Shown one piece after another: positions 1 to 64,000 of a DNA stretch of 64,000 nucleotides. A program made the position numbers and the translations under genes. The notes below the pieces were generated by a model. It was not told the origin of the DNA and searched no databases. It saw only the letters and a program-made list of their open reading frames with translations. The DNA comes from Actinomyces sp. Lineage in GTDB: Bacteria > Actinomycetota > Actinomycetes > Actinomycetales > Actinomycetaceae. The stretch spans positions 131,882-195,881 of the forward strand of contig NZ_JAUNHI010000001.1 of NCBI RefSeq assembly GCF_030524025.1, read 5' to 3'. Within the stretch, counting starts at the first letter, position 1, and every line of letters starts with the position of its first letter.

Positions 1-286
1 AGTCAGCGCCCAGGACGAAGGCCTGGGCCAGGCCGTTGGGGACCTCCTGGACGGTGTAGGACAGGTTGACCCCGAGCTGGGAGCCGTCCCCCAGGAGCCG
101 GTGGAAGCTGGGGGCGTCGTGCGGCGTCGTGATGACCAGGACGTCCTGGATCCCGGCGAGCATGAGCGTGCTCAGCGGGTAGTAGATCATCGGCTTGTCG
201 TACACGGGCACGAGCTGCTTGGAGGTGCCCAGGGTGATCGGGTTGAGTCGCGTGCCGGAGCCCCCGGCCAGGATGATGCCTCGCAT
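1..286 (-). CDS. rfbA: Glucose-1-phosphate thymidylyltransferase, N-terminal part (cut by window edge)
   Basis: The gene enters from the left edge of the window, so only about 95 N-terminal residues are visible. RfbA joins glucose-1-phosphate and dTTP to make dTDP-glucose, the first step toward dTDP-rhamnose for cell-wall polysaccharide. The start [16 protein letters not shown] carries the nucleotidyltransferase signature (GGSGTRL), followed by [17 protein letters not shown] and a VPNGLAQAF segment typical of RfbA substrate binding. It is divergent from manA with about 165 bp between the starts. The family assignment is firm; the rest of the gene is outside the window. Confidence 0.93.
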
Positions 287-439
287 GGGCACAGTGTGAC
301 CCATCATCTCCGTCCGGTGCAGCCCGAAGGAGGCGGGGCAGTGCGCGCCGCGGTCCTGTGCCGGATAGGGCGCGCCCGGACGGAGCGGGGGAGTACCGGT
401 GCGGGTCGTGGCCTGCGGGGCGTCGGGGGCCCGAGCCGT

Positions 440-445
440 TATCTT
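440..445 (+). promoter_or_regulatory. Probable -10 box of leaderless manA transcript
   Basis: The hexamer TATCTT ends exactly 6 nt before the manA ATG, and no Shine-Dalgarno-like purine run lies in between. This matches the TANNNT-N6-ATG layout of actinobacterial leaderless mRNAs. It recurs before several other genes in this window. Confidence 0.5.
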
Positions 446-451
446 GCCGTC

Positions 452-1642
452 ATGGAAAGACTCGACGGTGCCCGCCAGCGCTACGCCTGGGGCTCGACGA
501 CGGCGATCCCCGGGCTCCTCGGGGTCCAGGCCGACTCCGAGCCCTGGGCCGAGCTGTGGTTCGGCGCCCACCACGCGGGCCCGACCCACGTGCGGGGAGG
601 ACCGCCCCTGGCCGAGCTGATCGCCGCCGATCCCGCCCGGCTGCTCGGGGAGGACGTCGTGCGCCGGTTCGGACCCCAGCTGCCCTTCCTGCTCAAGGTC
701 ATCGCCCCAGAGCGCGCACTGTCCCTCCAGGTCCACCCTGATCTCGAGCAGGCCATGGCCGGCTGGGAGCGGGAGAACCGTGAGGGGGTCGCGCTGGACG
801 ACCCACGGCGCAGCTTCAAGGACGCCAATCACAAGCCGGAGATGGTCCTGGCCCTGACCCGCTACGAGGCCGTGGCGGGTTTCAGGGCGCCGCGGCGCGC
901 CGCGGAGGTGCTGGCCGACCTGTCGAGCCCCCTGGCCCGGCGCATGCGCCGGACCCTGCGCCTCAACCCGACGCGCTTCGGCATCAGGCAGGTCTTCTCC
1001 GACCTGGTCGCCCAGGAGACCCGTCCCGAGCCCGGGGAGGTCGACGAGCTCGTCGAAGAGATCTCCCGGCGGCTGGCGGCGGGTACCTCGCCGTCGCGCC
1101 GGGCCGACGCCAACGCCGTGGAGATGGCCCGCTCCTTCCCCGGAGACCCGGGGGTGGCCGCGGCCCTCCTGCTCAACCCCGTCACCCTCCAGCCGGGGGA
1201 GGCACTCTTCGTCCCCGCCGGCTCGGTCCACGCCTACGTCTCCGGCCTGGGGGTCGAGGTCATGGCCTCCTCGGACAATGTCCTGCGCGCCGGCCTGACG
1301 ACCAAGCATGTCGACGTCCCGGCCATGCTCGCCTGCGTCGACTACGTGGCTGCGCCCCCGGTGCGGCCGGCCCCGGAGTACCTCTCGCGCGCGACGCGGG
1401 CCTACTACGCCCCGGTCGACGACTTCGAGTTGCTCGTCACCACGGTCGTCCCCGCCGACGCCAGGACCCAGGTCCCCGGCCGCGGGCCGCGGATCGTCCT
1501 GGCCGTCGAGGGCACGACGACCGTGACGACCCCTGCCGGGCAGGAGCGCCTGACCCGGGGCCAGGCCGTGTTCGTGGGGGCCGACGAGCGGACGCTGGCC
1601 GTCGAGGGCGCCGGGACGCTCGTGCAGGCCGACGTGCCCTGA
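452..1642 (+). CDS. manA: Mannose-6-phosphate isomerase, class I
   Basis: ManA interconverts mannose-6-phosphate and fructose-6-phosphate, feeding GDP-mannose and envelope mannans. The 396-residue protein shows the type I cupin metal-site segments in order: LQVHPD (about residue 91), [10 protein letters not shown] (about 128) and [15 protein letters not shown] (about 258). The ATG at 452 was chosen because homologues begin with a similar short lead into [11 protein letters not shown]. Earlier in-frame codons only extend the frame through intergenic sequence. The gene sits between rfbA and the whiB block, as manA does near whiB2 in mycobacteria. A -10-like hexamer 6 nt upstream suggests a leaderless mRNA. 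Confidence 0.95.
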
Positions 1643-1710
1643 GGATCTTCAACCGTTGGGATGAGGGGGCAGCGGCGAGCCGGTCAGTGATTCCCGGCCC
1701 CACCCCTCGC

Positions 1711-1754
1711 CGAGATCGGGACATATGACCCCTCGAGATCGGTAGATATGGCAC
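1711..1754 (+). repeat. Intergenic 23-nt repeat element, copy A (2 units)
   Basis: Two tandem units of about 23 nt start at 1711 and 1734. Each opens with CGAGATCGG and contains ATATG; the first continues GACCCCT and the second GCAC. A C-rich stretch (CCCCACCCCTCGC) precedes them. The element is 68 nt downstream of the manA stop, between convergent manA and the TIGR03089 gene. Related copies occur near 39560, 56591, 59323 and 63574. The remainder of the 190-bp gap shows nothing else recognisable. Confidence 0.8.
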
Positions 1755-1833
1755 GGCCGGGCGCAGTCCCGTGTCTCCTACCCCGCACCACCCCACCCCG
1801 CCCTTGTCCCAGCCGCACCTCGGACTACACCGT

Positions 1834-2592
1834 CTAGGGCAGGGCGCCCTCCTGGCGGGCGGCGGCCGTGCGCAGCGCGGACTCGGCACTGGCGTCGACC
1901 ATGACGGCGCTGAGCCCGTGCCGCCAGGCGGCCAGCACCTCGAGGACCGCCATCGGTGTCCCTTCCTCAATCATGACGGCGCGGGTGCCGGTCTCACGCG
2001 CCTTGAGCGCCCGGTGTTCGGGCAGGGAGTCGACGAGCTCGCGGCGCGTCCAGGCGACGCCCCCGCCACCGGACACGAGCGCGGGGGCGTGGCCCTCCAC
2101 GGGGACCGGGGGGAAGACGTCGGGCAGGGCCATGAGGTCGGCGACGCCGTCGAGCACCAGGGGCTCGAGGGCCTCCGGGTGGCGCAGAGCCAGCGAGGCC
2201 CGGGGGACGAGGACCTGCACCCCGGCCCGAGGGTCGAGGTCGCGGGCGTCAAAGGCGACGCTGGCCGAGTCGGGGCCGACCGGGGCAACGGCGGCCGTCG
2301 GCGACACGCCAGAGACCCCATCGCTTGTGCTAAACCTCACAAGACCGCCGGCCAGCCATGTACCACAGCACCAAGCGACGGTCCTCCAGTGAGTGCTCAT
2401 CGCCACATGGACGTGAGGCCGCTCTCCGATCTCGTCGGTCAGCAGGCCCGCCGTCTTGGCCTGCCACATGCTCAGGACCCGGCCGGACAGCTCGATCCGT
2501 TCCTGGTCGGCGTACCACACGAGCCATGGCCTGCCCGTGTCGGCGGGGGTGGGGAGGAGATGAACGAGGGGGTCGGTCTGCGCATCGGTCAT
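1834..2592 (-). CDS. TIGR03089 family protein
   Basis: A 252-residue protein of the actinobacterial TIGR03089 family, which resembles the N-terminal part of AMP-binding (acyl-adenylate) enzymes but is too short to be one. No biochemical role is established. Visible landmarks are PWLVWYADQERIELSGRVL near residues 22-40 and WRTVAWCCGTWLAGG near residue 68. Both are typical of the family. It is convergent with manA and divergent from whiB. The ATG at 2592 leads directly into the conserved N-terminus. Homologues often lie close to whiB2 and manA, so the context supports the call but not a function. Confidence 0.8.
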   Translation of the reverse strand: MTDAQTDPLVHLLPTPADTGRPWLVWYADQERIELSGRVLSMWQAKTAGLLTDEIGERPHVHVAMSTHWRTVAWCCGTWLAGGLVRFSTSDGVSGVSPTAAVAPVGPDSASVAFDARDLDPRAGVQVLVPRASLALRHPEALEPLVLDGVADLMALPDVFPPVPVEGHAPALVSGGGGVAWTRRELVDSLPEHRALKARETGTRAVMIEEGTPMAVLEVLAAWRHGLSAVMVDASAESALRTAAARQEGALP

Positions 2593-2801
2593 GAGCAGAT
2601 TGAACCAGGACCAATAAGTCTCACAGGAGGATCGCTAGGGGCTCCCAGCCTCCCTTCAGGTCGCGCCGAACGGGTCCCCAGCGTGCCGTGTCAACCTGTT
2701 CGCGAACGGGGATGCTAGCGCTCGCGACCGACTTGTTAACGTCGATTTTTCGGCGGAACGACGCCATTTCATCACGAATGGGTGACGCTTGCCCCCCGCG
2801 C

Positions 2802-2830
2802 TTGACTCGATCATCTGACACCCGTGTAAC
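2802..2830 (+). promoter_or_regulatory. Candidate whiB promoter with overlapping inverted repeat
   Basis: TTGACT (2802-2807) and TGTAAC (2825-2830) are separated by 17 bp, giving a recognisable -35/-10 pair 43 bp before the whiB GTG. An inverted repeat, TGACACC (2816-2822) and GGTGTCA (2837-2843), straddles the -10 box and is a possible operator. This is pattern recognition only. Confidence 0.4.
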
Positions 2831-2872
2831 TTCCTCGGTGTCACCAGCTCGGAACTCGGAAGGGAAGCCATC

Positions 2873-3190
2873 GTGTGGAACATCCTCGGCGACGGTCCGC
2901 TCACTCGGACTGACGACGCCGACGACGAGGCGCTCATCCTTCTGTTCGGCGACGAGGGCCTCGATGAAGGGCCGCTCGCCTGGCAGGAGCGCGCACTGTG
3001 CGCCCAGACGGACCCCGAGGCCTTCTTCCCTGAGAAGGGCGGCTCCACCCGTGAGGCCAAGCGCGTGTGCGCGACCTGCGAGGTGCGCCAGGAGTGCCTC
3101 GAGTACGCACTGGCCAACGACGAGCGCTTCGGCATCTGGGGCGGCTTGTCGGAGCGCGAGCGCCGCAAGCTCAAGCGCCGCGCCGTATGA
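2873..3190 (+). CDS. whiB2: WhiB-family Fe-S transcriptional regulator (WhiB2/WhmD-like)
   Basis: A 105-residue Wbl protein. Four cysteines, C43, C66, C69 and C75 (C-x2-C-x5-C), bind a [4Fe-4S] cluster. The G[IV]WGG turn (about residues 88-92) and a basic tail, ERERRKLKRR, complete the fold that docks on the sigma-A/RNA polymerase complex. WhiB2/WhmD orthologues control septation. The WhiB2 label rests on neighbours (manA, TIGR03089, DUF3499) as well as sequence. The start is a GTG preceded by AGGGAAG. The stop overlaps the next gene start by 4 nt (ATGA), so the glycosyltransferase is translationally coupled to this regulator. Confidence 0.92.
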   Translation: MWNILGDGPLTRTDDADDEALILLFGDEGLDEGPLAWQERALCAQTDPEAFFPEKGGSTREAKRVCATCEVRQECLEYALANDERFGIWGGLSERERRKLKRRAV

Positions 3191-6100
3191 GCGGGCCGGC
3201 CGTCCCCGGTCCATCGACCCGCGCCCTGGGTGCGCAGACCCTCGCCGTCCTCGTGACGGCGGGGGTGACGCCGTTCCTGCCCCAGTCACTGCGCGCCCTG
3301 AGGAGCCAGACGGTGCCCCCGGACGTGCTGCTCGTCGTCGACGTCGCCTCCCGGGTCAACGGCCTGGGTGACGGCACCCCGGTCGAGGAGGCCGTGGCCG
3401 CCTCCCGCGTCGATGACGTCACCGACGTGCGGATCGTCCACGTGCCCGAGGCCGCGGGATTCGGGGACGCCGTCTCCCGGGGCCTGGGGCGCTACGCCGA
3501 GCTGGTCGCCGCGGGCAACCGGCGGCGCGGGCCGCGCGCCTCCGAGGCCGCCGGCCCCCTGGCTGGCGCCGATGACCGGCTGACCGGGCCGACCGGGGCG
3601 CTGTCGCCCATCACCCCGGCCGAGCAGGAGCGCGCAGCGGCCTCTGGTGACCCGGACCGCGGCCGCGCACCGGGGCAGTCCTGGCTATGGCTGTTGCACG
3701 ACGACTCCGCGCCGGGCGCCGACTGCCTCGAGGAGCTGGCGACCGCGGTCGTCTCGGCCCGCTCGGTGGCGCTGGCCGGGCCCAAGCAGGTCGACTGGGA
3801 CCGTCCCGAGGAGCTGCTCGAGGTCGGGCTGCGGACCACCGCCTCGGCGCGCCGCGCCAACGACATCGTCGACGGCGAGATCGACCAGGGCCAGCACGAC
3901 GACCGCAGCGACGTCCTGGCCGTGGGCTCCGCCGGGGCGCTCATCGACCGTGCCGTGTGGGACGAGCTGGGGGGCACGAGCCCCCTGTTCCCCGTGTTCG
4001 GCGACGGTTTGGAGTTGTCGCGCGCGGTGAGACTCGCCGGCCACCGCGTCATCGTCGTGCCCCGTGCCCTCCTGCGGCACCGGCGCGCCTCCTACCTCGG
4101 GCTGAGGCCCGGCCAGGCGCCCCGCCGAGGCCGGGGCGGGCCGCAGGTCCCCGGGGATCCCGCGGCGCTGCCCGAGCCCCGCCCCGACCGCTCCTTCCGG
4201 GCCAGGCGCACCGCCCAGCTGACCGCCTGGGCCATCTTCTCGGCCCGTCCGGTGCCCGTGCTCCTGGCGTGGTTCGTGCTCCTGGGTGCTGCCCGCGCCC
4301 TGTGGCGCCTGGTCACCAAGGAGCCTTTCCTGGCCGGCGACGAGCTCGCCGCCGCGGTGGCCGTCACGGGCCGGGCAGCGGGCATCCGCCAGGGCCGACG
4401 GCGCCTGTCGGCCCACCAGGAGGTCCGCCGTGCCGTGCTGGCGCGCCTCTACGTCGAGCCCGCCGAGATCCGTGCCATGCGCCGGGACCGTCGGCGCCAG
4501 GAGCGCGAGCGCCTCGCCCGCGCCGCGGCCCCCAGCGAGCTGGAGCTGCGCGAGCTGGCCGCGCTGGCCCGACGGCGACGCCGGGTCCTGGCCGGGGTGA
4601 TGATCCTGGCCATCGGCGCGGCCGCCCTGGGATTCTCCGGCCTGCTGGTCACGCGCTCCCTGACCGGGGGCGCCCTGGCGGGTCTGGCGGCACCGTGGCG
4701 CGAGACATGGGAGGCGGCCTGGTCGACCTGGGCCTCCTCCGGTGACGGCTACCCGGGCACGCCCACGCCTGTGCTGGCGCTGCTCGCTCTGGCCACTGCC
4801 GTGGTCTCCGGGGTGGGGGCCGACGGCGACCTCGTCATCCGCCTCCTCGTCCTGGCCGCCATCCCCCTGGCGGCGGCGGGGGCCTGGTTCGCCGCGGGCA
4901 GCGTGACCCGCCGGACCGCGCTGCGCGCCTGGGCGGCAATGGCGTGGGCGATGTCGCCCGTGCTCCTGCTGGGTCTGGGGCAGGGGCGGCTGGCCGCCGT
5001 CATGGTCCACCTCGCCCTGCCCTGGGCGTTGACCGCCCTGGCCCGTGCGGTGGGGGCCGATCGGCGCGACGTCGTCCTGTCGGGACTCATCGACGCCCAC
5101 CACGCCACAAGCCAGGAGAAGGACGAGCTCGACCGCTTCGCCTCCGAGCGGATGGAGGATCTCGCGACCCTTGGTGCCGAGGAGACCGACGCGACGGAGG
5201 AGACAGAGGAGACTGAGGAGGCCGGGCAGGAGGGCGCTGCCCACGACGCCGATGAGGATCCCGCCCAGGCCTCCGGCACGGCCGACGACGCCCTGGCCTC
5301 CGGCGCCGACGAGGCCCGGGGCGCACCCGCGCCGACCGGTGCCGACGCTCAGGGCGAGGGCGCCCCGGAGGGCTCGGCGGCCCAGCTCGGGCAGCCCGAG
5401 GACGAAGCCGCCGAGCAGGCCGATGCGCCTGAGGAATCCGGCCGGACCCGCGCGGGGGCCGAGGAGGACCATGAGGACGAGCGCCAGGACGATGAGGACG
5501 ATGAGGCCGAGTATGCCGACGCGCAGGAGCCGGCCGGACGGCGGCCCGTCGGCCTGAGCGCCGTCGCCCGCGCCGCCGTGACCGAGCGCTATGGTTCGGG
5601 ATCGCCCACTGCTGCGGCCGTCGCCGGGCTGCTGCTGTCCGTCGTCGTGGCAGCCTCACCGGTCACGGCGGCCCTCATCGTCCCCGGCCTGCTGCTCCTG
5701 GCGGTCCGGGTGCCCCGCGCCGCCCTGCGCCTGGTCCTCACGGTCGTTCCGGTCCTGGCCACCGCGGCACCCGCCTGGCTGACAGCACTGCGCCTGCTGG
5801 GCGACGAGGGCCCCTGGTGGGCCCTGCGCTACCTCCTGACCGACCTGGGGGTCCCCGTCGCGGTCCCCGCACCCAGCGCCATCGAGCTCCTCGTGGGCCT
5901 GCCGCTGGACCTCGAGGCCCTCGTGGGAGCCCCGCTGCTGTCCCTGGCCGTCAAGGCCCTCCTGGCGGTGCTGCCGCTGGTGGCCCTCCTGGGTCTGCTC
6001 GTCACCGGTCGGCGCGGCGCCCGTGCCCGGGCAGGGGTTCTCATGGCGCTGGCCGGGCTCGCTCTGGCCGCCCTGAGCGCGCGCACGGCGACGGCCGTGG

Positions 6101-7209
6101 GCACCCTGCCCGACGGTACTGGCTCGGTGACCGTCCACGGCTGGGCCGGTACGGGGCTCAGCCTCGCCCTGGCCGGGCTGCTGGCCGCCGCGCTGGCGGG
6201 CGCCGACGCCGTGCGGGCCGACCTCGTGGGCCGGGCCACCGGCCCCCGGCACGCCGTGGCCGCCGTCGTCGCCGTCCTGGCGCTCCTGACCCCCGTCGTG
6301 TGCGGGTCCTCCTGGGCCCTGTCGGCACGCGCCTCCACCACCGCCGGCTCCGACGCACTCGTCATGGCCCTTCAGGGCGCGGGCCAGCAGGTCCCGGTCA
6401 TCGCCTCCCAGATGCAGTACTCCGAGACCGCGGGCCGGGTCCTGGTCCTGACCGCCGGCGATGAGGGCATGATTGTGCGCACCTGGCGGGGACCGGGCAC
6501 CCAGTTGACCGACGTCGTCCCCGACGTCGTAGCGGCCCAACTGCGCGACCGCGTCCCCGCAGCGGGAGCCGGGTCCCTGAGCCTGGTGGCCTCCGCCGGA
6601 GCACTGGCCACCGACCTGGAGGACGCCGCCGACGCCGAGCTCGCCGACATCGTCGCGCGGGCCATGGCCGGACAGGACGAGCAGGTCGCCACCGACCTGG
6701 CCGCCCACGGCGTGGCCGTTGTCCTGCTCAGCGACCGCGCCGCCGACGACGCGACCGCCACGGCGCGGGCCGGCCTCGGCGCGACCCCCGGGCTCGAGGA
6801 GCTCGCCTGGACGGCCACCGGCGCCTCGTGGCGCGTCGCGCCCGAGGGCGGCACCGAGCCCGCCCGTGCCGTGCTCCTCGGACCGGAGGACACCACCGTC
6901 CTGCCCTCGGGCCCCACCGGGGTGCGCACGCGGATCGAGGCATCCGGCACGACACGCACCCTCATCCTGGCCGAGCGGGCCGACAGCGGCTGGCGGGCCA
7001 CTCTGGGCGGGGAGGAGCTGAGCGCCACCACCGTGCGGGACGCGAGCGGGCAGTGGCGACAGGCCTTCGAGGTCCCCGCCCGCGACGGCGAGCTCGTCGT
7101 CACCCACCGCTGGCCGACGACGACCCTGCTCACGCGCCTGGTCCTGGCGGCATGGGCCGTGACTGCCGTGGCCGCCCTGCCCCTGCGACGCCGGAGGTAT
7201 GAGGCATGA
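3187..7209 (+). CDS. Large membrane glycosyltransferase, family 2
   Basis: A 1340-residue protein. The first ~330 residues are a GT-A (family 2) fold: the start AVLVTAGVTPFLPQSLRALRS, the acidic metal site LLHDDSAPG (about residue 173) and a DRAVWDELGG segment typical of inverting GT2 enzymes. About ten or more hydrophobic spans follow, then a soluble C-terminal portion and a final membrane segment (LVLAAWAVTAVAALPL). It probably adds sugars to an envelope polymer using lipid-linked donors; the substrate is unknown. A strikingly acidic, Glu/Asp/Ala-rich stretch at about residues 640-775 interrupts the membrane region. The ATG at 3187 overlaps whiB by 4 nt. The stop overlaps the next gene by 4 nt, making a three-gene operon. 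Confidence 0.85.
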   Translation: MSGPAVPGPSTRALGAQTLAVLVTAGVTPFLPQSLRALRSQTVPPDVLLVVDVASRVNGLGDGTPVEEAVAASRVDDVTDVRIVHVPEAAGFGDAVSRGLGRYAELVAAGNRRRGPRASEAAGPLAGADDRLTGPTGALSPITPAEQERAAASGDPDRGRAPGQSWLWLLHDDSAPGADCLEELATAVVSARSVALAGPKQVDWDRPEELLEVGLRTTASARRANDIVDGEIDQGQHDDRSDVLAVGSAGALIDRAVWDELGGTSPLFPVFGDGLELSRAVRLAGHRVIVVPRALLRHRRASYLGLRPGQAPRRGRGGPQVPGDPAALPEPRPDRSFRARRTAQLTAWAIFSARPVPVLLAWFVLLGAARALWRLVTKEPFLAGDELAAAVAVTGRAAGIRQGRRRLSAHQEVRRAVLARLYVEPAEIRAMRRDRRRQERERLARAAAPSELELRELAALARRRRRVLAGVMILAIGAAALGFSGLLVTRSLTGGALAGLAAPWRETWEAAWSTWASSGDGYPGTPTPVLALLALATAVVSGVGADGDLVIRLLVLAAIPLAAAGAWFAAGSVTRRTALRAWAAMAWAMSPVLLLGLGQGRLAAVMVHLALPWALTALARAVGADRRDVVLSGLIDAHHATSQEKDELDRFASERMEDLATLGAEETDATEETEETEEAGQEGAAHDADEDPAQASGTADDALASGADEARGAPAPTGADAQGEGAPEGSAAQLGQPEDEAAEQADAPEESGRTRAGAEEDHEDERQDDEDDEAEYADAQEPAGRRPVGLSAVARAAVTERYGSGSPTAAAVAGLLLSVVVAASPVTAALIVPGLLLLAVRVPRAALRLVLTVVPVLATAAPAWLTALRLLGDEGPWWALRYLLTDLGVPVAVPAPSAIELLVGLPLDLEALVGAPLLSLAVKALLAVLPLVALLGLLVTGRRGARARAGVLMALAGLALAALSARTATAVGTLPDGTGSVTVHGWAGTGLSLALAGLLAAALAGADAVRADLVGRATGPRHAVAAVVAVLALLTPVVCGSSWALSARASTTAGSDALVMALQGAGQQVPVIASQMQYSETAGRVLVLTAGDEGMIVRTWRGPGTQLTDVVPDVVAAQLRDRVPAAGAGSLSLVASAGALATDLEDAADAELADIVARAMAGQDEQVATDLAAHGVAVVLLSDRAADDATATARAGLGATPGLEELAWTATGASWRVAPEGGTEPARAVLLGPEDTTVLPSGPTGVRTRIEASGTTRTLILAERADSGWRATLGGEELSATTVRDASGQWRQAFEVPARDGELVVTHRWPTTTLLTRLVLAAWAVTAVAALPLRRRRYEA

Positions 7210-8729
7210 ACCGTGCCAGCACCGCCACCACACCGGCCACCTCCACCCTCAGGCGCGTCGTCGCCCTGCTCGTGGCCACCGCCCTCGTGGGCGCCGGCAC
7301 CGCCATGACTTGGTGGGGCACGGCCACGCCCCGGCCCGCCACCGCCCAGGTCGAGCCGGCCACCGTCACCGGTCCGGCCGCCGACGTCGTCTACGCCTGC
7401 CCGCAGGCCCCGCGCAACACCATCGGCGGGGTCGACCTGGGCGAGACGACCTCCTCCACCGAGCTGACCCCCACCGGGCAGGGGGCGAGCGTCGCCTACG
7501 ACGGGCAGGAGCTCGACGGCCCGACCGCTCTCGACAGCGCCGAAGGCGGGCTGCTCACGGTCGAGACCGTCGGCCAGAGGACGGCCGGTGCCGTCGGGGC
7601 CGTGACCACCCTGACCGCCTCGGGCGACCTGCGCGGGCTGACGACAGCGCCCTGCTCCCCGCCGGCGGCCGTGTCCTGGATCGTCGGAGGGTCCTCGGCC
7701 CTCGGAAGCTCCGCCGAGCTGCGGCTGACCAACCCCGGCCTGACCGTCGTGACGGCCACGGTCCGTCTCTACGGCTCGACCGGTGAGATCTCGCTGCCCT
7801 CCAACGGACAGGTCGTCGTCCCCGCCGGGCAGACCGTCGGCCTGCTCCTGGAGTCGGCCGGCGCCACCGACTCCCGCATCGCCCTGAGCGTGGAGGCCGA
7901 CGGCGGCACGCTCGTGCCCTTCCTCGCCACCGAGGCCCTCAACGGCGAGACCGCCGCCGGCACAGAGGTCATTTCCCCGGGGGCGGCGCCCTCGACCGAC
8001 CTGACCGTTCCCGGTGTCGTCCTGGTCGAGGGAGCCGCCCAGGGCGAGGCGGCCGGCCAGCAGAACGCCGCCGCCGACGCCGAGCTCATCCACCGCTCCC
8101 CAGTGGTGCGGGTGGTCAACCCCGGGCAGGAGCCCGCGACCGTCTCGGTCTCGCTCATCGGGGCACAGGGCGAACAGGCCCTGGCCGGAGCGGAGTCGGT
8201 GGTCGTCGACCCCGGCGCGGTCTTCGACATCTCCCTGGCCGGAACGGCACCGGGCAGCTACGCGGTGCGGGTCACCTCCGACAACCCCGTCGGCGCGGGG
8301 GTCAGCCTCGTGCGCAGCGCCGGGGAGTACCCCGAGCGCTCGGGCACGACACTGCGCGACGTCGCCTGGGCCCAGGCGGCCCCGCCCGGCGCCCTGGAGG
8401 CCGCGGTCGTCGCGCTGCCGCGCGGCAACGGACTGGCCCCGGTGCTCACGCTGACCAACTCCAGCACGATGCCCGCAACGGTGACGCTGGCCTCCGCCGA
8501 CGGGACATGGACCTCCGAGGTCACTGTGCCGGCATCGACGACCCTGAGCCCGGAGATCCCCCAAGAGGTCGCTGCGCTGAGGCTGACCAGCCCCGACGCG
8601 CAGGCGCTCAGCGCCGCGGTCACGGTGACCGCCCAGGTCGAGGGCGAGACCGCCGGCACGCTCATCTCCGTGCTGTCCCCGGTGGCCGACGCCGAGGCGC
8701 TGACCCAGCGCAGCCTCGTCCTGCGCTGA
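7206..8729 (+). CDS. DUF5719 family exported protein
   Basis: A 507-residue protein with one N-terminal hydrophobic segment (VVALLVATALVGAGTAMTWW, about residues 14-33) that acts as a signal anchor. The remainder is extracytoplasmic, Ala/Val/Thr-rich and beta-strand-like, with repeated immunoglobulin-like stretches such as LRLTNPGLTVVTATVRLYG. DUF5719 proteins in actinomycetes sit directly after the whiB-linked glycosyltransferase, as here, which suggests a partner role in the same envelope process. The start overlaps the glycosyltransferase stop (ATGA). Function is unknown. Confidence 0.8.
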   Translation: MNRASTATTPATSTLRRVVALLVATALVGAGTAMTWWGTATPRPATAQVEPATVTGPAADVVYACPQAPRNTIGGVDLGETTSSTELTPTGQGASVAYDGQELDGPTALDSAEGGLLTVETVGQRTAGAVGAVTTLTASGDLRGLTTAPCSPPAAVSWIVGGSSALGSSAELRLTNPGLTVVTATVRLYGSTGEISLPSNGQVVVPAGQTVGLLLESAGATDSRIALSVEADGGTLVPFLATEALNGETAAGTEVISPGAAPSTDLTVPGVVLVEGAAQGEAAGQQNAAADAELIHRSPVVRVVNPGQEPATVSVSLIGAQGEQALAGAESVVVDPGAVFDISLAGTAPGSYAVRVTSDNPVGAGVSLVRSAGEYPERSGTTLRDVAWAQAAPPGALEAAVVALPRGNGLAPVLTLTNSSTMPATVTLASADGTWTSEVTVPASTTLSPEIPQEVAALRLTSPDAQALSAAVTVTAQVEGETAGTLISVLSPVADAEALTQRSLVLR

Positions 8730-8781
8730 CCGGCCGGCGTGCCCGGGCGGCACGGCCCGCGACCGTCCCGGGCACGGCCGA

Positions 8782-8787
8782 TAGGCT
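8782..8787 (+). promoter_or_regulatory. Probable -10 box of leaderless zincin-like gene
   Basis: TAGGCT is followed by exactly 6 nt and then the ATG of the next gene. There is no Shine-Dalgarno sequence between them. Confidence 0.45.
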
Positions 8788-8793
8788 GACCGG

Positions 8794-9234
8794 ATGACCC
8801 AGGCCAGACGCCCCGCCCCCATACCGGCGCCCGTACGTCGCCGCGACCGCCACGGCCGCGGGCTGCGCGGGCCCCTTCTGCCTCCGTTCCTCCCCGCCTG
8901 GCGCACCCGGGCCGAACGTTTCGACGAGGTGGTCGTCCAGGCGGCCGGTGACCTGGCACGACGCCTGCCCCAGGTCGCCGACATGCAGTTCGCCGTCGAA
9001 GAGGTGCCGCCCTCGGACCCCGCGCCCTGGGAGGGCGGTGTCGTCCTGGGACGCGGCTTCGCCGCCGAGGCGCGTGCCGGCCTGCCCGCCCGCATCGTGG
9101 TCTACCGGCGTCCCGTGGCCGGCCGCGCCCACACCGAGGCCGAGCTGGGCGAGCTCGTGCGCCGGGTCATCGTCGAACAGGTGGCCCTCCTGCTGGGCAG
9201 GCGTCCCGAGGAGATCGACCCCGACCTCGCCTGA
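8794..9234 (+). CDS. Metallopeptidase-family (zincin-like, DUF1025) protein lacking the HExxH site
   Basis: A 146-residue member of the minimal zincin family. The N-terminal RGPLLPPFLPAWRTRAERFDE and the C-terminal ELGELVRRVIVEQVALLLG are its hallmarks. In catalytic members the last helix holds HExxH; here the equivalent reads VEQVALLLG, with no histidines, so it should not bind zinc in the standard way. From memory, actinobacterial relatives beside whiB2 also look degenerate, so this is probably an inherited non-catalytic form rather than a local mutation. The start is the ATG 6 nt after a TANNNT hexamer. It is followed by DUF3499 in the conserved order. Confidence 0.8.
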   Translation: MTQARRPAPIPAPVRRRDRHGRGLRGPLLPPFLPAWRTRAERFDEVVVQAAGDLARRLPQVADMQFAVEEVPPSDPAPWEGGVVLGRGFAAEARAGLPARIVVYRRPVAGRAHTEAELGELVRRVIVEQVALLLGRRPEEIDPDLA

Positions 9235-9271
9235 GACCGCGGCGCGGGTCGGCATCGGCCCCGCCGCGCGA

Positions 9272-9277
9272 TAACCT
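9272..9277 (+). promoter_or_regulatory. Probable -10 box of leaderless DUF3499 gene
   Basis: TAACCT lies exactly 6 nt before the GTG start, with no Shine-Dalgarno motif. It is the same arrangement as upstream of the preceding gene. Confidence 0.45.
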
Positions 9278-9283
9278 GCGCTC

Positions 9284-9727
9284 GTGAGAAGAGTCAGACG
9301 CTGCCGCAGACCCGGCTGCGAGAACCCCGCCGTCGCCACCCTGACGAGCGTCTACGCCGACTCCACGATCGTCCTGGGGCCCCTGGCCACCGAGGCCCAG
9401 CCCGAGGCCTACGACCTGTGCGCCAAGCACGTGGAGTCCTTCACCGCGCCCCGGGGGTGGCAGGTCATCCGGCTGGCCACCGACTTCGCCCCGGCCCCGC
9501 CCTCCGAGGACGACCTGACGGCGCTGGCCGACGCCGTGCGCGAGGCCTCGCGGGCCCCACGGCCCCGGGCCCCGCGCGCTGAGCGGGCCGGCCGGCCCGG
9601 CGGCATCATGCCCGGGCCCCTGACCCACGAGCCCGACACCCTGCCCGACCACCTCACCGGCCTGGGCGACGGAGAGATCACCCGCCGCGGCCACCTGCGC
9701 GTCCTGCGCGGCGACAAGGAGGACTGA
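9284..9727 (+). CDS. DUF3499 family protein
   Basis: A 147-residue actinobacteria-specific protein. Its N-terminus, RRCRRPGCENPAVATLT, and the downstream YDLCAKHVESF provide four Cys/His positions consistent with a small zinc-binding fold; metal binding is inferred. The middle segment PRGWQVIRL is conserved. The C-terminal half is Pro/Arg-rich and variable. The GTG at 9284 places the cysteine motif at the very N-terminus, as in relatives. The gene lies 1 nt upstream of the Trm112-like gene, so the two are cotranscribed. No function is known. Confidence 0.82.
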   Translation: MRRVRRCRRPGCENPAVATLTSVYADSTIVLGPLATEAQPEAYDLCAKHVESFTAPRGWQVIRLATDFAPAPPSEDDLTALADAVREASRAPRPRAPRAERAGRPGGIMPGPLTHEPDTLPDHLTGLGDGEITRRGHLRVLRGDKED

Positions 9728-9728
9728 G

Positions 9729-9947
9729 ATGCCACGCCCCTCAGGTGCGCAGGAGACCGGCCTCAGCCCGTGGGTGCGTGAGGCACTGCGCTGCCCGGCC
9801 ACCGGCGAGCCACTGGTCGACGACCCCCGCGGCGGCACACGGCTCGTGTCTGTCGGCGCCGGGCTGGCCTACCCGGTGGACCATGGCGTGCCCCTCCTCC
9901 TGGTCGACCAGGCCCTCCCGGCGCCCGACGGCAGCTCGGCGGCCTGA
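9729..9947 (+). CDS. Trm112 family protein
   Basis: A 72-residue Trm112-like protein. It has the core LRCPATGEPLV and the strand pair GLAYPVDHGVPLLLVDQA. In other organisms Trm112 is the small zinc-ribbon activator of methyltransferases acting on tRNA, rRNA or release factors. Bacterial single-copy forms usually keep only part of the zinc site, and here one cysteine is visible in the core. The ATG follows the DUF3499 stop by a single base, and the two genes probably form one unit. Partner methyltransferase unknown. Confidence 0.8.
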   Translation: MPRPSGAQETGLSPWVREALRCPATGEPLVDDPRGGTRLVSVGAGLAYPVDHGVPLLLVDQALPAPDGSSAA

Positions 9948-9958
9948 GGCGCCCGGCC

Positions 9959-10822
9959 TCACCGGGGCGGGGTGATCTCGTGGGGCAGCTCCTCGAGCGC
10001 CCTGAGCGCCCGCTCGTCGGAACGGCGGTCGCGCAGCTCGAGGAAGAACTCGCGGTCACGGCGCGCCACGAGGATCGCGGCGAGGAAGCGCTCGGGGTTC
10101 GTGCCGGGCGGGGCAGGCGGGGAGGTGTAGGGCTCGGCCCTGGCCGCGAGCCGGCGGGCCAGGCGCGTGCGGGCGTCGGGACGCATCGTCGATGCCCGTT
10201 GCAGGAAGGTGCGGGCCGCGAGGGCCAGGTCCCCCGGCAGCGCCCGCAGATCTGCCTGCCCGGCCCAGCCGGCCAGCTCGGGGGGCATGATGAGTGGCGC
10301 ACCGTCCCGGACTCCGGGACGGTCCCGCACGACGTAGGTCCCGGCCAACAGGTCCCCCAACCTCTTTCCGCGCTTGGTCGCCACGCACGCCACTGCCGCC
10401 AGCGTGCCCGCGGACAGCCAGATCTCGACGGTGGCCAGCAGTACGCGCACCAGGCTGTGGCGCAGACGCAGGGCGCCGCCGTCGTCACGCACGACCCTCG
10501 AGCCCACAACCAGCCTGCCTGCCGAGCGCCCCCGTGAGACCACCTCGACGGTCAAGGGCACGACAACGACCCACAGGGCAAGGACGATGGAGGTCACCGT
10601 GCTCCTCACGGCCGCCGACGGCAACAGCCCCATGTCGAACAGCGTTATGATCACACTGATCGAGAGGATGAAACCTCCCGCATAGATGGCGTAGTCGATC
10701 GCCCCGGAGATCAGGCGCAGGCCGATGGAGGCCGGTGCCACCTCCAAGGCGACGGCCTCCCCAGTAATCATCAGCTCGGGTGTCATCATCCGCTCGGATG
10801 ACGACGAGGGCTCGTTCGCCAT
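9959..10822 (-). CDS. RDD family integral membrane protein
   Basis: A 287-residue protein. The N-terminal membrane domain opens with IGLRLISGAIDYAIYAGGF (the Arg and Asp that name the RDD family) and closes with RSAGRLVVGSRVV, the equivalent of the conserved GKxLxGxRV loop. The C-terminal ~130 residues are soluble and Arg-rich, ending ELRDRRSDERALRALEELP. The ATG at 10822 was chosen because AAAGGAG precedes it by about 6 nt; an upstream in-frame start has no such site. It is divergent from the SpoIIM gene with only 14 bp between the starts. It is part of the RDD/SpoIIM/DUF58/MoxR neighbourhood common in actinomycetes; molecular role unknown. Confidence 0.88.
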   Translation of the reverse strand: MANEPSSSSERMMTPELMITGEAVALEVAPASIGLRLISGAIDYAIYAGGFILSISVIITLFDMGLLPSAAVRSTVTSIVLALWVVVVPLTVEVVSRGRSAGRLVVGSRVVRDDGGALRLRHSLVRVLLATVEIWLSAGTLAAVACVATKRGKRLGDLLAGTYVVRDRPGVRDGAPLIMPPELAGWAGQADLRALPGDLALAARTFLQRASTMRPDARTRLARRLAARAEPYTSPPAPPGTNPERFLAAILVARRDREFFLELRDRRSDERALRALEELPHEITPPR

Positions 10823-10836
10823 GTCAGACTCCTTTC

Positions 10837-11832
10837 GTGGACATTGACGCATTCGCAGCCGCGCACCGCGACCAGTGGGACCGCCTCGACCAGCTCGTCG
10901 GGCGCCGTCGGCTCAGTGGCGCCGAAACCGATGAGCTCGTCGTGCTGTACCGGGCCGCCGCCGTGCACCTGACCCGCATCCGTGCCGGCGCCCCCGACCC
11001 CCAGGTACTCAGCGAGATGTCGACACGCGTGGCCGCGGCGCGCGGCAAGCTGACGGGCACCCGGGAGATGCGCCTGAGCGACCTCACCCGCTTCTGGACG
11101 GTCTCCGTGCCGGCCGCGCTGTACCGGGTGCGCTGGTGGACCGCCGGCGTCACCCTGGTCGAGGTGGCCATCGCGGTCGTCGTGGGGGTCTGGACACTGC
11201 GCAGCCCCGAGGCGATGAGCGCCCTGGGCACGAGCTCGGAGCTGTCGGCCTACGCCGAGCAGTCCTTCGAGAACTACTACTCGACCTTCTCCTCCCACGA
11301 GTTCAGCGCCCTGGTGTGGACGAACAACGCCCGCATCGCCGCCATGTGCGTGGCCACGGGGATCACGGGGGTCCTGCCGGCCTACATCCTGTTGTCCAAT
11401 GCCGTCGTGCTGGGGCAGGCGGGGGCGATCATGGCCGACCACGACCGTTTCGGCCTGTTCCTCGCCCTGATCACCCCCCATGGGCTGCTCGAGCTCACCT
11501 GCGTGTTCGTCGCCGGCGGCGCGGGCCTGCGCCTGTTCTGGACGTTGCTCGCACCCGGAGCCAGGTCGCGCGCGGTCGCCCTGGCCCAGGAGGGGCGGGT
11601 GCTCATCACCGTGGCTGTCGGGATGACCGCCGCCCTGGCGGTGGCCGGGCTCATCGAGGGCTTCGTCACCCCCTCCCCGCTGCACTGGGCCGTCAAGTGC
11701 GCCATCGGGCTGCTCGCCCTGGGAACGCTGTGGGCCTACACTCTCGTCCTCGGGCGCCGGGCCGCGCTGGCCGGGTCCACCGGCGACCTGGAGGAGGACG
11801 AGGCGGGCACCGTGCTGGCCGAGGCGGGCTGA
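10837..11832 (+). CDS. Stage II sporulation protein M (SpoIIM/DUF95) family membrane protein
   Basis: A 331-residue membrane protein of the SpoIIM/DUF95 family. It begins VDIDAFAAAHRDQWDRLDQL (the conserved opening), so the GTG at 10837 is the start. The second half has several hydrophobic spans around NNARIAAMCVATGITGVLPAYILL and LITPHGLLELTCVFVAGGAG, the family core (PHGxxE). In non-sporulating actinomycetes these proteins always travel with RDD, DUF58 and MoxR genes and are thought to affect envelope function; sporulation is not implied. It is convergent with the DUF58 gene and divergent from RDD at 14 bp, leaving little room for separate promoters. Confidence 0.88.
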   Translation: MDIDAFAAAHRDQWDRLDQLVGRRRLSGAETDELVVLYRAAAVHLTRIRAGAPDPQVLSEMSTRVAAARGKLTGTREMRLSDLTRFWTVSVPAALYRVRWWTAGVTLVEVAIAVVVGVWTLRSPEAMSALGTSSELSAYAEQSFENYYSTFSSHEFSALVWTNNARIAAMCVATGITGVLPAYILLSNAVVLGQAGAIMADHDRFGLFLALITPHGLLELTCVFVAGGAGLRLFWTLLAPGARSRAVALAQEGRVLITVAVGMTAALAVAGLIEGFVTPSPLHWAVKCAIGLLALGTLWAYTLVLGRRAALAGSTGDLEEDEAGTVLAEAG

Positions 11833-11888
11833 CGGCGGCGCGGTCGTCGCCGAGCCGGCCGGGCATGTGCCGGGCTCCATCCCGAGCC

Positions 11889-13181
11889 TCACAGCCGCCC
11901 CGTCGCTTTGAGGGCGAGGTAGGCGTCGGCCAGCGCCGGTGAGATCCCGGCCGGACCGGCCTCGACGACCTCCACCCCGGCACGCCGCAACCGGGATCGC
12001 ACCGCGTCGAGCTCGACAAGGTCCCGCTCGGCGGCCGCCGCCGTGTAGACCCGCCCCGTGTCGGAGCGGTCGGCGCTCAGGCGCCGCAGCCCGGGGTCGG
12101 AGACGGAGGCGATAAGGACCGTGTGGCTGCGGGACAGGGCCGCCAGCGCCCGCAGCATGCCCGTGTCGGTCCCAGACCCGTCCAGGGCGGTGAGCACGAC
12201 CACCAGCGCCCGCTGGGACAGCAGGGAGCCGGCGGTCGAGGCCACGAGCCCCCAGTCGGTCTCGGTCAGACTCGGCTCGAGCGGCGCCAGGGCGTCGGCC
12301 AACGCGCTCATGAGGGCGGGGCCGGACTCGCCGCGCACCTGGGCGCGCACCCGGGAGTCCACGGCGACGACATCGACCCGGTCGCCCGCACGCGTGGCCA
12401 CGGCAGCCATGAGAAGGGCGGCCTCGATCTGGACGTCGATCCGCGGCTCGTCATCGAGACGGGCGGCCGCCAGGCGGCCGGAGTCGATGACGATGAGCAC
12501 CCGTCGGTCGCGCTCAGGGCGCCAGGTGCGCACGAGGACCTCACCACGGCGCGCCGTCGAGCGCCAGTCGATGGAGCGCACGTCGTCACCCACGACATAC
12601 TCACGCAGGGAGTCGAACTCCGTGCCCGCCCCGCGCACCATGACTGCGCTGCGTCCGTCCATCTCGCGCAGGCGCGCCAGTCTGCTGGGCAGGTGCCGGC
12701 GCGACCTGAAGGCGGGCAGAACCCGCAGGCTGGCCGGAGCCAGGAGGGAGGCCTGGCGACCCGCCAGGCCCAGGGGGCCGTCCAGGCGCACGGTGACCAG
12801 GTCGGCCCGGCGGTCTCCCCGCCGGGTGGGGGTCAGCGTCATGCGGCGGCGCCGGCGCTCGCCTGCCGGGACCCGCAGGCTCGAGCGCGTGTGGCTCGCC
12901 CCGGCCGACGGTGGCCACGCGTCTCGTACCTGGGCGCGGACCGGCCGGGGACCGGAGTTGATCACCGTCAGAGTGGTCGTCACCGAGCCACCCAGGCGTA
13001 CCGAGCGGGGCAGCTCCCGCTCGACCCGCAGGCACAGGGGGGAGGGCGCGGCCAGGACGTCGACAGCGACGATCAGCACGACCACCGCGGTCCACACGAT
13101 GGCTGTCAATGGACGCGGGACGACGATGATGGCCATCAGCGCGGCGGCAAGCAGCCAGACGGTGCGCATGGTCAGGTACAC
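11889..13181 (-). CDS. DUF58 domain protein with vWA-like region
   Basis: A 430-residue protein. Two N-terminal hydrophobic spans (residues about 7-45) are followed by an extracytoplasmic-type beta domain. The DUF58 core then reads GTEFDSLREYVVGDDVRSIDW...ARRGEVLVRTWRPE, leading into a von Willebrand A-like segment, RVLIVIDSGR (MIDAS-like D and S). MoxR-type ATPases are believed to remodel or activate vWA/DUF58 partners, and the MoxR gene lies immediately upstream in the operon. The GTG at 13181 was selected because AGGAGG stands 4 nt before it; the ATG 12 nt further in is the alternative. The precise substrate is unknown. Confidence 0.88.
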   Translation of the reverse strand: MYLTMRTVWLLAAALMAIIVVPRPLTAIVWTAVVVLIVAVDVLAAPSPLCLRVERELPRSVRLGGSVTTTLTVINSGPRPVRAQVRDAWPPSAGASHTRSSLRVPAGERRRRRMTLTPTRRGDRRADLVTVRLDGPLGLAGRQASLLAPASLRVLPAFRSRRHLPSRLARLREMDGRSAVMVRGAGTEFDSLREYVVGDDVRSIDWRSTARRGEVLVRTWRPERDRRVLIVIDSGRLAAARLDDEPRIDVQIEAALLMAAVATRAGDRVDVVAVDSRVRAQVRGESGPALMSALADALAPLEPSLTETDWGLVASTAGSLLSQRALVVVLTALDGSGTDTGMLRALAALSRSHTVLIASVSDPGLRRLSADRSDTGRVYTAAAAERDLVELDAVRSRLRRAGVEVVEAGPAGISPALADAYLALKATGRL

Positions 13182-13211
13182 GGTTCCTCCTCTTGGCCCG
13201 GCGACCCGCGC

Positions 13212-14225
13212 TCAGCGGGGTACGGACACCGAGCGCAGGACACCGTTGAGGACCGACTCGGTGGTGACCCCCTCCATCTCGGCCTCGGCCCGCAGCTGGA
13301 TGCGGTGGCGCAAGGTCGGCAGCGCCAGAGCCTTGACGTCGTCAGGGGTGACATAACTCCTGCCTGACAGCCAGGCCCACGCCCGGCCTGCGGCCAGCAG
13401 GGCGGTGGCCCCGCGCGGCGAGACACCCAGGGCCACCGACGGCGAGGTCCGCGTCGCGCGCACGAGGTCGACGATGTATCCCAGCACCTCGGCCGAGGCG
13501 CCGATCGTGCGGACCTGCTCACGCGCAGCGGTCAGGTCCGCCGGGCCGGCCACGGCACGCAGCCCCGCCCCCGCCAGGTCTCGTGGGTTGAAGCCGGTGG
13601 CGTGACGGGACAGCACCTTGATCTCTTGGTCGCGCTCGGGCAGCGGCAGGACCAGCTTGAGCAGGAAGCGGTCGAGCTGTGCCTCGGGCAGGGGGTAGGT
13701 GCCCTCGTACTCGACAGGGTTCTGCGTGGCGACGACCATGAAGGGGTCCGGCAGAGGCCGGGGCGTGCCGTCGATGGAGACCTGGCGCTCCTCCATCGCC
13801 TCGAGCAGCGCGGCCTGGGTCTTGGGTGGTGTCCGGTTGATCTCGTCGGCCAGGAGCAGGTTGGTGAAGACGGGCCCCTCGCGCAGCGAGAACTCGGCGT
13901 TGCGGGCGTCGTAGATGAGCGAGCCCGTCACGTCGCCGGGCATGAGGTCGGGCGTGAACTGTACCCGTCGGGTCTCGACATCCAATGCCTGGGCGAGGGA
14001 GCGCACGAGCAGGGTCTTGGCGACCCCGGGCACGCCCTCGAGCAGGACGTGCCCGCCGGCCAGGACGGCGATGACCAGTCCGGTGACCGCCGCATCCTGC
14101 CCGACGACCGCCTTGGCGAGCTCGGAGCGCACTGCGACGAGACGCTGGCGGGGGTCGGAACCGGCTCCAGCGCCGGCGGCGTCCGGGGTGGGTGATGCGT
14201 CCTCGGGGATCATGGGTGTGCTCAT
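13212..14225 (-). CDS. MoxR-type AAA+ ATPase
   Basis: A 337-residue MoxR-family AAA+ chaperone-like ATPase. Walker A GVPGVAKT is at about residue 65, Walker B LLLADEIN at about 126, sensor 1 VVATQNP at about 165 and a conserved EGTYPLPEAQLDRF segment follows. It probably forms hexamers that act on the DUF58/vWA partner encoded next. Its start overlaps the DUF4350 stop by 4 nt. It is therefore coupled within a DUF4129-DUF4350-MoxR-DUF58 operon. Confidence 0.92.
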   Translation of the reverse strand: MSTPMIPEDASPTPDAAGAGAGSDPRQRLVAVRSELAKAVVGQDAAVTGLVIAVLAGGHVLLEGVPGVAKTLLVRSLAQALDVETRRVQFTPDLMPGDVTGSLIYDARNAEFSLREGPVFTNLLLADEINRTPPKTQAALLEAMEERQVSIDGTPRPLPDPFMVVATQNPVEYEGTYPLPEAQLDRFLLKLVLPLPERDQEIKVLSRHATGFNPRDLAGAGLRAVAGPADLTAAREQVRTIGASAEVLGYIVDLVRATRTSPSVALGVSPRGATALLAAGRAWAWLSGRSYVTPDDVKALALPTLRHRIQLRAEAEMEGVTTESVLNGVLRSVSVPR

Positions 14226-15403
14226 TGTGGGTGGACCTCGCTCTCGAGTCGGTCAAGCTCGACGCCCAGGTCCACCAGGGACCGGTCGTCGGGGGGGACG
14301 GGCCCGTACAGGACCCTGTCGATATGCTGGGGGGGCTGCCCGCCGGCGCGGGCCACGGCCTGGACGAGCTCGTGGCGCCCCGCCGTCGGCGTCAGGCCCA
14401 GGAGGCGGCCCAGGCGGGAGGCCGTGCCGGCGCGCAGCGCCTGAGCGGCGCGCTCGCGGTCGGCAGCCCGGCGGTAGAGCCGTCCGCGCCCGATGGTCGT
14501 CTCGGTGGATCGCACGACCACCGGCATCTCCTCGGTCACGATGCGTCCGAAGCGCCGTCCGCGCACGACCGCCAGTGCCAGGACGACGAATCCGGCCTGG
14601 AGTAGTGCCACCGGCAACCACCGGGGCATGGCGGGGGAGTCCCACAGGCCGGTGGCCGAGGCGGAGGCGCCGTCGAGCCAGACGATGCGCTCGTGGTGGC
14701 CCAGGGCCCGGATGGCCAAGGCGGCGTTGCCGGCCTCGGCCAGCTTGGCGTTGGTCACGATCGAGGCGTCGGAGATGACGCGCACGGTCGCCCCGGTCTC
14801 CAGGGGGGCGGTCGCGTAGGCGTAGACACCCTCGTCCACGGGGAAGCAGCCCACGGCGCCGTCGACTCCGCCGATCCGCACCGTCCCCTTACTGCCGTCC
14901 AGCGTGGCGGCGGCCACGGCGTCCTCCTCGGGGCACTGTGGGGTCAGTTCGGTGCCCGCCGGGGCCGAGGTGCCTGCGGGCTCCATGCCGGTCAGGCCGG
15001 ACAGGTCGGAGTACATCGTGTCCAGTACGACGACGTCCCCGCCGGAGGCGGCCAGAAGCCGCAGGTCGGAGTCCGATAGCTCGCGGGCGTTGACCACCGC
15101 GATGGTGGCGCCCTGGGAGCCGGCCTCGGCCGCCCGGCGGACCGTCGAGGCGGTCGACACGCCGATGCCCTCGTCGCGCAGCAGCTGGGCGAGGGCCTGC
15201 GCCCCGTTGTCGCCGGGATTGTTGATGGCGTAGGGCACCGTCGAGTGCCCGGGCCGGAGCATGGCGGTCAGCACGGTGACGGCCGCCAGGCCCGCGATGA
15301 GCAGCACGAAGGGCCGCCAGCGGCGCAGGCGCTCGCGCAGGGTGCGGCCAACGACCTGGTCCTGGTGCCGGTCCGTCGGGGCCGCCTGCGTCCCGCCGCT
15401 CAC
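14222..15403 (-). CDS. DUF4350 domain membrane protein
   Basis: A 393-residue protein. An N-terminal membrane span (VLLIAGLAAVTVLTAML) precedes a GIFT-like DUF4350 domain, NPGDNGAQALAQLLRDEGIGV and VVVLDTMYSDLSGL. A second membrane span near residue 268 (LPVALLQAGFVVLALAVV) is followed by a cytoplasmic Arg-rich tail with an AxRLGRLLGL motif. The family occurs next to MoxR and DUF4129 genes in actinomycetes and is presumed to work with them at the membrane. It overlaps both neighbours by 4 nt. No enzymatic function is known. Confidence 0.85.
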   Translation of the reverse strand: MSGGTQAAPTDRHQDQVVGRTLRERLRRWRPFVLLIAGLAAVTVLTAMLRPGHSTVPYAINNPGDNGAQALAQLLRDEGIGVSTASTVRRAAEAGSQGATIAVVNARELSDSDLRLLAASGGDVVVLDTMYSDLSGLTGMEPAGTSAPAGTELTPQCPEEDAVAAATLDGSKGTVRIGGVDGAVGCFPVDEGVYAYATAPLETGATVRVISDASIVTNAKLAEAGNAALAIRALGHHERIVWLDGASASATGLWDSPAMPRWLPVALLQAGFVVLALAVVRGRRFGRIVTEEMPVVVRSTETTIGRGRLYRRAADRERAAQALRAGTASRLGRLLGLTPTAGRHELVQAVARAGGQPPQHIDRVLYGPVPPDDRSLVDLGVELDRLESEVHPQ

Positions 15404-16095
15404 CGGACAGCCTCCGCCACGCCGACCAGCGGTGCCTGGGCCAGCCGGTCCGCCAGCTCGCGCATCCAGGCGTCCTGGGTCGGCGCGGAGACGAGCTCGC
15501 CGTAGCGCACCGCGTCGAACAGCGCAGCCGCCTGCGCCAGGTCTGCCGACATGCTGTCGATGGCCACTGAGGCCTGCTCGGCAGCCTCGTGAGAGGTCAT
15601 CCCCGGGTAGCTGTCGATCGCACAGCGCTCGTCCAGTGAGCGGATGATGGCGCGGAAACGCTCGATGACCGCGATGTCCCAGTCCCCCGAGCTCGCGGCA
15701 GCGTCGGCCGCACTCATCAGAGCGGCGGAGTCGCGGTCGTCATCGAACAGCCGCTGGTCGCCCAGGCGACCTCGGCGCAGCGAACTGACCCTGGTCGGCA
15801 GCCGGAGGAGCATCAGCACGAGCAGGGCCGCCAGGACCAGGACGATGAGCACCGAGAGCCAGTCGGGAACCTGGGGCACCACGTCGCGCGGGTCGAGGTT
15901 GTCGACGATCCACCGCCACAGCATCGACCACAGGCTCTCCTGCTCGTGGTACACGGGCTTGGCCAGCTCGGCCTCGGCGCGTCGGCGGGCCTCCTCGGCG
16001 TCCGGGGTCGCCGGTGCGCCGAGTGCGGGCAGTACCGCCGGCGCATGGGTCAGGTGCGGGCCGGCGTAGGTCGTCTGGGTCGCGACGCTCAGCAT
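15400..16095 (-). CDS. DUF4129 domain membrane protein
   Basis: A 231-residue protein with one hydrophobic span (WLSVLIVLVLAALLVLMLL, about residues 79-97). It is followed by the DUF4129 core: a long helical stretch containing WDIAVIERFRAIIRSLDER and a YPGMTSHEAAE motif. DUF4129 domains resemble the C-terminal part of some transglutaminase-like proteins and accompany MoxR/DUF58 operons. Its stop overlaps the DUF4350 start by 4 nt; the upstream membrane-protein gene ends 18 nt before its ATG. Function unknown beyond this association. Confidence 0.85.
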   Translation of the reverse strand: MLSVATQTTYAGPHLTHAPAVLPALGAPATPDAEEARRRAEAELAKPVYHEQESLWSMLWRWIVDNLDPRDVVPQVPDWLSVLIVLVLAALLVLMLLRLPTRVSSLRRGRLGDQRLFDDDRDSAALMSAADAAASSGDWDIAVIERFRAIIRSLDERCAIDSYPGMTSHEAAEQASVAIDSMSADLAQAAALFDAVRYGELVSAPTQDAWMRELADRLAQAPLVGVAEAVR

Positions 16096-16113
16096 GGCAA
16101 CGGGGAGGTCAGC

Positions 16114-17256
16114 TCACGCATCGGCTGCCTGGCGCAGCTCGACGTCGAGGCCCTCGTCGCGCATGCGCAGGTCGATGTAGGTCAGGGCGGTCACTGCCGC
16201 CGTGAATGGCAGCACGGCCGCCTGGGACAGCGAGGCGAAGAGGTCGCTCAGAGCCAGGTGCAGGGCCATGCCGTTGGGCGAGGCGAGCAGCAGTGCACCG
16301 CTGATACCTCCGATGACCGACGAGAAGACGGTCACCGCGGCCATCGTGATGAGGGAGGTGAGCACGAAAATGCCCAGGACCCGCCAGAAGTGGTGCCGCG
16401 TCAAGCTCCACGAGCGCGCGATGCCCGCCCACACGCTGAGGTTCTCCAGGATGAGCGCACAGCCGGACAGCCACAGCCGTGTCGTCAGGAACAGGCAGGC
16501 CACGAGGGCGACGAGTATGAGGAGGAAGCCGGCGACGAGCGCCAACGCGAGGGCTCCGGTCGAGGTGGGCTCCGTGGAGCTGATGAGTAGGTACCCGACG
16601 AGGCCCACCACGCCGGCGACGACGATGATGGCCAGGCTGTTGAGGACACCGACGAGCAGGGTCTGTCCGATCAGGGCCCAGATCCGGGACCGCGTGCGCC
16701 GCCAGAGCTCGGACGGTGTGGCGATTCGACCCAGGACCGAGCGGGAGACCGCCACGATGAGCACCCCTGTCAGGATCGTGCTGGCCAGCCAGATCAGCGC
16801 TGACGCCACCGCGGTGCCGACCAGGCCACTGGGACCACCCAGGAGCGCGCCGAGGGGGACTGAGCTGTCGCCGCTGTCCTCTATCCAGGCGGTGATGCTG
16901 CTGGACTGGGCCGCGGCCATCGTGTAGCTGGTGACCGCGGAGATCACGCCGGTCAGCGTCATGACCAGCAGTGCTGGCAGGAGCATGGCCCGTGGGTTGG
17001 CGCGCAGGGCCTCAAAGGCCGCGGAGATGATCTCCATGACGCCCAGCGGGCGCAGCGGCACGATCCCGGGCTTGGGCGCGAGGGAGAAGCCGTCGGTCGC
17101 CAGGCCGTAGGAGCCCGCCTCGCCGTACTGGCGGGCCGGGTCGTCAAACTGGCCGGCCGGGGGCTGGCCGTAGGCGCCGTAACGGGGGGCGGTTTCCTCC
17201 TGGGCGGCCGAACCCTCCTCGCTGGGGGGCAGCCATCCGTTCGAGTCGTTGGTCAT
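16114..17256 (-). CDS. Polytopic membrane protein (glycerophosphodiesterase membrane-domain-like)
   Basis: A 380-residue protein. A ~100-residue Gly/Pro/Gln-rich cytoplasmic lead ends at PGIVPLRPLGVMEIISAAFEALR, the recognisable opening of actinobacterial proteins annotated as glycerophosphoryl diester phosphodiesterase membrane-domain proteins. About six long hydrophobic helices follow. No phosphodiesterase catalytic domain is present. The ATG at 17256 has GGGAGAG about 7 nt upstream. It is the first gene of the five-gene minus-strand operon ending in DUF58, and it faces mtrA across 166 bp. It may be a scaffold or transporter-like component; this is not determined. Confidence 0.75.
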   Translation of the reverse strand: MTNDSNGWLPPSEEGSAAQEETAPRYGAYGQPPAGQFDDPARQYGEAGSYGLATDGFSLAPKPGIVPLRPLGVMEIISAAFEALRANPRAMLLPALLVMTLTGVISAVTSYTMAAAQSSSITAWIEDSGDSSVPLGALLGGPSGLVGTAVASALIWLASTILTGVLIVAVSRSVLGRIATPSELWRRTRSRIWALIGQTLLVGVLNSLAIIVVAGVVGLVGYLLISSTEPTSTGALALALVAGFLLILVALVACLFLTTRLWLSGCALILENLSVWAGIARSWSLTRHHFWRVLGIFVLTSLITMAAVTVFSSVIGGISGALLLASPNGMALHLALSDLFASLSQAAVLPFTAAVTALTYIDLRMRDEGLDVELRQAADA

Positions 17257-17422
17257 GGACCCACTCTCCCATGCGGTGGCGCCTGTGCTCCTCCGTCCGG
17301 AGGAGGAGATGTCCCGCTGTGCCTGTCGGCGCCTGCACGTGCCGCCCGGGTGTGTCCTTCGCCGCGTCGGCGCGGCGCACGGCATCCCCATGAAACGTCC
17401 AGGTTCGTGACAGGATAGACCC

Positions 17423-18106
17423 ATGAGCACCCGTATCCTCGTCGTCGATGACGACACCGCCCTGGCAGAGATGATCGGCATCATGCTTGAGGCCGAGGGC
17501 TACACCCCGTCCTTCTGCGCCGACGGCGCCCGCGCCATGGACGTCTTCCACGACACCCGGCCTGACCTCGTCCTGCTCGACCTCATGCTCCCGGGTGTCG
17601 ACGGCGTCGAGATCTGCACGAAGTTGCGCGCCGAGTCCGATGTGCCCGTCATCATGCTCACCGCCCGGACCGACACCCAGGACGTCGTCGCGGGCCTCGA
17701 GGCCGGCGCCGACGACTACGTGACCAAGCCCTTCAAGTCCAAGGAGCTCCTCGCCCGCGTGCGCACCCGCCTGCGCCGCAACGTCGACGGCGGCAACGCC
17801 GAGCACGTGCGGGCCGGGGACCTGGACATCGACGTCGCCGGGCACCAGGTCAAGCGCGGCGACACCAAGATCGCCCTGACGCCCCTGGAGTTCGACCTCC
17901 TCGTCACCCTGGCGCGCACGCCGTGGAAGGTCTTCACCCGCGAGGAGCTGCTCGAGCAGGTCTGGGGCTACCAGCACGCGGCGGACACCCGCCTGGTCAA
18001 CGTCCACGTCCAGCGGCTGCGGGCCAAGATCGAGCACGACCCGGAGCACCCGGCGATCGTCGTCACCGTGCGCGGGGTCGGCTACCGCGCCGGCGAGCAG
18101 GCGTGA
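17423..18106 (+). CDS. mtrA: Two-component response regulator MtrA
   Basis: A 227-residue OmpR/PhoB-type regulator. The receiver domain has the acidic pocket D9-D10-D11 and phosphoacceptor D53 (LVLLDLMLPG), with T80 and K102 as switch residues. The C-terminal winged helix contains LTPLEFDLLVTLA and a GVGYRAG hairpin. MtrA controls cell division, cell-wall hydrolase and osmotic-response genes in actinobacteria. It is followed by the kinase gene mtrB (60-nt gap) and the lipoprotein gene lpqB, the invariant actinobacterial order. An AGGA lies 7 nt before the ATG. Confidence 0.96.
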   Translation: MSTRILVVDDDTALAEMIGIMLEAEGYTPSFCADGARAMDVFHDTRPDLVLLDLMLPGVDGVEICTKLRAESDVPVIMLTARTDTQDVVAGLEAGADDYVTKPFKSKELLARVRTRLRRNVDGGNAEHVRAGDLDIDVAGHQVKRGDTKIALTPLEFDLLVTLARTPWKVFTREELLEQVWGYQHAADTRLVNVHVQRLRAKIEHDPEHPAIVVTVRGVGYRAGEQA

Positions 18107-18166
18107 GCCCGGCCCAGCTCCCTCCGACCCACACGAACGGGTACCGACCGGCGTGAGGCAGCCCGC

Positions 18167-20041
18167 ATGAGCGAGCCCACCCCGACGCGCACCGGGATGC
18201 AGCCCCCGCGTCGTCCGGCCACCCCGGTCCGCGCCGTCCGGCGCAGCCTGGCCACCCGCATGGCCCTCATGGCCACCGTGGCCGGCGTCATCCTCATCGT
18301 CGTCCTGCTCAACGTCGTCAACTTGCGCATCGCCAACGCGGTGTATGAGGACCGCAAGGACACGATCCTCGTCGACGCCTGGGAGCGGGTGACCATCGCC
18401 CAGCAGGCCTTCGACGACTCCAGCGCCACCACCACCGACGAGGTCTCCTCCGTGGTCGAGGACGAGGTCGCCGACATCCGGCAGTCCTCCTCCGGGGCGG
18501 GGGTCGTCGGTGTGGTCATGAAGCGTTCCCCCCAGGAGTCGGCCCCGCAGATCATCAACGACGTCTCCACCGGTGAGGTGCCCCTGTCCCTGGTCACCGA
18601 CGAGCTGCGCGAGCGGGTGGCCTCCGGCTCGGACGGCAAGCAGTACTACGAGTGGGTGACCATCACCGACGAGGCGGGATCGGTGCCCGGCCTGGTCGTG
18701 GGCTCGCGGGTCTCGCTGCCGGTGGCGGGAACCTACGAGATGTACATCGTCTACTCCCTGGCCCCCGAGGAGCGGGTGATCGAGCGGACGACCAAGACCG
18801 TGTTCATCGCGGGAACCGGATTCCTGCTCATTCTCATCCTGGGGGTGTGGGCGCTGACCTGGCGGGTGCTCATCCCCATCAGGCGCACCTCCCTGGCCGC
18901 CCAGCGCCTGGCCGCCGGACGGCTCAACGAGCGCCTCGTCGTCCAGGGGGACGACGAGATCGCCGCCCTGTCGCGCTCCTTCAACGACATGGCCGCCTCC
19001 CTGGAGTCCCAGATCGAGGCCTGGGAGAACCTGTCGAAGGTCGAGAAGCTCTTCGTGTCGGACGTCTCCCACGAGCTGCGCACCCCCCTGGCCTCCATCC
19101 GCCTGGCCTCCGAGCAGATCTGGGCCGCTCGCGACGAGATCGAGGACCCCTTCGCCGCCCGCAGCATCGAGATCCTCATGCGCGAGGTCGACCGCTTCGA
19201 GGAGATGCTCTCCGACCTGCTGGAGATCTCCCGGATCGACTCCGGCCGGGTCCAGCTGCGCGCCGAGGACGCCGACCTGGTCGCCGTGCTGCGCGGCGTG
19301 CTCGACCTCGTCGCCGTGCACATCGAGGCCAAAGGCTCGCAGATCCGCATCGAGGCCCCCGCCGAGCCGGTCGTGGCGGAGGTCGACACGACCCGCGTCG
19401 AGAGGATCCTGCGCAACCTGGTCGTCAACGCCCTCGAGCACGCCGAGGGCTCACCCATCGACATCACGGTGGCCGCCGGGCAGGACGCCGTGGCCGTGCG
19501 CGTGCGCGACCACGGCGTGGGCATGAGCCCCGACGTCGTCAAGAAGGTCTTCGACCGGTTCTACCGCGCCGACCCCTCCCGGCGCCGCACCCTGGGCGGC
19601 ACCGGCCTGGGCCTGTCCATCTCCCTGGAGGACGCCTCACTCCACGGCGGGACGATCACCGCCTGGGGCTGGCCGGCCGACGGGGCGTCCTTCCTGCTGG
19701 TCCTTCCCCGGTCCCTGGGCCCGGGAGGCGCCCCGGGCACCTACACCCTTCCCGGGCCGCTGGACGTCGTCCCCGACGACGCCCCCGAGGTGGCGCGCGC
19801 CACCTCCCGCCGCGGGGGAGCCGCCGGCGAGGCCTCGGCCGCACCGGGCGGCACGCTGGCCCCGGCGCCGGCATCGCGACGCTCCGACGTCGTGCGCGAG
19901 TCCGGCCAGGAGACCGACACCCGGGACGGGGAGCAGGTGGCCGGTCCCCGTCGGGTGACCGTCGTGGGCCCCGGCGACGCACCCAGCGCACGCACGCCGG
20001 AGGACAACGGCGGCCGGGGCAGGCCGGAGGGGCGGCGGTGA
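18167..20041 (+). CDS. mtrB: Sensor histidine kinase MtrB
   Basis: A 624-residue membrane kinase and partner of MtrA. The first membrane helix is at about residues 28-50. An extracytoplasmic sensor of ~150 residues is followed by a second helix (VFIAGTGFLLILILGVWAL, about 211-230), a HAMP linker, then HisKA with H302 in VSDVSHELRTPLASIR. The ATPase domain has N-box NLVVNALEHAEG, then DHGVGM and GGTGLGLSI. The C-terminal ~110 residues are a Pro/Ala/Arg-rich disordered tail. The stop overlaps the lpqB start (GTGA), so lpqB is translationally coupled. Confidence 0.96.
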   Translation: MSEPTPTRTGMQPPRRPATPVRAVRRSLATRMALMATVAGVILIVVLLNVVNLRIANAVYEDRKDTILVDAWERVTIAQQAFDDSSATTTDEVSSVVEDEVADIRQSSSGAGVVGVVMKRSPQESAPQIINDVSTGEVPLSLVTDELRERVASGSDGKQYYEWVTITDEAGSVPGLVVGSRVSLPVAGTYEMYIVYSLAPEERVIERTTKTVFIAGTGFLLILILGVWALTWRVLIPIRRTSLAAQRLAAGRLNERLVVQGDDEIAALSRSFNDMAASLESQIEAWENLSKVEKLFVSDVSHELRTPLASIRLASEQIWAARDEIEDPFAARSIEILMREVDRFEEMLSDLLEISRIDSGRVQLRAEDADLVAVLRGVLDLVAVHIEAKGSQIRIEAPAEPVVAEVDTTRVERILRNLVVNALEHAEGSPIDITVAAGQDAVAVRVRDHGVGMSPDVVKKVFDRFYRADPSRRRTLGGTGLGLSISLEDASLHGGTITAWGWPADGASFLLVLPRSLGPGGAPGTYTLPGPLDVVPDDAPEVARATSRRGGAAGEASAAPGGTLAPAPASRRSDVVRESGQETDTRDGEQVAGPRRVTVVGPGDAPSARTPEDNGGRGRPEGRR

Positions 20042-21765
20042 GCCCGCGGGGAGGTGCGCCGCGGGAAGGACGGCGCGGCGGTGTGCCCCGCCGGTGGGTG
20101 CTGACCGCGCTGCCACTGGGCGCCGTCGGGCTGGGAGCCTGCGCCGGGGCGCCGCGCAGCGGCGACATCGGCGAGTCCGACGTCGTCGAGGTCGACGACT
20201 CGATGCTCGTCCAGACCGCCGCGGGCCCGGCCGAGGGAGCCACCCCCGAGCAGATCGTCTCGGGATTCCTGCGCGCCTGCGTGGCCGGATTCTTCGACGG
20301 CTTTGCCACCGCCCGCAGCTTCCTGCTCACCTCCGCGGCCGGCTCCTGGGACCCGGTGGACACCGTGCGGGTCTACCCCGGCTCGGAGGAGCCTGTGGTG
20401 ACCCGCGCACCCGATGGGTCGGTGCTGGTCGAGGCGGATCTGCTCGGCTCGGTCGGCGAGCACGGGATCTTCTCGGCGGCCGATGCCACGGGCTACTCCG
20501 AGACCTTCACCCTGGCCGTCGACGCCCACGGCCAGTGGCGCATCGCCACCCTGCTGCCCGGCGTGCTCGTGCCGGTCAGCGGGCTGTCGTCGAACTTCCG
20601 TGCCACGGCGCTGTACTTCCTGACCCCTGACCGGCAGCGGCTCGTCCCCGAGCTGCGCTGGCTGCCGCGCAGCTCCTTGCTGCCCAGACTCGTTGAGGCC
20701 TTCATCGCCGGGCCCTCGCCCTGGCTGGCCGGCGGGGTCGTCACCGCGCTGCCGGCGGGCGCCGCCCTCGAGGAGGAGGTCTCCGACCCCTCGGCCGGCA
20801 CGGTGACCGTGCGCCTGTCGGGGGGCCGGGCGCGGGTCCCCGATGAGGACCTGTCCCTCCTGGTGGCCCAGCTGTGGGAGAGCCTGCGCGAGGTCGACTC
20901 GGTGTCCCGGGTCAGCGTCTACCTCGACGGCGTGCCGCTGCCTCAGGCGGCGAGCCTGCCCGAGGTGGGCGCCTCCCCGGGTCCCCTGGTCGGGATGAGC
21001 GGGGGCAATGTCGTCCAGGGCACGAGCTCGACCCGGGCGACCCTGGTCGCCGCCGCGGCGCTGGGCACCACCGATGCCCGCCACCCCGCCCTGGGCACCG
21101 ACGGGAGCGTCTACGTCCTGTCGGCCTCGAGCCTGTTGCGGGCCGGTGCGGGACAGGCGGCCGCCAGCGCCATCCTGTCGGCGGGGGCGGCCGATGCGGC
21201 CGCAGGAGGGCTCCTGCCCCCCGTCGTGGACCGCCATGCCTGGGTGTGGACGGCTGCCGACGGGCGCCTGACCGTGGTCAACCATGTCGGCCAGCGGCCC
21301 GAGCTGTCCGTACCCTGGCTCGACGGCCGGGAGGTCATCGCCTTCGACCTGTCCGCGGAGTCGGCCCGCTGCGCCGTGCGGCACCGTGCGGGGCAGGACG
21401 AGCGGGTGTCGGTGGCCGTCGTGCGACGCGATGCCGACGGCGTCCCGGTGGGCCTGGGGGAGGCCCTCGACCTCGTCGGTGCCGATGGGGCCCAGACGAG
21501 CTCGGTGGTGTGGTACGACACGGTGAGCGTGGCCGTCCTGGCCCCCCACCGCCAGGACGAGGAGGTCCGGGACGTGCTGGTGCTGGAGGTCGCGGGCACC
21601 GCCTCGGCCACGGTCGGCGCCCGAGGCGCGGTGGCCATCGCCTCGGACCGGGTCGGCAAGGTGATGAGCCTGACCGACTCCTCGAACCGGGTCTGGCAGC
21701 GGTCCCGCACGACCTGGCGGGTCGTGGCGACCGACGTCACCGATGTCTCCTACCCGCTCGTGTGA
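20038..21765 (+). CDS. lpqB: Lipoprotein LpqB (GerMN domain), MtrAB accessory
   Basis: A 575-residue lipoprotein. A twin-arginine-like N-terminus (RRWVLTALPLGAVGLGAC) contains a lipobox with lipidated C35. A GerMN (sporulation/spore-germination-like) domain lies at about residues 190-310, followed by a beta-rich C-terminal LpqB domain (about 330-570). In actinobacteria LpqB interacts with the MtrB sensor region and modulates MtrA signalling. The GTG start overlaps mtrB by 4 nt. A 23-bp perfect inverted repeat begins 5 nt after the stop. Confidence 0.95.
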   Translation: MSPRGGAPREGRRGGVPRRWVLTALPLGAVGLGACAGAPRSGDIGESDVVEVDDSMLVQTAAGPAEGATPEQIVSGFLRACVAGFFDGFATARSFLLTSAAGSWDPVDTVRVYPGSEEPVVTRAPDGSVLVEADLLGSVGEHGIFSAADATGYSETFTLAVDAHGQWRIATLLPGVLVPVSGLSSNFRATALYFLTPDRQRLVPELRWLPRSSLLPRLVEAFIAGPSPWLAGGVVTALPAGAALEEEVSDPSAGTVTVRLSGGRARVPDEDLSLLVAQLWESLREVDSVSRVSVYLDGVPLPQAASLPEVGASPGPLVGMSGGNVVQGTSSTRATLVAAAALGTTDARHPALGTDGSVYVLSASSLLRAGAGQAAASAILSAGAADAAAGGLLPPVVDRHAWVWTAADGRLTVVNHVGQRPELSVPWLDGREVIAFDLSAESARCAVRHRAGQDERVSVAVVRRDADGVPVGLGEALDLVGADGAQTSSVVWYDTVSVAVLAPHRQDEEVRDVLVLEVAGTASATVGARGAVAIASDRVGKVMSLTDSSNRVWQRSRTTWRVVATDVTDVSYPLV

Positions 21766-21770
21766 CAAGA

Positions 21771-21831
21771 AGGTGCTCGGCGGAGTCGGTCACGCCGGCG
21801 ACGGCCGGGTGACCGACTCCGCCGAGCACCT
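21771..21831. terminator. Strong bidirectional hairpin between lpqB and hpf
   Basis: Two perfectly complementary 23-nt arms (21771-21793 and 21809-21831) flank a 15-nt loop. The left arm starts AGGTGCTCGGCGGAG. It begins 5 nt after the lpqB stop and ends 15 nt before the hpf stop, so it can terminate both convergent transcripts. There is no long T-run on either side, as usual in GC-rich actinobacteria. Confidence 0.85.
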
Positions 21832-21846
21832 CGTGGCAGGGCCCGG

Positions 21847-22497
21847 TTAGAGGACCTGGGCGTCCAGGCGGATGACCCCGTAGGTCCAGCCGTGGCGGTG
21901 GTAGACCGCGCAGGGCTGCTTGGTGGCCTTTTCGATGAACAGGTAGAAGGGGTGGCCGACCATCTCCATCTGGTAGAGCGCCTCGTCCACGGTCATCGGC
22001 ACCGCCTCGTGCAGCTTCTGGCGCACGATGACGGGGGAGTCGCCGAGCTGGGACTCCACGGCCACACCGGTCTGGGTGGGGGCCGAGGGGGAGTCCTCGA
22101 TGGGGGCGTCGCCGGTGTCGGGCACGACGATCTCCTCGGCGGCCGGCGGCGCGGCCGCAGCGACGGGCTCGGGCACCTCGACGATGTAACGGTGGTGGTC
22201 CTTCTTGCGGTCCCGTGCGCGGCGTAGACGCTCGGTCAGCTTGCCCATCGCGATGTCGAAGGCGGCGAAGCGGTCGGAGGAGCTGGCCTCGGCGCGGATG
22301 ATCGGGCCCTTGGAGATGACGGTGATCTCTGCGCGCTCGGCGGTGTCGGCCTGACGCGGGTTGCGCTCGTGGGTGATCTCGACCTCGACGCGTTGGACGC
22401 GGGGGTCGAGCTGCTCGACCTTGGTGGCCTTCTCCTCGACGTAGTCCCGTAGGCGAGAGCTGATCTCAGCGTTACGGCCGACGACGGTGATGTCCAT
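21847..22497 (-). CDS. hpf: Ribosome hibernation-promoting factor, long form
   Basis: A 216-residue long-form HPF. The N-terminal domain (about 1-105, starting MDITVVGRNAEISSRLRDYV) binds the 30S decoding region. An Ala/Pro-rich linker (about 115-150) connects to the C-terminal dimerisation domain (about 155-216, with RQKLHEAVPMTVDEALYQMEMVGH written in two conserved blocks and ending YGVIRLDAQVL). It joins 70S ribosomes into 100S dimers in stationary or stressed cells. The ATG at 22497 is the conserved start, with AGAAAGAGG upstream. The gene lies between lpqB and comF/secA, as in mycobacteria. The 223 bp upstream hold no gene. Confidence 0.95.
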   Translation of the reverse strand: MDITVVGRNAEISSRLRDYVEEKATKVEQLDPRVQRVEVEITHERNPRQADTAERAEITVISKGPIIRAEASSSDRFAAFDIAMGKLTERLRRARDRKKDHHRYIVEVPEPVAAAAPPAAEEIVVPDTGDAPIEDSPSAPTQTGVAVESQLGDSPVIVRQKLHEAVPMTVDEALYQMEMVGHPFYLFIEKATKQPCAVYHRHGWTYGVIRLDAQVL

Positions 22498-22720
22498 GGC
22501 TGGAACCTCTTTCTGGGGTTCTGATGATCCCCGGGGGGATGGGCTGAAGGACGCCCGCCGCACCTCGCGGCGGTCTCTGGATGGTCGTCCACCACCTCCT
22601 GAGTGCCGGGGCGCGAGGGCCGTCAGCGCCCTGTGCACGCCTGTGTGCGATGTCTCATAACCTACACCATCTGCGGTGATGCCGCCCTCCGGCGCGGGCC
22701 GGGTCGAGGTCACGTCCTGG

Positions 22721-23548
22721 TCACGCGGACCCGCCGGTGCTCTCGTGATCGGCGCGGGGGACGGCCGGCGGCAGGGTCGTGCCCCGCGACCCGCCGGGAG
22801 GCGGGGCGGCCGCCACGGCCAGGGCGCCGACCACCCGCGCCCCGGCGGCCTCCAGGGCGCGGGTACAGGCCCCCAGGGTGGCACCCGTGGTCACGACGTC
22901 GTCGACGAGCAGGACGGCCCGGCCGGCGACCTCGGCCAGGACGCGCGGGGGCACGGAGCGGTTGCGGCGCCGGCCGCGGGCCGAGGCGCCTGCCTGGTGC
23001 GCCGGTCCGGAGGCCCGGCGCAGCAGGTCGACGCTGAGCACGGCCGCGGGAGCATGGGGGCACCAGCCCCGGGCGGCGCCTTGCGCGACGGCGTCGGCCA
23101 GGTCGGCGGCCACGAGCCGCCCCCGCAGGCGGCGGGCCCTGCCCGAGGGCGCCGGGACGACCAGGAGCGGCCCGTCGCCGGCCTTCGCCGTCAGCCCGGC
23201 CGTCCCCAGTGACTGCGCCCACTGCCTCCCGGCCCGCCTGCCGACCTCGGCCATCACCTCATCGAGGTCCTCCCGCGCGCCGTTCTTCCAACGCAGGACG
23301 ATTGTGCGCACGGGGCCGACGTAGAGGGCCACCGAGCGCACGTCGAGCCCGCCGGCCGCATCGGCGCGCACGGGCAGGGGCGGGCCCCGCAGGAGGTCCC
23401 GGCAGTCGGGGCACAGGGCGGTGTCCCAGCACCCGCAGCCCGCACAGGTCGGGGGCAGGGCCAGCCGCAGCGCCGCCAGCAGCGCGGCGCCCAGGGACCC
23501 TCCCGACCGGTGGCGGCCGTCGGAGCGGGCAGGGGGAGCGGTGCTCAC
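22721..23548 (-). CDS. ComF family phosphoribosyltransferase-like protein
   Basis: A 275-residue ComF family protein. The N-terminal zinc ribbon [15 protein letters not shown] (about residues 37-51) is followed by a type I PRTase fold with the PRPP-binding loop [14 protein letters not shown] (about 206-219). In competent bacteria ComF supports DNA uptake; in actinobacteria without known competence the role is unresolved. The GTG at 23548 was chosen because upstream sequence lacks family resemblance; the exact start is uncertain. It is divergent from secA across 188 bp. Confidence 0.85.
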
Positions 23549-23736
23549 GTCCGGCCCTCGGAGCCGGGGCGGACCGGGGCAGGGCGCCGGAGTGTCCCGG
23601 ACCTGATCACGATGAGCGATCCCACACGGTGGCGCCGAAGCGGCGCACGTACCATGAGGGGCGTCTGTGCCCGGCGGCGCCGGGCCCCGGTCCCGGCAGC
23701 CGTCAGGGCCCGCCACCAACAAGGGAGAGACCAAGC

Positions 23737-26571
<2,835 letters not shown>

Positions 26572-26600
26572 GCCGCCGGGCGCCGGACGGGCGCCGACCC

Positions 26601-27176
26601 TCATGCGATCTCCAGGTGGCTGAGCACCCACCTGCCCCGGTGCGCCACGAGGCGCGCCGCCGCCGCGCGCACCCGCGAGCCGTCGTCGAGCAGGACGGTG
26701 GCCTCGCAGGCCCCTCGGGTCACGGCCTGGGTGCGCACCGAGCGGGCGCGCATCCGGGAGGCCTGGGGGCGCGGACCCAGGAGGCGGCGGGCCAGCCCCG
26801 CCCGGCGGGCGAGGGCCTCGAAGAGCTCGGGGGTCGTCCAGCGGGCCAGCTGGTCGGCCGGCCGGTGCCCGGTGAGCACCTCGCAGGCCGCTTGGACGAT
26901 CGAGGCGGCGCTGCGGTCCGGGTCGGGCATCGTGGTCGGGGCCGGCTCGTGCGTGCGCCCGCGGCCCTGGGGGTCCTCGTGGGACAGGCGGGGCCGGAAC
27001 CGCATCCGGTCCCACTCGGTGCGGGGCTCGGAGGCGGTGAGCGTCGGGCGCTCAATGATCCTGCCCGCCGGGGTGCGCCGGGTCGCGCTCAGGGCCCGGA
27101 CGGCCGTGCCGCGGGCTCGCCGGGCAGGGTGGGTCGGGGCCGCGTCAGTGGTCAGGGCGGTGGGTGTCGCGGTCAT
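26601..27176 (-). CDS. Rv3235 family protein
   Basis: A 191-residue protein resembling the actinobacterial Rv3235 family. The variable Arg/Pro-rich N-terminal half leads to a conserved C-terminal domain (about residues 85-190): AASIVQAACEVLTGHRPADQL, TTPELFEALARRAGLARRL, then an SVRTQAV...CEATVLLDDGSRVRAAAARL strand pattern. It looks like a small alpha-plus-beta domain (SH3- or cystatin-like). Function unknown. It is convergent with secA (29-bp gap) and 41 nt downstream of the LysM protein gene, likely its cotranscribed partner. Confidence 0.8.
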   Translation of the reverse strand: MTATPTALTTDAAPTHPARRARGTAVRALSATRRTPAGRIIERPTLTASEPRTEWDRMRFRPRLSHEDPQGRGRTHEPAPTTMPDPDRSAASIVQAACEVLTGHRPADQLARWTTPELFEALARRAGLARRLLGPRPQASRMRARSVRTQAVTRGACEATVLLDDGSRVRAAAARLVAHRGRWVLSHLEIA

Positions 27177-27217
27177 CGTGGTGGTCCTGTCGGGTGTCGG
27201 TGTCGTGGAACGGTTGG

Positions 27218-27949
27218 TCAGCGGGAGGCGTACGAGGCCTGGTCCCCTCCCTGCTCGAGGGCGGGCATGGTCAGCGGGGTGCCGGGATGGATGAGGTCGG
27301 GGTCGGATCCGACCACCTCGGTGTTGGCGGCGTAGAGCTGGGGCCAGGCGTGGGCCACCTCGGCGTCCTGGGCGTCAGGACCCAGCACCTGGGCGGTGAT
27401 CGACCACAGGGACTCACCGGCCGACACGACGTGCTGGGAGTCGGCGGCCCCCTGCTGGGCCGGGTCGTCGACCGCCGGCCCGCTCCCGGGCGCCTGCGGG
27501 TCGGCGGTCGGCGCCTGTGCCGCGGGCGTCTCCTGGCTCGTCGTCGGCTGCCATCCCAGGTCATCGGTGCTGGGGTCGGGGTCGGCGGCCAGGGCCGGAG
27601 TGGCGGTCAGCCCGGCGACCAGGGCCCCGGCGGCGACCCGGCGCACGGCCGGGGCTCCCCAGCGGTGCAGCAGCGCCTGGGCCAGCGAGGCGCCCTGCCC
27701 CCGGTGTCCGCCGTGGGACGGTGCGGTCGCCGCTAGGGCGAGCAGGGCGGACAGCAGGTGCCAGGCGGCCCCGAGTGCCCCGGCCGCCGCGCCGAGCGTT
27801 GCCAGGCCGGCGGTCAGCTGGGACGAGCCCCACCAGGCGATGGGGGTTGACAGAAGCCCGTGAGCCCCGGCGGCGGTCCCGGCAGCGAGGGCGACGGTGA
27901 GCGCTGCGGAGACCGTGGCGATGGTGACGAGTTGAGTCGAGGAACGCAT
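27218..27949 (-). CDS. Exported LysM-domain protein
   Basis: A 243-residue protein. Hydrophobic segments occupy residues ~5-28, 40-75 and 100-122, the last resembling a signal-peptide region (ALVAGLTATPALAADP). A Pro/Ala/Gln-rich spacer precedes a C-terminal LysM domain (about 175-232: HVVSAGESLWSITAQVLG to DLIHPGTPLTMP) that binds peptidoglycan. No catalytic domain is present. It resembles small LysM proteins that partner with Rv3235-type genes. The start is the ATG at 27949. Confidence 0.82.
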   Translation of the reverse strand: MRSSTQLVTIATVSAALTVALAAGTAAGAHGLLSTPIAWWGSSQLTAGLATLGAAAGALGAAWHLLSALLALAATAPSHGGHRGQGASLAQALLHRWGAPAVRRVAAGALVAGLTATPALAADPDPSTDDLGWQPTTSQETPAAQAPTADPQAPGSGPAVDDPAQQGAADSQHVVSAGESLWSITAQVLGPDAQDAEVAHAWPQLYAANTEVVGSDPDLIHPGTPLTMPALEQGGDQASYASR

Positions 27950-27994
27950 GACACCCTCTAGCGCTGACGATCATGTTTGACGCTCTTAAAGGAT

Positions 27995-28009
27995 GGTCAA
28001 TATGTGACC
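27995..28009. promoter_or_regulatory. Short inverted repeat upstream of LysM gene
   Basis: GGTCA, five bases, then TGACC form a perfect 5-5-5 inverted repeat in the 161-bp gap between the divergent LysM gene and the hypothetical gene at 28111. A TTGACA hexamer (minus strand) overlaps the region just to its right. It could be an operator; only symmetry supports it. Confidence 0.25.
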
Positions 28010-28110
28010 TACTTGTCAAGACCCGTTGTGCGGGTGCGTGTGAGGAGGATGGTGCACGGTGGGAGGTGGGCCGGCTTGGCGGCGTCGACTGAGTGTGATG
28101 GGCTGTTCCC

Positions 28111-28662
28111 GTGAACTGGGACAGCCTCCTGGCAGACCTTGAGAGCCGCTTCGAGGCGGAGCGCCGGGCCGACTTGGCGGCGCAGTCGGCGGACCTGGCC
28201 GAGGCGGAGGTCTCGCGGATCAGGATGGCGGACCGGCTGCGTGGGGCGCCGGGCAGGCGTGTCCTGCTGCGGACGCGCTCGGGAGCGCACGTCGACGGCG
28301 TGGTGGTCCGGGCTGAGGACGGCTTCGTCCTGGTCGATGAGGGCGAGGGCCTTCAGGCCATCGTGCCCGTGGAGGCCTTGGCCATTGCCGGGCCGTTGCC
28401 GGGGCCGGCGCCGCGGGGCGAGACCTGGCGCACGCCCACCTTCCAGGGGGCGCTGCGCGAGCTGGCCCGCGTCGGGGCGCGGGTGCGCGTCGTCCTGTCA
28501 GGGGGCGAGCTGGTGGGGCGGATCGTACGCGTTGGTGCCGATTGGTTCGACGTCGTCGTCGATGCTGCAGAGGCGGGCGCGAGAAAATCCGCGACCGCGC
28601 CGGTCGACGGCGGCGTGGTCACGGTCGCTCTGGGAGCGGTCGAGGCGGTGCGCAGCCGCTGA
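28111..28662 (+). CDS. Conserved actinobacterial hypothetical protein
   Basis: A 183-residue protein I recognise only as a conserved actinobacterial hypothetical. An N-terminal helix (MNWDSLLADLESRFEAERRA) is followed by two similar beta-barrel-like modules, GRRVLLRTRSGAHVDGVVVRAEDGFVLVDE and ARVRVVLSGGELVGRIVRVGADWFDVVV. The internal duplication suggests a tandem SH3/Sm-like fold. No catalytic residues stand out. The start is a GTG; no clear ribosome site precedes it. It is convergent with the HTH gene. Confidence 0.65.
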   Translation: MNWDSLLADLESRFEAERRADLAAQSADLAEAEVSRIRMADRLRGAPGRRVLLRTRSGAHVDGVVVRAEDGFVLVDEGEGLQAIVPVEALAIAGPLPGPAPRGETWRTPTFQGALRELARVGARVRVVLSGGELVGRIVRVGADWFDVVVDAAEAGARKSATAPVDGGVVTVALGAVEAVRSR

Positions 28663-28682
28663 GGCGGCCGCACACCGCGGGG

Positions 28683-28901
28683 TCACTCCTCGGCGGCGCC
28701 CCGGGAGGCCACCATCTCACGGGTGGCGGCCAGCCGGCTCTGGACGTAGTCGTCGAAGGCGCTCTCCGGCACCCTCCACAGGTTACGGGCGCCGACCTGG
28801 ATGGCGGGCAGGTCGCCCGACTGGATGAGGGCGCGGACCCCCTGGGCGGACAGCTGGAGGCTCTCGGCAACTTCGGTGATGGTCAAGAACTTGTCCTTCA
28901 T
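28683..28901 (-). CDS. Excisionase-family helix-turn-helix protein
   Basis: A 72-residue MerR/excisionase-type DNA-binding protein: FLTITEVAESLQLSAQGVRALIQSGDLPAIQVGARNLWRVPESAFDDYV is the complete winged HTH, here covering residues 5-53. There is no integrase or other mobile gene nearby, so it is more likely a chromosomal regulator than a phage excisionase. It is divergent from the SAF/CpaE-like pair and could regulate it. GACAAT stands 6 nt before the ATG, a near match to the leaderless pattern. Confidence 0.85.
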   Translation of the reverse strand: MKDKFLTITEVAESLQLSAQGVRALIQSGDLPAIQVGARNLWRVPESAFDDYVQSRLAATREMVASRGAAEE

Positions 28902-29011
28902 GGCAGGATTGTCTCATTGCGTAGCCATACGCGCCATCCCTGAACATCCCTGCGGGCTCCCAAAGCACTGAAGCGGCGGCCCCTGGGTTGAGTGCCACGG
29001 AGGAGGAGCCC

Positions 29012-29716
29012 GTGATCTCAGCACGGAGAACGTTGCCAGCACGCGCAGAACGTCGGTCCGATGACCGCGTCGACACGGTGGCGCGATGGCGTCGACCCAC
29101 GTGGCGCGACCCCCGGCTGGCAGGCGGGCTCGTGCTCGTCGGGGCCTCGGTGGCGCTGGGCGCCTGGGCGGTGGACGCGGCGGCGGACACCGAGCAGGTC
29201 TACGTTCTTGCCCACGATGTTGCCCCGGGGGCGGACCTGACCGCCGAGGGGGTCCTCACGCTCGTCGACGCCCACCCCGGGACGGAGGCCTATGTGACGG
29301 CGGGTTCGCTCCCGGTGGACGCCGTGGCCACGCGCTCCCTGGACGCGGGCGAGCTCCTTCCCACCGGCGCGGTCGGTTCGGCGGCGGACCAGGACCTGCG
29401 TGCGGTCGTGCTCGAGGTCGTCTCCGGCCTGCCCGCGGGGACCTCGACGGGCGACTCGGTCGAGCTGTGGGTCCTGCCGGGCGAGCAGGTGCAGGTGACG
29501 GCCGATGCGCAGGCCGAGGGAGGCGAGGCGGCAGGCGCTGAGCTGGTCGCCCAGGGCCTGACCGTCGCGGCGGTCGGTGAGGCCGGCACGAGTCTGATCG
29601 GGGGCACGACGAGCCAGGTCGAGGTCTTCGTGCCCTCCGAGGCGCTGGAGCCGGTGCTCACCGCCGTCGGCCAGGGCGGAGGGCTTGTCCTCGTGCCCAC
29701 CGGCCAGGAGGGGTGA
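29012..29716 (+). CDS. SAF-domain membrane protein (CpaB/RcpC-like)
   Basis: A 234-residue protein. A cytoplasmic Arg-rich lead, one membrane span (LAGGLVLVGASVALGAWAV, about residues 38-56), then an SAF domain (about 62-125: VYVLAHDVAPGADLTAEGVLT to LDAGELLPTGAV written in its two conserved ends). It resembles CpaB/RcpC proteins of Flp pilus secretion, but no tad pilus genes are in view. The GTG at 29012 was chosen because GGAGGAGG stands 5 nt before it. The next gene starts 1 nt after the stop, so the two are one unit. Confidence 0.8.
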   Translation: MISARRTLPARAERRSDDRVDTVARWRRPTWRDPRLAGGLVLVGASVALGAWAVDAAADTEQVYVLAHDVAPGADLTAEGVLTLVDAHPGTEAYVTAGSLPVDAVATRSLDAGELLPTGAVGSAADQDLRAVVLEVVSGLPAGTSTGDSVELWVLPGEQVQVTADAQAEGGEAAGAELVAQGLTVAAVGEAGTSLIGGTTSQVEVFVPSEALEPVLTAVGQGGGLVLVPTGQEG

Positions 29717-29717
29717 G

Positions 29718-31328
29718 GTGCCCGTGGAGCGCCAGGACAGGGGGGTTCTCCTGGCCCTGTCGGGGGATGACTCCGGTGTGCTGCGGGCCCTGCAGGCCCC
29801 CGGCTCGGGGCTGGTGGTCGTGCGCCGCTGCGCGGACACCGCCGAGCTGCTCAGCGCGGCGCTGGCGGGGCTGGCGCGCCTGGTCGTCATCGACACCGGT
29901 TTCGATGACCTGGACCGCACCGTGCTGGACCGCCTCGACCATGCCGGTGCGGCGGGCGTCCTGCTCGCCCCGCCCGAGGAGGCCGAGCGCTGGGAGTCGG
30001 CCGGCTGGGCGGTGGAGGATCTCCACGCCGATCCGGGTCTCGTCCGGGCCCGTCTCCAGCTGGTCGCACGCGGGCTCGACCCCGCGCCGTCGCCTGGCCC
30101 GGCGCCCGCTCCGCCCGGGGCGGATTCCGTGGCCGGGGCGGGTGACCCGGCGCCGTCGGGGGCCGGTGAGGTCCCTCCGCCGAGCGCCGACGGTTTCGAT
30201 GTGGCGCTGTGGGCCGAGCTGGACAAGCCGCGGGACCCGGGCGCCTCGGCCGGAGGCGGGGCGCAGCCGGGCGGGGCGGCCGGTCCCGGCGGTGCTGGGG
30301 CGTCCGGCGCGCCGGGTGTGGGGGAGGGCCTGGGCGGGCTCGTGGTCGTGTGGGGGCCGCATGGCTCACCGGACCGCTCGGTGGTGGCGGCCTCTCTTGC
30401 CCACGGGTTGGCGGCCTGCGGCGGCACGGTGCTGGTCGACGCCGATGTCGAGGCGCCGTGCCTGACCCAGCTGCTCGGGCTGCCCGAGGACTCCTCGGCG
30501 CTGGCCACGGCCGCGCGCCTGGCCAGCCGCGGCCGGCTCGATGACGAGGCTCTGGCTCAGGTCCTGGTCCCGGTGGCCTCCGACCAGTGGCTGTTGTCCG
30601 GCCTGGGGCGCCCGGGCAGGTGGCGCGAGCTGCCGCCGGCGGCGATGCCCGATGTGTGGCGCCAGTGCCGGCGCGCCGCCGCCTGGACGGTCATTGACGT
30701 GGCCGGCGGGGCCATTGACGACTCGGTGGACGGGTATACCTTGGAGCCGGGCCGTGGGGCGGTGGCCGCCGATCTGGTGCGCAGTGCTGATGTGGTGGTC
30801 CTGGTGGGCGCCTCCGACCCGGTCAGTGTGCGCCGCCTGCTGCAGCTGGCCGCCGATCTGGAGGAGGACGCCCGGCCCACGGGGCGGGTGCAGGTGGTGG
30901 TCAACCGGGTGCGGGCCTCGGTGGCCGGGCCGGCGCCCCAGCGGGCGGTGCGGGAGGTGTTGGCGCGCTTCGGCGGGATGGACAATGTGGCGGTCCTGCC
31001 CGAGGACGGTCTGACGGCCGACCAGTGCCTCATGGAGGGGCGCTCGGTTCTGGCGGCGGCCCCCTCCAGCCCGCTGGGCAGGGCGCTGGCCGATCTGACC
31101 GACCGGGTGGACCCGGCGGCGCATGCGGGGCAGGCTGCGCGCTCACCCCGTTCCCGCCTGTGGCTGCGGCGCCGTCGTGGCAGAGAGGTTCGGCAGGAGC
31201 CTGGCACTGTGGGCGCCTCGAGCGATGGCGGGGCGGGCGTGGCCGGGCCCCTGGCGGCAAGCCGACCCCCGGTGGTGGCGCCTCCGCCGCCCCCGGAGCC
31301 GGGGACCGGCGGACGGCACCGGCGCTGA
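29718..31328 (+). CDS. CpaE/MinD-like P-loop protein with degenerate Walker A
   Basis: A 536-residue protein. The N-terminal ~130 residues resemble a receiver-like domain (VLLALSGDDSGVLRALQ). A Pro/Gly/Ala-rich linker follows, then a SIMIBI-class domain from about residue 210 with GTVLVDADVEAPCLTQLLGLPE (switch I region) and TVIDVAGGAIDD. The expected Walker A lysine signature (GKT) is replaced by GPHGSPDRSVVAASLA, so canonical ATP binding is doubtful. It sits directly after the SAF protein as in CpaB-CpaE pairs, suggesting a shared membrane or secretion role. The GTG at 29718 has AGGAGG 6 nt upstream. The C-terminal tail is Arg/Pro-rich and disordered. Confidence 0.78.
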   Translation: MPVERQDRGVLLALSGDDSGVLRALQAPGSGLVVVRRCADTAELLSAALAGLARLVVIDTGFDDLDRTVLDRLDHAGAAGVLLAPPEEAERWESAGWAVEDLHADPGLVRARLQLVARGLDPAPSPGPAPAPPGADSVAGAGDPAPSGAGEVPPPSADGFDVALWAELDKPRDPGASAGGGAQPGGAAGPGGAGASGAPGVGEGLGGLVVVWGPHGSPDRSVVAASLAHGLAACGGTVLVDADVEAPCLTQLLGLPEDSSALATAARLASRGRLDDEALAQVLVPVASDQWLLSGLGRPGRWRELPPAAMPDVWRQCRRAAAWTVIDVAGGAIDDSVDGYTLEPGRGAVAADLVRSADVVVLVGASDPVSVRRLLQLAADLEEDARPTGRVQVVVNRVRASVAGPAPQRAVREVLARFGGMDNVAVLPEDGLTADQCLMEGRSVLAAAPSSPLGRALADLTDRVDPAAHAGQAARSPRSRLWLRRRRGREVRQEPGTVGASSDGGAGVAGPLAASRPPVVAPPPPPEPGTGGRHRR

Positions 31329-31427
31329 GGCTCCGGGGTGTCAGTGGGCTCGCCGGGCGGTTGTTGACCGGCTTGTGCCCGCTGGGCCGATTCGGCGTCT
31401 TCGCGTGTTGTCGGGGAGACTGTGCCC

Positions 31428-31898
31428 ATGCGCGTCTACCTGCCCGCCACCGGGGCGGACCTGTCAGCCCCTCGTGTCAGCGCCCGTCGAGCCCATGCGG
31501 TGACTCCCGCGCTGGCGGCGGCACTGCCGGAGGAGGATGAGGAGGGCCTGGAGGTGTCGGCGAGCCTGTGCGCCGCCGACACCTCTGTCGAGCTGCTCGC
31601 CACCGGGGCGCGGGAGCTGGCGGACCGGCGGGTCGTCCTGGCCGCCGACGTCGACCCGGAGCTGGTCCGGGAGGTGGCTGTGGAGGGTGATGTGCTGCCG
31701 GGGACGGTCGAGCTCCTCGGTGAGGTGTCCTGGGAGCAGGTGGCGGCGCTGCTTGTCGATGAGGCGGGTGCGGAGGCGGACGTGAGTCTGGCTCGCACCG
31801 GTGATGAGGAGGCCTTCGAGCGGACGGCGGAGGCCGATCTGCTGTGGTACGACGTTTCGGAGCGGGAGGCTCTTGCCGCTGAGCTCGCCCGGGGCTGA
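31428..31898 (+). CDS. DUF6912 family protein
   Basis: A 156-residue actinobacterial protein starting MRVYLPATGADL, the diagnostic opening of this family, so the ATG at 31428 is preferred over a GTG two codons earlier. It is acidic (many Glu/Asp) with a conserved RRAHAVTPALAAALPEEDEE segment and a C-terminal LLWYDVSEREALAAEL. It is presumably cytoplasmic. No function is known. It is convergent with sbcC, with 8 nt between the stops. Confidence 0.75.
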   Translation: MRVYLPATGADLSAPRVSARRAHAVTPALAAALPEEDEEGLEVSASLCAADTSVELLATGARELADRRVVLAADVDPELVREVAVEGDVLPGTVELLGEVSWEQVAALLVDEAGAEADVSLARTGDEEAFERTAEADLLWYDVSEREALAAELARG

Positions 31899-31906
31899 GG
31901 CCGGTT

Positions 31907-34900
31907 TCAGGGTGCCGTGACGCTGAGCGTGGAGCCGGTGGGCGTGCGGGTGACCTCGATGCGATCGGGGATCTGGCGCCGCAGCTCCTCGACATGGGAG
32001 ACGATGCCGACGGTGCGTCCACCGGCCTGGAGGTGGTCGAGCTCGGCCAGGACGGCTTGGAGCGTCTCGGGGTCCAGGGAGCCGAAGCCCTCGTCGATGA
32101 AGAGGGTCTCCATGGACACGCCGCCGGACTCGGCGGTGACGACGTCGGCCAGGGCCAGGGCGAGGGCGAGCGAGACGTAGAAGGTCTCTCCGCCCGACAG
32201 TGTCCGGGGGTCGCGTGCCCCGGGTGCGTGGAAGCGGTCGACGACGGCCAGCCCCAGGCCCCGGTCTTTGCGGCGCGCCGAGCCGGACTCGTTGTCGACG
32301 TGGATGAGCTCGTACCGCCCGGAGGACATGTGTGCCAGGCGGGCGTTGGCGAAGGCGAGGACTTCGGTGAAGCGTTCGAGGAGCACCCAGGTGGCCAGGG
32401 GCGTTGAGGCGTTGTTGCGGCCTTCGGCCAGGGCGGCGACCTCCAGCAGGGCGCCGGCCTCCGCGATGGAGGTCTCCAGCGCGGAGGCGGCCTCGTCGAC
32501 GGCGGTCACGGCCCGCTCGAGGTGGGCGATCGCGGCGCGGCTGCGCTCGCGGCGCTCTAGGGCAGTGGTGTAGGCGGCTTCGGCCTCCGCCTGGGCCCGG
32601 CGGGCTCCCTCCACGTCGGCGGTCTCGGTGCCGGTCAGTGAGGAGATGGTTTCGTCCTGGCTCAGGGCGTGGTGGACGCGCGCCCGTGCCGCCGCGGCGG
32701 CGTCGACCTGTTCCTGGAGGGAGGCGAGCCCGGCCTCGGTGAGGGCGGCGGCCTGCGCCTCGGCGGGTGAGTCGAAGCCGGCCTGTTCGAGTGTCCGGGC
32801 CAGGTCCGCTCGACTGTCAAGGGCGGTGCGGGCAGCAGACACGGCGTGGGTCAGCAGCCCTGCCGCCTCCTCGTGCACGCCAGCGGTGTCGGTGAGGGCT
32901 TGGCGGCGTGCGGCCACGGAGTCGTGGCCGCAGCGCGCCGCGAGGCAGCGTTCGCGGTCTGTCGCCAGGGCCTGTTCCTGGGCCTCCAGACGCGTGCGCC
33001 CCTCGGCGAGCCGGGTGCGGTGCTCGTCGTGCCGGTTGCGCAGGTCCTGGCTGACGCGGGTGAAGTCCTCGATCTGCGCCTCCAGGGCGGCGGCGGGCTC
33101 GGCGGTCCGTTCAGCGGTGCTGAGAGCGTCCTGGATGGCGTCCAGGGCCGTGGCGAGTTCGGTGGAGGGACGGCCGTCGCAGGCCTGGAGCGCGGCATCG
33201 TGCTCGGCGACGAGGGCGTCGTGCTCCTGGCGCCGGGCGGCCAAGGCGGTGTCGTGACGCTGCTGCTCCGCTTCGGCTGCTTCGACGTCGGCGCGGCTGA
33301 CGGCGTCGGCGTCGGGGGAGGCGGGGGCCGGGTGCTCGGTGGACCCGCACACGGGGCAGGGCTGTCCCTCAACGAGTTCGGTGACGATGGTGCCGGCGGT
33401 GGCGGCGATCCAGGCACGGCGCCGCCGGATCACCTCGTCCCCGGCTCGTGTCGCGGCCTGTGCCGCTGTGGTGACGGCCTGGTGGGAGGATGCGATCTGT
33501 GGCTCAAGTGCCTTGGCGCGCCGGGCGGCGTCCAGGCGCGCGGTAGCGGCGTCACGGCTCACCCGGAGTTCGGGGAGCCGGGCCTGTGCGCTCCGGGCCT
33601 GTGCGAGGCGACCGGTGAGCTCGGCGTGCAGGGCCGGTCGTTCCTCTAGAGTCTTGGCCTCCTGCCGGCACGCCTCGTCTTGCGCGGACAGGTCCGTGCG
33701 TGCTGTCTCCAGCTGGTCGGCTCGAGAGGACAGCCCCATCTCGGTCGCCACCACAGGGGACAGGGCGCCGGCCTCGGTGCGCAGCTCCTGTGCACCCGCG
33801 CTCAGAGCCTCAACGGTGCGCTGGGCGGCGGTCAGGAGCGGTGTACTGTGCGTGGTGACGTCGGAGTCTGGGTGGGATGGGTGCGCAGTGGGGTCCTCGG
33901 CGGCCGGGCCGAGCGGCGTGTTCGGGACGGTGCTCCCAGTGCTAGCTTGGCCGGCACTGGGAGGTGTGGGGCTCTGTGTGGGCTCCTGGCCGCTGAGCAG
34001 CGCGGTCAGGCCACGGGAGGCCTCGCAGCCTGCGGCGCGCAGATCCCCGGGAAGGCCATCTGCCGATTCCAGCCGTGCCTCAGCGGTGGCCAGCGCTGTG
34101 AGGGCAGCCTTGGTTGAGCGGTGTTCCGCGGCCAGTGCTGGGCAGACGGGTGCGGCTCGCCTGGCGCGGTCGAGGCGGGTGGCTTGGGCGGCGTCCTCCT
34201 CGGCGCGCGTCTCGAGCCGGGCCTGCTCCTCCAGCAGACGGGATCGGCGCGCCAGACGATCCTCCAGGGAGGTCTGCTCGGCCAAGGCGGTGGCTGCCGC
34301 CTGGCGCCGGGCGTCGGCTGCGGTGAGTGCCTCCTCGACCGGGGCTGCCTCCCGCCGGGCGGCGTCCAGCGCGTGGGCGCCGATCTCGGCGATGGCCTCG
34401 ACGTCGGGCCGCGCCGCCTCGACCAGGGTGGTGAGCCCTTCGGCGGGGGAGGGAGCACCACCGTCGGCCGGGGCGTCGGCGGTGGGGTCGTGCGCACCGG
34501 CGTCGGCGGGGGCGTCGGTGGTGGGGGTGGGGTGGGGCAGGAGCGGGGCGAGGATGTCGGCGCGGGCGCGCAGCACCTGGCGGGCTTCCTCGGTGGAGTT
34601 CTGGGCCCGGCGCCGTCTCTCGGCGAGCTCGGCCTGGATGGCGTCGAAGACGCCGGTGCCGAAGACGTCCCGCAGGAGGGCGTGACGCTCCTCGGAGGTG
34701 GCGCGCAGGAACTGGGCGAACTTGCCTTGGGGCAGGACGACGGTCTGCGTCAGCTGTTCGCGGGACAGACCGATGGCCCTGCGGATGTCGGCGCCGGCCT
34801 CATCGAGGCGGGTGACTGGCTCGTCGAGGGGCTCGCCGTCGGGGGCTGAGAGCCGCCACAGCTTGACGGTGGCGTTCTGACGGGTCGTGCCGGTGCCGCG

Positions 34901-35212
34901 GCGCTTGGGCCGCTGGTACTCCGGTGAGCGCAGGATCCTGTAGACGCCGGCCGAGGTGGACAGGACGAGGTCGACCTCGCTGTGGGTCGTGCCGTCCACC
35001 AGGGTGGAGCGGATGCGGTGGCGGGAGGAGCCGGCGGAGTCGGCGACCTCCCCGTAGAGGGCGAAGACGATGGCGTCGATGATGGTGGTCTTGCCGGCAC
35101 CGGTGGGGCCGGTGAGCAGGAAGCGGCCCGAGCCGGCGAAGCGGTCGAAGTCGATGGTCTCGGTGCCGGCGTAGGGGCCGATCCCGGTCATGGTCAGGCG
35201 GTGCAGGCGCAT
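31907..35212 (-). CDS. sbcC: SMC-like exonuclease ATPase SbcC
   Basis: The 1101-residue Rad50-type subunit of the SbcCD nuclease that opens hairpins and blocked DNA ends. Walker A GPTGAGKTT is near residue 34. Two long coiled-coil arms meet at the zinc hook CPVCG (about residue 615). The C-terminal ABC signature LSGGETFYVSLALALA and Walker B METLFIDEGFGSLD complete the ATPase head. The first coiled coil carries a Pro/Ala/Asp/Thr-rich low-complexity insertion (about 220-250 and again near 415-450). The start abuts sbcD, sharing one base (TGATG). Confidence 0.94.
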   Translation of the reverse strand: MRLHRLTMTGIGPYAGTETIDFDRFAGSGRFLLTGPTGAGKTTIIDAIVFALYGEVADSAGSSRHRIRSTLVDGTTHSEVDLVLSTSAGVYRILRSPEYQRPKRRGTGTTRQNATVKLWRLSAPDGEPLDEPVTRLDEAGADIRRAIGLSREQLTQTVVLPQGKFAQFLRATSEERHALLRDVFGTGVFDAIQAELAERRRRAQNSTEEARQVLRARADILAPLLPHPTPTTDAPADAGAHDPTADAPADGGAPSPAEGLTTLVEAARPDVEAIAEIGAHALDAARREAAPVEEALTAADARRQAAATALAEQTSLEDRLARRSRLLEEQARLETRAEEDAAQATRLDRARRAAPVCPALAAEHRSTKAALTALATAEARLESADGLPGDLRAAGCEASRGLTALLSGQEPTQSPTPPSAGQASTGSTVPNTPLGPAAEDPTAHPSHPDSDVTTHSTPLLTAAQRTVEALSAGAQELRTEAGALSPVVATEMGLSSRADQLETARTDLSAQDEACRQEAKTLEERPALHAELTGRLAQARSAQARLPELRVSRDAATARLDAARRAKALEPQIASSHQAVTTAAQAATRAGDEVIRRRRAWIAATAGTIVTELVEGQPCPVCGSTEHPAPASPDADAVSRADVEAAEAEQQRHDTALAARRQEHDALVAEHDAALQACDGRPSTELATALDAIQDALSTAERTAEPAAALEAQIEDFTRVSQDLRNRHDEHRTRLAEGRTRLEAQEQALATDRERCLAARCGHDSVAARRQALTDTAGVHEEAAGLLTHAVSAARTALDSRADLARTLEQAGFDSPAEAQAAALTEAGLASLQEQVDAAAAARARVHHALSQDETISSLTGTETADVEGARRAQAEAEAAYTTALERRERSRAAIAHLERAVTAVDEAASALETSIAEAGALLEVAALAEGRNNASTPLATWVLLERFTEVLAFANARLAHMSSGRYELIHVDNESGSARRKDRGLGLAVVDRFHAPGARDPRTLSGGETFYVSLALALALADVVTAESGGVSMETLFIDEGFGSLDPETLQAVLAELDHLQAGGRTVGIVSHVEELRRQIPDRIEVTRTPTGSTLSVTAP

Positions 35213-36564
35213 CAGTGCTCCCCCGTCTGCCCGGCGCGCGCAGCGTCGTAGGCAGCGGCGACGACGCGTTGCTCGGCGCCGGCGGGCGGGCGGCCGAGCA
35301 TCTGGGTGAGGAAGCGGTCGGTGATCTCGAGGGGGTCGGAGGTGCGGGTGATGGTGAGGGACTCTCTCTCGGGGCGTTCGGGCGGAATGTGGCTGAAGGC
35401 CAACAGGTCGGGGAAGCGCTCCTTGAGGCGGGCCATGGCGTCGGGGGGCATGGGGCCGGTCAGCTCGATGCGCACCCAGTGGTCGGTGTGCTCGGCGTGG
35501 GTCGGGCCGAGCAGCTCCTCGAGGGTGCCGCGCAGGGTGGTGGCCCGGTAGGGGCGGGGTGCCGCGACGCGCTCCAGGCCGGTGACGCCGTCGGCGCCGA
35601 CCTCCAGGATGACGGTGGACTTGGGGGTCTGTGCCTCGGGGAAGGACAGGGGCAGGGGGCTGCCGGAGTAGACGAGCCGGGGCGGGGCGGGGGCGTGCGC
35701 GACCGTGGGGACGCGCAGCTCTTGGGGGCGGTGGAGGTGACCGAGGGCGACGTAGTCGATCCCGCCGGAGGCTGTGGCCAGCGGGGAGCCGCCCAGGGTG
35801 GTGAAGGCGCCGGCGGGCACTGAGTCGACGCCGCCGACGCGGATGTCCCGTTCGGAGTCGGGGCTGGTCTGCCCGCCCACGACGAAGGCGTGGGACATGA
35901 CGAGGGCGGGCACGCGGGTGGAGGCGCCCGCACGGCGGCCGGCCAGGTCCTTGGCGATGAGGCGCAGCGCCCCGGACACGACGGCCTCATGGCTGCGGGC
36001 CAGGAGGCGGGTGGGCTCGGTGCCGGAGCCGGGGGCGGCGTCCGTGTCAGTGCTGTTGGGGCTTGGTCCTTCGCCGTCGTCTGATGCCGTCGGGGTCCGA
36101 CGGTCCGGGGCCTCCCCGAGCCTGTCGGACAGGAGAGGAGGCAGGGCGTGGCGGGCGGCGTCGGGGTCGAGATAGGGCAGGGCGTAGATGTACAGGCCCG
36201 CTGAGCCCTCGGAGTCGGGGATGACGACGGCGCTGTCCACCTCGGCGATGCGGGCGCGGATCGTCAGTGATTCGCGCAGGAGGGAAGACCCGAAGCCCAG
36301 TCGCTGGGCGGAGTCGTGGTTGCCGGGGGTCAGGATGACCCGGGTGCGGTCGCTCAGACGGCGCAGCGTGTCATCGAGGAGCCGCACGGAGTCGGTGGGC
36401 GGGATGGCGCGGTCGTAGACGTCCCCGGAGATGACGACAGCATCGACCGACTCGCTGCGGGCAAGATCGACGAGGTGGTCGGCGACGGCGGCCTGCGCCT
36501 CGTCCAGGACGCGGCCGTGGAAGGTCCGCCCCAGGTGCCAGTCGGAGGTGTGCAGGATCCGCAT
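35212..36564 (-). CDS. sbcD: Exonuclease subunit SbcD (Mre11-like)
   Basis: A 450-residue calcineurin-type nuclease. Metal-binding motifs appear in order: SDWHLG (D8, H10), VISGDVYDR (about residue 45), TPGNHDS (about 80), then SHAFVVGG and YVALGHLHRPQE (about 270). A capping domain follows. It pairs with SbcC to process double-strand ends. An Asp/Ser/Pro/Glu-rich insert lies between the GNHD motif and the SHAF motif (about residues 150-185). The gene precedes sbcC in one operon and starts 118 bp from the end of the TPR gene. Confidence 0.94.
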   Translation of the reverse strand: MRILHTSDWHLGRTFHGRVLDEAQAAVADHLVDLARSESVDAVVISGDVYDRAIPPTDSVRLLDDTLRRLSDRTRVILTPGNHDSAQRLGFGSSLLRESLTIRARIAEVDSAVVIPDSEGSAGLYIYALPYLDPDAARHALPPLLSDRLGEAPDRRTPTASDDGEGPSPNSTDTDAAPGSGTEPTRLLARSHEAVVSGALRLIAKDLAGRRAGASTRVPALVMSHAFVVGGQTSPDSERDIRVGGVDSVPAGAFTTLGGSPLATASGGIDYVALGHLHRPQELRVPTVAHAPAPPRLVYSGSPLPLSFPEAQTPKSTVILEVGADGVTGLERVAAPRPYRATTLRGTLEELLGPTHAEHTDHWVRIELTGPMPPDAMARLKERFPDLLAFSHIPPERPERESLTITRTSDPLEITDRFLTQMLGRPPAGAEQRVVAAAYDAARAGQTGEH

Positions 36565-36682
36565 GGACGCACCTTCTCACAAGGGTGCGACACGAATGGG
36601 CCGAGTTCCTCGTGCGGGCCTGCTGTTCCACTCCACCCCCACCGGAGCGCCGGTCGGTGGGCGCCTGCGCTGATCGGCCCGG

Positions 36683-38023
36683 TCAGTCGGAGCCGTCACC
36701 GCCCTCCGGCTCGTCGTCCGTGGACGGCGGGCCGTCCTGTTCCAGGGCTGCGGCATCATCCTCCCTGCCCACCGCCCGGTAGGCGGCCACCAGGTTGCTA
36801 CGGAACAAGGCGGTGTGGGGGTGGTTGGGGCTGAGGATGCGCAGGGCGTCGGTGAGGTTCTGCTCGCACAGGTCGATGGCTTCGTTGAGGCGGCCTGCGG
36901 ACTGGTAGGCGTAGGCGAGGTTGTTGCGGGAGGTCAGGGTGCTGGGGTGGTTGGGTCCGAGGATGCGTGTGCGGTCGGTGAGGGTCTGCTCGTACAGGGT
37001 GATGGCCTCGTTGAGGCGGCCTGCGGACTCGTAGGCGCCTGCAAGGTGGTTGCGGGAGTCCAGGGTGCTGGGGTGGTTGGAGCCGAGGATGCGTGTGCGG
37101 TCGGTGAGGGTCTGCTCGAACAGGGTGATGGCTTCGTCCAGGCGGCCTGCGGACTCGTAGGCGCCTGCGAGGTTGTTGCGGGAGGTCAGGGTGCTGGGGT
37201 GGTTGGAGCCGAGGCGTCGCTCCGCCTCCTTCACAACGTCCTCAAGAATATCGATCTCCCGTCCGAAGTCGCCAGCCTCCTTGGCTACTGCTGCCAATTC
37301 CCGCTCAACGGCGAGTACCTCCCGCGCTGAGTGATGCAACCGAGCTGCAGGCAGGGCGACATCCCGGTAGGCGTGGCAGGCCTCGTCGAACTCGCCCAGG
37401 CTCAGTGCCAAGTCGCCCCACTCCTGTGCCACCTCGTAGATCAACTCGGGGTCTGGGTCGGCCTCAAGCCAGGAACGGATCTGGCGGATCCTCTCGCGGC
37501 GCGGCCCTGGGTCCGCCCGGTTGACCTGGGCTGTCTCGTAGGGCGAATCAAATCTTGCCAGCGAGGTGGTAACACGTGTTCCGGCATCGAGGAAGGAATA
37601 GACCCCACTTCGCCAGGCCCACAGATCCGGGGCCTGGTCTGCCATCGCAGCCACGCCCTCTGGGTGGAGCCACCAGACAAGGCGGGCGCGGGCGCTGTCG
37701 GCCAGGCGCTCCCGTCGAATGTTCAGTCCTTGCCAGCGCTTGGGAGTCAACCACTCCGGGGCACCGGACAGGTGGATCACATCGGAGACCTTGGCTGCGG
37801 CGACAATCATCTGTTCTAGATCCTCCGCGTCCGCGGCAGGGTCCCAGCGCACCTCGGCGACGTGCAGGCCCCGCTCTGCGGCCGCCCCGTCGATGGCTTC
37901 CCGCGCCGTCCTGCGCGCCTCGTCGGAGACGGCCTCCACGACCAGAATCTGAAATGTCGGCCCGTGTCCGACCGCACGCGTGAGCCGGCCCAACTCGGCG
38001 CCGGATGCTGCACCTGGAGTCAT
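36683..38023 (-). CDS. TPR protein with N-terminal effector-like domain, partner of upstream ATPase
   Basis: A 446-residue protein. Residues ~20-165 form an alpha/beta domain (FQILVVEAVSDEARRTARE, then DVIHLSGAPEWLTPKRWQGL, then LVWWLHPEGVAAM and APDLWAWRSGVYSF). I recall a similar APDxWxWRSGVF segment in TPR proteins that accompany P-loop ATPases in bacterial conflict-type gene pairs. Residues ~240-420 hold kinesin-light-chain-type TPRs of 42 residues, three nearly identical at the DNA level. The ATG at 38023 overlaps the ATPase stop by 4 nt (ATGA). This start was chosen for that coupling; an upstream in-frame ATG lies inside the ATPase gene. Role inferred: target recognition or scaffolding for the ATPase. 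Confidence 0.75.
   Translation of the reverse strand: MTPGAASGAELGRLTRAVGHGPTFQILVVEAVSDEARRTAREAIDGAAAERGLHVAEVRWDPAADAEDLEQMIVAAAKVSDVIHLSGAPEWLTPKRWQGLNIRRERLADSARARLVWWLHPEGVAAMADQAPDLWAWRSGVYSFLDAGTRVTTSLARFDSPYETAQVNRADPGPRRERIRQIRSWLEADPDPELIYEVAQEWGDLALSLGEFDEACHAYRDVALPAARLHHSAREVLAVERELAAVAKEAGDFGREIDILEDVVKEAERRLGSNHPSTLTSRNNLAGAYESAGRLDEAITLFEQTLTDRTRILGSNHPSTLDSRNHLAGAYESAGRLNEAITLYEQTLTDRTRILGPNHPSTLTSRNNLAYAYQSAGRLNEAIDLCEQNLTDALRILSPNHPHTALFRSNLVAAYRAVGREDDAAALEQDGPPSTDDEPEGGDGSD
36835..37212 (-). repeat. Three tandem 126-bp repeats coding for 42-residue TPR units
   Basis: Units begin at about 36835, 36961 and 37087, each 126 bp and nearly identical. Shared landmarks include the protein motif NHPSTL...SRNNLAGAYESAGRL and the DNA motif GGATGCGTGTGCGG at each boundary. 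Units farther out (before 36835, after 37212) are diverged. The period is a multiple of three, so unit gain or loss keeps frame. Confidence 0.88.
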
Positions 38024-39321
38024 TGAGCAGCAGCCCCGAGGTAGCCTTCCAGGATGCGCACGACCGGGTGACTGCGTCGCCAACTCCCATCGTTGTACTC
38101 CATGAGCGCCAAGCGGTGTAGCAGCCGCTGGGCTCGTTCGTCGTTCCCGCCATGTTCGGGAGCACGATCGATCTCGCAGAGCAGGGTGTAGTCCTCCGGG
38201 GTAAGCCAGCGGCGGTAGTCGGCCGCGAGGTGGACGATGGCGGACCGGGCCGTGGCTTCGTCAATCACCTCGCCCGGGGCAAGTTCGCAGCAGAGGCGGA
38301 GCAGGTGCAGCAGCTCGCGCGGATGACCGCCCGAGTGCTCAATGAGCAGCCGGATCACGTCGTCGGACTCGAACAGCCGCCGGTCAGCCCGCCGCAGCAG
38401 GATGTCGCCCATGGCGGCCCACCCAGCCTCGCAGCGGGCACCGGTGCGCTCATACAACTTAATCATCGGCAGCACCAGGTCGGCATCGAGTCTGCCGCCG
38501 ATCCTGCCGTCGTACTTGAGGTGCAACGGGGCGGTGTAGATCGCCAGTGTCTTGATGGCCAGCAACTGCTCGGCATCGTAGATGAAGAAGCGGTCGGTGT
38601 CCTCGCCCCGCAACTTGTCTGTGCCGTCGATGAGGAACACGACCCGGCATCCCTTCATGGCCTGCTCAGCGCTCCCGATGAGGGAGTTGAACGCATCGGC
38701 GAGTTGGGTGAACCGGTTGCGGATCTCGAGGCGCATCTCGTCCTTGGTCGAGGCTCCGGTCTTGAAGGAGGAGGTCAGCCGCGTGAAGAGCTTCAGTAAC
38801 CCGGGGAGGCCGCCGCCGAGCTCGACTCCCGCCTCAACGCCCACCCCTGCTTCGGTGATGATCTCCATGACTCGCGTGCTCGTCGCGAACCAGTCGCGGA
38901 TAGCGTCAAGCGATGCCTTCGGTAGGTTGACGCGCTGCTCGTCGAGCACGCGGAGCAGCTGCTCCGCCATGGCCATCAGTACCTCGCTGTAGGCGAGGTT
39001 GTTGCTGTCGAGTAGCGTGAGGACGTTGACCTCGACCGGCAGGTAGTGGCCGGACTCGGCGAAGTGATCCAGGTACTGCCTCAATTCGGTGGTTTTGCCG
39101 CTACCGATGTGGCCAAAGAACAGCATGTGCTTGGTGGACGGTGGGAAGAACGCGTCGGTCTCCGGCTTCCACCCGAGTTTTCGCGCCAGGCGTTGCCGGG
39201 TCTGCTCCGAGCCGCGCGCCTCCTGGGTGTCGACGAATCGGGGGTCGCCATGGCGTAACGCCTCGTCGAACTCCAGGCTCTGGAGCGCCTCCATCAGGGA
39301 CTGCGCGGATTGGAACGTCAT
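38020..39321 (-). CDS. P-loop ATPase of a two-gene ATPase-TPR module
   Basis: A 433-residue AAA/STAND-like NTPase. Walker A FGHIGSGKTTELRQYL is at about residues 68-83, with the TEL tail typical of conflict-system ATPases. Walker B VVFLIDGTDKL is at about 220. A sensor-like segment SGGHPRELLHLLRL (about 335) is shared with STAND/Orc-type ATPases, followed by a winged-helix-like C-terminus. A hydrophobic Gly-rich patch (EAGVGVEAGVELGGGLPGLL, about 158-177) might insert in a membrane or oligomerise. GC content looks lower than in its neighbours, consistent with transfer (estimate by eye). It overlaps the TPR gene by 4 nt. A TACACT hexamer 7 nt before the ATG suggests a leaderless mRNA. Confidence 0.75.
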   Translation of the reverse strand: MTFQSAQSLMEALQSLEFDEALRHGDPRFVDTQEARGSEQTRQRLARKLGWKPETDAFFPPSTKHMLFFGHIGSGKTTELRQYLDHFAESGHYLPVEVNVLTLLDSNNLAYSEVLMAMAEQLLRVLDEQRVNLPKASLDAIRDWFATSTRVMEIITEAGVGVEAGVELGGGLPGLLKLFTRLTSSFKTGASTKDEMRLEIRNRFTQLADAFNSLIGSAEQAMKGCRVVFLIDGTDKLRGEDTDRFFIYDAEQLLAIKTLAIYTAPLHLKYDGRIGGRLDADLVLPMIKLYERTGARCEAGWAAMGDILLRRADRRLFESDDVIRLLIEHSGGHPRELLHLLRLCCELAPGEVIDEATARSAIVHLAADYRRWLTPEDYTLLCEIDRAPEHGGNDERAQRLLHRLALMEYNDGSWRRSHPVVRILEGYLGAAAQ

Positions 39322-39328
39322 ACCGGGA

Positions 39329-39334
39329 AGTGTA
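39329..39334 (-). promoter_or_regulatory. Probable -10 box of leaderless ATPase gene
   Basis: On the minus strand TACACT is followed by 7 nt and the ATG at 39321. No Shine-Dalgarno sequence is present. This would be the single promoter of the ATPase-TPR pair. Confidence 0.4.
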
Positions 39335-39559
39335 CGTCGAACCGGGGATGCAGCGGAGAAGTCCGCGATTCAGGGGGCACTGGGCTGTGTAGGCCGAGCA
39401 CGACCACCTGTGGATGCAACCGATGGTGACCGGCCACACCGGGCAGGTCCTCCAGCACCGCCCGCGAGGCCACTGGTTAGCGTCGGACCGTGTGGGTCGA
39501 AGTCGCAGGCTCGACCCCGGCCCTGTGGGCCCGCCCATGTGCCGGACGCGGCGATCTTG

Positions 39560-39582
39560 AGGTGTCATAAGTCCCGATCTCG
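39560..39582 (-). repeat. Intergenic 23-nt repeat element, copy B (1 unit), in a 315-bp gap
   Basis: One unit, read on the minus strand as CGAGATCGGGAC then TTATGACACCT. It lies 54 nt downstream of the uppP stop, after a C-rich run (CACCCCACCCCCTCCC on the minus strand). It is the only recognisable structure in the gap 39322-39636 apart from the ATPase promoter hexamer. Confidence 0.75.
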
Positions 39583-39636
39583 CGGGAGGGAGGGGGTGGG
39601 GTGAGTGTGCTGCGCACGCTCCGGGCAGCGCCGTCG

Positions 39637-40473
39637 TCAGGCGGCCACGGTGCCCGTGATGAGGAGCCCGATGATGACCACGCCGAGGATGACGCGGTAG
39701 ATGAGGAAGCCGGTGAACTTGTTCGACGACACGAAGCGCAGCAGCCAGGCGATCGTCGCGTAGGCCACCACACCCGAGGTCACCGTGGCGATCAGCGTCG
39801 CCGTCCAGCCCACGGTGGCCGTGATGTGGTCGGCCGCCGTGATCGCCTCAAGCAGCCCGGCGGCGATGAGCGCGGGAATGCCCATGAAGAAGGACAGACG
39901 CGTGGCCGTCACCCGGTCGAAGCCCAGGAACAGGCCCGCCGAGATCGTCGCGCCCGAGCGGGAGATGCCGGGGAAGATCGGCGCCAGCGCCTGGAAGCCG
40001 CCGATGATCAAGGCGTCCTTGAGGGAGACCTGACTCATGTCCTTGCTCAGGTTCGTCCGCCGGTCGGCCAGCCACATGACCGCGCTCCACACGATGAGCG
40101 CACCGGCGATGATCCACAAGGACCGGGCGGTCACCTCGATGAAGTCCTTGAGGGCCAGCCCGAGGATCGCCACCGGCAGAGAGCCCAGGATGATCCCCCA
40201 GCCAAGCACATAGTCGGGGTTGGACCGCTCCTCCTTGCGGGCCAGCCCCGTCACCCACGCCCGCACGATCCGCACGATGTCGCTCCAGAAGTAGACGACC
40301 GCCGCGAGGATGGCGCCGATCTGGATGACCGCGGTGAAGGCCGTCATACCCACCGAGTCGATGTCGTAACCGAGCATCTTCTCGACGATGTTGAGGTGAC
40401 CGGTGGAGGACACCGGCAGGAACTCGGTGATGCCCTCGACGATGCCGAGGATGATGGCGTGCAGCCAGTTCAT
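39637..40473 (-). CDS. uppP: Undecaprenyl-diphosphate phosphatase UppP/BacA
   Basis: A 278-residue, multi-helix membrane enzyme. It removes a phosphate from undecaprenyl diphosphate to recycle the lipid carrier of cell-wall synthesis and contributes to bacitracin resistance. Active-site motifs are GITEFLPVSSTGHL (about residues 14-27) and PGISRSGAT (about 167-175). The ATG at 40473 gives the conserved MNWLHAIILGIVEG start and has GGGAG upstream. It is a single gene between the ATPase-TPR module and the epimerase remnant. A 23-nt repeat element follows it. Confidence 0.95.
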   Translation of the reverse strand: MNWLHAIILGIVEGITEFLPVSSTGHLNIVEKMLGYDIDSVGMTAFTAVIQIGAILAAVVYFWSDIVRIVRAWVTGLARKEERSNPDYVLGWGIILGSLPVAILGLALKDFIEVTARSLWIIAGALIVWSAVMWLADRRTNLSKDMSQVSLKDALIIGGFQALAPIFPGISRSGATISAGLFLGFDRVTATRLSFFMGIPALIAAGLLEAITAADHITATVGWTATLIATVTSGVVAYATIAWLLRFVSSNKFTGFLIYRVILGVVIIGLLITGTVAA

Positions 40474-40603
40474 GGTTCTCCCAGTGAGAAGGTGCGGGGC
40501 AGGAGGCAGGCTACCGTGCGCCGTCCCCGGTGGCTCGCGCGCGGTGCGTTGCGCTGGTCTCACCCGCCGCCGGCCACCGGCGGTGACCCCGGGAGCCCGC
40601 GCC

Positions 40604-40609
40604 TACCCT
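40604..40609 (+). promoter_or_regulatory. Probable -10 box before the epimerase remnant
   Basis: TACCCT lies exactly 6 nt before the ATG at 40616. The same hexamer and spacing precede the phosphatase gene at 42019 and moaA. Confidence 0.45.
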
Positions 40610-40615
40610 GGTGCC

Positions 40616-41296
40616 ATGAGCTCCACCGCGTGGCCTCGCACACTGCCCGGGACCGGACGAGCGGTGTCCGGCCGGTCACGCCGTCGTGTCCTGCTCACGG
40701 GCGCCACCGGCGCCTGGGGGAGGGCCGCTCTGCGCGTCATGCGCGAGCTCGACGACCGACTGACCGTCCTGGCCCTCGCCCTGCCCGGCAAACGCGACGA
40801 CGCCGTCCTGGCCCAGTTCACCGACATGCCCAACCTGCGGGTCGTGCGCGGCGACCTGACCGACGGCGACGCCTATGCCGCCTCCAAGGTGGTCGCCGAG
40901 CGGATGCTCGTGGACGCCGGGCTGCCGCGGTGGACCTGGCTGCGCCAGACCGGGATCCTCCACCCCGGGCTGCTGGAGACGCGCGACCCGATCTTCACCC
41001 ACCAGCCCCTGGGTGAGGTCATGGAGTGGGTCTCCGACCTCGACTCGGCCCGGCTCCTGGCCCGCATCGCCCTGGGCGAGGCTGACGACGCACTGTGGGG
41101 AGCCGGGCACTGGTGTCCCACCTGCACCGCCGACCCACGGTCCTACGAGCGTCAGGCCGAGGCCAACGCCTTCCTGGCCCAGGTGGTGCGGCCGTCAGTC
41201 GGTCTCCTGGCCCAGGCTGGCCAGGACCGCCTCGTGGAGCAGGCCGTTGGTGGCCGCGGCGTTTCCTCCCCAGGGGCCCGGTTCGCCGGCCAGTGA
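40616..41296 (+). pseudogene. NAD-dependent epimerase/dehydratase, internally deleted remnant
   Basis: The frame encodes 226 residues. It opens with a normal Rossmann nucleotide-binding segment, RRVLLTGATGAWGRAALR, and LRVVRGDLTDGD, but jumps at once to AYAASKVVAERMLVDAGL, the active-site YxxxK helix. Extended SDR enzymes have about 80-100 residues between these two points, so the central segment is missing without a frameshift. After RQTGILHPGLLETRDPI and VMEWVSDLDSARLLARI the frame departs from the family and runs antisense into the neighbouring phosphatase gene from 41195. Catalytic Ser/Thr and part of the cofactor pocket are absent. I infer a decayed gene; the true 3' limit is probably before 41195. 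Confidence 0.6.
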
Positions 41297-42019
41297 GGTG
41301 AACCGGCCTCCCGCCTCGGTGACAATGGGGACCAGGGCGGCCATGTCGTAGAGCTCGAGCTCAGGCTCGACGGCGAGGTCGACCGCGCCCTCGGCCAACA
41401 GCATGTAGGACCAGAAGTCGCCGTAGGCGCGCGTGCGCCAGCACGCCTGCATGAGGGACAGCATGCCGCGCAGGCGCCGCGCCTCGGCCCACCCCGACAA
41501 CGAGGCGTAGGACAGGGAGGCGTCCTCGAGGATCGCCACGCTTGACACGTGCAGCCGGCGGGCCGAGGCCAGCGACCTGCCCGACCAGGCCCCTCCGCCC
41601 TTGACCGCCCACCAGCGTTTGCCCAGGGCCGGGGCGGAGACCAGGCCGACGACCACCTCGCCGTCCTCGACCAGCGCGATGAGCGTGGCCCACACCGGCA
41701 CCCCGCGCACGAAGTTCTTCGTCCCGTCGATCGGGTCAATGACCCACTGGCGGGGGGAGTGGCCGGTCGTCCCGAACTCCTCGCCCAGCACCGAGTCGCG
41801 GGTGCGGGCCCGCGAGAGGTAATCGCGGATCTGCCGCTCAGCCTCGCGATCGGCAACGGTCACCGGTGTCAGGTCGGGCTTGGCCTCGACCTCGAAGTCC
41901 TGTGCGTCGAAGTGCGCCTGGGTGAGCGGGTCGACCTGGTCGGCGATCGTGTGCGCCAGGTGCAGGTCGTCGCGCCAGCGGCGCTCCGTGGTGCTCGAGG
42001 AGGCGGACGAGGTGCTCAT
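41195..42019 (-). CDS. hisN: Inositol-monophosphatase family enzyme, likely histidinol-phosphatase (HisN type)
   Basis: A 274-residue metal-dependent phosphatase. Signature motifs are LTPVTVADREAERQIR (about residues 50-65), GEEFG (about 79), WVIDPIDGTKNFVRG (about 92-106) and the C-terminal ELYDMAALVPIVTEAGG (about 222-238). The WVIDPIDGTKNF form and short loop suit the actinobacterial HisN branch, which hydrolyses histidinol phosphate, better than true inositol phosphatases. The gene name is an inference. A TACCCT hexamer 6 nt before the ATG suggests a leaderless mRNA. Confidence 0.85.
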   Translation of the reverse strand: MSTSSASSSTTERRWRDDLHLAHTIADQVDPLTQAHFDAQDFEVEAKPDLTPVTVADREAERQIRDYLSRARTRDSVLGEEFGTTGHSPRQWVIDPIDGTKNFVRGVPVWATLIALVEDGEVVVGLVSAPALGKRWWAVKGGGAWSGRSLASARRLHVSSVAILEDASLSYASLSGWAEARRLRGMLSLMQACWRTRAYGDFWSYMLLAEGAVDLAVEPELELYDMAALVPIVTEAGGRFTSLAGEPGPWGGNAAATNGLLHEAVLASLGQETD

Positions 42020-42025
42020 GGAACG

Positions 42026-42031
42026 AGGGTA
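42026..42031 (-). promoter_or_regulatory. Probable -10 box of leaderless phosphatase gene
   Basis: Minus-strand TACCCT, then CGTTCC, then the ATG at 42019. No Shine-Dalgarno sequence. The rest of the 202-bp gap to the alcohol dehydrogenase gene shows nothing recognisable. Confidence 0.5.
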
Positions 42032-42221
42032 ACGGTGCAGTGGGCAGGTGGTTCGTCCGCATCGCCGAGGGTGGGCCGGCCTCGCCGGTGGCCGAGCCTG
42101 TCAGTGCGGACCGCAGCGCGCCCGGGTGGCGTCCGTCAAGCGGGCTGGTGCGGAGCAACAGGACGGTCGGAGCGGGCGAAAGTGTCACTGTGGCCCACCA
42201 TCACCCGGCCCCGGCGCCGCC

Positions 42222-43274
42222 TCAGGGTTCCAGGAGGACCTTGATGGCGCGCCGCTCGTCCATCGCCCGGTAGCCCTCGGCGGCCTCCTCCAGCGGCAGG
42301 CGCATGGTGAAGACCTTGCCGGGGTTGATCTGCCCGGCCAGGATCCGGTCGATGAGGTCGGGCAGGAAACGGCGCACGGGCGCAGGCCCTCCCAGAAGGT
42401 TGATCTCGGAGAAGAACAGGGACTGCCCGTCCAGGCTGACCCCGTGGGAGACCCCGACGAAGCCGACGTGACCACCGGGGCGGCACGAGGCGATCGCCTG
42501 GTCCATCGACAGCTGGTTGCCCACCGCCTCGACGACCCCGTGCGCGCCCAGCCCGCCCGTCAGCTCCTTGACCTGGGCGGCACCGTCCTCGCCCCGCTCG
42601 GCGATGACGACGTCCGCGCCGAACTCACGGGCCAGGGCCGCCCGGTCCGCGTGGCGGGAGAAGGCGATGACCCGCTCGGCGCCCAGCGCCTTGGCGGCCA
42701 GGACTGCGGACAGGCCGACCGCGCCGTCGCCGACGACGGCGATCGTCTTGCCCGGGCCGGCCTGGGCCGCCACGGCCCCGAACCAACCGGTGCCCAGGAC
42801 GTCGGAGGCGGCCAGGAGGGAGGCGATGATCCCCGGGTCCTCGGGCTTGCCCCCGGGCACGACGACGAGGGTGCCGTCGGCCTGGGGGACCCGCGTGTAC
42901 TGGGCCTGGGTATCGCCCATGAAACCGCCGTTGACACAGCGCGACTGGAAGCCCGAGGCGCAGATCTCGCAGGTGTTGTCCGAGATGCAGAAGGAGCCGA
43001 CGACGAAGTCGCCGATCTTGACCCCGGTGACCGCCGAGCCGACCTCGACGACCGTGCCGACGTACTCGTGCCCCATCGGCCGCTCCTCAACCGGCTGGAC
43101 GCCCCGGTAGGGCCACAGGTCCGAGCCGCAGATGCAGGCGGCCTCGACCTTGAGGACGGCGTCAGTGGGGTCGATGACGCGGGGGACCTCCCGGTCCTCG
43201 ACGCTCACCTCTCCCGGCGCGTGCATGATGACCCCGCGCATGGTCGCGGGAATCGCAGTAGTGGTCGTGGTCAT
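42222..43274 (-). CDS. Zinc-dependent alcohol dehydrogenase family protein (MDR)
   Basis: A 350-residue medium-chain dehydrogenase. Catalytic zinc ligands are C48 region ACICGSDLWPYRG and GHEYVG (about residue 69). A reduced structural-zinc lobe reads NTCEICASGFQSRC. The NAD(P)-binding Rossmann motif VVGDGAVGLSAVLAAKALGA is at about 172-191. The substrate is unknown; such genes often act on short-chain alcohols or aldehydes. GGGAGG lies 8-10 nt before the ATG. It stands alone, 108 bp from moeB on the same strand. Confidence 0.87.
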   Translation of the reverse strand: MTTTTTAIPATMRGVIMHAPGEVSVEDREVPRVIDPTDAVLKVEAACICGSDLWPYRGVQPVEERPMGHEYVGTVVEVGSAVTGVKIGDFVVGSFCISDNTCEICASGFQSRCVNGGFMGDTQAQYTRVPQADGTLVVVPGGKPEDPGIIASLLAASDVLGTGWFGAVAAQAGPGKTIAVVGDGAVGLSAVLAAKALGAERVIAFSRHADRAALAREFGADVVIAERGEDGAAQVKELTGGLGAHGVVEAVGNQLSMDQAIASCRPGGHVGFVGVSHGVSLDGQSLFFSEINLLGGPAPVRRFLPDLIDRILAGQINPGKVFTMRLPLEEAAEGYRAMDERRAIKVLLEP

Positions 43275-43383
43275 GCGGGTGCCTCCCTACAGGCGCGGCG
43301 TGTGGTGCCCCTTCAGCCTAAGGACTCCGGCCCGCTTCTTCCAGGACTCCTAGGGGCTGGTCGGCCCCCTCCACCTCATGCGG

Positions 43384-44226
43384 CTAATCGGCCTGCGCCC
43401 GGGTGCCGGAGCGGGAGCAGACGGGACAGCCCGGGCGCCGCCGCAGCTCAATCCGTCGGAACCTCCCCTGCCACGCCTCGATGACAAGCAGTTGTCCGAT
43501 GAGTGGACGGCCCCCACCGACAATGAGCTTAAGGGCTTCGGTGGCCTGCAGTACACCGATCACTCCCGGCGCCACCCCCAGCACCCCGACAGGCTCGTCC
43601 TCAACCTCACCGCCGCGGCCGGGCGACTCGGGCTGCAGGCAGCGGTAGCACGGCCCCCGGCGCGCGTCGAAGACCGTGACCTGACCGACTGTGCCCTGCA
43701 CCGCTCCATGGACCAGTGGCACACCTAGCCGTGCCGTCGCATCGTTGAGAACGTAACGCGCTTGAACACTGTCGGTCGCGTCGACGACGAGGTCCCATCC
43801 CTCCAGGATCCGGACCGCGTTGTCTGCGTCGAGCTCAACGGCTCGAGTACGGACCTGCACACCGGGGTTGAGCGCCGTGATGGCCTCGCGCGCGGAGTCG
43901 ACCTTCATCCGGCCCACCGAGCGGACCGTGTGGATGACCTGGCGCTGCAGGTTCGACAGTGCCACCGTGTCCGGGTCCACGATCCCCAGGGTGCCGACCC
44001 CCGAGGCGGCCAGGTACAGCGCGACTGGAGATCCCAGCCCACCCGCCCCGACCAGCACGACGCGCGCGGCGTTAATACGCCGCTGGCCGAGTTCTCCGAC
44101 CTCGGGGACGAGCATGTTGCGCGAGTACCGTCCTTTGTCGGGACCCAATGGACGCAGTCGGTGGTCGGCGACGAGAGACGGCCACTCGGTGCCGTCAAGA
44201 GCCTGGCCGTCGTCGAGGCTGCTCAT
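43384..44226 (-). CDS. moeB: Molybdopterin-synthase adenylyltransferase MoeB (ThiF family)
   Basis: A 280-residue E1-like enzyme that adenylates the C-terminal Gly-Gly of MoaD so that it can receive sulfur. The nucleotide loop VVLVGAGGLGSPVALYLAASGVG is split here as VVLVGAGGLGSP (about 56-67) and ALYLAASGVG. Other landmarks are the NLQRQVIHT motif (about 91), the DSVQARYVLND segment and zinc cysteines CYRC (about 190) and CPVC (about 268). It lacks the C-terminal rhodanese domain found in many actinobacterial MoeZ proteins, so sulfur must be supplied by another protein. Its start overlaps modBC by 4 nt. Confidence 0.9.
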   Translation of the reverse strand: MSSLDDGQALDGTEWPSLVADHRLRPLGPDKGRYSRNMLVPEVGELGQRRINAARVVLVGAGGLGSPVALYLAASGVGTLGIVDPDTVALSNLQRQVIHTVRSVGRMKVDSAREAITALNPGVQVRTRAVELDADNAVRILEGWDLVVDATDSVQARYVLNDATARLGVPLVHGAVQGTVGQVTVFDARRGPCYRCLQPESPGRGGEVEDEPVGVLGVAPGVIGVLQATEALKLIVGGGRPLIGQLLVIEAWQGRFRRIELRRRPGCPVCSRSGTRAQAD

Positions 44227-46337
44227 GGGGTCTCCTCCGTGTTGTCGCGACCGCCCGTGGCACGCCCCCGGGCGAGGATCTGAATCTGGACCGCCTTGAC
44301 CACGGCGGTCACCTGCTGCCCCGGCTCGATCCTCATCTCGGCGACGGCCGCTGCGGTCACCGTCGCCAGAAGCATCTGACCATCGTCCAGCTCGACGGTC
44401 ACCGTGACCAGGGATCCTGCCCGCTCCAACGCCCGGACCTGGGCCGGCAAGGTGTTTCGTGGTGAGCCTATGTTGCCGCCTGAGGCCATCGGATAGAGGC
44501 CGACGGCGTCGGGAGGGATGAGGGCGACGGCGGAGGCACCGACCGGGGGAACCTCGTCCGTGTTGTCCGGCGGCCGACCCACGACGAGCCGACCAGAGGG
44601 CAGCCGCAGCACGGGTTCGGCTCCGTCGGAGTCCGAGACGACGCCGATCAGCACCGAGGCGCCACTCAACCTCGCCGTGAACTGGGACACGGGCGCGGCC
44701 AGGACCCGGGCCGCGGTACCCCGCTCGACCACTTTGCCGTCCTCGAGGACGGCGACGTCATCCGCCAGCGCGGTGACGTCCAGGACGTCATGGGTGACCA
44801 GGAGCACTGTCAGGTCCTCCTCGGCGGTGCGCCGTGCGATCAGTGCCCGCAGCTCCTGACGGGCCATGACGTCCAACGCCGCCAAAGGCTCGTCCAGGAC
44901 GAGGAGCCGTGGTCGGACCGCCAGTGCGCGGGCCAGCGCGACCCGCGCCGCCTGACCGCCGGACAGGGCCGAGCCCGGCCGGGTGGCCAGGTGCTCCACA
45001 CCGGCTGCGACCAGCTCGGACCGCGCCCGCTGCCGGGCTGCGGACCGGGACATCCCCCGGCAGCGCGGCCCGAAAGCGACGTTGTCCAACACAGACATAT
45101 GAGTGAAGATACCGGGCTGCTGAGCCAGCAGGGCCGCCCCGCGACGGCCCGCAGGCACGAAGAGACCCGGGGCGTCCAGGAGACTGTCGCCAAGGCGGAC
45201 CCGCCCGTTGCTCGCCCGCAGCAGCCCGCAGACCACCTCGCAGACCGTGGACTTGCCCGAGCCGTTGGGTCCCACCAGTGCCAGGACCCGTCCAGCGCCC
45301 ACGGACAGATCCACTGTGATCCCGCGGTGCTGGCGGGCGAAGGACACCTGCAGCGCCTCACCCCGGCCCGCCTCACGAGCCGCCTCGCCCCCGTGGCCGG
45401 CTCCACGAGGCGTCGAGGACCCGGCGCCGTCGACCCGCGTGAGGCTGGACCGCTCGCCGGAGGACCGGAATCCGCCGAGGCGGTGGCCGAACAGGGCTCT
45501 CCAGTTCACTGCGGTGGCCGCGACGACAAGGAAGGACAGGGCGATGAGCACGACCGCCAGGGCCAGGGAGGTACGCGGTTCGGCCTCTCGTTCCAGATAG
45601 ATCACCAGGGGCACCGTGCGCGTTACGCCCTCTTTGGAGCCGGCGAAGGCGATCGTCGCCCCGAACTCCCCGAGGCTGCGGCCCGCCGCCAGTGCCGTGC
45701 CGCGCGCCAGGGCTGGGCCGACCAGCGGTAGGGTCACTCGCGACAGCACTGTCCATGGTCCGGCCCCCAGGGTCCGGGCGATGGTCTCGGGGTGGGCGTC
45801 GCGGCTGCGCAGGGCTGCCTCGAGGGTGACCACGAGGTAGGGCATGGAGACGTAGACCTGGGCCACCACGACCGCGGCGGTGCTGAAGGAGATCTGCAGC
45901 CCCATTGCGTTGAGCTGCTCCCCGAGCAGGCCGCGCTTGCCCAGGGTCGCAAGCAGGGCGATGCCGGCGACCACCGGCGGCATGGTCATTGGCAGGACGA
46001 TGAGGATCCGGCACAGGCGCACACCCGGCCACTGGCGCGCCAGCACGAGGGCCAGGGGCACTCCCAGGGTGAGTGCGATGGCGGTGGATGCGAGGCAGGT
46101 CCGCAGAGACAGGGCCAGGGCGAGCCGGGCGGAACCGGAGGCAAGCACCTCGGGCAGATCCGCCCAGGACACGCGGACCCCCAGGCCCACGAAGGGCAGC
46201 ACGACGGCACAGGCGCCGAGCAGCGCCGCGAGGAGTACGACGGGAGGCAGCGGCACGGGCGCCGCAGCCTCCCGCCGGTCGGCGGTGTCCGCCTGAGAAG
46301 TGGTCACAGCAGGTGGGTGGGTAGGTGCAGCGCTCAA
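44223..46337 (-). CDS. modBC: Fused molybdate ABC transporter: permease ModB plus ATPase ModC with TOBE domain
   Basis: A 704-residue fusion. Residues ~25-275 are a ModB-type permease, with the cytoplasmic EAA-like loop ETIARTLGAGPWTVLSRVTLP. After a ~55-residue linker comes a ModC-type ATPase: Walker A VGPNGSGKST (about 353), signature LSGGQAARVALARAL (about 458) and Walker B LLVLDEPLAALD. A C-terminal TOBE/molybdate-binding domain (about 625-690) follows. Separate modB and modC genes are the norm; fusion guarantees 1:1 stoichiometry, so the transporter would be a homodimer. It overlaps modA and moeB by 4 nt each. Confidence 0.93.
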   Translation of the reverse strand: MSAAPTHPPAVTTSQADTADRREAAAPVPLPPVVLLAALLGACAVVLPFVGLGVRVSWADLPEVLASGSARLALALSLRTCLASTAIALTLGVPLALVLARQWPGVRLCRILIVLPMTMPPVVAGIALLATLGKRGLLGEQLNAMGLQISFSTAAVVVAQVYVSMPYLVVTLEAALRSRDAHPETIARTLGAGPWTVLSRVTLPLVGPALARGTALAAGRSLGEFGATIAFAGSKEGVTRTVPLVIYLEREAEPRTSLALAVVLIALSFLVVAATAVNWRALFGHRLGGFRSSGERSSLTRVDGAGSSTPRGAGHGGEAAREAGRGEALQVSFARQHRGITVDLSVGAGRVLALVGPNGSGKSTVCEVVCGLLRASNGRVRLGDSLLDAPGLFVPAGRRGAALLAQQPGIFTHMSVLDNVAFGPRCRGMSRSAARQRARSELVAAGVEHLATRPGSALSGGQAARVALARALAVRPRLLVLDEPLAALDVMARQELRALIARRTAEEDLTVLLVTHDVLDVTALADDVAVLEDGKVVERGTAARVLAAPVSQFTARLSGASVLIGVVSDSDGAEPVLRLPSGRLVVGRPPDNTDEVPPVGASAVALIPPDAVGLYPMASGGNIGSPRNTLPAQVRALERAGSLVTVTVELDDGQMLLATVTAAAVAEMRIEPGQQVTAVVKAVQIQILARGRATGGRDNTEETP

Positions 46338-47236
46338 CCGGCGTCCCTGTTCGCCGGGCTGGCGGCCCCCGTCTCGGTATCGGTCCCCGTGGTCCCCTCC
46401 GTGCCAGGCGTGGCCGTGGCCCCGGCATCGGGGCCTGCCGTCTGCCCCTCGGCGGCCGGGGCGCCGAAGCCGTAGGAGGCCAGGATCTCCTGCCCTCGGG
46501 GGCTCAGGACCGCGTCGACGAAGACCTGGGCCGCGGTCGGGTTCCCAGCGGAGCGCGTCAGAGCGATCGGGTAGTGGTTGACCACTCCGCCGTCGGGGAT
46601 CTCGATCTGCTCAACCCCCTCGGCGGCGATCGCATCGGTCGTGTAGACGATGCCGGCCTCCGCCTCCCCGGACTCGACCTTGCCACGAACATCGGTGACC
46701 TTTTGCTCCTCCGAGACAGGGTTGAGGCTGATGCCCAGCGCCTCGGCGAGCTCGACAGTGGCGGCACCGCAAGGCACGTCGGGAGCGCAGATGACCAGGT
46801 CCGCGCTCTCCAGGGAGGAGTCGAGACCGGTCACCCCGGCGGGGTTGCCCTCAGGGACGATGAGGGTGAGCACGTTCGTGGCGAACTCCGTCTGCTCGCT
46901 GACGAGGTCTTGGGCCACGGCGTCGGACATGGTCGAGTTGTTGGCGGTGGCCAACACGTCGGCGCTCGCGCCCTCCGCCAGGGAGGAGACCAGGTCCTGG
47001 GAGCCCTGGAAGTCGAAAGTGATGGTCAGGTCGGGGTTGTCGGCCATGACCTCCGCCGCGATCTGCTCGAAGGCTTCTTGCAGGGATGCGGCGGCGAAGA
47101 CGGTGACCTCACCGGAGACGGCCGACTGTGTCGCCTGCGCCGTGCCGCCCGCGGTGTCCGAGGAGCCGCAGGCCCCCAGTGAGGCGGCAGTCAGGACACA
47201 GGTGGCCGCGATCGCCACGCGATTGATTGGCCTCAT
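46334..47236 (-). CDS. modA: Molybdate-binding lipoprotein ModA
   Basis: A 300-residue periplasmic-type binding lipoprotein. The signal peptide ends in the lipobox SLGAC with lipidated C23. The binding fold has VTVFAAASLQEAFEQIA (oxyanion-binding Ser), FDFQGSQDLVSSLAEGASADV, and GIVYTTDAIA. A Gly/Thr/Ala-rich disordered tail ends the protein. The ATG at 47236 is preferred over a GTG 12 nt upstream because GAGGA lies 5 nt before it. It is separated from narI by 55 bp and may be cotranscribed with the nar genes. Confidence 0.93.
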   Translation of the reverse strand: MRPINRVAIAATCVLTAASLGACGSSDTAGGTAQATQSAVSGEVTVFAAASLQEAFEQIAAEVMADNPDLTITFDFQGSQDLVSSLAEGASADVLATANNSTMSDAVAQDLVSEQTEFATNVLTLIVPEGNPAGVTGLDSSLESADLVICAPDVPCGAATVELAEALGISLNPVSEEQKVTDVRGKVESGEAEAGIVYTTDAIAAEGVEQIEIPDGGVVNHYPIALTRSAGNPTAAQVFVDAVLSPRGQEILASYGFGAPAAEGQTAGPDAGATATPGTEGTTGTDTETGAASPANRDAG

Positions 47237-47291
47237 GAGGATCCTCACTCAGGGTTGATGGAGGCGGCGCAGCTGCCCTCGCATACGGCCA

Positions 47292-48080
47292 TCAGGCCCC
47301 CTCGGCAGGGGCAGTGTCCGCGGGCCCCTGATTCCCAGTCCCCTGCAGGCTCACCGGTGTCCAGCCGCGCCGCGCCGGTGTTGCCGCGATGGTGCCGGGG
47401 CGGGATCGGTACACCACGTAGGGGCGGGTCACGTAGCCCACCGGGGCCGATACGGCGTGGACCAGACGAGTGAAGGGCCATACGGCGAGCAGCAGCAGGC
47501 CGGCGACGATGTGCAGCTTGAAGGATACGGGCACCTCGGCCATGAGCTCGGGACGGGGCGATAGGAGGAACACCGAGCGGAACCAGGGGCTGATCGTCTG
47601 CCGGTAATCGTATCCGTGAGGCGTCAGGATCTGGTTGAGCACCGTGGCCCAGGCGCCCAGGAGGACCGGCACCGTCAGCAGGACGTACATGATCTTGTCG
47701 TTGGTGCTCGTGGCCAGACGCACCGAGCGCACGACGAGTCGGCGGTACAACAGTCCCGCCAGGCCCACCAGCACCATGACGGCGGCCAAGGACCCCATTG
47801 CCGTGGCGGCGAGGTGGTAGGCGTGCTGGCTGATGCCCACCGCCCGCGTCCAGCTCGCCGGGACCGCCAGACCCACGACGTGGCCGGCGGCCACCATGAG
47901 GAAGCCGACGTGGAACAAGGGCGAGGACCAGCGCAGGATCCGCGACTCATTCCACTGGGAGGAGCGGCTGGTCCAGCCGAACTGGTCGGTGCGGTAGCGC
48001 CACACCAGCCCGACAACCAGCAGAACGAGGCAGGCGTAGGGCAGTGCGGTCCACAGGACGTAGTGCTCGAAGGTACTCAT
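47292..48080 (-). CDS. narI: Respiratory nitrate reductase gamma subunit (cytochrome b)
   Basis: A 262-residue five-helix membrane protein that oxidises menaquinol and passes electrons to NarH. Haem-ligand histidines are visible in FHVGFLMVAAGHVVG (about residues 57-71) and in the last helix KLHIVAGLLLLAVWPFTRLVH (here split into KLHIVAGLLLLAVWPF and TRLVH). It begins MSTFEHYVLWTALPYACL. The start overlaps narJ by 4 nt. Confidence 0.94.
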   Translation of the reverse strand: MSTFEHYVLWTALPYACLVLLVVGLVWRYRTDQFGWTSRSSQWNESRILRWSSPLFHVGFLMVAAGHVVGLAVPASWTRAVGISQHAYHLAATAMGSLAAVMVLVGLAGLLYRRLVVRSVRLATSTNDKIMYVLLTVPVLLGAWATVLNQILTPHGYDYRQTISPWFRSVFLLSPRPELMAEVPVSFKLHIVAGLLLLAVWPFTRLVHAVSAPVGYVTRPYVVYRSRPGTIAATPARRGWTPVSLQGTGNQGPADTAPAEGA

Positions 48081-48847
48081 GGACGTGCCTCCTGTGCGGC
48101 GGTGGTCGGACGGTCGGGGCGCCTGGCGGGAGGCGCAGTCCCCCGGGGAGAGGCCCCGGTGAGCCGCGGTGCGGCGGTCGGGAAGGGGAGTGTGGTCGTG
48201 ACGCCGACCGTCTCGGTGGGAGGGCCTGCCGCCACGAGAGCCCGGACCCGCTGGGCGGTGGACTCATCGAGCCGTGGCAGGGTCATGGACACGGCGTCGA
48301 CCAGCAGCCTGTACGGTGAGTCGATATCGGCCAAGGCGCTGCGCAGGACCTCGATCCCCTCGCGGTGGGAGGCCAGCAGCGCGTCGGCCACCTCATCGCC
48401 GCTGCGTGCCGACAGCTCGAGGACCACCGGCAGGTAGTCGGGCAGTTCCCGACCCTTCATCTTGTAGCCGGCTGCCGCCAACGCCTGCTTGAAGGCCAGC
48501 AGCGCCGCTCCGCGGTGGCGGGTGTCCCCGACGGCGTAATAGGTCAGGTAGAGGCAGCAACGTCGACGTCGATCGAATGTCTCGACGTAGTGCTCGGCCA
48601 TCGTCCTGGTCCCGCGTCCTCGGGCGATCCGCACGAACTCCTCCAGCGGGGCCGCCACCGCCGTGGGAGGCCTGTCCGGCTCGACGAGCGCGGCACCGAC
48701 GGCGTCAAGGCGAGTGGCGAAGGAGTCCTCGGCCGGGTAGTCCAGCAGAAGCGAGGCGCTCATGTGCACGATCGCCCGCTGCCGGGCACTGACCGGCACC
48801 TGCCGTGCCGGCACCAGCGCCTGCGGTGCCTGGACGAAGGTGACCAT
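48077..48847 (-). CDS. narJ: Nitrate reductase assembly chaperone NarJ
   Basis: A 256-residue all-helical chaperone of the TorD/DmsD family that delivers molybdenum cofactor to NarG and holds it at the membrane. Landmarks are VHMSASLLLDYPAED (about residues 27-41), the conserved YVETFDRRRRCCLYLTYY block (about 86-103) and GRELPDYLPVVLEL. The C-terminal ~45 residues are Pro/Arg/Thr-rich and variable. The ATG at 48847 was chosen because it stands 1 nt after the narH stop and begins directly before the family fold; longer frames run back through narH. Confidence 0.92.
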   Translation of the reverse strand: MVTFVQAPQALVPARQVPVSARQRAIVHMSASLLLDYPAEDSFATRLDAVGAALVEPDRPPTAVAAPLEEFVRIARGRGTRTMAEHYVETFDRRRRCCLYLTYYAVGDTRHRGAALLAFKQALAAAGYKMKGRELPDYLPVVLELSARSGDEVADALLASHREGIEVLRSALADIDSPYRLLVDAVSMTLPRLDESTAQRVRALVAAGPPTETVGVTTTLPFPTAAPRLTGASPRGTAPPARRPDRPTTAAQEARP

Positions 48848-48848
48848 C

Positions 48849-50462
48849 TCAGCGTCCTGCCTGCCGACCGGTCCCGACCGTCGCGGGCCCTGCCGAGGGA
48901 ACCGCGTCGCGACGCAACGCAGGCGTGGGTAGGACCACGGGAGCGCCGTCGGCAGGCCCGGGCAGGCCGTGGAAGGAGGCCGCGTCGTGGCAGGCCGCGG
49001 GCGCGCCGTGGCCCACGAGGGTCTCGACGTCGCTGCCCAGGCCGGCCATGCCCCGAGGGACTTCCGGCTTGGTGGAGGGCACCACGTAGCGGTCGTCGTA
49101 CTTGGCGATCGCCAGGAGCCGGTACATGGACTCCAGGTCCGCACCACTCATGCCCACCGAGGCCGCGACCGCCGGGTCGGCCGGGCGCCCGAGCCTGACC
49201 TCGCGCATGTGGGAGCGCATGGCCGCCAGACGGCGCAGGACCCGTTCGACGACGTCGGTGTCCCCGGCGGTCAGCAACCCGGCCAGGTACTCCAGGGGGA
49301 TGCGCATCTCGGACACGGCCGTCAGCAGCACGCGGTGGTCCTCCCCGTCCATGCCGGTGGCCGCTGCCGCGTCGACCATGGGGGACAGCGGCGGGATGTA
49401 CCACACCATCGGCATGGTGCGGTACTCGGGGTGCAGTGGCAGGGCCACCTCGTAGATGCTGATGAGGTCCCACACCGGGGAGGCCTGGGCCGCGGTGATC
49501 CATGAGGCCGGGACTCCGTTGGCCCGGGCGGCGGCCACGACCTGCGGATCGCGTGGGTCCAGGAGGATCTCGCGCTGGGCTGCGTACAGGTCGCGCGGGT
49601 CGGCGACCGCGGCCGCCTGGGAGACGCGGTCGGCGTCGTAGAGCAGCACGCCGAGGTAGCGCAGGCGCCCCACGCAGGTCTCGGCGCACACCGTGGGCTC
49701 GCCCGCCTCCAGCCGCGGGTAGCACAGCGTGCACTTCTCGGCCTTACCGGAGCTGTGGTTGAAGTAGACCTTCTTGTAGGGGCAGGCGGACACGCACATG
49801 CGCCAGCCGCGGCAGGCGTCCTGATCGACGAGCACGATCCCGTCCTCGGTGCGCTTGTACATCGCTCCGGCTGGGCAGGCCGCCACGCAGGTGGGGTTGA
49901 GGCAGTGCTCGCAGATGCGCGGCAGGTAGAACATGAAGGCCTGGTCGATCTCAGCGCGGACCTGTTGGCTCATGCCCGCCACGACGGGGTCCTGGCCCAG
50001 GATCTCGGGAGAGCCTCCCAGGTCGTCGTCCCAGTTGGGGCCCCACGTGATCGTGGGCATGTACTCACCCGTCAGCTGGCTCTTGGCGCGCGCCACCGGC
50101 AGGGCGGTGGCGTCCCTGGGGGCGGACAGCAACCGGTCGTACTCGTAGGTCCACGGCTCGTAGTAGTCCTCGACCCCAGGCAGGTCCGGGTTGGCGAAGA
50201 TCTGGGCGAGCCTGCGCAAACGTCCGCCTGAGCGCGGCCGCAGGCGGCCCCCGGAGGTGCGCTCCCATCCACCACGCCACCGGTCCTGGTCCTCCCAGGC
50301 CTTGGGGTAGCCGACCCCGGGCCGGGTCTCGACATTGTTGAACCACATGTACTCGGTGCCTTCGCGGTTGGTCCAGGCCTGCTTGCAGGTCACCGAGCAG
50401 GTGTGGCAGCCGATGCACTTGTCCAGGTTCATCACCATCGCGATCTGCGCCAGCACCCTCAT
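48849..50462 (-). CDS. narH: Respiratory nitrate reductase beta subunit (Fe-S)
   Basis: A 537-residue electron-transfer subunit. Four cysteine groups are visible: CIGCHTCSVTC (about residues 16-26), CEHCLNPTCVAACP (about 180-193), CRGWRMCVSACP (about 213-224) and CTLCYPRLEAGEP with CAETCVG (about 240-259). In the third group Trp replaces a Cys, the known feature that yields the single [3Fe-4S] centre beside three [4Fe-4S] clusters. The start shares one base with the narG stop. Confidence 0.96.
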   Translation of the reverse strand: MRVLAQIAMVMNLDKCIGCHTCSVTCKQAWTNREGTEYMWFNNVETRPGVGYPKAWEDQDRWRGGWERTSGGRLRPRSGGRLRRLAQIFANPDLPGVEDYYEPWTYEYDRLLSAPRDATALPVARAKSQLTGEYMPTITWGPNWDDDLGGSPEILGQDPVVAGMSQQVRAEIDQAFMFYLPRICEHCLNPTCVAACPAGAMYKRTEDGIVLVDQDACRGWRMCVSACPYKKVYFNHSSGKAEKCTLCYPRLEAGEPTVCAETCVGRLRYLGVLLYDADRVSQAAAVADPRDLYAAQREILLDPRDPQVVAAARANGVPASWITAAQASPVWDLISIYEVALPLHPEYRTMPMVWYIPPLSPMVDAAAATGMDGEDHRVLLTAVSEMRIPLEYLAGLLTAGDTDVVERVLRRLAAMRSHMREVRLGRPADPAVAASVGMSGADLESMYRLLAIAKYDDRYVVPSTKPEVPRGMAGLGSDVETLVGHGAPAACHDAASFHGLPGPADGAPVVLPTPALRRDAVPSAGPATVGTGRQAGR

Positions 50463-53400
50463 CAGAACGTCACCTCCTGGTTGGTGCGACGGCGGATCAC
50501 GGTGACCTCGTCGCGGTTATTGCCGGTGGGGCCGATGTAGTTGAAGGCGTAGGACAACTGGGCGTAGCCCCCGGCGAAGTGGCTCGGCTTGAGCACGATG
50601 CGGGTCAATGAGTTGTGGGTGCCTCCCCGGCGCCCGGAGCTCTCGGTCAACGGGGTGTTCATCGTGCGCTCCTGGGCGTGGTGCATGAAGACCACTCCCT
50701 GAGGGATGCGGTGGGAGACGACGGCGCGTGCCGCCACGATCCCATTGCGGTTGTATGCCTCGATCCACTCGTTGTCCCGCACGCCGATGGTCTGGGCGTC
50801 GGCCGGGCTCATCCAGACCGTCTGCCCGCCACGGCCCAGAGTGAGCATGTGCAGGTTGTCGTAGTACTGGGAGTGGATGGCCCACTTGTTGTGGACCGTC
50901 AGGTAGCGCACGGCCACCTCCACCGAGCCCGCCTCGGAGCGGCCCACCTGGCCGGGTGCCGCTTCGCCGTACAGGGAGGCGAAGTCCAGTGGTGGTCGGA
51001 ACACGGGCAGGGACTCACCCATGTCGCGCATCCAGTCGTGGTCCAGGTAGTAGTGCATGCGCCCGGTCAGGGTGTGCCACGGCTTGGCGTGCTCCACGTT
51101 GACCACGAAGGCCGAGTACCGCCGCCCGCCGTGCTCCGAGCCGGACCACTCCGGCGTGGTGATGACACCCTGCGGCTTGGACTGCGTGTCGGCGAAGGTG
51201 ATGAGCTTGCCTGCCTCCTCGGCGCTCAGCTCCGCCAGGGAGGTTCCCGTGCGCTTCGACAGGGTTCGCCAGCCCTCGGTGGCCACGCGGCCGTTGGTGG
51301 CCCCGGACATGTGCATGACGCCGTCGGCGGCACGGATCGCAGTGTCCACCAGAGGACGGCCCTCGGCCGCCCCCCGGCCGGTGCCATGGGCGCGGGCCAG
51401 CGCCCCTATCTCCTTGTCCGGCACCAGCATGATTCCCTTGGAGGGCAGCCCCACCTCCTCGGCCAGGGGCCCCAGGGCGTCGAACTTGTTGCGGATCTGG
51501 GTGTAGTCCCTCTCGACGGGCACCAGCTTGGGCATCGTCACTCCCGGGATCCAGCCCTCCGGCAGGCTCGACACGTTCCCATGGGCCACCGTCATGGCAT
51601 CGGGGGTGTCGTGGTTGAGGGGTGCGGCCACGACATCGGTCTGGGTGCCCAGGTGGGTCGGCGCCCACTGACTGACCATGGTGGCCAGCTGCTGGAAGAC
51701 CTCGAAGTCGCTGCGCGCCTCCCAGGGCGGGTCGATCGCCTTGTTGAAGGAGTGGATGAAGGGGTGCATGTCCGTGGTGGACAGGTCGTACTTCTCATAC
51801 CAGGTCGCTGCCGGCAGCACGACGTCGGAGTGCAGGGTCGTGGAGGTGTTGCGGAAGTCCGCGGTCCACATGAGGTCGAGCTTGCCCCGAGCCGCCTCCT
51901 GACGCCATGTCATCGTCGTGGGGCGGCGTCCCTCGGGGGTCTCCTCGGCATTGACGTCGTTGTCGGCACCCACCATGTGCCGCAGGAAGAACTCGGTGCC
52001 CTTGGCGGAGGAACCCAGCAGGTTCGTGCGCCACGAGGCCAGGATCCGGGGGAAGTTCTCCGGGGCGTCGGGGTCCTCGCAGGCGAAGCGCAGTTCTCCC
52101 TTGGCCAGCTGGTCGACGACATAGTCGCGCGCGTCCATCCCGGCCTCCTTGGCCTGCTGGCCCAGCACCAGCGGGTTGCGGTCGAAGGTCGGGTAGGAGG
52201 GGGTCCAGCCGCGCCTCATCGCCTCGACCATCGTGTCCGAAACGGTCTTGCCGGCCATGGTCCCCGGCCCCAGGGGTGAGGCCAGGCGCTCGGCGGGTGT
52301 GTCGTCATAACGCCACTGGTCGGTCGTCAGGTACCAGAAGCCGGTGGAGATCATCTGGCGGGCCGGGCGGTGCCAGTCCAGGGCGAAGGCGTACTGCTGC
52401 CAACCGGCGATAGGGCGCACCTTCTCCTGGCCCACGTAGTGGGCCCAGCCGCCGCCGTTGACGCCCTGGGTGGCGCACATCGAGGTCAGCGCCAGGATCG
52501 TGCGGTAGGTCTGATCGGCGTGGTAGTAGTGGTTGATGCCCGCACCCATGAGGATCTGACAGCGCCCACCGGACTCGATGGCGCTGGCTGCGAAGTCCCG
52601 GGCCACCCGGATCATCGCGGGCCCGGCCACCCCGGTGATCTCGGCCGCCCAGGCGGGAGTGGCCGGGACCTTCGCGTCCTGATAGTCGGCCGGCCACTGT
52701 CCGGGCAGGCCGGGGCGGGACACGGCGTAGTTGGCCAGCAGCAGGTCGTAGACAGTGGTGACCAGTCGCCCGTCGGGCAGGCGGGTGGCCGGCACGCCAC
52801 GACGCACCACTCCGCCGCCCACCGTCCCCGAGGGCGTCGTCGAGGCCGGCAGGTCGAAGCGGGGCAGAAGCACCTCAGTGGGCTCAACCACGACCCGGCC
52901 CTCCAGGTCCGCGATCGACATGACGGGGTCGACGCCGTCCATGAGGAGGTTCCAACGCCCCATCCCCTCGGGTGTGAAGCGGTCCGCCAGGGTGCCTCCC
53001 GGGTCGGCGGGCCCGCGCTCACGGTCCCACACCACGGGCCGGAAGGCGTTCTTGGGCATGCCCTGTGCGACGCCGTCGATGTCCTCGGCGGTCACGAAGC
53101 GGCCGGGCACGTGGCCGGTGTCCCTTGCCGATGGCTCCAGCTCGACGAGGAAGGGCGAGTCGGTGTGGCGCCGCATGTAGTCGAGGAAGAACGGCTCTCG
53201 CCGTCCTACGTGGAACTCCTTGAGAATGACGTGGCCGATGGCCAGAGCGAGGGCGCCATCGGTTCCCGCGGCCACACGCAGCCACTGATCGGCGAACTTC
53301 GTGTTCTCGGCATAGTCGGGGGAGACCGCCACGACCTTCTGCCCGTGATAGCGCGCCTCTGTCATGAAGTGGGCGTCCGGGGTGCGCGTGAGCGGCAGGT

Positions 53401-54220
53401 TGGAGCCCCACATGACGAGATACTGGGCGTTGTACCAGTCGCCGGCCTCCGGAACGTCCGTCTGGTCGCCGAAGACCTGCGGCGAGGCCGGAGGAAGATC
53501 CGCGTACCAGTCGTAGAAGGACAGCATCGTGCCGCCGATCAGCTCGTGGAAGCGGGAGCCGGCCCCGTAGGAGATCATCGACATGGCCGGGATGACCGAG
53601 AAGCCGGCGCAGCGGTCCGGCCCCCAGGTGCGGATGGTGTGGACGTAGGCCGCGGCGATGATCTCCATGGCCTCGTCCCAGCCCACACGCACCATGCCGC
53701 CCTTGCCACGGGCCGACTTGTAGGCCCGCGAGGTCTGAGGGTCGCCGGTGACCTGCGCCCAGGCGGCCACGGCGTCGCCGTTGTTGTCCTCGCGCGCGGC
53801 GCGGAACGCGTCCAGGAGCGCCGAGCGGACGTAGGGGTAGCGGATCCGTGTGGGGGAGTAGGTGTACCAGGAGAAGGCAGCTCCTCGTGGGCAGCCCCGG
53901 GGCTCGTACTCCGGCATGTCGGGACCGGTTGTCGGATAGTCGGTGACCTGCTTCTCCCAGGTGATGACGTCGTCGGAGACATAGACCTCCCAGGCGCACG
54001 ACCCGGTGCAGTTGACCCCGTGCGTGGAGTGGACCATCCGGTCGTGGCTCCAGCGCCGGCGGTAGAAGGAGTCGGCGTCCCGCCCGCCCTGGAGGAACAG
54101 GCGGCGAGCGTCGGCGGAGACCTCGCCGCCTCGCAGGTAGGAGCCCAGGGCGAACAGCCCGGGAGCGGACTCCACCTGCTGGTCGGGCCCGGCTACGAGC
54201 GAGTCATCGGGGCGGTTCAT
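50462..54220 (-). CDS. narG: Respiratory nitrate reductase alpha subunit (Mo-bisMGD)
   Basis: A 1252-residue catalytic subunit reducing nitrate to nitrite. The N-terminal FS0 cluster is ligated by one His and three Cys: HSTHGVNCTGSCAWEV (about residues 66-81) and RGCPRG downstream. The molybdopterin-oxidoreductase fold then shows MWGSNLPLTRTPD (near the Mo-ligand Asp region) and a C-terminal dinucleotide-binding domain with HSQYYDNLHMLTLGRGG split over its two strands. There is no twin-arginine signal, consistent with a cytoplasm-facing NarG. The ATG at 54220 follows AAGGA by 7 nt; a GTG five codons earlier is the alternative. Confidence 0.96.
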   Translation of the reverse strand: MNRPDDSLVAGPDQQVESAPGLFALGSYLRGGEVSADARRLFLQGGRDADSFYRRRWSHDRMVHSTHGVNCTGSCAWEVYVSDDVITWEKQVTDYPTTGPDMPEYEPRGCPRGAAFSWYTYSPTRIRYPYVRSALLDAFRAAREDNNGDAVAAWAQVTGDPQTSRAYKSARGKGGMVRVGWDEAMEIIAAAYVHTIRTWGPDRCAGFSVIPAMSMISYGAGSRFHELIGGTMLSFYDWYADLPPASPQVFGDQTDVPEAGDWYNAQYLVMWGSNLPLTRTPDAHFMTEARYHGQKVVAVSPDYAENTKFADQWLRVAAGTDGALALAIGHVILKEFHVGRREPFFLDYMRRHTDSPFLVELEPSARDTGHVPGRFVTAEDIDGVAQGMPKNAFRPVVWDRERGPADPGGTLADRFTPEGMGRWNLLMDGVDPVMSIADLEGRVVVEPTEVLLPRFDLPASTTPSGTVGGGVVRRGVPATRLPDGRLVTTVYDLLLANYAVSRPGLPGQWPADYQDAKVPATPAWAAEITGVAGPAMIRVARDFAASAIESGGRCQILMGAGINHYYHADQTYRTILALTSMCATQGVNGGGWAHYVGQEKVRPIAGWQQYAFALDWHRPARQMISTGFWYLTTDQWRYDDTPAERLASPLGPGTMAGKTVSDTMVEAMRRGWTPSYPTFDRNPLVLGQQAKEAGMDARDYVVDQLAKGELRFACEDPDAPENFPRILASWRTNLLGSSAKGTEFFLRHMVGADNDVNAEETPEGRRPTTMTWRQEAARGKLDLMWTADFRNTSTTLHSDVVLPAATWYEKYDLSTTDMHPFIHSFNKAIDPPWEARSDFEVFQQLATMVSQWAPTHLGTQTDVVAAPLNHDTPDAMTVAHGNVSSLPEGWIPGVTMPKLVPVERDYTQIRNKFDALGPLAEEVGLPSKGIMLVPDKEIGALARAHGTGRGAAEGRPLVDTAIRAADGVMHMSGATNGRVATEGWRTLSKRTGTSLAELSAEEAGKLITFADTQSKPQGVITTPEWSGSEHGGRRYSAFVVNVEHAKPWHTLTGRMHYYLDHDWMRDMGESLPVFRPPLDFASLYGEAAPGQVGRSEAGSVEVAVRYLTVHNKWAIHSQYYDNLHMLTLGRGGQTVWMSPADAQTIGVRDNEWIEAYNRNGIVAARAVVSHRIPQGVVFMHHAQERTMNTPLTESSGRRGGTHNSLTRIVLKPSHFAGGYAQLSYAFNYIGPTGNNRDEVTVIRRRTNQEVTF

Positions 54221-54298
54221 CTCAAGGTCCTTCACAGTGTCGGGGCTGGTGGGCGTGGTGGTGGGCGGACAGCACCGCCCGGGCGGTCGGGGCAGGCG

Positions 54299-55627
54299 TC
54301 AGCCGGGACGTTTGGCTCCGGGACGGGCGTAGCGGGCCCAGCAGATCGCTGCGCAGGCGAGGCAGAAGGCTGCTGACCCGTAGAAGAAGGCGTGTGCGGG
54401 GATCGCCGAGAGCGCGACGCCCACCAGGAAGGGACCGAGCGCCGCCACGGCAGCGGTGAAGCCAATAGCTCCTCCCGCCTGGCGCTTGGGCATGATCATC
54501 GGCATCTGCTTGAAGGTGGCGGCGTTGCCGACTCCGGCGAAGAAGAACATTCCCAGCAGCCCGACCATGAAGATCGGGAAGTCGCCCGGTGTGGTGGCAC
54601 TGGCCAGCTTCCATCCGCAGAAGGTCAGTGTGCTTGCCATTCCGACGGCCGAGACGAAGGTCCAGATCGCGCCGCCGAAACGATCGCACATCGGGCCCCA
54701 GGCGAAGCGCAGCACCGAACCGATCAGAGTTCCCAAGAAGGCGTAGCTCGCTCCCATGGGAAGCTCGGACTCCGCGAAACGGGTGGCCAGCGGGGAGGAG
54801 GTCCCGAAGTTGTTGTTGATGATGAGGGCAGTCTGTGCCGCGAATCCTGAGAACAGGCCGAAGGTCATGATGTACAGGATGGTCATGAGCCAGGTGTCGG
54901 GATTGGAGAAGATGTCCAGCTGCTGGCGGATGTTGGCCTTGACCGGGACGTCCTTGATGAACCGGAAGGCCAGGACGGCCGCGACGAGCGACCAGGGGAG
55001 GAAGAAGACGGTGGCGTTGACCGCCATCGGCGCGCCGTCCTGGTAGGGCTCGACCCAGGTCAGTCCGAACAGGCTCACGCTCATGAGGAAGGGGGCCGCG
55101 AGCTGGATGACGCTCATGCCCATGTTGCCCAGCCCTCCTTGGAGGCCCAGGGCGGTTCCCGCCAGGCGCTTGGGGAAGAAGTAGCCGGTTGACGGCATGT
55201 ACCCCGAGAACGTGGCGGCCCCGATTCCGCAGGTGAATGCCAGCGCCAGGAGGACCCCGTAGGGGGTCTCGGGGTTCTGCACGGCGAAGAACCATCCGAG
55301 CATCGGCGCGATGAACAGCACTGATGACCAACCGATCATCCGGCGGGAGCCGATGGTGGCGGGTAGGACCATGTAAGCCAGCCGGAGGAGGCCGCAGGAC
55401 AGCCCGGGCATGGAGGTCAGCCAGTACAGCTGTGCCTTGGTCAGCTCGAAACCGATCTCGTTGAGGCGCGGAGCCACCGCGCTGGGCAAGAACCAGACGG
55501 TGAAGCCCAGCATGAGAGAGAAGGTGGTGATGGCCAGCGTGCGCCATGCGATGACTGAGGACCAGCTCTGCGGGTCCTCGGGGTTCCAGCCGGTCAGGAT
55601 CCTGCCGGTGGTGTCGAGTTGACTCAT
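54299..55627 (-). CDS. narK: Nitrate/nitrite transporter NarK
   Basis: A 442-residue major facilitator with about 12 membrane helices. NarK signatures are present: LALAFTCGIGAATFSG and GTALGLQGGLGNMGMSVIQL in the first half, and FFFAGVGNAATFKQMP in the second, with Arg-containing helices for nitrate binding. It probably exchanges nitrate for nitrite or imports nitrate with protons. The ATG at 55627 gives MSQLDTTGRI and is preceded by GGAGAG; an earlier in-frame start lacks such a site. It heads the nar operon, 78 bp before narG. Confidence 0.93.
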   Translation of the reverse strand: MSQLDTTGRILTGWNPEDPQSWSSVIAWRTLAITTFSLMLGFTVWFLPSAVAPRLNEIGFELTKAQLYWLTSMPGLSCGLLRLAYMVLPATIGSRRMIGWSSVLFIAPMLGWFFAVQNPETPYGVLLALAFTCGIGAATFSGYMPSTGYFFPKRLAGTALGLQGGLGNMGMSVIQLAAPFLMSVSLFGLTWVEPYQDGAPMAVNATVFFLPWSLVAAVLAFRFIKDVPVKANIRQQLDIFSNPDTWLMTILYIMTFGLFSGFAAQTALIINNNFGTSSPLATRFAESELPMGASYAFLGTLIGSVLRFAWGPMCDRFGGAIWTFVSAVGMASTLTFCGWKLASATTPGDFPIFMVGLLGMFFFAGVGNAATFKQMPMIMPKRQAGGAIGFTAAVAALGPFLVGVALSAIPAHAFFYGSAAFCLACAAICWARYARPGAKRPG

Positions 55628-55780
55628 AGCGCTCTCCGGGGTGCGACGGATGCGGGCGGACGGTTGGCAGTGCGTCACCGGCGTGGGCGGTGACGGGACG
55701 GCTCGGGCACGTGGATCGTCACTGGTCCTGGCGGGCGCCCAGTCGTGGGGCGTCCGCCCGTGCCATCGAGTCTCAGACGA

Positions 55781-55796
55781 TGTGATCTACCTATCA
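55781..55796. promoter_or_regulatory. Candidate CRP/FNR-family site upstream of narK
   Basis: TGTGA-TCTACC-TATCA is a 5-6-5 arrangement matching 8 of 10 positions of the CRP-type palindrome. It lies ~155 bp upstream of narK and ~160 bp upstream of mog. Nitrate respiration operons are commonly controlled by this family. Symmetry alone supports it. Confidence 0.35.
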
Positions 55797-55830
55797 TGCA
55801 TGGACTGTCGCGGGTAGAGGGCTCGGCCGC

Positions 55831-55847
55831 TCATTTCCTTGAAATGA
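55831..55847. promoter_or_regulatory. Perfect 7-3-7 inverted repeat in narK-mog divergent gap
   Basis: TCATTTC-CTT-GAAATGA is a perfect palindrome with a 3-nt centre inside the 325-bp gap 55628-55952. The segment is AT-richer than the surroundings, as expected for a promoter or operator. With the CRP-like site it is all I can recognise in this gap. Confidence 0.4.
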
Positions 55848-55939
55848 CGCGACTTTCGAGGTCGGAGCGCAGGCGGCGCATCCGGAGTTAGGGAAGTCGA
55901 ATGTGTTTAAAATCTGGTTCGTATCGACCGTCCGGCGGT

Positions 55940-55945
55940 TAGCCT
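55940..55945 (+). promoter_or_regulatory. Probable -10 box of leaderless mog
   Basis: TAGCCT lies 7 nt before the GTG start at 55953, without a Shine-Dalgarno motif. Confidence 0.35.
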
Positions 55946-55952
55946 CGTACAT

Positions 55953-56531
55953 GTGAAGCCGAGCACCCCAGTCCACAGCACCCCGTGCGCTGCCTCCGAG
56001 CCCGGCGTTCCGGCTGTGCGCACGAGGCTTCGTCAGCTGGATGAGCCGGTTGCCGGAGCGGTCATCACCGTCTCGGATCGATGCGCCCGCGGGGACAAGG
56101 AGGATCGGTCGGGGCCGGTGGCGGTCAGGCTGCTGGCCGACCACGGTGTGCTCGTCGACTCCGTCCGGATCGTGCCCGATGGCGTGGAATCGGTACGTCG
56201 TGCCATCGAGGCGGCGATCGAGGCGGGTGCGCGCGTGGTGCTCACCACCGGTGGCACGGGTGTGACACCCCATGACCTGACCCCCGAGGCGACGCGACCC
56301 CTGCTGGCCGCTCGCCTGGAGGGCATTGAGGCCCAGGTGCGTGCCTACGGTCTGGAGCACACGCCTCTGGCCGGACTGTCCCGTGCGCTAGTGGGCGTCA
56401 CGAGTCGGGAAGCCGACGGTGTCCTCATCGTCAATGCGCCGGGTTCGCGCGGAGGGGTCGAGGACACCGTCGCCGTCGTCGGTCCCCTCGTGCCCCACGT
56501 GCTGGAGCAGCTCGGCGGCGGCGACCACTGA
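55953..56531 (+). CDS. mog: Molybdopterin adenylyltransferase (MogA/MoaB family)
   Basis: A 192-residue protein that adenylates molybdopterin before Mo insertion by MoeA. Core motifs are GAVITVSDRCARGDKEDRSG (about residues 34-53), VVLTTGGTGVTPHDLTPEAT (about 94-113) and VLIVNAPGSRGGVED (about 157-171). A ~30-residue variable N-terminal extension precedes the fold. The start is a GTG; an overlapping ATG two bases earlier is out of frame. It reads away from narK and is convergent with mobA. Confidence 0.92.
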   Translation: MKPSTPVHSTPCAASEPGVPAVRTRLRQLDEPVAGAVITVSDRCARGDKEDRSGPVAVRLLADHGVLVDSVRIVPDGVESVRRAIEAAIEAGARVVLTTGGTGVTPHDLTPEATRPLLAARLEGIEAQVRAYGLEHTPLAGLSRALVGVTSREADGVLIVNAPGSRGGVEDTVAVVGPLVPHVLEQLGGGDH

Positions 56532-56590
56532 GTCGGCTCACCGGGACGAGATGAGTACGTCCAAGGGGTGGGCCGGGTCCCCCTCCTCGC

Positions 56591-56657
56591 CGAGATCGGT
56601 AGATATGACACCTCGAGATCGGGACATATGGCACCTCGAGATCGGTAGATATGGCAG
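56591..56657 (+). repeat. Intergenic 23-nt repeat element, copy D (3 units)
   Basis: Three tandem units start at 56591, 56614 and 56637, each opening CGAGATCGG and containing ATATG, then GACACCT, GGCACCT or GGCAG. A pyrimidine-rich stretch (CCCCCTCCTCGC) precedes them. It is 59 nt after the mog stop, between convergent mog and mobA. This is the largest of the five elements. The rest of the 253-bp gap shows nothing else. Confidence 0.85.
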
Positions 56658-56784
56658 GGCGGGGCGCAGAACCGCAGGTGCTGTGTCGCGGATCGGGCCG
56701 GGGCTCAGCGACCAAGGCCCGGACCTACCGACCTCCGTGGAATCAATGATCGAGTGACGCCGGCCGTCGCCCGGTCACCCACCG

Positions 56785-57474
56785 TTACTGTCGTGGCGCC
56801 CAGCCCTCAAGCCCGGAGCCTCGATCCCAGGCGTGCACCTGCGGCCAGGTGTCGAGATCGTGCGCCGCAGGGGCCAGCTCGCCAAGGTCCACCGCTAAGG
56901 GGCGCAGGCGGCCCAGGACGCTGCGCACCGAGACGTCACGCAATGACCCGGGGCCCATGACCGACAAGATCTCCTCGCGCCGATAGACCCCCAGGAGGTA
57001 CTGGGGACTCGTTCCGTCGTGGGTGCATGCGCCTGGGGCGTGGGGGGCTGCCTGCAGGGCCGACAAGAGCACGGGCAGCGCGCGCCACGACTCGGGTGCG
57101 TCGCAGGTGAGCACCGCGGTCACCGGTGCCGGCCCGTCCCTGCCCGCCGTCTCGGACAGACGAGCCAGCCCGGCGCCGATGCCTGCGACCGGTCCCCCCA
57201 AGGGCGGATCCTCCAGGGCGCGGAGCACGCCGTCGGGAAGAGCAACCTCAGATGGGGCGACGACGACGACGCGATTGATGACCCCTCGCCCACGGAGGTT
57301 CTCCAGGCCGGTCAGCAGGTGGTCGATGAGCCGTGCCCCGCGGGCGACGACGTCGGGCTTCGAGGCGCCGCCCAGGCGCCGGCCAGTGCCGCCGGCGAGC
57401 ACGAGGGCGTCGGCGCCCCCGCCTCGGTGCGAACAGCTCGACTGGGCGTGGACAGTGCAGGGTCCCGGGCTCAT
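56785..57474 (-). CDS. mobA: Molybdenum cofactor guanylyltransferase (MobA-like)
   Basis: A 229-residue NTP-transferase that adds GMP to molybdopterin to make the guanine dinucleotide form used by NarG. The nucleotide-binding LVLAGGTGRRLGGASKPDVV (about residues 24-43) carries the LAGGxxxRxGGxxK signature. GGPVAGIGAGL and the metal-site VLTCDAPE (about 121-128) follow. The C-terminal half is shorter and more divergent than in Escherichia coli MobA. It lies 18 nt downstream of dop on the same strand. Confidence 0.85.
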   Translation of the reverse strand: MSPGPCTVHAQSSCSHRGGGADALVLAGGTGRRLGGASKPDVVARGARLIDHLLTGLENLRGRGVINRVVVVAPSEVALPDGVLRALEDPPLGGPVAGIGAGLARLSETAGRDGPAPVTAVLTCDAPESWRALPVLLSALQAAPHAPGACTHDGTSPQYLLGVYRREEILSVMGPGSLRDVSVRSVLGRLRPLAVDLGELAPAAHDLDTWPQVHAWDRGSGLEGWAPRQ

Positions 57475-57492
57475 TGACGCTCCCGCACTCTC

Positions 57493-59208
57493 CTAGGCGC
57501 CGGCGTTGCGTCCGTCGGCGGATGAGGTGGCGTAGTAGCCCTCGTCCCAGGCGAAGATCTCGGGGACGGCGGGGATCTCGATCCCCAGCGCCTCGAGCGT
57601 GGAGACGACGTCGTCACCCCCGGCTCGCGCCCTCTCGACCTCGGCGGCGGTGGGACGCGCCGGGTCGGGAAGAGTGACCCGCAGCAGGTGCTTGGAGCCG
57701 GTGTCGACGAGCAGCGAGGTCCATCCCGCCGCCCACACCCGGTCGGGGAAGGCCCGGAAGAAAGCGGCCCGGCCGCCGGCGCGCGTGTCGGCCGGGGCGA
57801 GGCCGACGGCTGCCGCCACCTCGTCGTCGTCGAGGATCCGGCGCACGGTCCCGTTGCGCTCCAGCGCGGCCGCCAGCCCGGTCCCGGGGGCGACGGCGGA
57901 GAAGCGCAGGTCGGCGGCCAGGATGCGCGGGTCGTCCCAGGCGCACCCGTAGCGGGTGCGCAGGTGCTCCAGGACCATGAGCTTGGCGCACCACTCGACG
58001 AGGTGCGCGGCCTGGAGCGGGCCGGCCTCCAGGGCGTCGAGGGCCTGCCCCCACAGGTCGAGGACCTCGGCGGTCTCGGAGTCGGCGTCCTCGCCGGCGG
58101 CGTCGCGGATCCCCTCGAGGAAGGCCCGCTGGACCTCCAGGGCGCCGGCGCTGCCCCCGGCCGCCAGCTCGCAGCGCACCTCCAGCGCGGGGTCGCGGGA
58201 GAAGGCGCGCAGGGCGGCCACCGGGTCGGCGAAGGACAGGCGCTCGGCCAGGGCACGTGCCCGCCCGGGGTCGGCCTCGACCAGGGACAGCAGCGCCGCC
58301 GTCGAGCCCATCCGCAGCAGGGCGGTGACCGCCATGACCGAGGAGTCGGCGGTGATGACGTGCAGGCGCCGCCACCGCGCCGGGTCGGCGTGGGCCTCGT
58401 CGCGGGTGTTGACGATGGGGCGCTCGCGGGTGGTGTACAGCGAGACCTCCTGCTCGACGTAGTCGGCGCGCTGGAAGATCTGGAAGCCCGGCTCCTGGCT
58501 GGTCTGCCCGATGCCCACGCGTCCCGAGCCGCCGATCACCTGTCGGGTGACGAGGAAGGGCAGCAGCACCGCGGTGAGCAGGTCCCAGTCGACGTCGCGG
58601 CGCACCGCGTAGTTCTCGTGCGCCCCCCAGGCGGCTCCCTTGCCGTCGGTGTTGTTCTTGAGGACCTGGACCCGGGTGCCGCGCGCCCGGCTCAAGGCGG
58701 TCTCGGCCCGGTGCATGAGCAGGTCCCCGGCCCGGTCGTACAGAACCGCTTCGCGTGGACCGAGTGCCTCGGGGGAGGCGTACTCGGGGTGGGTGTGGTC
58801 GACGTAGAGGCGGGCGCCGTTGACCGCGTGGCTCGCCGAGCCCCGGTAGTAGTGGGACTCGAAGGCGTTGACGCGCTTGACCCACCGGGTGGGTGCGCCG
58901 GTCAGCACCGCTCCGGCCTCCTGGTCGGTGCGCGCCTCGGGGGGCAGGGCGTGGTCGGCGCCGTCGCGCGCGTCCCGGGCGGGCAACTCACCGGAGTAGT
59001 CGAAACGGGTGCCGGCCCCCGGTTCCATGACCCGGCCCTCGGTGGAGGGCACGTGGGCGGATGCGGGCTCGCCGCGGCCCGCCGCGTCGCGGGCGTACTC
59101 GAACAGCAGGTCGCGAGCCAGCTCGTCGGGATCGGCGGCGGGGTCATCCCTGTCCACGAGCGCGTACTCGGTCTCCACACCCATGATCCTGCGTACCGTG
59201 ATCATCAT
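57493..59208 (-). CDS. dop: Depupylase/deamidase Dop (PafA/Dop family)
   Basis: A 571-residue glutamine-synthetase-like enzyme that deamidates the C-terminal Gln of Pup and removes Pup from proteins. Motifs are RIMGVETEYALVDRD (about residues 7-21; Glu ligands), NGARLYVDHTHPEYASPE (about 129-146), NNTDGKGAAWGAHENY (about 184-199) and INTRDEAHAD-like VNTRDEAHAD (about 265). The DHTHPEY and DGKGAAWGAHENY forms fit Dop rather than the ligase PafA. It is longer than mycobacterial Dop because of an extended loop after residue 35. No pup, pafA, mpa or proteasome gene is in the window, and its neighbours are molybdenum cofactor genes. The second ATG (59205) has better ribosome-site spacing. Confidence 0.9.
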   Translation of the reverse strand: MMITVRRIMGVETEYALVDRDDPAADPDELARDLLFEYARDAAGRGEPASAHVPSTEGRVMEPGAGTRFDYSGELPARDARDGADHALPPEARTDQEAGAVLTGAPTRWVKRVNAFESHYYRGSASHAVNGARLYVDHTHPEYASPEALGPREAVLYDRAGDLLMHRAETALSRARGTRVQVLKNNTDGKGAAWGAHENYAVRRDVDWDLLTAVLLPFLVTRQVIGGSGRVGIGQTSQEPGFQIFQRADYVEQEVSLYTTRERPIVNTRDEAHADPARWRRLHVITADSSVMAVTALLRMGSTAALLSLVEADPGRARALAERLSFADPVAALRAFSRDPALEVRCELAAGGSAGALEVQRAFLEGIRDAAGEDADSETAEVLDLWGQALDALEAGPLQAAHLVEWCAKLMVLEHLRTRYGCAWDDPRILAADLRFSAVAPGTGLAAALERNGTVRRILDDDEVAAAVGLAPADTRAGGRAAFFRAFPDRVWAAGWTSLLVDTGSKHLLRVTLPDPARPTAAEVERARAGGDDVVSTLEALGIEIPAVPEIFAWDEGYYATSSADGRNAGA

Positions 59209-59322
59209 CGTTCCTCTCGCGGTGGTCCGCTCTGGTACGGCTGTTCTGAGCCGAGGTTAGTCCCTCCCGGGCCTGCCGGCTGGCCGTGCTGCCGGCTGAC
59301 TGTGTCAGATGCGGCGACCTCG

Positions 59323-59368
59323 AGGTGTCATATATCCCGATCTCGAGGTGTCATATGTCCCGATCTCG
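59323..59368 (-). repeat. Intergenic 23-nt repeat element, copy E (2 units)
   Basis: Two tandem units on the minus strand (59368-59346 and 59345-59323), each CGAGATCGGGA then CATATG or TATATG then ACACCT. It begins 17 nt after the moeA-moaC stop and lies upstream of dop. The minus-strand run CCCACCCCATTCCTCC precedes it, within the end of the coding region. The distal flank (CGAGGTCGCCGCATCTGAC) matches copies B and F. Confidence 0.85.
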
Positions 59369-59385
59369 GGAGGAATGGGGTGGGA

Positions 59386-61275
59386 TCAGGCCTCGGGGCG
59401 GGACCAGGTGCCCGAGCGGCCTCCGGACTTGAAGGTCACCCTCGCCGCGCGCAGCGCGACGGACCGGTCGATCCCCTTGAGCATGTCAACGACCGCCAGA
59501 CCTGCCATCGTCACGGCCATGAGGGCCTCCATCTCGACGCCGGTGCGGTCCGCGGTGCTCACCTCACCGGTGATCCGCACACCCCAGTCCTCCACGGACA
59601 GCTCGACTCGGCAGCCGTGCACACCGATGACATGGGCCAGAGGAAGGAGCTCGGGCACCTTCTTGGCGGCGGCGATCCCCGCGACGCGCGCCACCGCGAG
59701 CACGTCGCCCTTGGGCACGGCGCCGTCGCGCAGCGCGGCCACCGCGTGCGGCGAGCAGGAGACCTCGGCCGACGCGGCGGCGCGGCGGACCGAGACGGGC
59801 TTGTCGGTGACGTCGACCATGTGGGCGGAGCCGGCGTCGTCGAGGTGGGTCAGACGCGGTGGTGGTGAGCCCCGTCCCGGTGCGTGCCATACGGGCGCAG
59901 TGAGGACCGGCATGGCCGGAGCGGACAGCGGGATCATGGCGACCTCGTCACCGACCTCCACCTCGGCCACACTGGGATCGACGACGGCCAGCGCCTGGGC
60001 GGCCGCCAGCGAGGCCACGAGGTGGGAGCCCGAACCCAGGTGATGGGTCGGCTCGACCCAGTCAGAGGCACAGGATGCGGGCGCCGCGCCGGACGTCTCA
60101 CGGGCGGTCGCCTGGCCCGCCGCGGGCGGCGCCTCGACGAAGCGCACAGGGATGTGTTGGCGTCGCCCCTGCCTCGCTGGCCAGCCCATGGCTGCGCGGG
60201 CGCGGCCCGGTGCGAGGGCCCCGGGCGTCGTCGGGGTTCTCGGAGAACCGGTGGCCGCGCCGTCGTGACCGGACAGGCGGGCAAGCGCCGGGACGACGAA
60301 GGTGGTGAAAGAGACCAACACGCTCACCGGGTTGCCGGGCAGCGCAATGAGTGGCACGTCGCGTCCGTCGGTGGACCGCACGGCGCCATGCCCCTGCGGC
60401 CGGCCGGGCTGCATGCCGACGTGGGCGAGATCGAGGCGGACGGCGCCGGTTGTCGCACCGCCCGCAAGCTGGGTCAGGGGGTCGAAGGCGCCGGCGGACA
60501 CGCCCCCGGAGGTGACAATGAGATCGGCGCCGTCGGCGGCGCGGGTGAGGATCTCGGTCAGGGGACCGGCGAGGTCGGGGCCGCGGCTCACCGAGGCCAG
60601 TGCCGCCCCGTGCTCAGCCACCAGGCCGGACAGCAGCAGGGAGTTGGAGTCGGGGATCGACCCGGTGGGCAGTTCGGGTCCCGGGTCGACCAGCTCGGCA
60701 CCGGTCGAGACCACGGCGACCCTCGCCCGTGGCACGGCGCGCACCCGCGCGACACCGACCGAGGCCAGCGAGGCCTGAGCCATGGCCGAGATGACGGTCC
60801 CCGCCTGCAGGAGGGGATCTCCCGGGCGCACATCCTCGCCCGCGTGACGGATGTTCTGGCCGGCGCGGGCGTGAGCGCGGACCTGAACGTGTCCGGGCAG
60901 CGGGTGGTCGCCCGGCTCCTGGTCGGTGTCCTCGACCTTGACCACGCAGTCCGCGCCTCGGGGGACCATCGCACCGGTCATGACACGCGCAGCGGTGCCG
61001 GGAGCCAGTGGCACGGGGACCGTCCCCGCCGGGACGTCGCCGGCCACAGGTAGTCGCACCGGGGTCTGGGGGCGTGCCGCTGCGACGTCGACCGCACGGA
61101 CCGCGTAGCCGTCCATGGCCGAGTTGGTCCACGGGGGCACCGGCAGCGCAGCCCCGACGTCCTCGGCGAGCACCAGCCCGTGCGCCTCGGACAGTGGCAC
61201 CTCGACCGCGGGCAGCGGATGAAGCGCGGACAGAACCTCCGCCAGGTACTCCTCGGGAGTCAACGTGGTCGTCAT
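59386..61275 (-). CDS. moeA-moaC: Fused molybdopterin molybdenumtransferase MoeA and cyclic pyranopterin monophosphate synthase MoaC
   Basis: A 629-residue bifunctional protein. Residues ~1-465 are MoeA (Mo insertion): PWTNSAMDGYAVRA (about 50), GAMVPRGADCVV, ADLIVTSGGVSAGAFD (about 238-253), ALPGNPVSVLVSF (about 318). A Pro/Ala/Arg-rich insertion occupies about 345-410. Residues ~475-629 are MoaC (second step of molybdopterin synthesis): MVDVTDKPVSVRRA, LLPLAHVIGVHGC, GVEMEALMAVTMAGLAVVDML. The two enzymes act at opposite ends of the pathway, so channelling is not an obvious reason for fusion. The ATG at 61275 has GGAAGGA upstream. It is divergent from moaE. Confidence 0.94.
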   Translation of the reverse strand: MTTTLTPEEYLAEVLSALHPLPAVEVPLSEAHGLVLAEDVGAALPVPPWTNSAMDGYAVRAVDVAAARPQTPVRLPVAGDVPAGTVPVPLAPGTAARVMTGAMVPRGADCVVKVEDTDQEPGDHPLPGHVQVRAHARAGQNIRHAGEDVRPGDPLLQAGTVISAMAQASLASVGVARVRAVPRARVAVVSTGAELVDPGPELPTGSIPDSNSLLLSGLVAEHGAALASVSRGPDLAGPLTEILTRAADGADLIVTSGGVSAGAFDPLTQLAGGATTGAVRLDLAHVGMQPGRPQGHGAVRSTDGRDVPLIALPGNPVSVLVSFTTFVVPALARLSGHDGAATGSPRTPTTPGALAPGRARAAMGWPARQGRRQHIPVRFVEAPPAAGQATARETSGAAPASCASDWVEPTHHLGSGSHLVASLAAAQALAVVDPSVAEVEVGDEVAMIPLSAPAMPVLTAPVWHAPGRGSPPPRLTHLDDAGSAHMVDVTDKPVSVRRAAASAEVSCSPHAVAALRDGAVPKGDVLAVARVAGIAAAKKVPELLPLAHVIGVHGCRVELSVEDWGVRITGEVSTADRTGVEMEALMAVTMAGLAVVDMLKGIDRSVALRAARVTFKSGGRSGTWSRPEA

Positions 61276-61437
61276 GGCAGGTCCTTCCCTCGGCGGCAAC
61301 ACGGGGCGGCGCGCTGGTCAGGAGCCATCATGCCCGGTCCGAGGTGGTCCAGGACAGGTGCAGGCGCCGATCCGTACAGGCATCGCCGCCCGGTGCCCTG
61401 GTCCATGGCGCGACCCGGCGGCGTCGAGGTCAGCGCA

Positions 61438-61466
61438 TTGCCCGGGGGCGCACCGATGGGTACGGT
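61438..61466 (+). promoter_or_regulatory. Candidate moaE promoter
   Basis: TTGCCC (61438-61443) and TACGGT (61461-61466) are 17 bp apart, 41 nt before the moaE ATG. They match a weak -35/-10 pair. No Moco-riboswitch fold was recognised in this 231-bp divergent gap. Confidence 0.3.
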
Positions 61467-61506
61467 GAGGCGGACCGAGATGGTGGCCCGCGGCAGGAGG
61501 CGCAGG

Positions 61507-61944
61507 ATGGATAACGGGGTAGGGGCGCGGGTGGCACGTGCTGAGGTCACCGCAGCCCCACTGAGCACGGACAGCCTCGCCAGTGGGGTGGCAGACCCTG
61601 CTGCAGGCGCCTTGGTCACCTTCGACGGACGCGTGCGCGACCACGACGGTGGACGGCAGGTCACCGCGATCACGTACACCGCCCACCCGAGCGCCACCGG
61701 GGTGCTGGTGGAGATCGCGCAGGAGGTGGCCGAGCGGCCCGGGATCCGCGCGCTTGGCGTGGCGCACCGGGTGGGCGACCTGGAGGTGGGAGAGACCGCC
61801 CTGGCTGTTGCGGTCAGTGCCGACCACCGCCAGGACGCCTTCGCCGCGCTGGCTGAGATTGTCGAGGAGGTCAAGCGCCGTCTGCCGATGTGGAAGTGTC
61901 AGCATCTGGTGGACGGTTCCCGGGAGTGGGCCAACCTCGGCTGA
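61507..61944 (+). CDS. moaE: Molybdopterin synthase catalytic subunit MoaE
   Basis: A 145-residue large subunit of molybdopterin synthase, which transfers sulfur from MoaD to precursor Z. Conserved features are GALVTFDGRVRDHDGGR (about residues 34-50), ITYTAHPSA, the HRVGDLEVGE segment and the C-terminal catalytic-site WKCQHLVDGSREW (about 129-141). The ATG at 61507 follows GGAGG by 7 nt. moaD follows after 97 bp. Confidence 0.93.
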   Translation: MDNGVGARVARAEVTAAPLSTDSLASGVADPAAGALVTFDGRVRDHDGGRQVTAITYTAHPSATGVLVEIAQEVAERPGIRALGVAHRVGDLEVGETALAVAVSADHRQDAFAALAEIVEEVKRRLPMWKCQHLVDGSREWANLG

Positions 61945-61974
61945 GGCGGGAGGTGGGCATGAGGTTGGGCCCAT

Positions 61975-61986
61975 TGTTGCGCAACA
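61975..61986. promoter_or_regulatory. 12-bp perfect palindrome between moaE and moaD
   Basis: TGTTGCGCAACA is a perfect 12-bp palindrome 30 nt after the moaE stop and 55 nt before moaD. A TACCCT hexamer follows at about 61993. It could mark an internal operator or promoter for moaD. Confidence 0.35.
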
Positions 61987-62041
61987 GCGCGAGGTACCCT
62001 ACCGTCGTCATCAACCTGTTCCCCGCCGTCAGGAGCCGTCA

Positions 62042-62314
62042 GTGCGTGAGCCGGTCACCACGTCCATCGCTGTCGATCTGCGCTACTTCGCCGCCGCGGC
62101 TGATGCGGCGGGACAGTCCTCCGAAAGCCTCGAGCTTCCCGTCGGCACGACCCTGGCCGACTTGCGTACCCGGCTGCACAGCCGCGGGGCGGAGATGGAG
62201 CGAGTCGTGCGGGTCTCGAGCTTCCTGGTCAACGCCGTCGTTGCATCGGACGACTCGGTGGTGCTGGGGGAGGGCGACCGCGTCGACGTGCTCCCGCCAT
62301 TCGCCGGTGGTTGA
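62042..62314 (+). CDS. moaD: Molybdopterin synthase sulfur carrier subunit MoaD
   Basis: A 90-residue ubiquitin-like sulfur carrier. It shows beta-grasp strands (IAVDLRYFAAAADAAG, LELPVGTTLADLRTRL) and ends VDVLPPFAGG, the obligatory Gly-Gly that MoeB adenylates and that carries the thiocarboxylate. The start is a GTG with AGGAG 6 nt upstream. It is convergent with moaA (21-bp gap). Confidence 0.93.
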   Translation: MREPVTTSIAVDLRYFAAAADAAGQSSESLELPVGTTLADLRTRLHSRGAEMERVVRVSSFLVNAVVASDDSVVLGEGDRVDVLPPFAGG

Positions 62315-62335
62315 GCGACGAGCCGGTGGTGGCTT

Positions 62336-63463
62336 CTAACCGCCGATAGCGGACATTGTCCTGCCAGGCCGGGCGAATCTGTCCGCGGCCGGCGCGGGAT
62401 CGTCCGCGCCGTGTCCGAGGGGTTTGTCCCAGGTCGCTCCGGCCCACAGGCGAGCCACCTCCTCGTCGTCGGCGCCTGTACGGAGCGCTGTGCGCAGGTC
62501 GGTATGGGCGGGGGAGAACAGGCAGGTCATGAGACGCCCGTCCGCCGTGACCCGGGTGCGGTCGCAGTCGTGGCAGAACGGCGCCGTCACTGAGGCGATG
62601 ATGCCGACATCACCGGCCGGGTAGTGCCGACCCTGAGAATCGGTGCCCGCGGCCACCTGCCAGTGGCGTGCGGGTCTGCGGTCCTTCCTGCCCGAGTCGG
62701 TCAGTTCGAATCCGGCACGGGTGAGGACGTCGATGATCTGCGGGCCGCTGACGACCTCGTCGATGGACCAGGAGTCCGGCGGACCCAGCGGCATGTGCTC
62801 GATGAAGCGCAGGTGCCAGCCGCGTCTGAGGCACTCGGCCAGGAGGTGGGGGGCCGCCCGCTGCACGGTGTCGGGAAGGGCGACGGCGTTGATCTTGACC
62901 GGTGACAGACCCGCTGCCCGTGCCGCGCTCGCGCCGGCGACCGCCGCATCGAGCCTGTCGCGCCGGGTGACCGACGCGTAGGCCGAGGCGTCCAGCGCGT
63001 CGATGGAGATATTGACGCGGTCGAGGCCGGCGGCGCGCAGGGCGGGCGCGCGAACTGCCAGCCCCAGCCCGTTGGTCGTCAGGCCGATATCCGGCTTGGC
63101 GCCGGTACGCCGGACACGCAGAACGGCGAGCAGTGCGATGACCTCCTCCAGATCGCGGCGGAGGAGTGGTTCGCCGCCCGTCAGGCGGATCCGCTCGATC
63201 CCCAGGCGCTCCACCCCGATTCTGGCCAGCCTGGCGATCTCCTGTCCGGTCAGCAACTGCGAGCTCGGGAGCCACTGCATGCCGTGAGCAGGCATGCAGT
63301 AGGTGCAGCGAAGGTTGCACCTGTCCGTCACTGCGAGGCGCAGGTCCCGCACCGTCCTGCCGAAACGGTCCACGAGCCCGGTCGTTGTGCCGTGTGCGGG
63401 CTGATGCGAGGCCGCACCCCCGTGCACGTGGACGGCGGGTGCCTCCAGTGCCGTGGGAGTCAT
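62336..63463 (-). CDS. moaA: GTP 3',8-cyclase MoaA (radical SAM)
   Basis: A 375-residue radical SAM enzyme for the first step of molybdopterin synthesis. The SAM cluster motif CNLRCTYCM (about residues 49-57), GGEPLLRRDLEEV, ISIDALDA and the C-terminal second cluster CHDCDRTRVTADGRLMTC (about 296-313) are intact. It ends in Gly-Gly, needed for activity in the family. A ~35-residue His/Ala-rich N-terminal lead precedes the fold. The ATG at 63463 is followed directly by MTPTALEAPAV and preceded by a leaderless-type -10 box. Confidence 0.94.
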   Translation of the reverse strand: MTPTALEAPAVHVHGGAASHQPAHGTTTGLVDRFGRTVRDLRLAVTDRCNLRCTYCMPAHGMQWLPSSQLLTGQEIARLARIGVERLGIERIRLTGGEPLLRRDLEEVIALLAVLRVRRTGAKPDIGLTTNGLGLAVRAPALRAAGLDRVNISIDALDASAYASVTRRDRLDAAVAGASAARAAGLSPVKINAVALPDTVQRAAPHLLAECLRRGWHLRFIEHMPLGPPDSWSIDEVVSGPQIIDVLTRAGFELTDSGRKDRRPARHWQVAAGTDSQGRHYPAGDVGIIASVTAPFCHDCDRTRVTADGRLMTCLFSPAHTDLRTALRTGADDEEVARLWAGATWDKPLGHGADDPAPAADRFARPGRTMSAIGG

Positions 63464-63469
63464 GACACG

Positions 63470-63475
63470 AGGGTA
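63470..63475 (-). promoter_or_regulatory. Probable -10 box of leaderless moaA
   Basis: Minus-strand TACCCT, then CGTGTC, then the ATG at 63463. Sequence and spacing match the boxes at 40604 and 42026. Confidence 0.5.
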
Positions 63476-63573
63476 TCGGATGCGGAGGTGACTGGACGAT
63501 GCCGCAGCTGGTTCGGTCGGGGCGGGACGGCTGGCCGAGCAGCCGGCTGCTTGTGCCAGATGCGGCGATCTCG

Positions 63574-63596
63574 AGGTGTCATAAGTCCCGATCTCG
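63574..63596 (-). repeat. Intergenic 23-nt repeat element, copy F (1 unit), in a 340-bp gap
   Basis: One minus-strand unit, CGAGATCGGGAC then TTATGACACCT, the same as copy B. A C-rich run (CCGCCCTCCCCTCCCC) precedes it and CGAGATCGCCGCATCTGG follows. It is 207 nt downstream of the stop at 63804 and ~110 bp upstream of moaA. The gap also holds a small plus-strand frame at 63686. Confidence 0.75.
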
Positions 63597-63685
63597 GGGG
63601 AGGGGAGGGCGGAGCGGGACTGGGAGCGGGGGTCCGGGCAGATGTGCCCATGCGCGGTGGGCTGGGGCCACGATATGGTCACGGC

Positions 63686-63775
63686 ATGGCTCGTGTGCTC
63701 CTCGACGACGTCATCCAGACGGTGAGCCGCGACGCCGCCACCCGGCACGAGCAGGTCGGCGGTCGCCGCGGCTGA
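63686..63775 (+). CDS. Possible 29-residue small protein
   Basis: A short frame encodes MARVLLDDVIQTVSRDAATR followed by nine residues ending GRRG. I recognise no family. Support for it is the start context: TATGGT (63674-63679) is exactly 6 nt before the ATG, the leaderless arrangement seen at nine starts in this window. It could be a genuine small protein or the surviving 5' end of a deleted gene. Confidence 0.35.
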   Translation: MARVLLDDVIQTVSRDAATRHEQVGGRRG

Positions 63776-63803
63776 CCGGCGCGTCGTGCCTCCGCCGGGT
63801 GCG

Positions 63804-64000
63804 TCAGCGCCCGGCGGGCCTGGTCGGGTCCTCGGCCTCCAGGGCGGGGGCGAGCAGCCGCCGGAAGGACTCCACCCGCGCCCGGCGCCGGTTGCGCTCG
63901 GTGGCGTCGGGCACTCCACCTTGCCCGGCGCCCGCCTGCGTCTGTCCTGGCTCGCCGCCCTGGGGCTTCTCGGCCATCGCCTCCGCCCCCTCGTCCGCCC
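63804..64000 (-). CDS. Hypothetical protein, C-terminal part (cut by window edge)
   Basis: An open minus-strand frame enters from the right edge and stops at 63804. The visible part is charged and low-complexity, with a helical ERNRRRARVESFRRLLAPAL segment before the end AEDPTRPAGR. An internal ATG would give a 58-residue protein, but the frame stays open to the edge, so the true start may lie outside. It is not Pup: no C-terminal Gly-Gly-Gln/Glu. Family unknown. Confidence 0.4.
   Translation of the reverse strand, partial: ADEGAEAMAEKPQGGEPGQTQAGAGQGGVPDATERNRRRARVESFRRLLAPALEAEDPTRPAGR

Follow-up and report, generated by a model that had tools for sequence, protein, structure and literature searches.

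Dispersed tandem arrays in Actinomyces, probably one half of a two-part element with an AbiEi-like/Vsr-like nuclease gene

Dispersed intergenic repeats are common in bacteria, some with a modular build (e.g., the variable central module of BOX elements), and to our knowledge no enzyme is known for most families, the RAYTs being the best-known exception. The window analyzed here, i.e., the whole 64,000-nt stretch of Actinomyces sp. DNA (C2:131882-195881 of a 2.68-Mb assembly with 72% G+C, genome G000), contains five copies of such a repeat, each just 3' of a gene. A sequence-only reading of the window had proposed that these copies have a fixed polarity relative to the upstream gene and act in transcript termination or 3'-end processing, with a C-rich tract reminiscent of Rho loading sites. 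Are the arrays signals of the genes that they follow, or parts of an element with a life of its own?

Anatomy of the arrays

All five copies are present in the window (at 1711, 39560, 56591, 59323, and 63574), their distances from the preceding stop codons (68, 54, 59, 17, and 207 nt) were reproduced, and all five have the same orientation relative to the upstream gene. The unit counts first given (2, 1, 3, 2, and 1) also stand, with the addition of a diverged terminal unit at the 39560, 59302, and 63574 copies. The features are as follows.

1711..1756, plus strand: array of two 23-nt units 3' of manA
About 1690-1710: C-rich leader of the manA array
39560..39582, minus strand: one unit 3' of uppP
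39537..39559, minus strand: diverged terminal unit of the CAAGATCGCCGCGTCCGGCAC type, uppP copy
56591..56659, plus strand: array of three units 3' of mog
59302..59370, minus strand: whole array 3' of moeA-moaC, two units plus a diverged terminal unit
59325-59370 and 59302-59324, minus strand: the two units and the diverged terminal unit, respectively, of the moeA-moaC array
63574..63596, minus strand: one unit, 207 nt past the gene ending at 63804
63551..63573, minus strand: diverged terminal unit CGAGATCGCCGCATCTGGCAC

The pattern CGAGATCGGN{3,6}TATG had 225 exact matches in the 2.68-Mb genome compared to none for the reversed control, and the repeat is thus beyond chance. Arrays in this genome and in its sister G019 consist of 1-11 units of 23 nt with the C-rich leader first, each unit reading CGAGATCGG, next a variable stretch (GACATATG, TAGATATG, or GACTTATG, among other forms), and RCACC after that. 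A diverged unit resembling CGAGATCGCCGCATCTGGCAC often trails the arrays of both genomes, and a terminal unit resembling that at 39537..39559 ends many G019 arrays. Judged by eye, the units seem better conserved than their flanks.

The RNA structure of arrays from three species did not go beyond that of shuffled sequences, either alone (median folding z of unpaired arrays, -0.62 to 0.43) or with 30-nt flanks (-0.83 to 0.25). A hairpin within the unit was ruled out by folding z values near 0, and palindromes do arise from head-to-head array pairs. Rfam returned nothing but a tRNA at the gathering threshold for five G019 loci, and a replication-strand bias was ruled out by the mixed strands among the listed copies of one unit form. 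Two side observations concern the assembly and a neighboring gene. Arrays start within the first 60 bases of contigs C5, C6, C24, C25, and C27 of the window's genome, where the repeats therefore probably broke the assembly. The moeA and moaC genes at 59386-61302 are fused in one reading frame; the match also spans both parts without a stop in G028 and G005, while several other genomes have a stop inside moeA-moaC or match the two parts separately.

Placement, polarity, and the termination question

We placed 112 arrays from three species, sampling 456 kb of the window's genome (C2, C9, and C10, window included; 33 arrays), 400 kb of G019 picked around arrays, i.e., stretches selected for having them (51 arrays), and the first 400 kb of G005 (28 arrays), with genes predicted by a home-made codon model. 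Convergent, tandem, and divergent spacers held 44, 52, and 16 arrays, respectively, compared to 20.3, 66.6, and 25.1 expected from spacer numbers (chi-square p=4e-8), and the skew was also found in unpaired arrays alone (p=8e-4). A same-strand stop lay upstream of 74 of the 112 arrays, 44 of these being in convergent spacers, which are uninformative on polarity as either orientation scores as "same." Placement at gene 3' ends thus persists as an enrichment in convergent spacers, with 16/112 arrays in divergent ones, and the strict polarity does not: in tandem spacers of the three species, 30 arrays had the same orientation as the upstream gene and 22 the opposite (binomial p=0.33).

The C-rich, G-poor leader was borne out, with C and G fractions over the 30 nt before arrays of 0.55 and 0.19 in the window's genome (n=9), 0.59 and 0.20 in G019 (16 arrays), and, more weakly, 0.44 and 0.25 in G005 (28 arrays), compared to 0.37-0.40 and 0.35-0.39 downstream of array-free stops. 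The leader had the same composition whether or not a gene ended upstream (C minus G, 0.300, n=74, vs 0.302, n=38; p=0.93), and the leader thus appears to belong to the element and gives no evidence for Rho loading of the upstream transcript. Neighboring arrays less than 1500 nt apart faced each other in 22 of 24 cases and never faced away. Given the tandem-spacer polarity (30 vs 22), the leader being equal in both settings, and these inward pairs, array orientation is a property of the paired element more than of the adjoining gene.

Might the arrays nevertheless be sequence-specific terminators or 3'-end processing sites, their leader loading Rho? The enrichment in convergent spacers argues for this reading, as do terminator-like hairpins, which were scarcer at array-bearing ends (4/34) than at array-free convergent ends (33/84; Fisher p=0.004) and marginally so compared to tandem ends (55/192; p=0.055), with shuffle-corrected hairpin scores differing from both (p=0.001 and 0.0003, respectively). 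Among orthologous ends, a hairpin score of at least 24 was reached by 8/28 (uppP) and 4/10 (mog) array-free ends and by 0/2 and 1/7 array-bearing ones; no hairpin excess was found downstream of arrays (5/33 vs 15/99). The hairpin deficit is partly expected, however, as an array occupies the space that is scanned, and the orientation in tandem spacers, the arrays in divergent spacers, the leader composition that is independent of the upstream gene, and the lack of RNA structure beyond shuffles all speak against a terminator, which would also leave the enclosed nuclease gene described below unexplained. We therefore regard a primary role as terminators or processing sites as unlikely, while, given the fewer hairpins at array-bearing ends, the arrays may have a termination side effect. 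In sum, the sequence-only reading is partly supported, by the convergent enrichment, the presence of a C-rich leader, and the hairpin deficit, and its strict polarity is not supported; association with the nuclease gene accounts for the orientation, spread, and dialects of the arrays better than a 3'-end signal does.

Arrays can also reshape gene ends. The predicted gene at C9:75928 terminates within an array and lacks the last residues that its counterpart in the sister genome, array-free at this site, has. At five other loci (about four species), the gene facing mog, judged by eye, seems to stop within the first unit, as the gene finder confirmed for one of the five.

A nuclease gene between inward-facing arrays

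The same gene lies between two inward-facing arrays in the window's genome (outside the window, at C6:70-1275; 402 aa), in its sister G019, and in G005. The N-terminal region of the encoded protein is AbiEi-antitoxin-like, and the C-terminal domain is a nuclease domain of the Vsr/DUF559 type. Searching 49 congeners recovered a well separated group of 21 genomes with one copy each (at least 176 bits, next best 103; the G066 copy in two pieces). Inward-facing arrays flank the gene on both sides in 20 of the 21 genomes and on one side in G028, and most of them lie no more than a few hundred nt from either gene end. The automatic detector left eight of these loci incomplete, of which G000 and G019 were completed from further reading and six were read by eye; five of the six had arrays on both sides, three of the five in more remote dialects (CGAGAACGGTACTTGTT, CGAGAACTGGTGTTATC, and CGAGACCGTATGTTTCA among them). 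The flanking genes fall into about seven sites (our own grouping), and at least four inverted 12-mers were shared across the gene at 17/21 loci, direct ones at 1. In the three sampled genomes, 3 of 1024 predicted genes were enclosed, one of them the nuclease gene, and no other gene was enclosed in more than one species of these small samples.

The nuclease group forms a clade with invariant acidic residues. AbiEi-type models matched all 18 members analyzed at E <=0.01 (best E 3e-10), the N-terminal match being weak, while Pfam matches at E 0.01 among these 18 were limited to DUF559 (4), MTES_1575 (2), AbiEi_1 (1), and AbiEi_4 (1), and a VIA or Foldseek listing without a family does not exclude that family. 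The best fold matches of group members were Vsr-like, which, with the conserved acidic residues, agrees with the nuclease fold of Vsr-like/EDxHD homing endonucleases.

Array abundance tracked the gene. Using tandem matches to CGAGNYCGGN{11,14}CGAGNYCGG, at least 20 were found in 16/21 genomes with the gene and in 3/28 without it (Fisher p=4e-6, a value that ignores species kinship and so overstates independence; gene-free genomes were scored with this pattern only, which unknown dialects escape). Counts ranged from 44 to 579 in the 16 genomes and were 70, 54, and 28 in the three gene-free ones, while controls gave 0-2. G015 and G016 scored low owing to their dialect (6 and 23 own-dialect matches in 100 kb, respectively), leaving G008, G020, and G028 as exceptions that have the gene and few copies. 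In G066, the nuclease gene (locus L336) is split by a frame change, possibly a recent loss of the nuclease, and 138 tandem matches persist.

Related arrays elsewhere in the genus mostly retain the head CGAG-N-Y-CGG, whereas the tail and period (22 or 23) vary. At the mog 3' end, 7 of the 17 genomes with a mog match (20 searched) have an array, placed and oriented alike and each in its own species dialect. The nuclease cassette adjoins mog in five of the 7 (G005, G029, G063, G064, and G066), where the mog array is a wall of the cassette, and positional conservation is weakened as proof of a 3'-end function. The uppP array was found only in the window's genome and in G019 (2/30 ends read), the latter with 5 unit heads at the same place; the other 28 ends had no tandem array within 260 nt, and two had a single head beyond 200 nt. 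The manA tandem array was confined to the window's genome (1/30 congeneric ends read) and is missing from G019, while two other manA ends carried one reversed unit head each.

These data also bear on a second reading, in which the arrays are binding or self-marking sites of a defense or regulatory AbiEi-like nuclease, kept by the action of the protein and never mobilized. The AbiEi-type matches in all 18 members and the apparently conserved units would fit, and AbiEi antitoxins are known to bind repeats in the promoters of their own genes (PMC7319586). The arrays prefer gene ends over promoters, however, and their positions vary by species (e.g., at manA and uppP), which argues for movement or fast turnover and makes static binding sites rather improbable.

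An insertion sequence offers a third reading. G019 has 17 copies of an IS30-family element (HTH_38 and rve domains; loci L161, L163, L171, L172, L177, L178, and L276-L295), 13 of which have both ends inside arrays at one fixed unit position and 2 more one end (28/34 ends in total), and in 11 of the 13 the same three bases, TGG or TGA, stand on either side. One copy is inserted at the G019 site homologous to 63574-63596, where the unit is present. The transposase thus has an unusually strict target choice. Paired arrays of G019 also bracket segments of 560-940 bp that are related to each other and contain no predicted gene; two of them, at different sites, are 99.8% identical.

L165:7187-7752: array-bracketed segment, G019
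L173:16238-16803: array-bracketed segment, G019
L171:6739-7532: array-bracketed segment, G019
L174:4767-5645: array-bracketed segment, G019
L161:9029-9967: array-bracketed segment, G019

A further G019 pair holds a glycosyltransferase gene (L169:8642-9868), and the window's genome has these arrays side by side. The arrays could accordingly be miniature elements moved in trans by a transposase such as this one, with the nuclease as a passenger, a reading favored by the copies nested in arrays and by the repeated gene-free segments. However, the array-rich G000, G005, and G029 lack the exact end sequence of the IS, so the element targets arrays and does not make them; its ends are by eye unlike the units, and only the nuclease gene was enclosed in more than one species of our small samples. 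We consider this origin very unlikely.

Flanking repeats may be common to more DUF559 genes than this group. Units of this family enclosed none of the nine congeneric DUF559 paralogs, and 8/9 shared at least 4 direct 12-mers in their flanks. The DUF559 genes at L337, L338, L340, L342, L344, and L345 have mostly direct-repeat flanks (roughly 150 nt in L342), while the L341 paralog has inward 20-nt arrays of a different sequence and was for this reason counted as enclosed (1/9) in the Fisher comparison of enclosure. A survey of the order (396 genomes, four candidates scored per genome) gave only distant matches outside Actinomyces (best E 7e-50). Inverted words were shared across the gene at 9 of 27 further DUF559 loci (23 from other genera and four Actinomyces paralogs) compared to 25/702 cross-locus pairs, and direct words at 12/27, with plain G+C-rich sequence among the words; GAG-core units such as GCTGAGATCGCACC or GCCGAGTTCGCTGATT occur in some of these flanks. 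The enclosure may thus be older than the genus, although a search for dispersed copies gave 0 matches in 100-kb samples of G114 and G110, both from other genera, and 0 in the paralog-bearing congener G031.

A two-part element and its relation to known systems

Overall, we think it probable that the repeats and the single-copy nuclease gene are the two parts of one genetic element, the repeats being its dispersed half. This reading builds on the enclosure of one gene group with conserved residues, the array abundance that tracks the gene, the species dialects, and the inward-facing neighbors elsewhere in the genomes. Mechanistically, the AbiEi-like N-terminal region would recognize the 22-23-nt unit, and the Vsr/DUF559-type nuclease would nick or cut there. 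Repair or copying may then spread and homogenize arrays in intergenic DNA, mostly at gene ends, in the way proposed for the spread of REPs by RAYT transposases. The arrays would influence transcript 3' ends, if at all, as a side effect of the sites at which the genome tolerates them. More tentatively, and with somewhat more doubt than belief, we propose a categorically new selfish or domesticated system, perhaps across Actinomycetales, in which AbiEi-like/Vsr-like nucleases encoded within their own inward-facing arrays (units of 19-23 nt with a GAG-containing core) bind, cut, copy, and homogenize hundreds of arrays while enzyme and dialect co-evolve, as a non-transposase counterpart of REP/RAYT.

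The best-ranked titles and abstract openings of open-licence papers held nothing on this Actinomyces repeat and did not tie DUF559 or AbiEi-like nucleases to dispersed repeats. On the two-part reading, one branch of the large DUF559 family would gain a function, and a set of nucleases would become available together with the candidate target dialect of each. The 49 genomes, with or without the gene and with their own dialects, make the origin and spread of the repeat directly testable. For annotators, the arrays are a possible cause of broken assemblies and unusual C-termini in Actinomyces genomes.

The following comparisons draw on parts of the cited papers. As in neisserial dRS3/NIME, repeats of about 20 bp border longer segments and serve as sites where other mobile DNA inserts (PMC10745880), and the array-bracketed segments of G019 are mosaic elements reminiscent of NIMEs. 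Unlike dRS3, whose copies have a 6-bp inverted repeat, the arrays here are tandem with a variable unit number, and the portion of that paper drawn on mentions no dedicated nuclease gene (PMC10745880). Staphylococcal STAR elements are likewise intergenic direct repeats of changing copy number, abundant or scarce by species, whereas the part of the STAR paper used gives no STAR neighborhood common to two species, compared to the mog array in 7/17 genomes here, and reports no enzyme gene (PMC3532100). Pneumococcal BOX elements are also intergenic and are considered parasitic, and they differ in their extensive RNA secondary structure (PMC3049150), given that our arrays have none beyond shuffles. 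With AbiE type IV toxin-antitoxin systems, the nuclease appears to share the AbiEi-type N-terminal region (a weak match) and shares repeats beside the gene, while a C-terminal nuclease domain replaces the antitoxicity domain and the gene stands alone between arrays (PMC7319586).

The closest likeness is to REP/RAYT, the hallmarks of which, in the part of the source used, are inverted repeats enclosing a gene, repeat numbers that track the gene, and co-varying forms (PMC2817692). Here, too, a gene lies between two inverted repeats, and repeat abundance follows it in species-specific forms (PMC2817692; PMC3733652; PMC3116915). As with REPs, the arrays lie chiefly at gene ends, including the spacers of convergent genes, and some units supply stop codons. 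REPs, too, are targets of insertion sequences (PMC1525189). In contrast, Pfam and fold matches point to an AbiEi-like/Vsr-like nuclease in place of the Y1 (HUH) tyrosine transposase of RAYTs, and the repeat is a tandem 22-23-nt unit with a C-rich leader and no detected hairpin, unlike the short imperfect palindrome of REP. With the hallmarks shared and both enzyme and repeat unlike, we describe a nuclease-associated dispersed-array system that works like REP/RAYT and is not a member of it.
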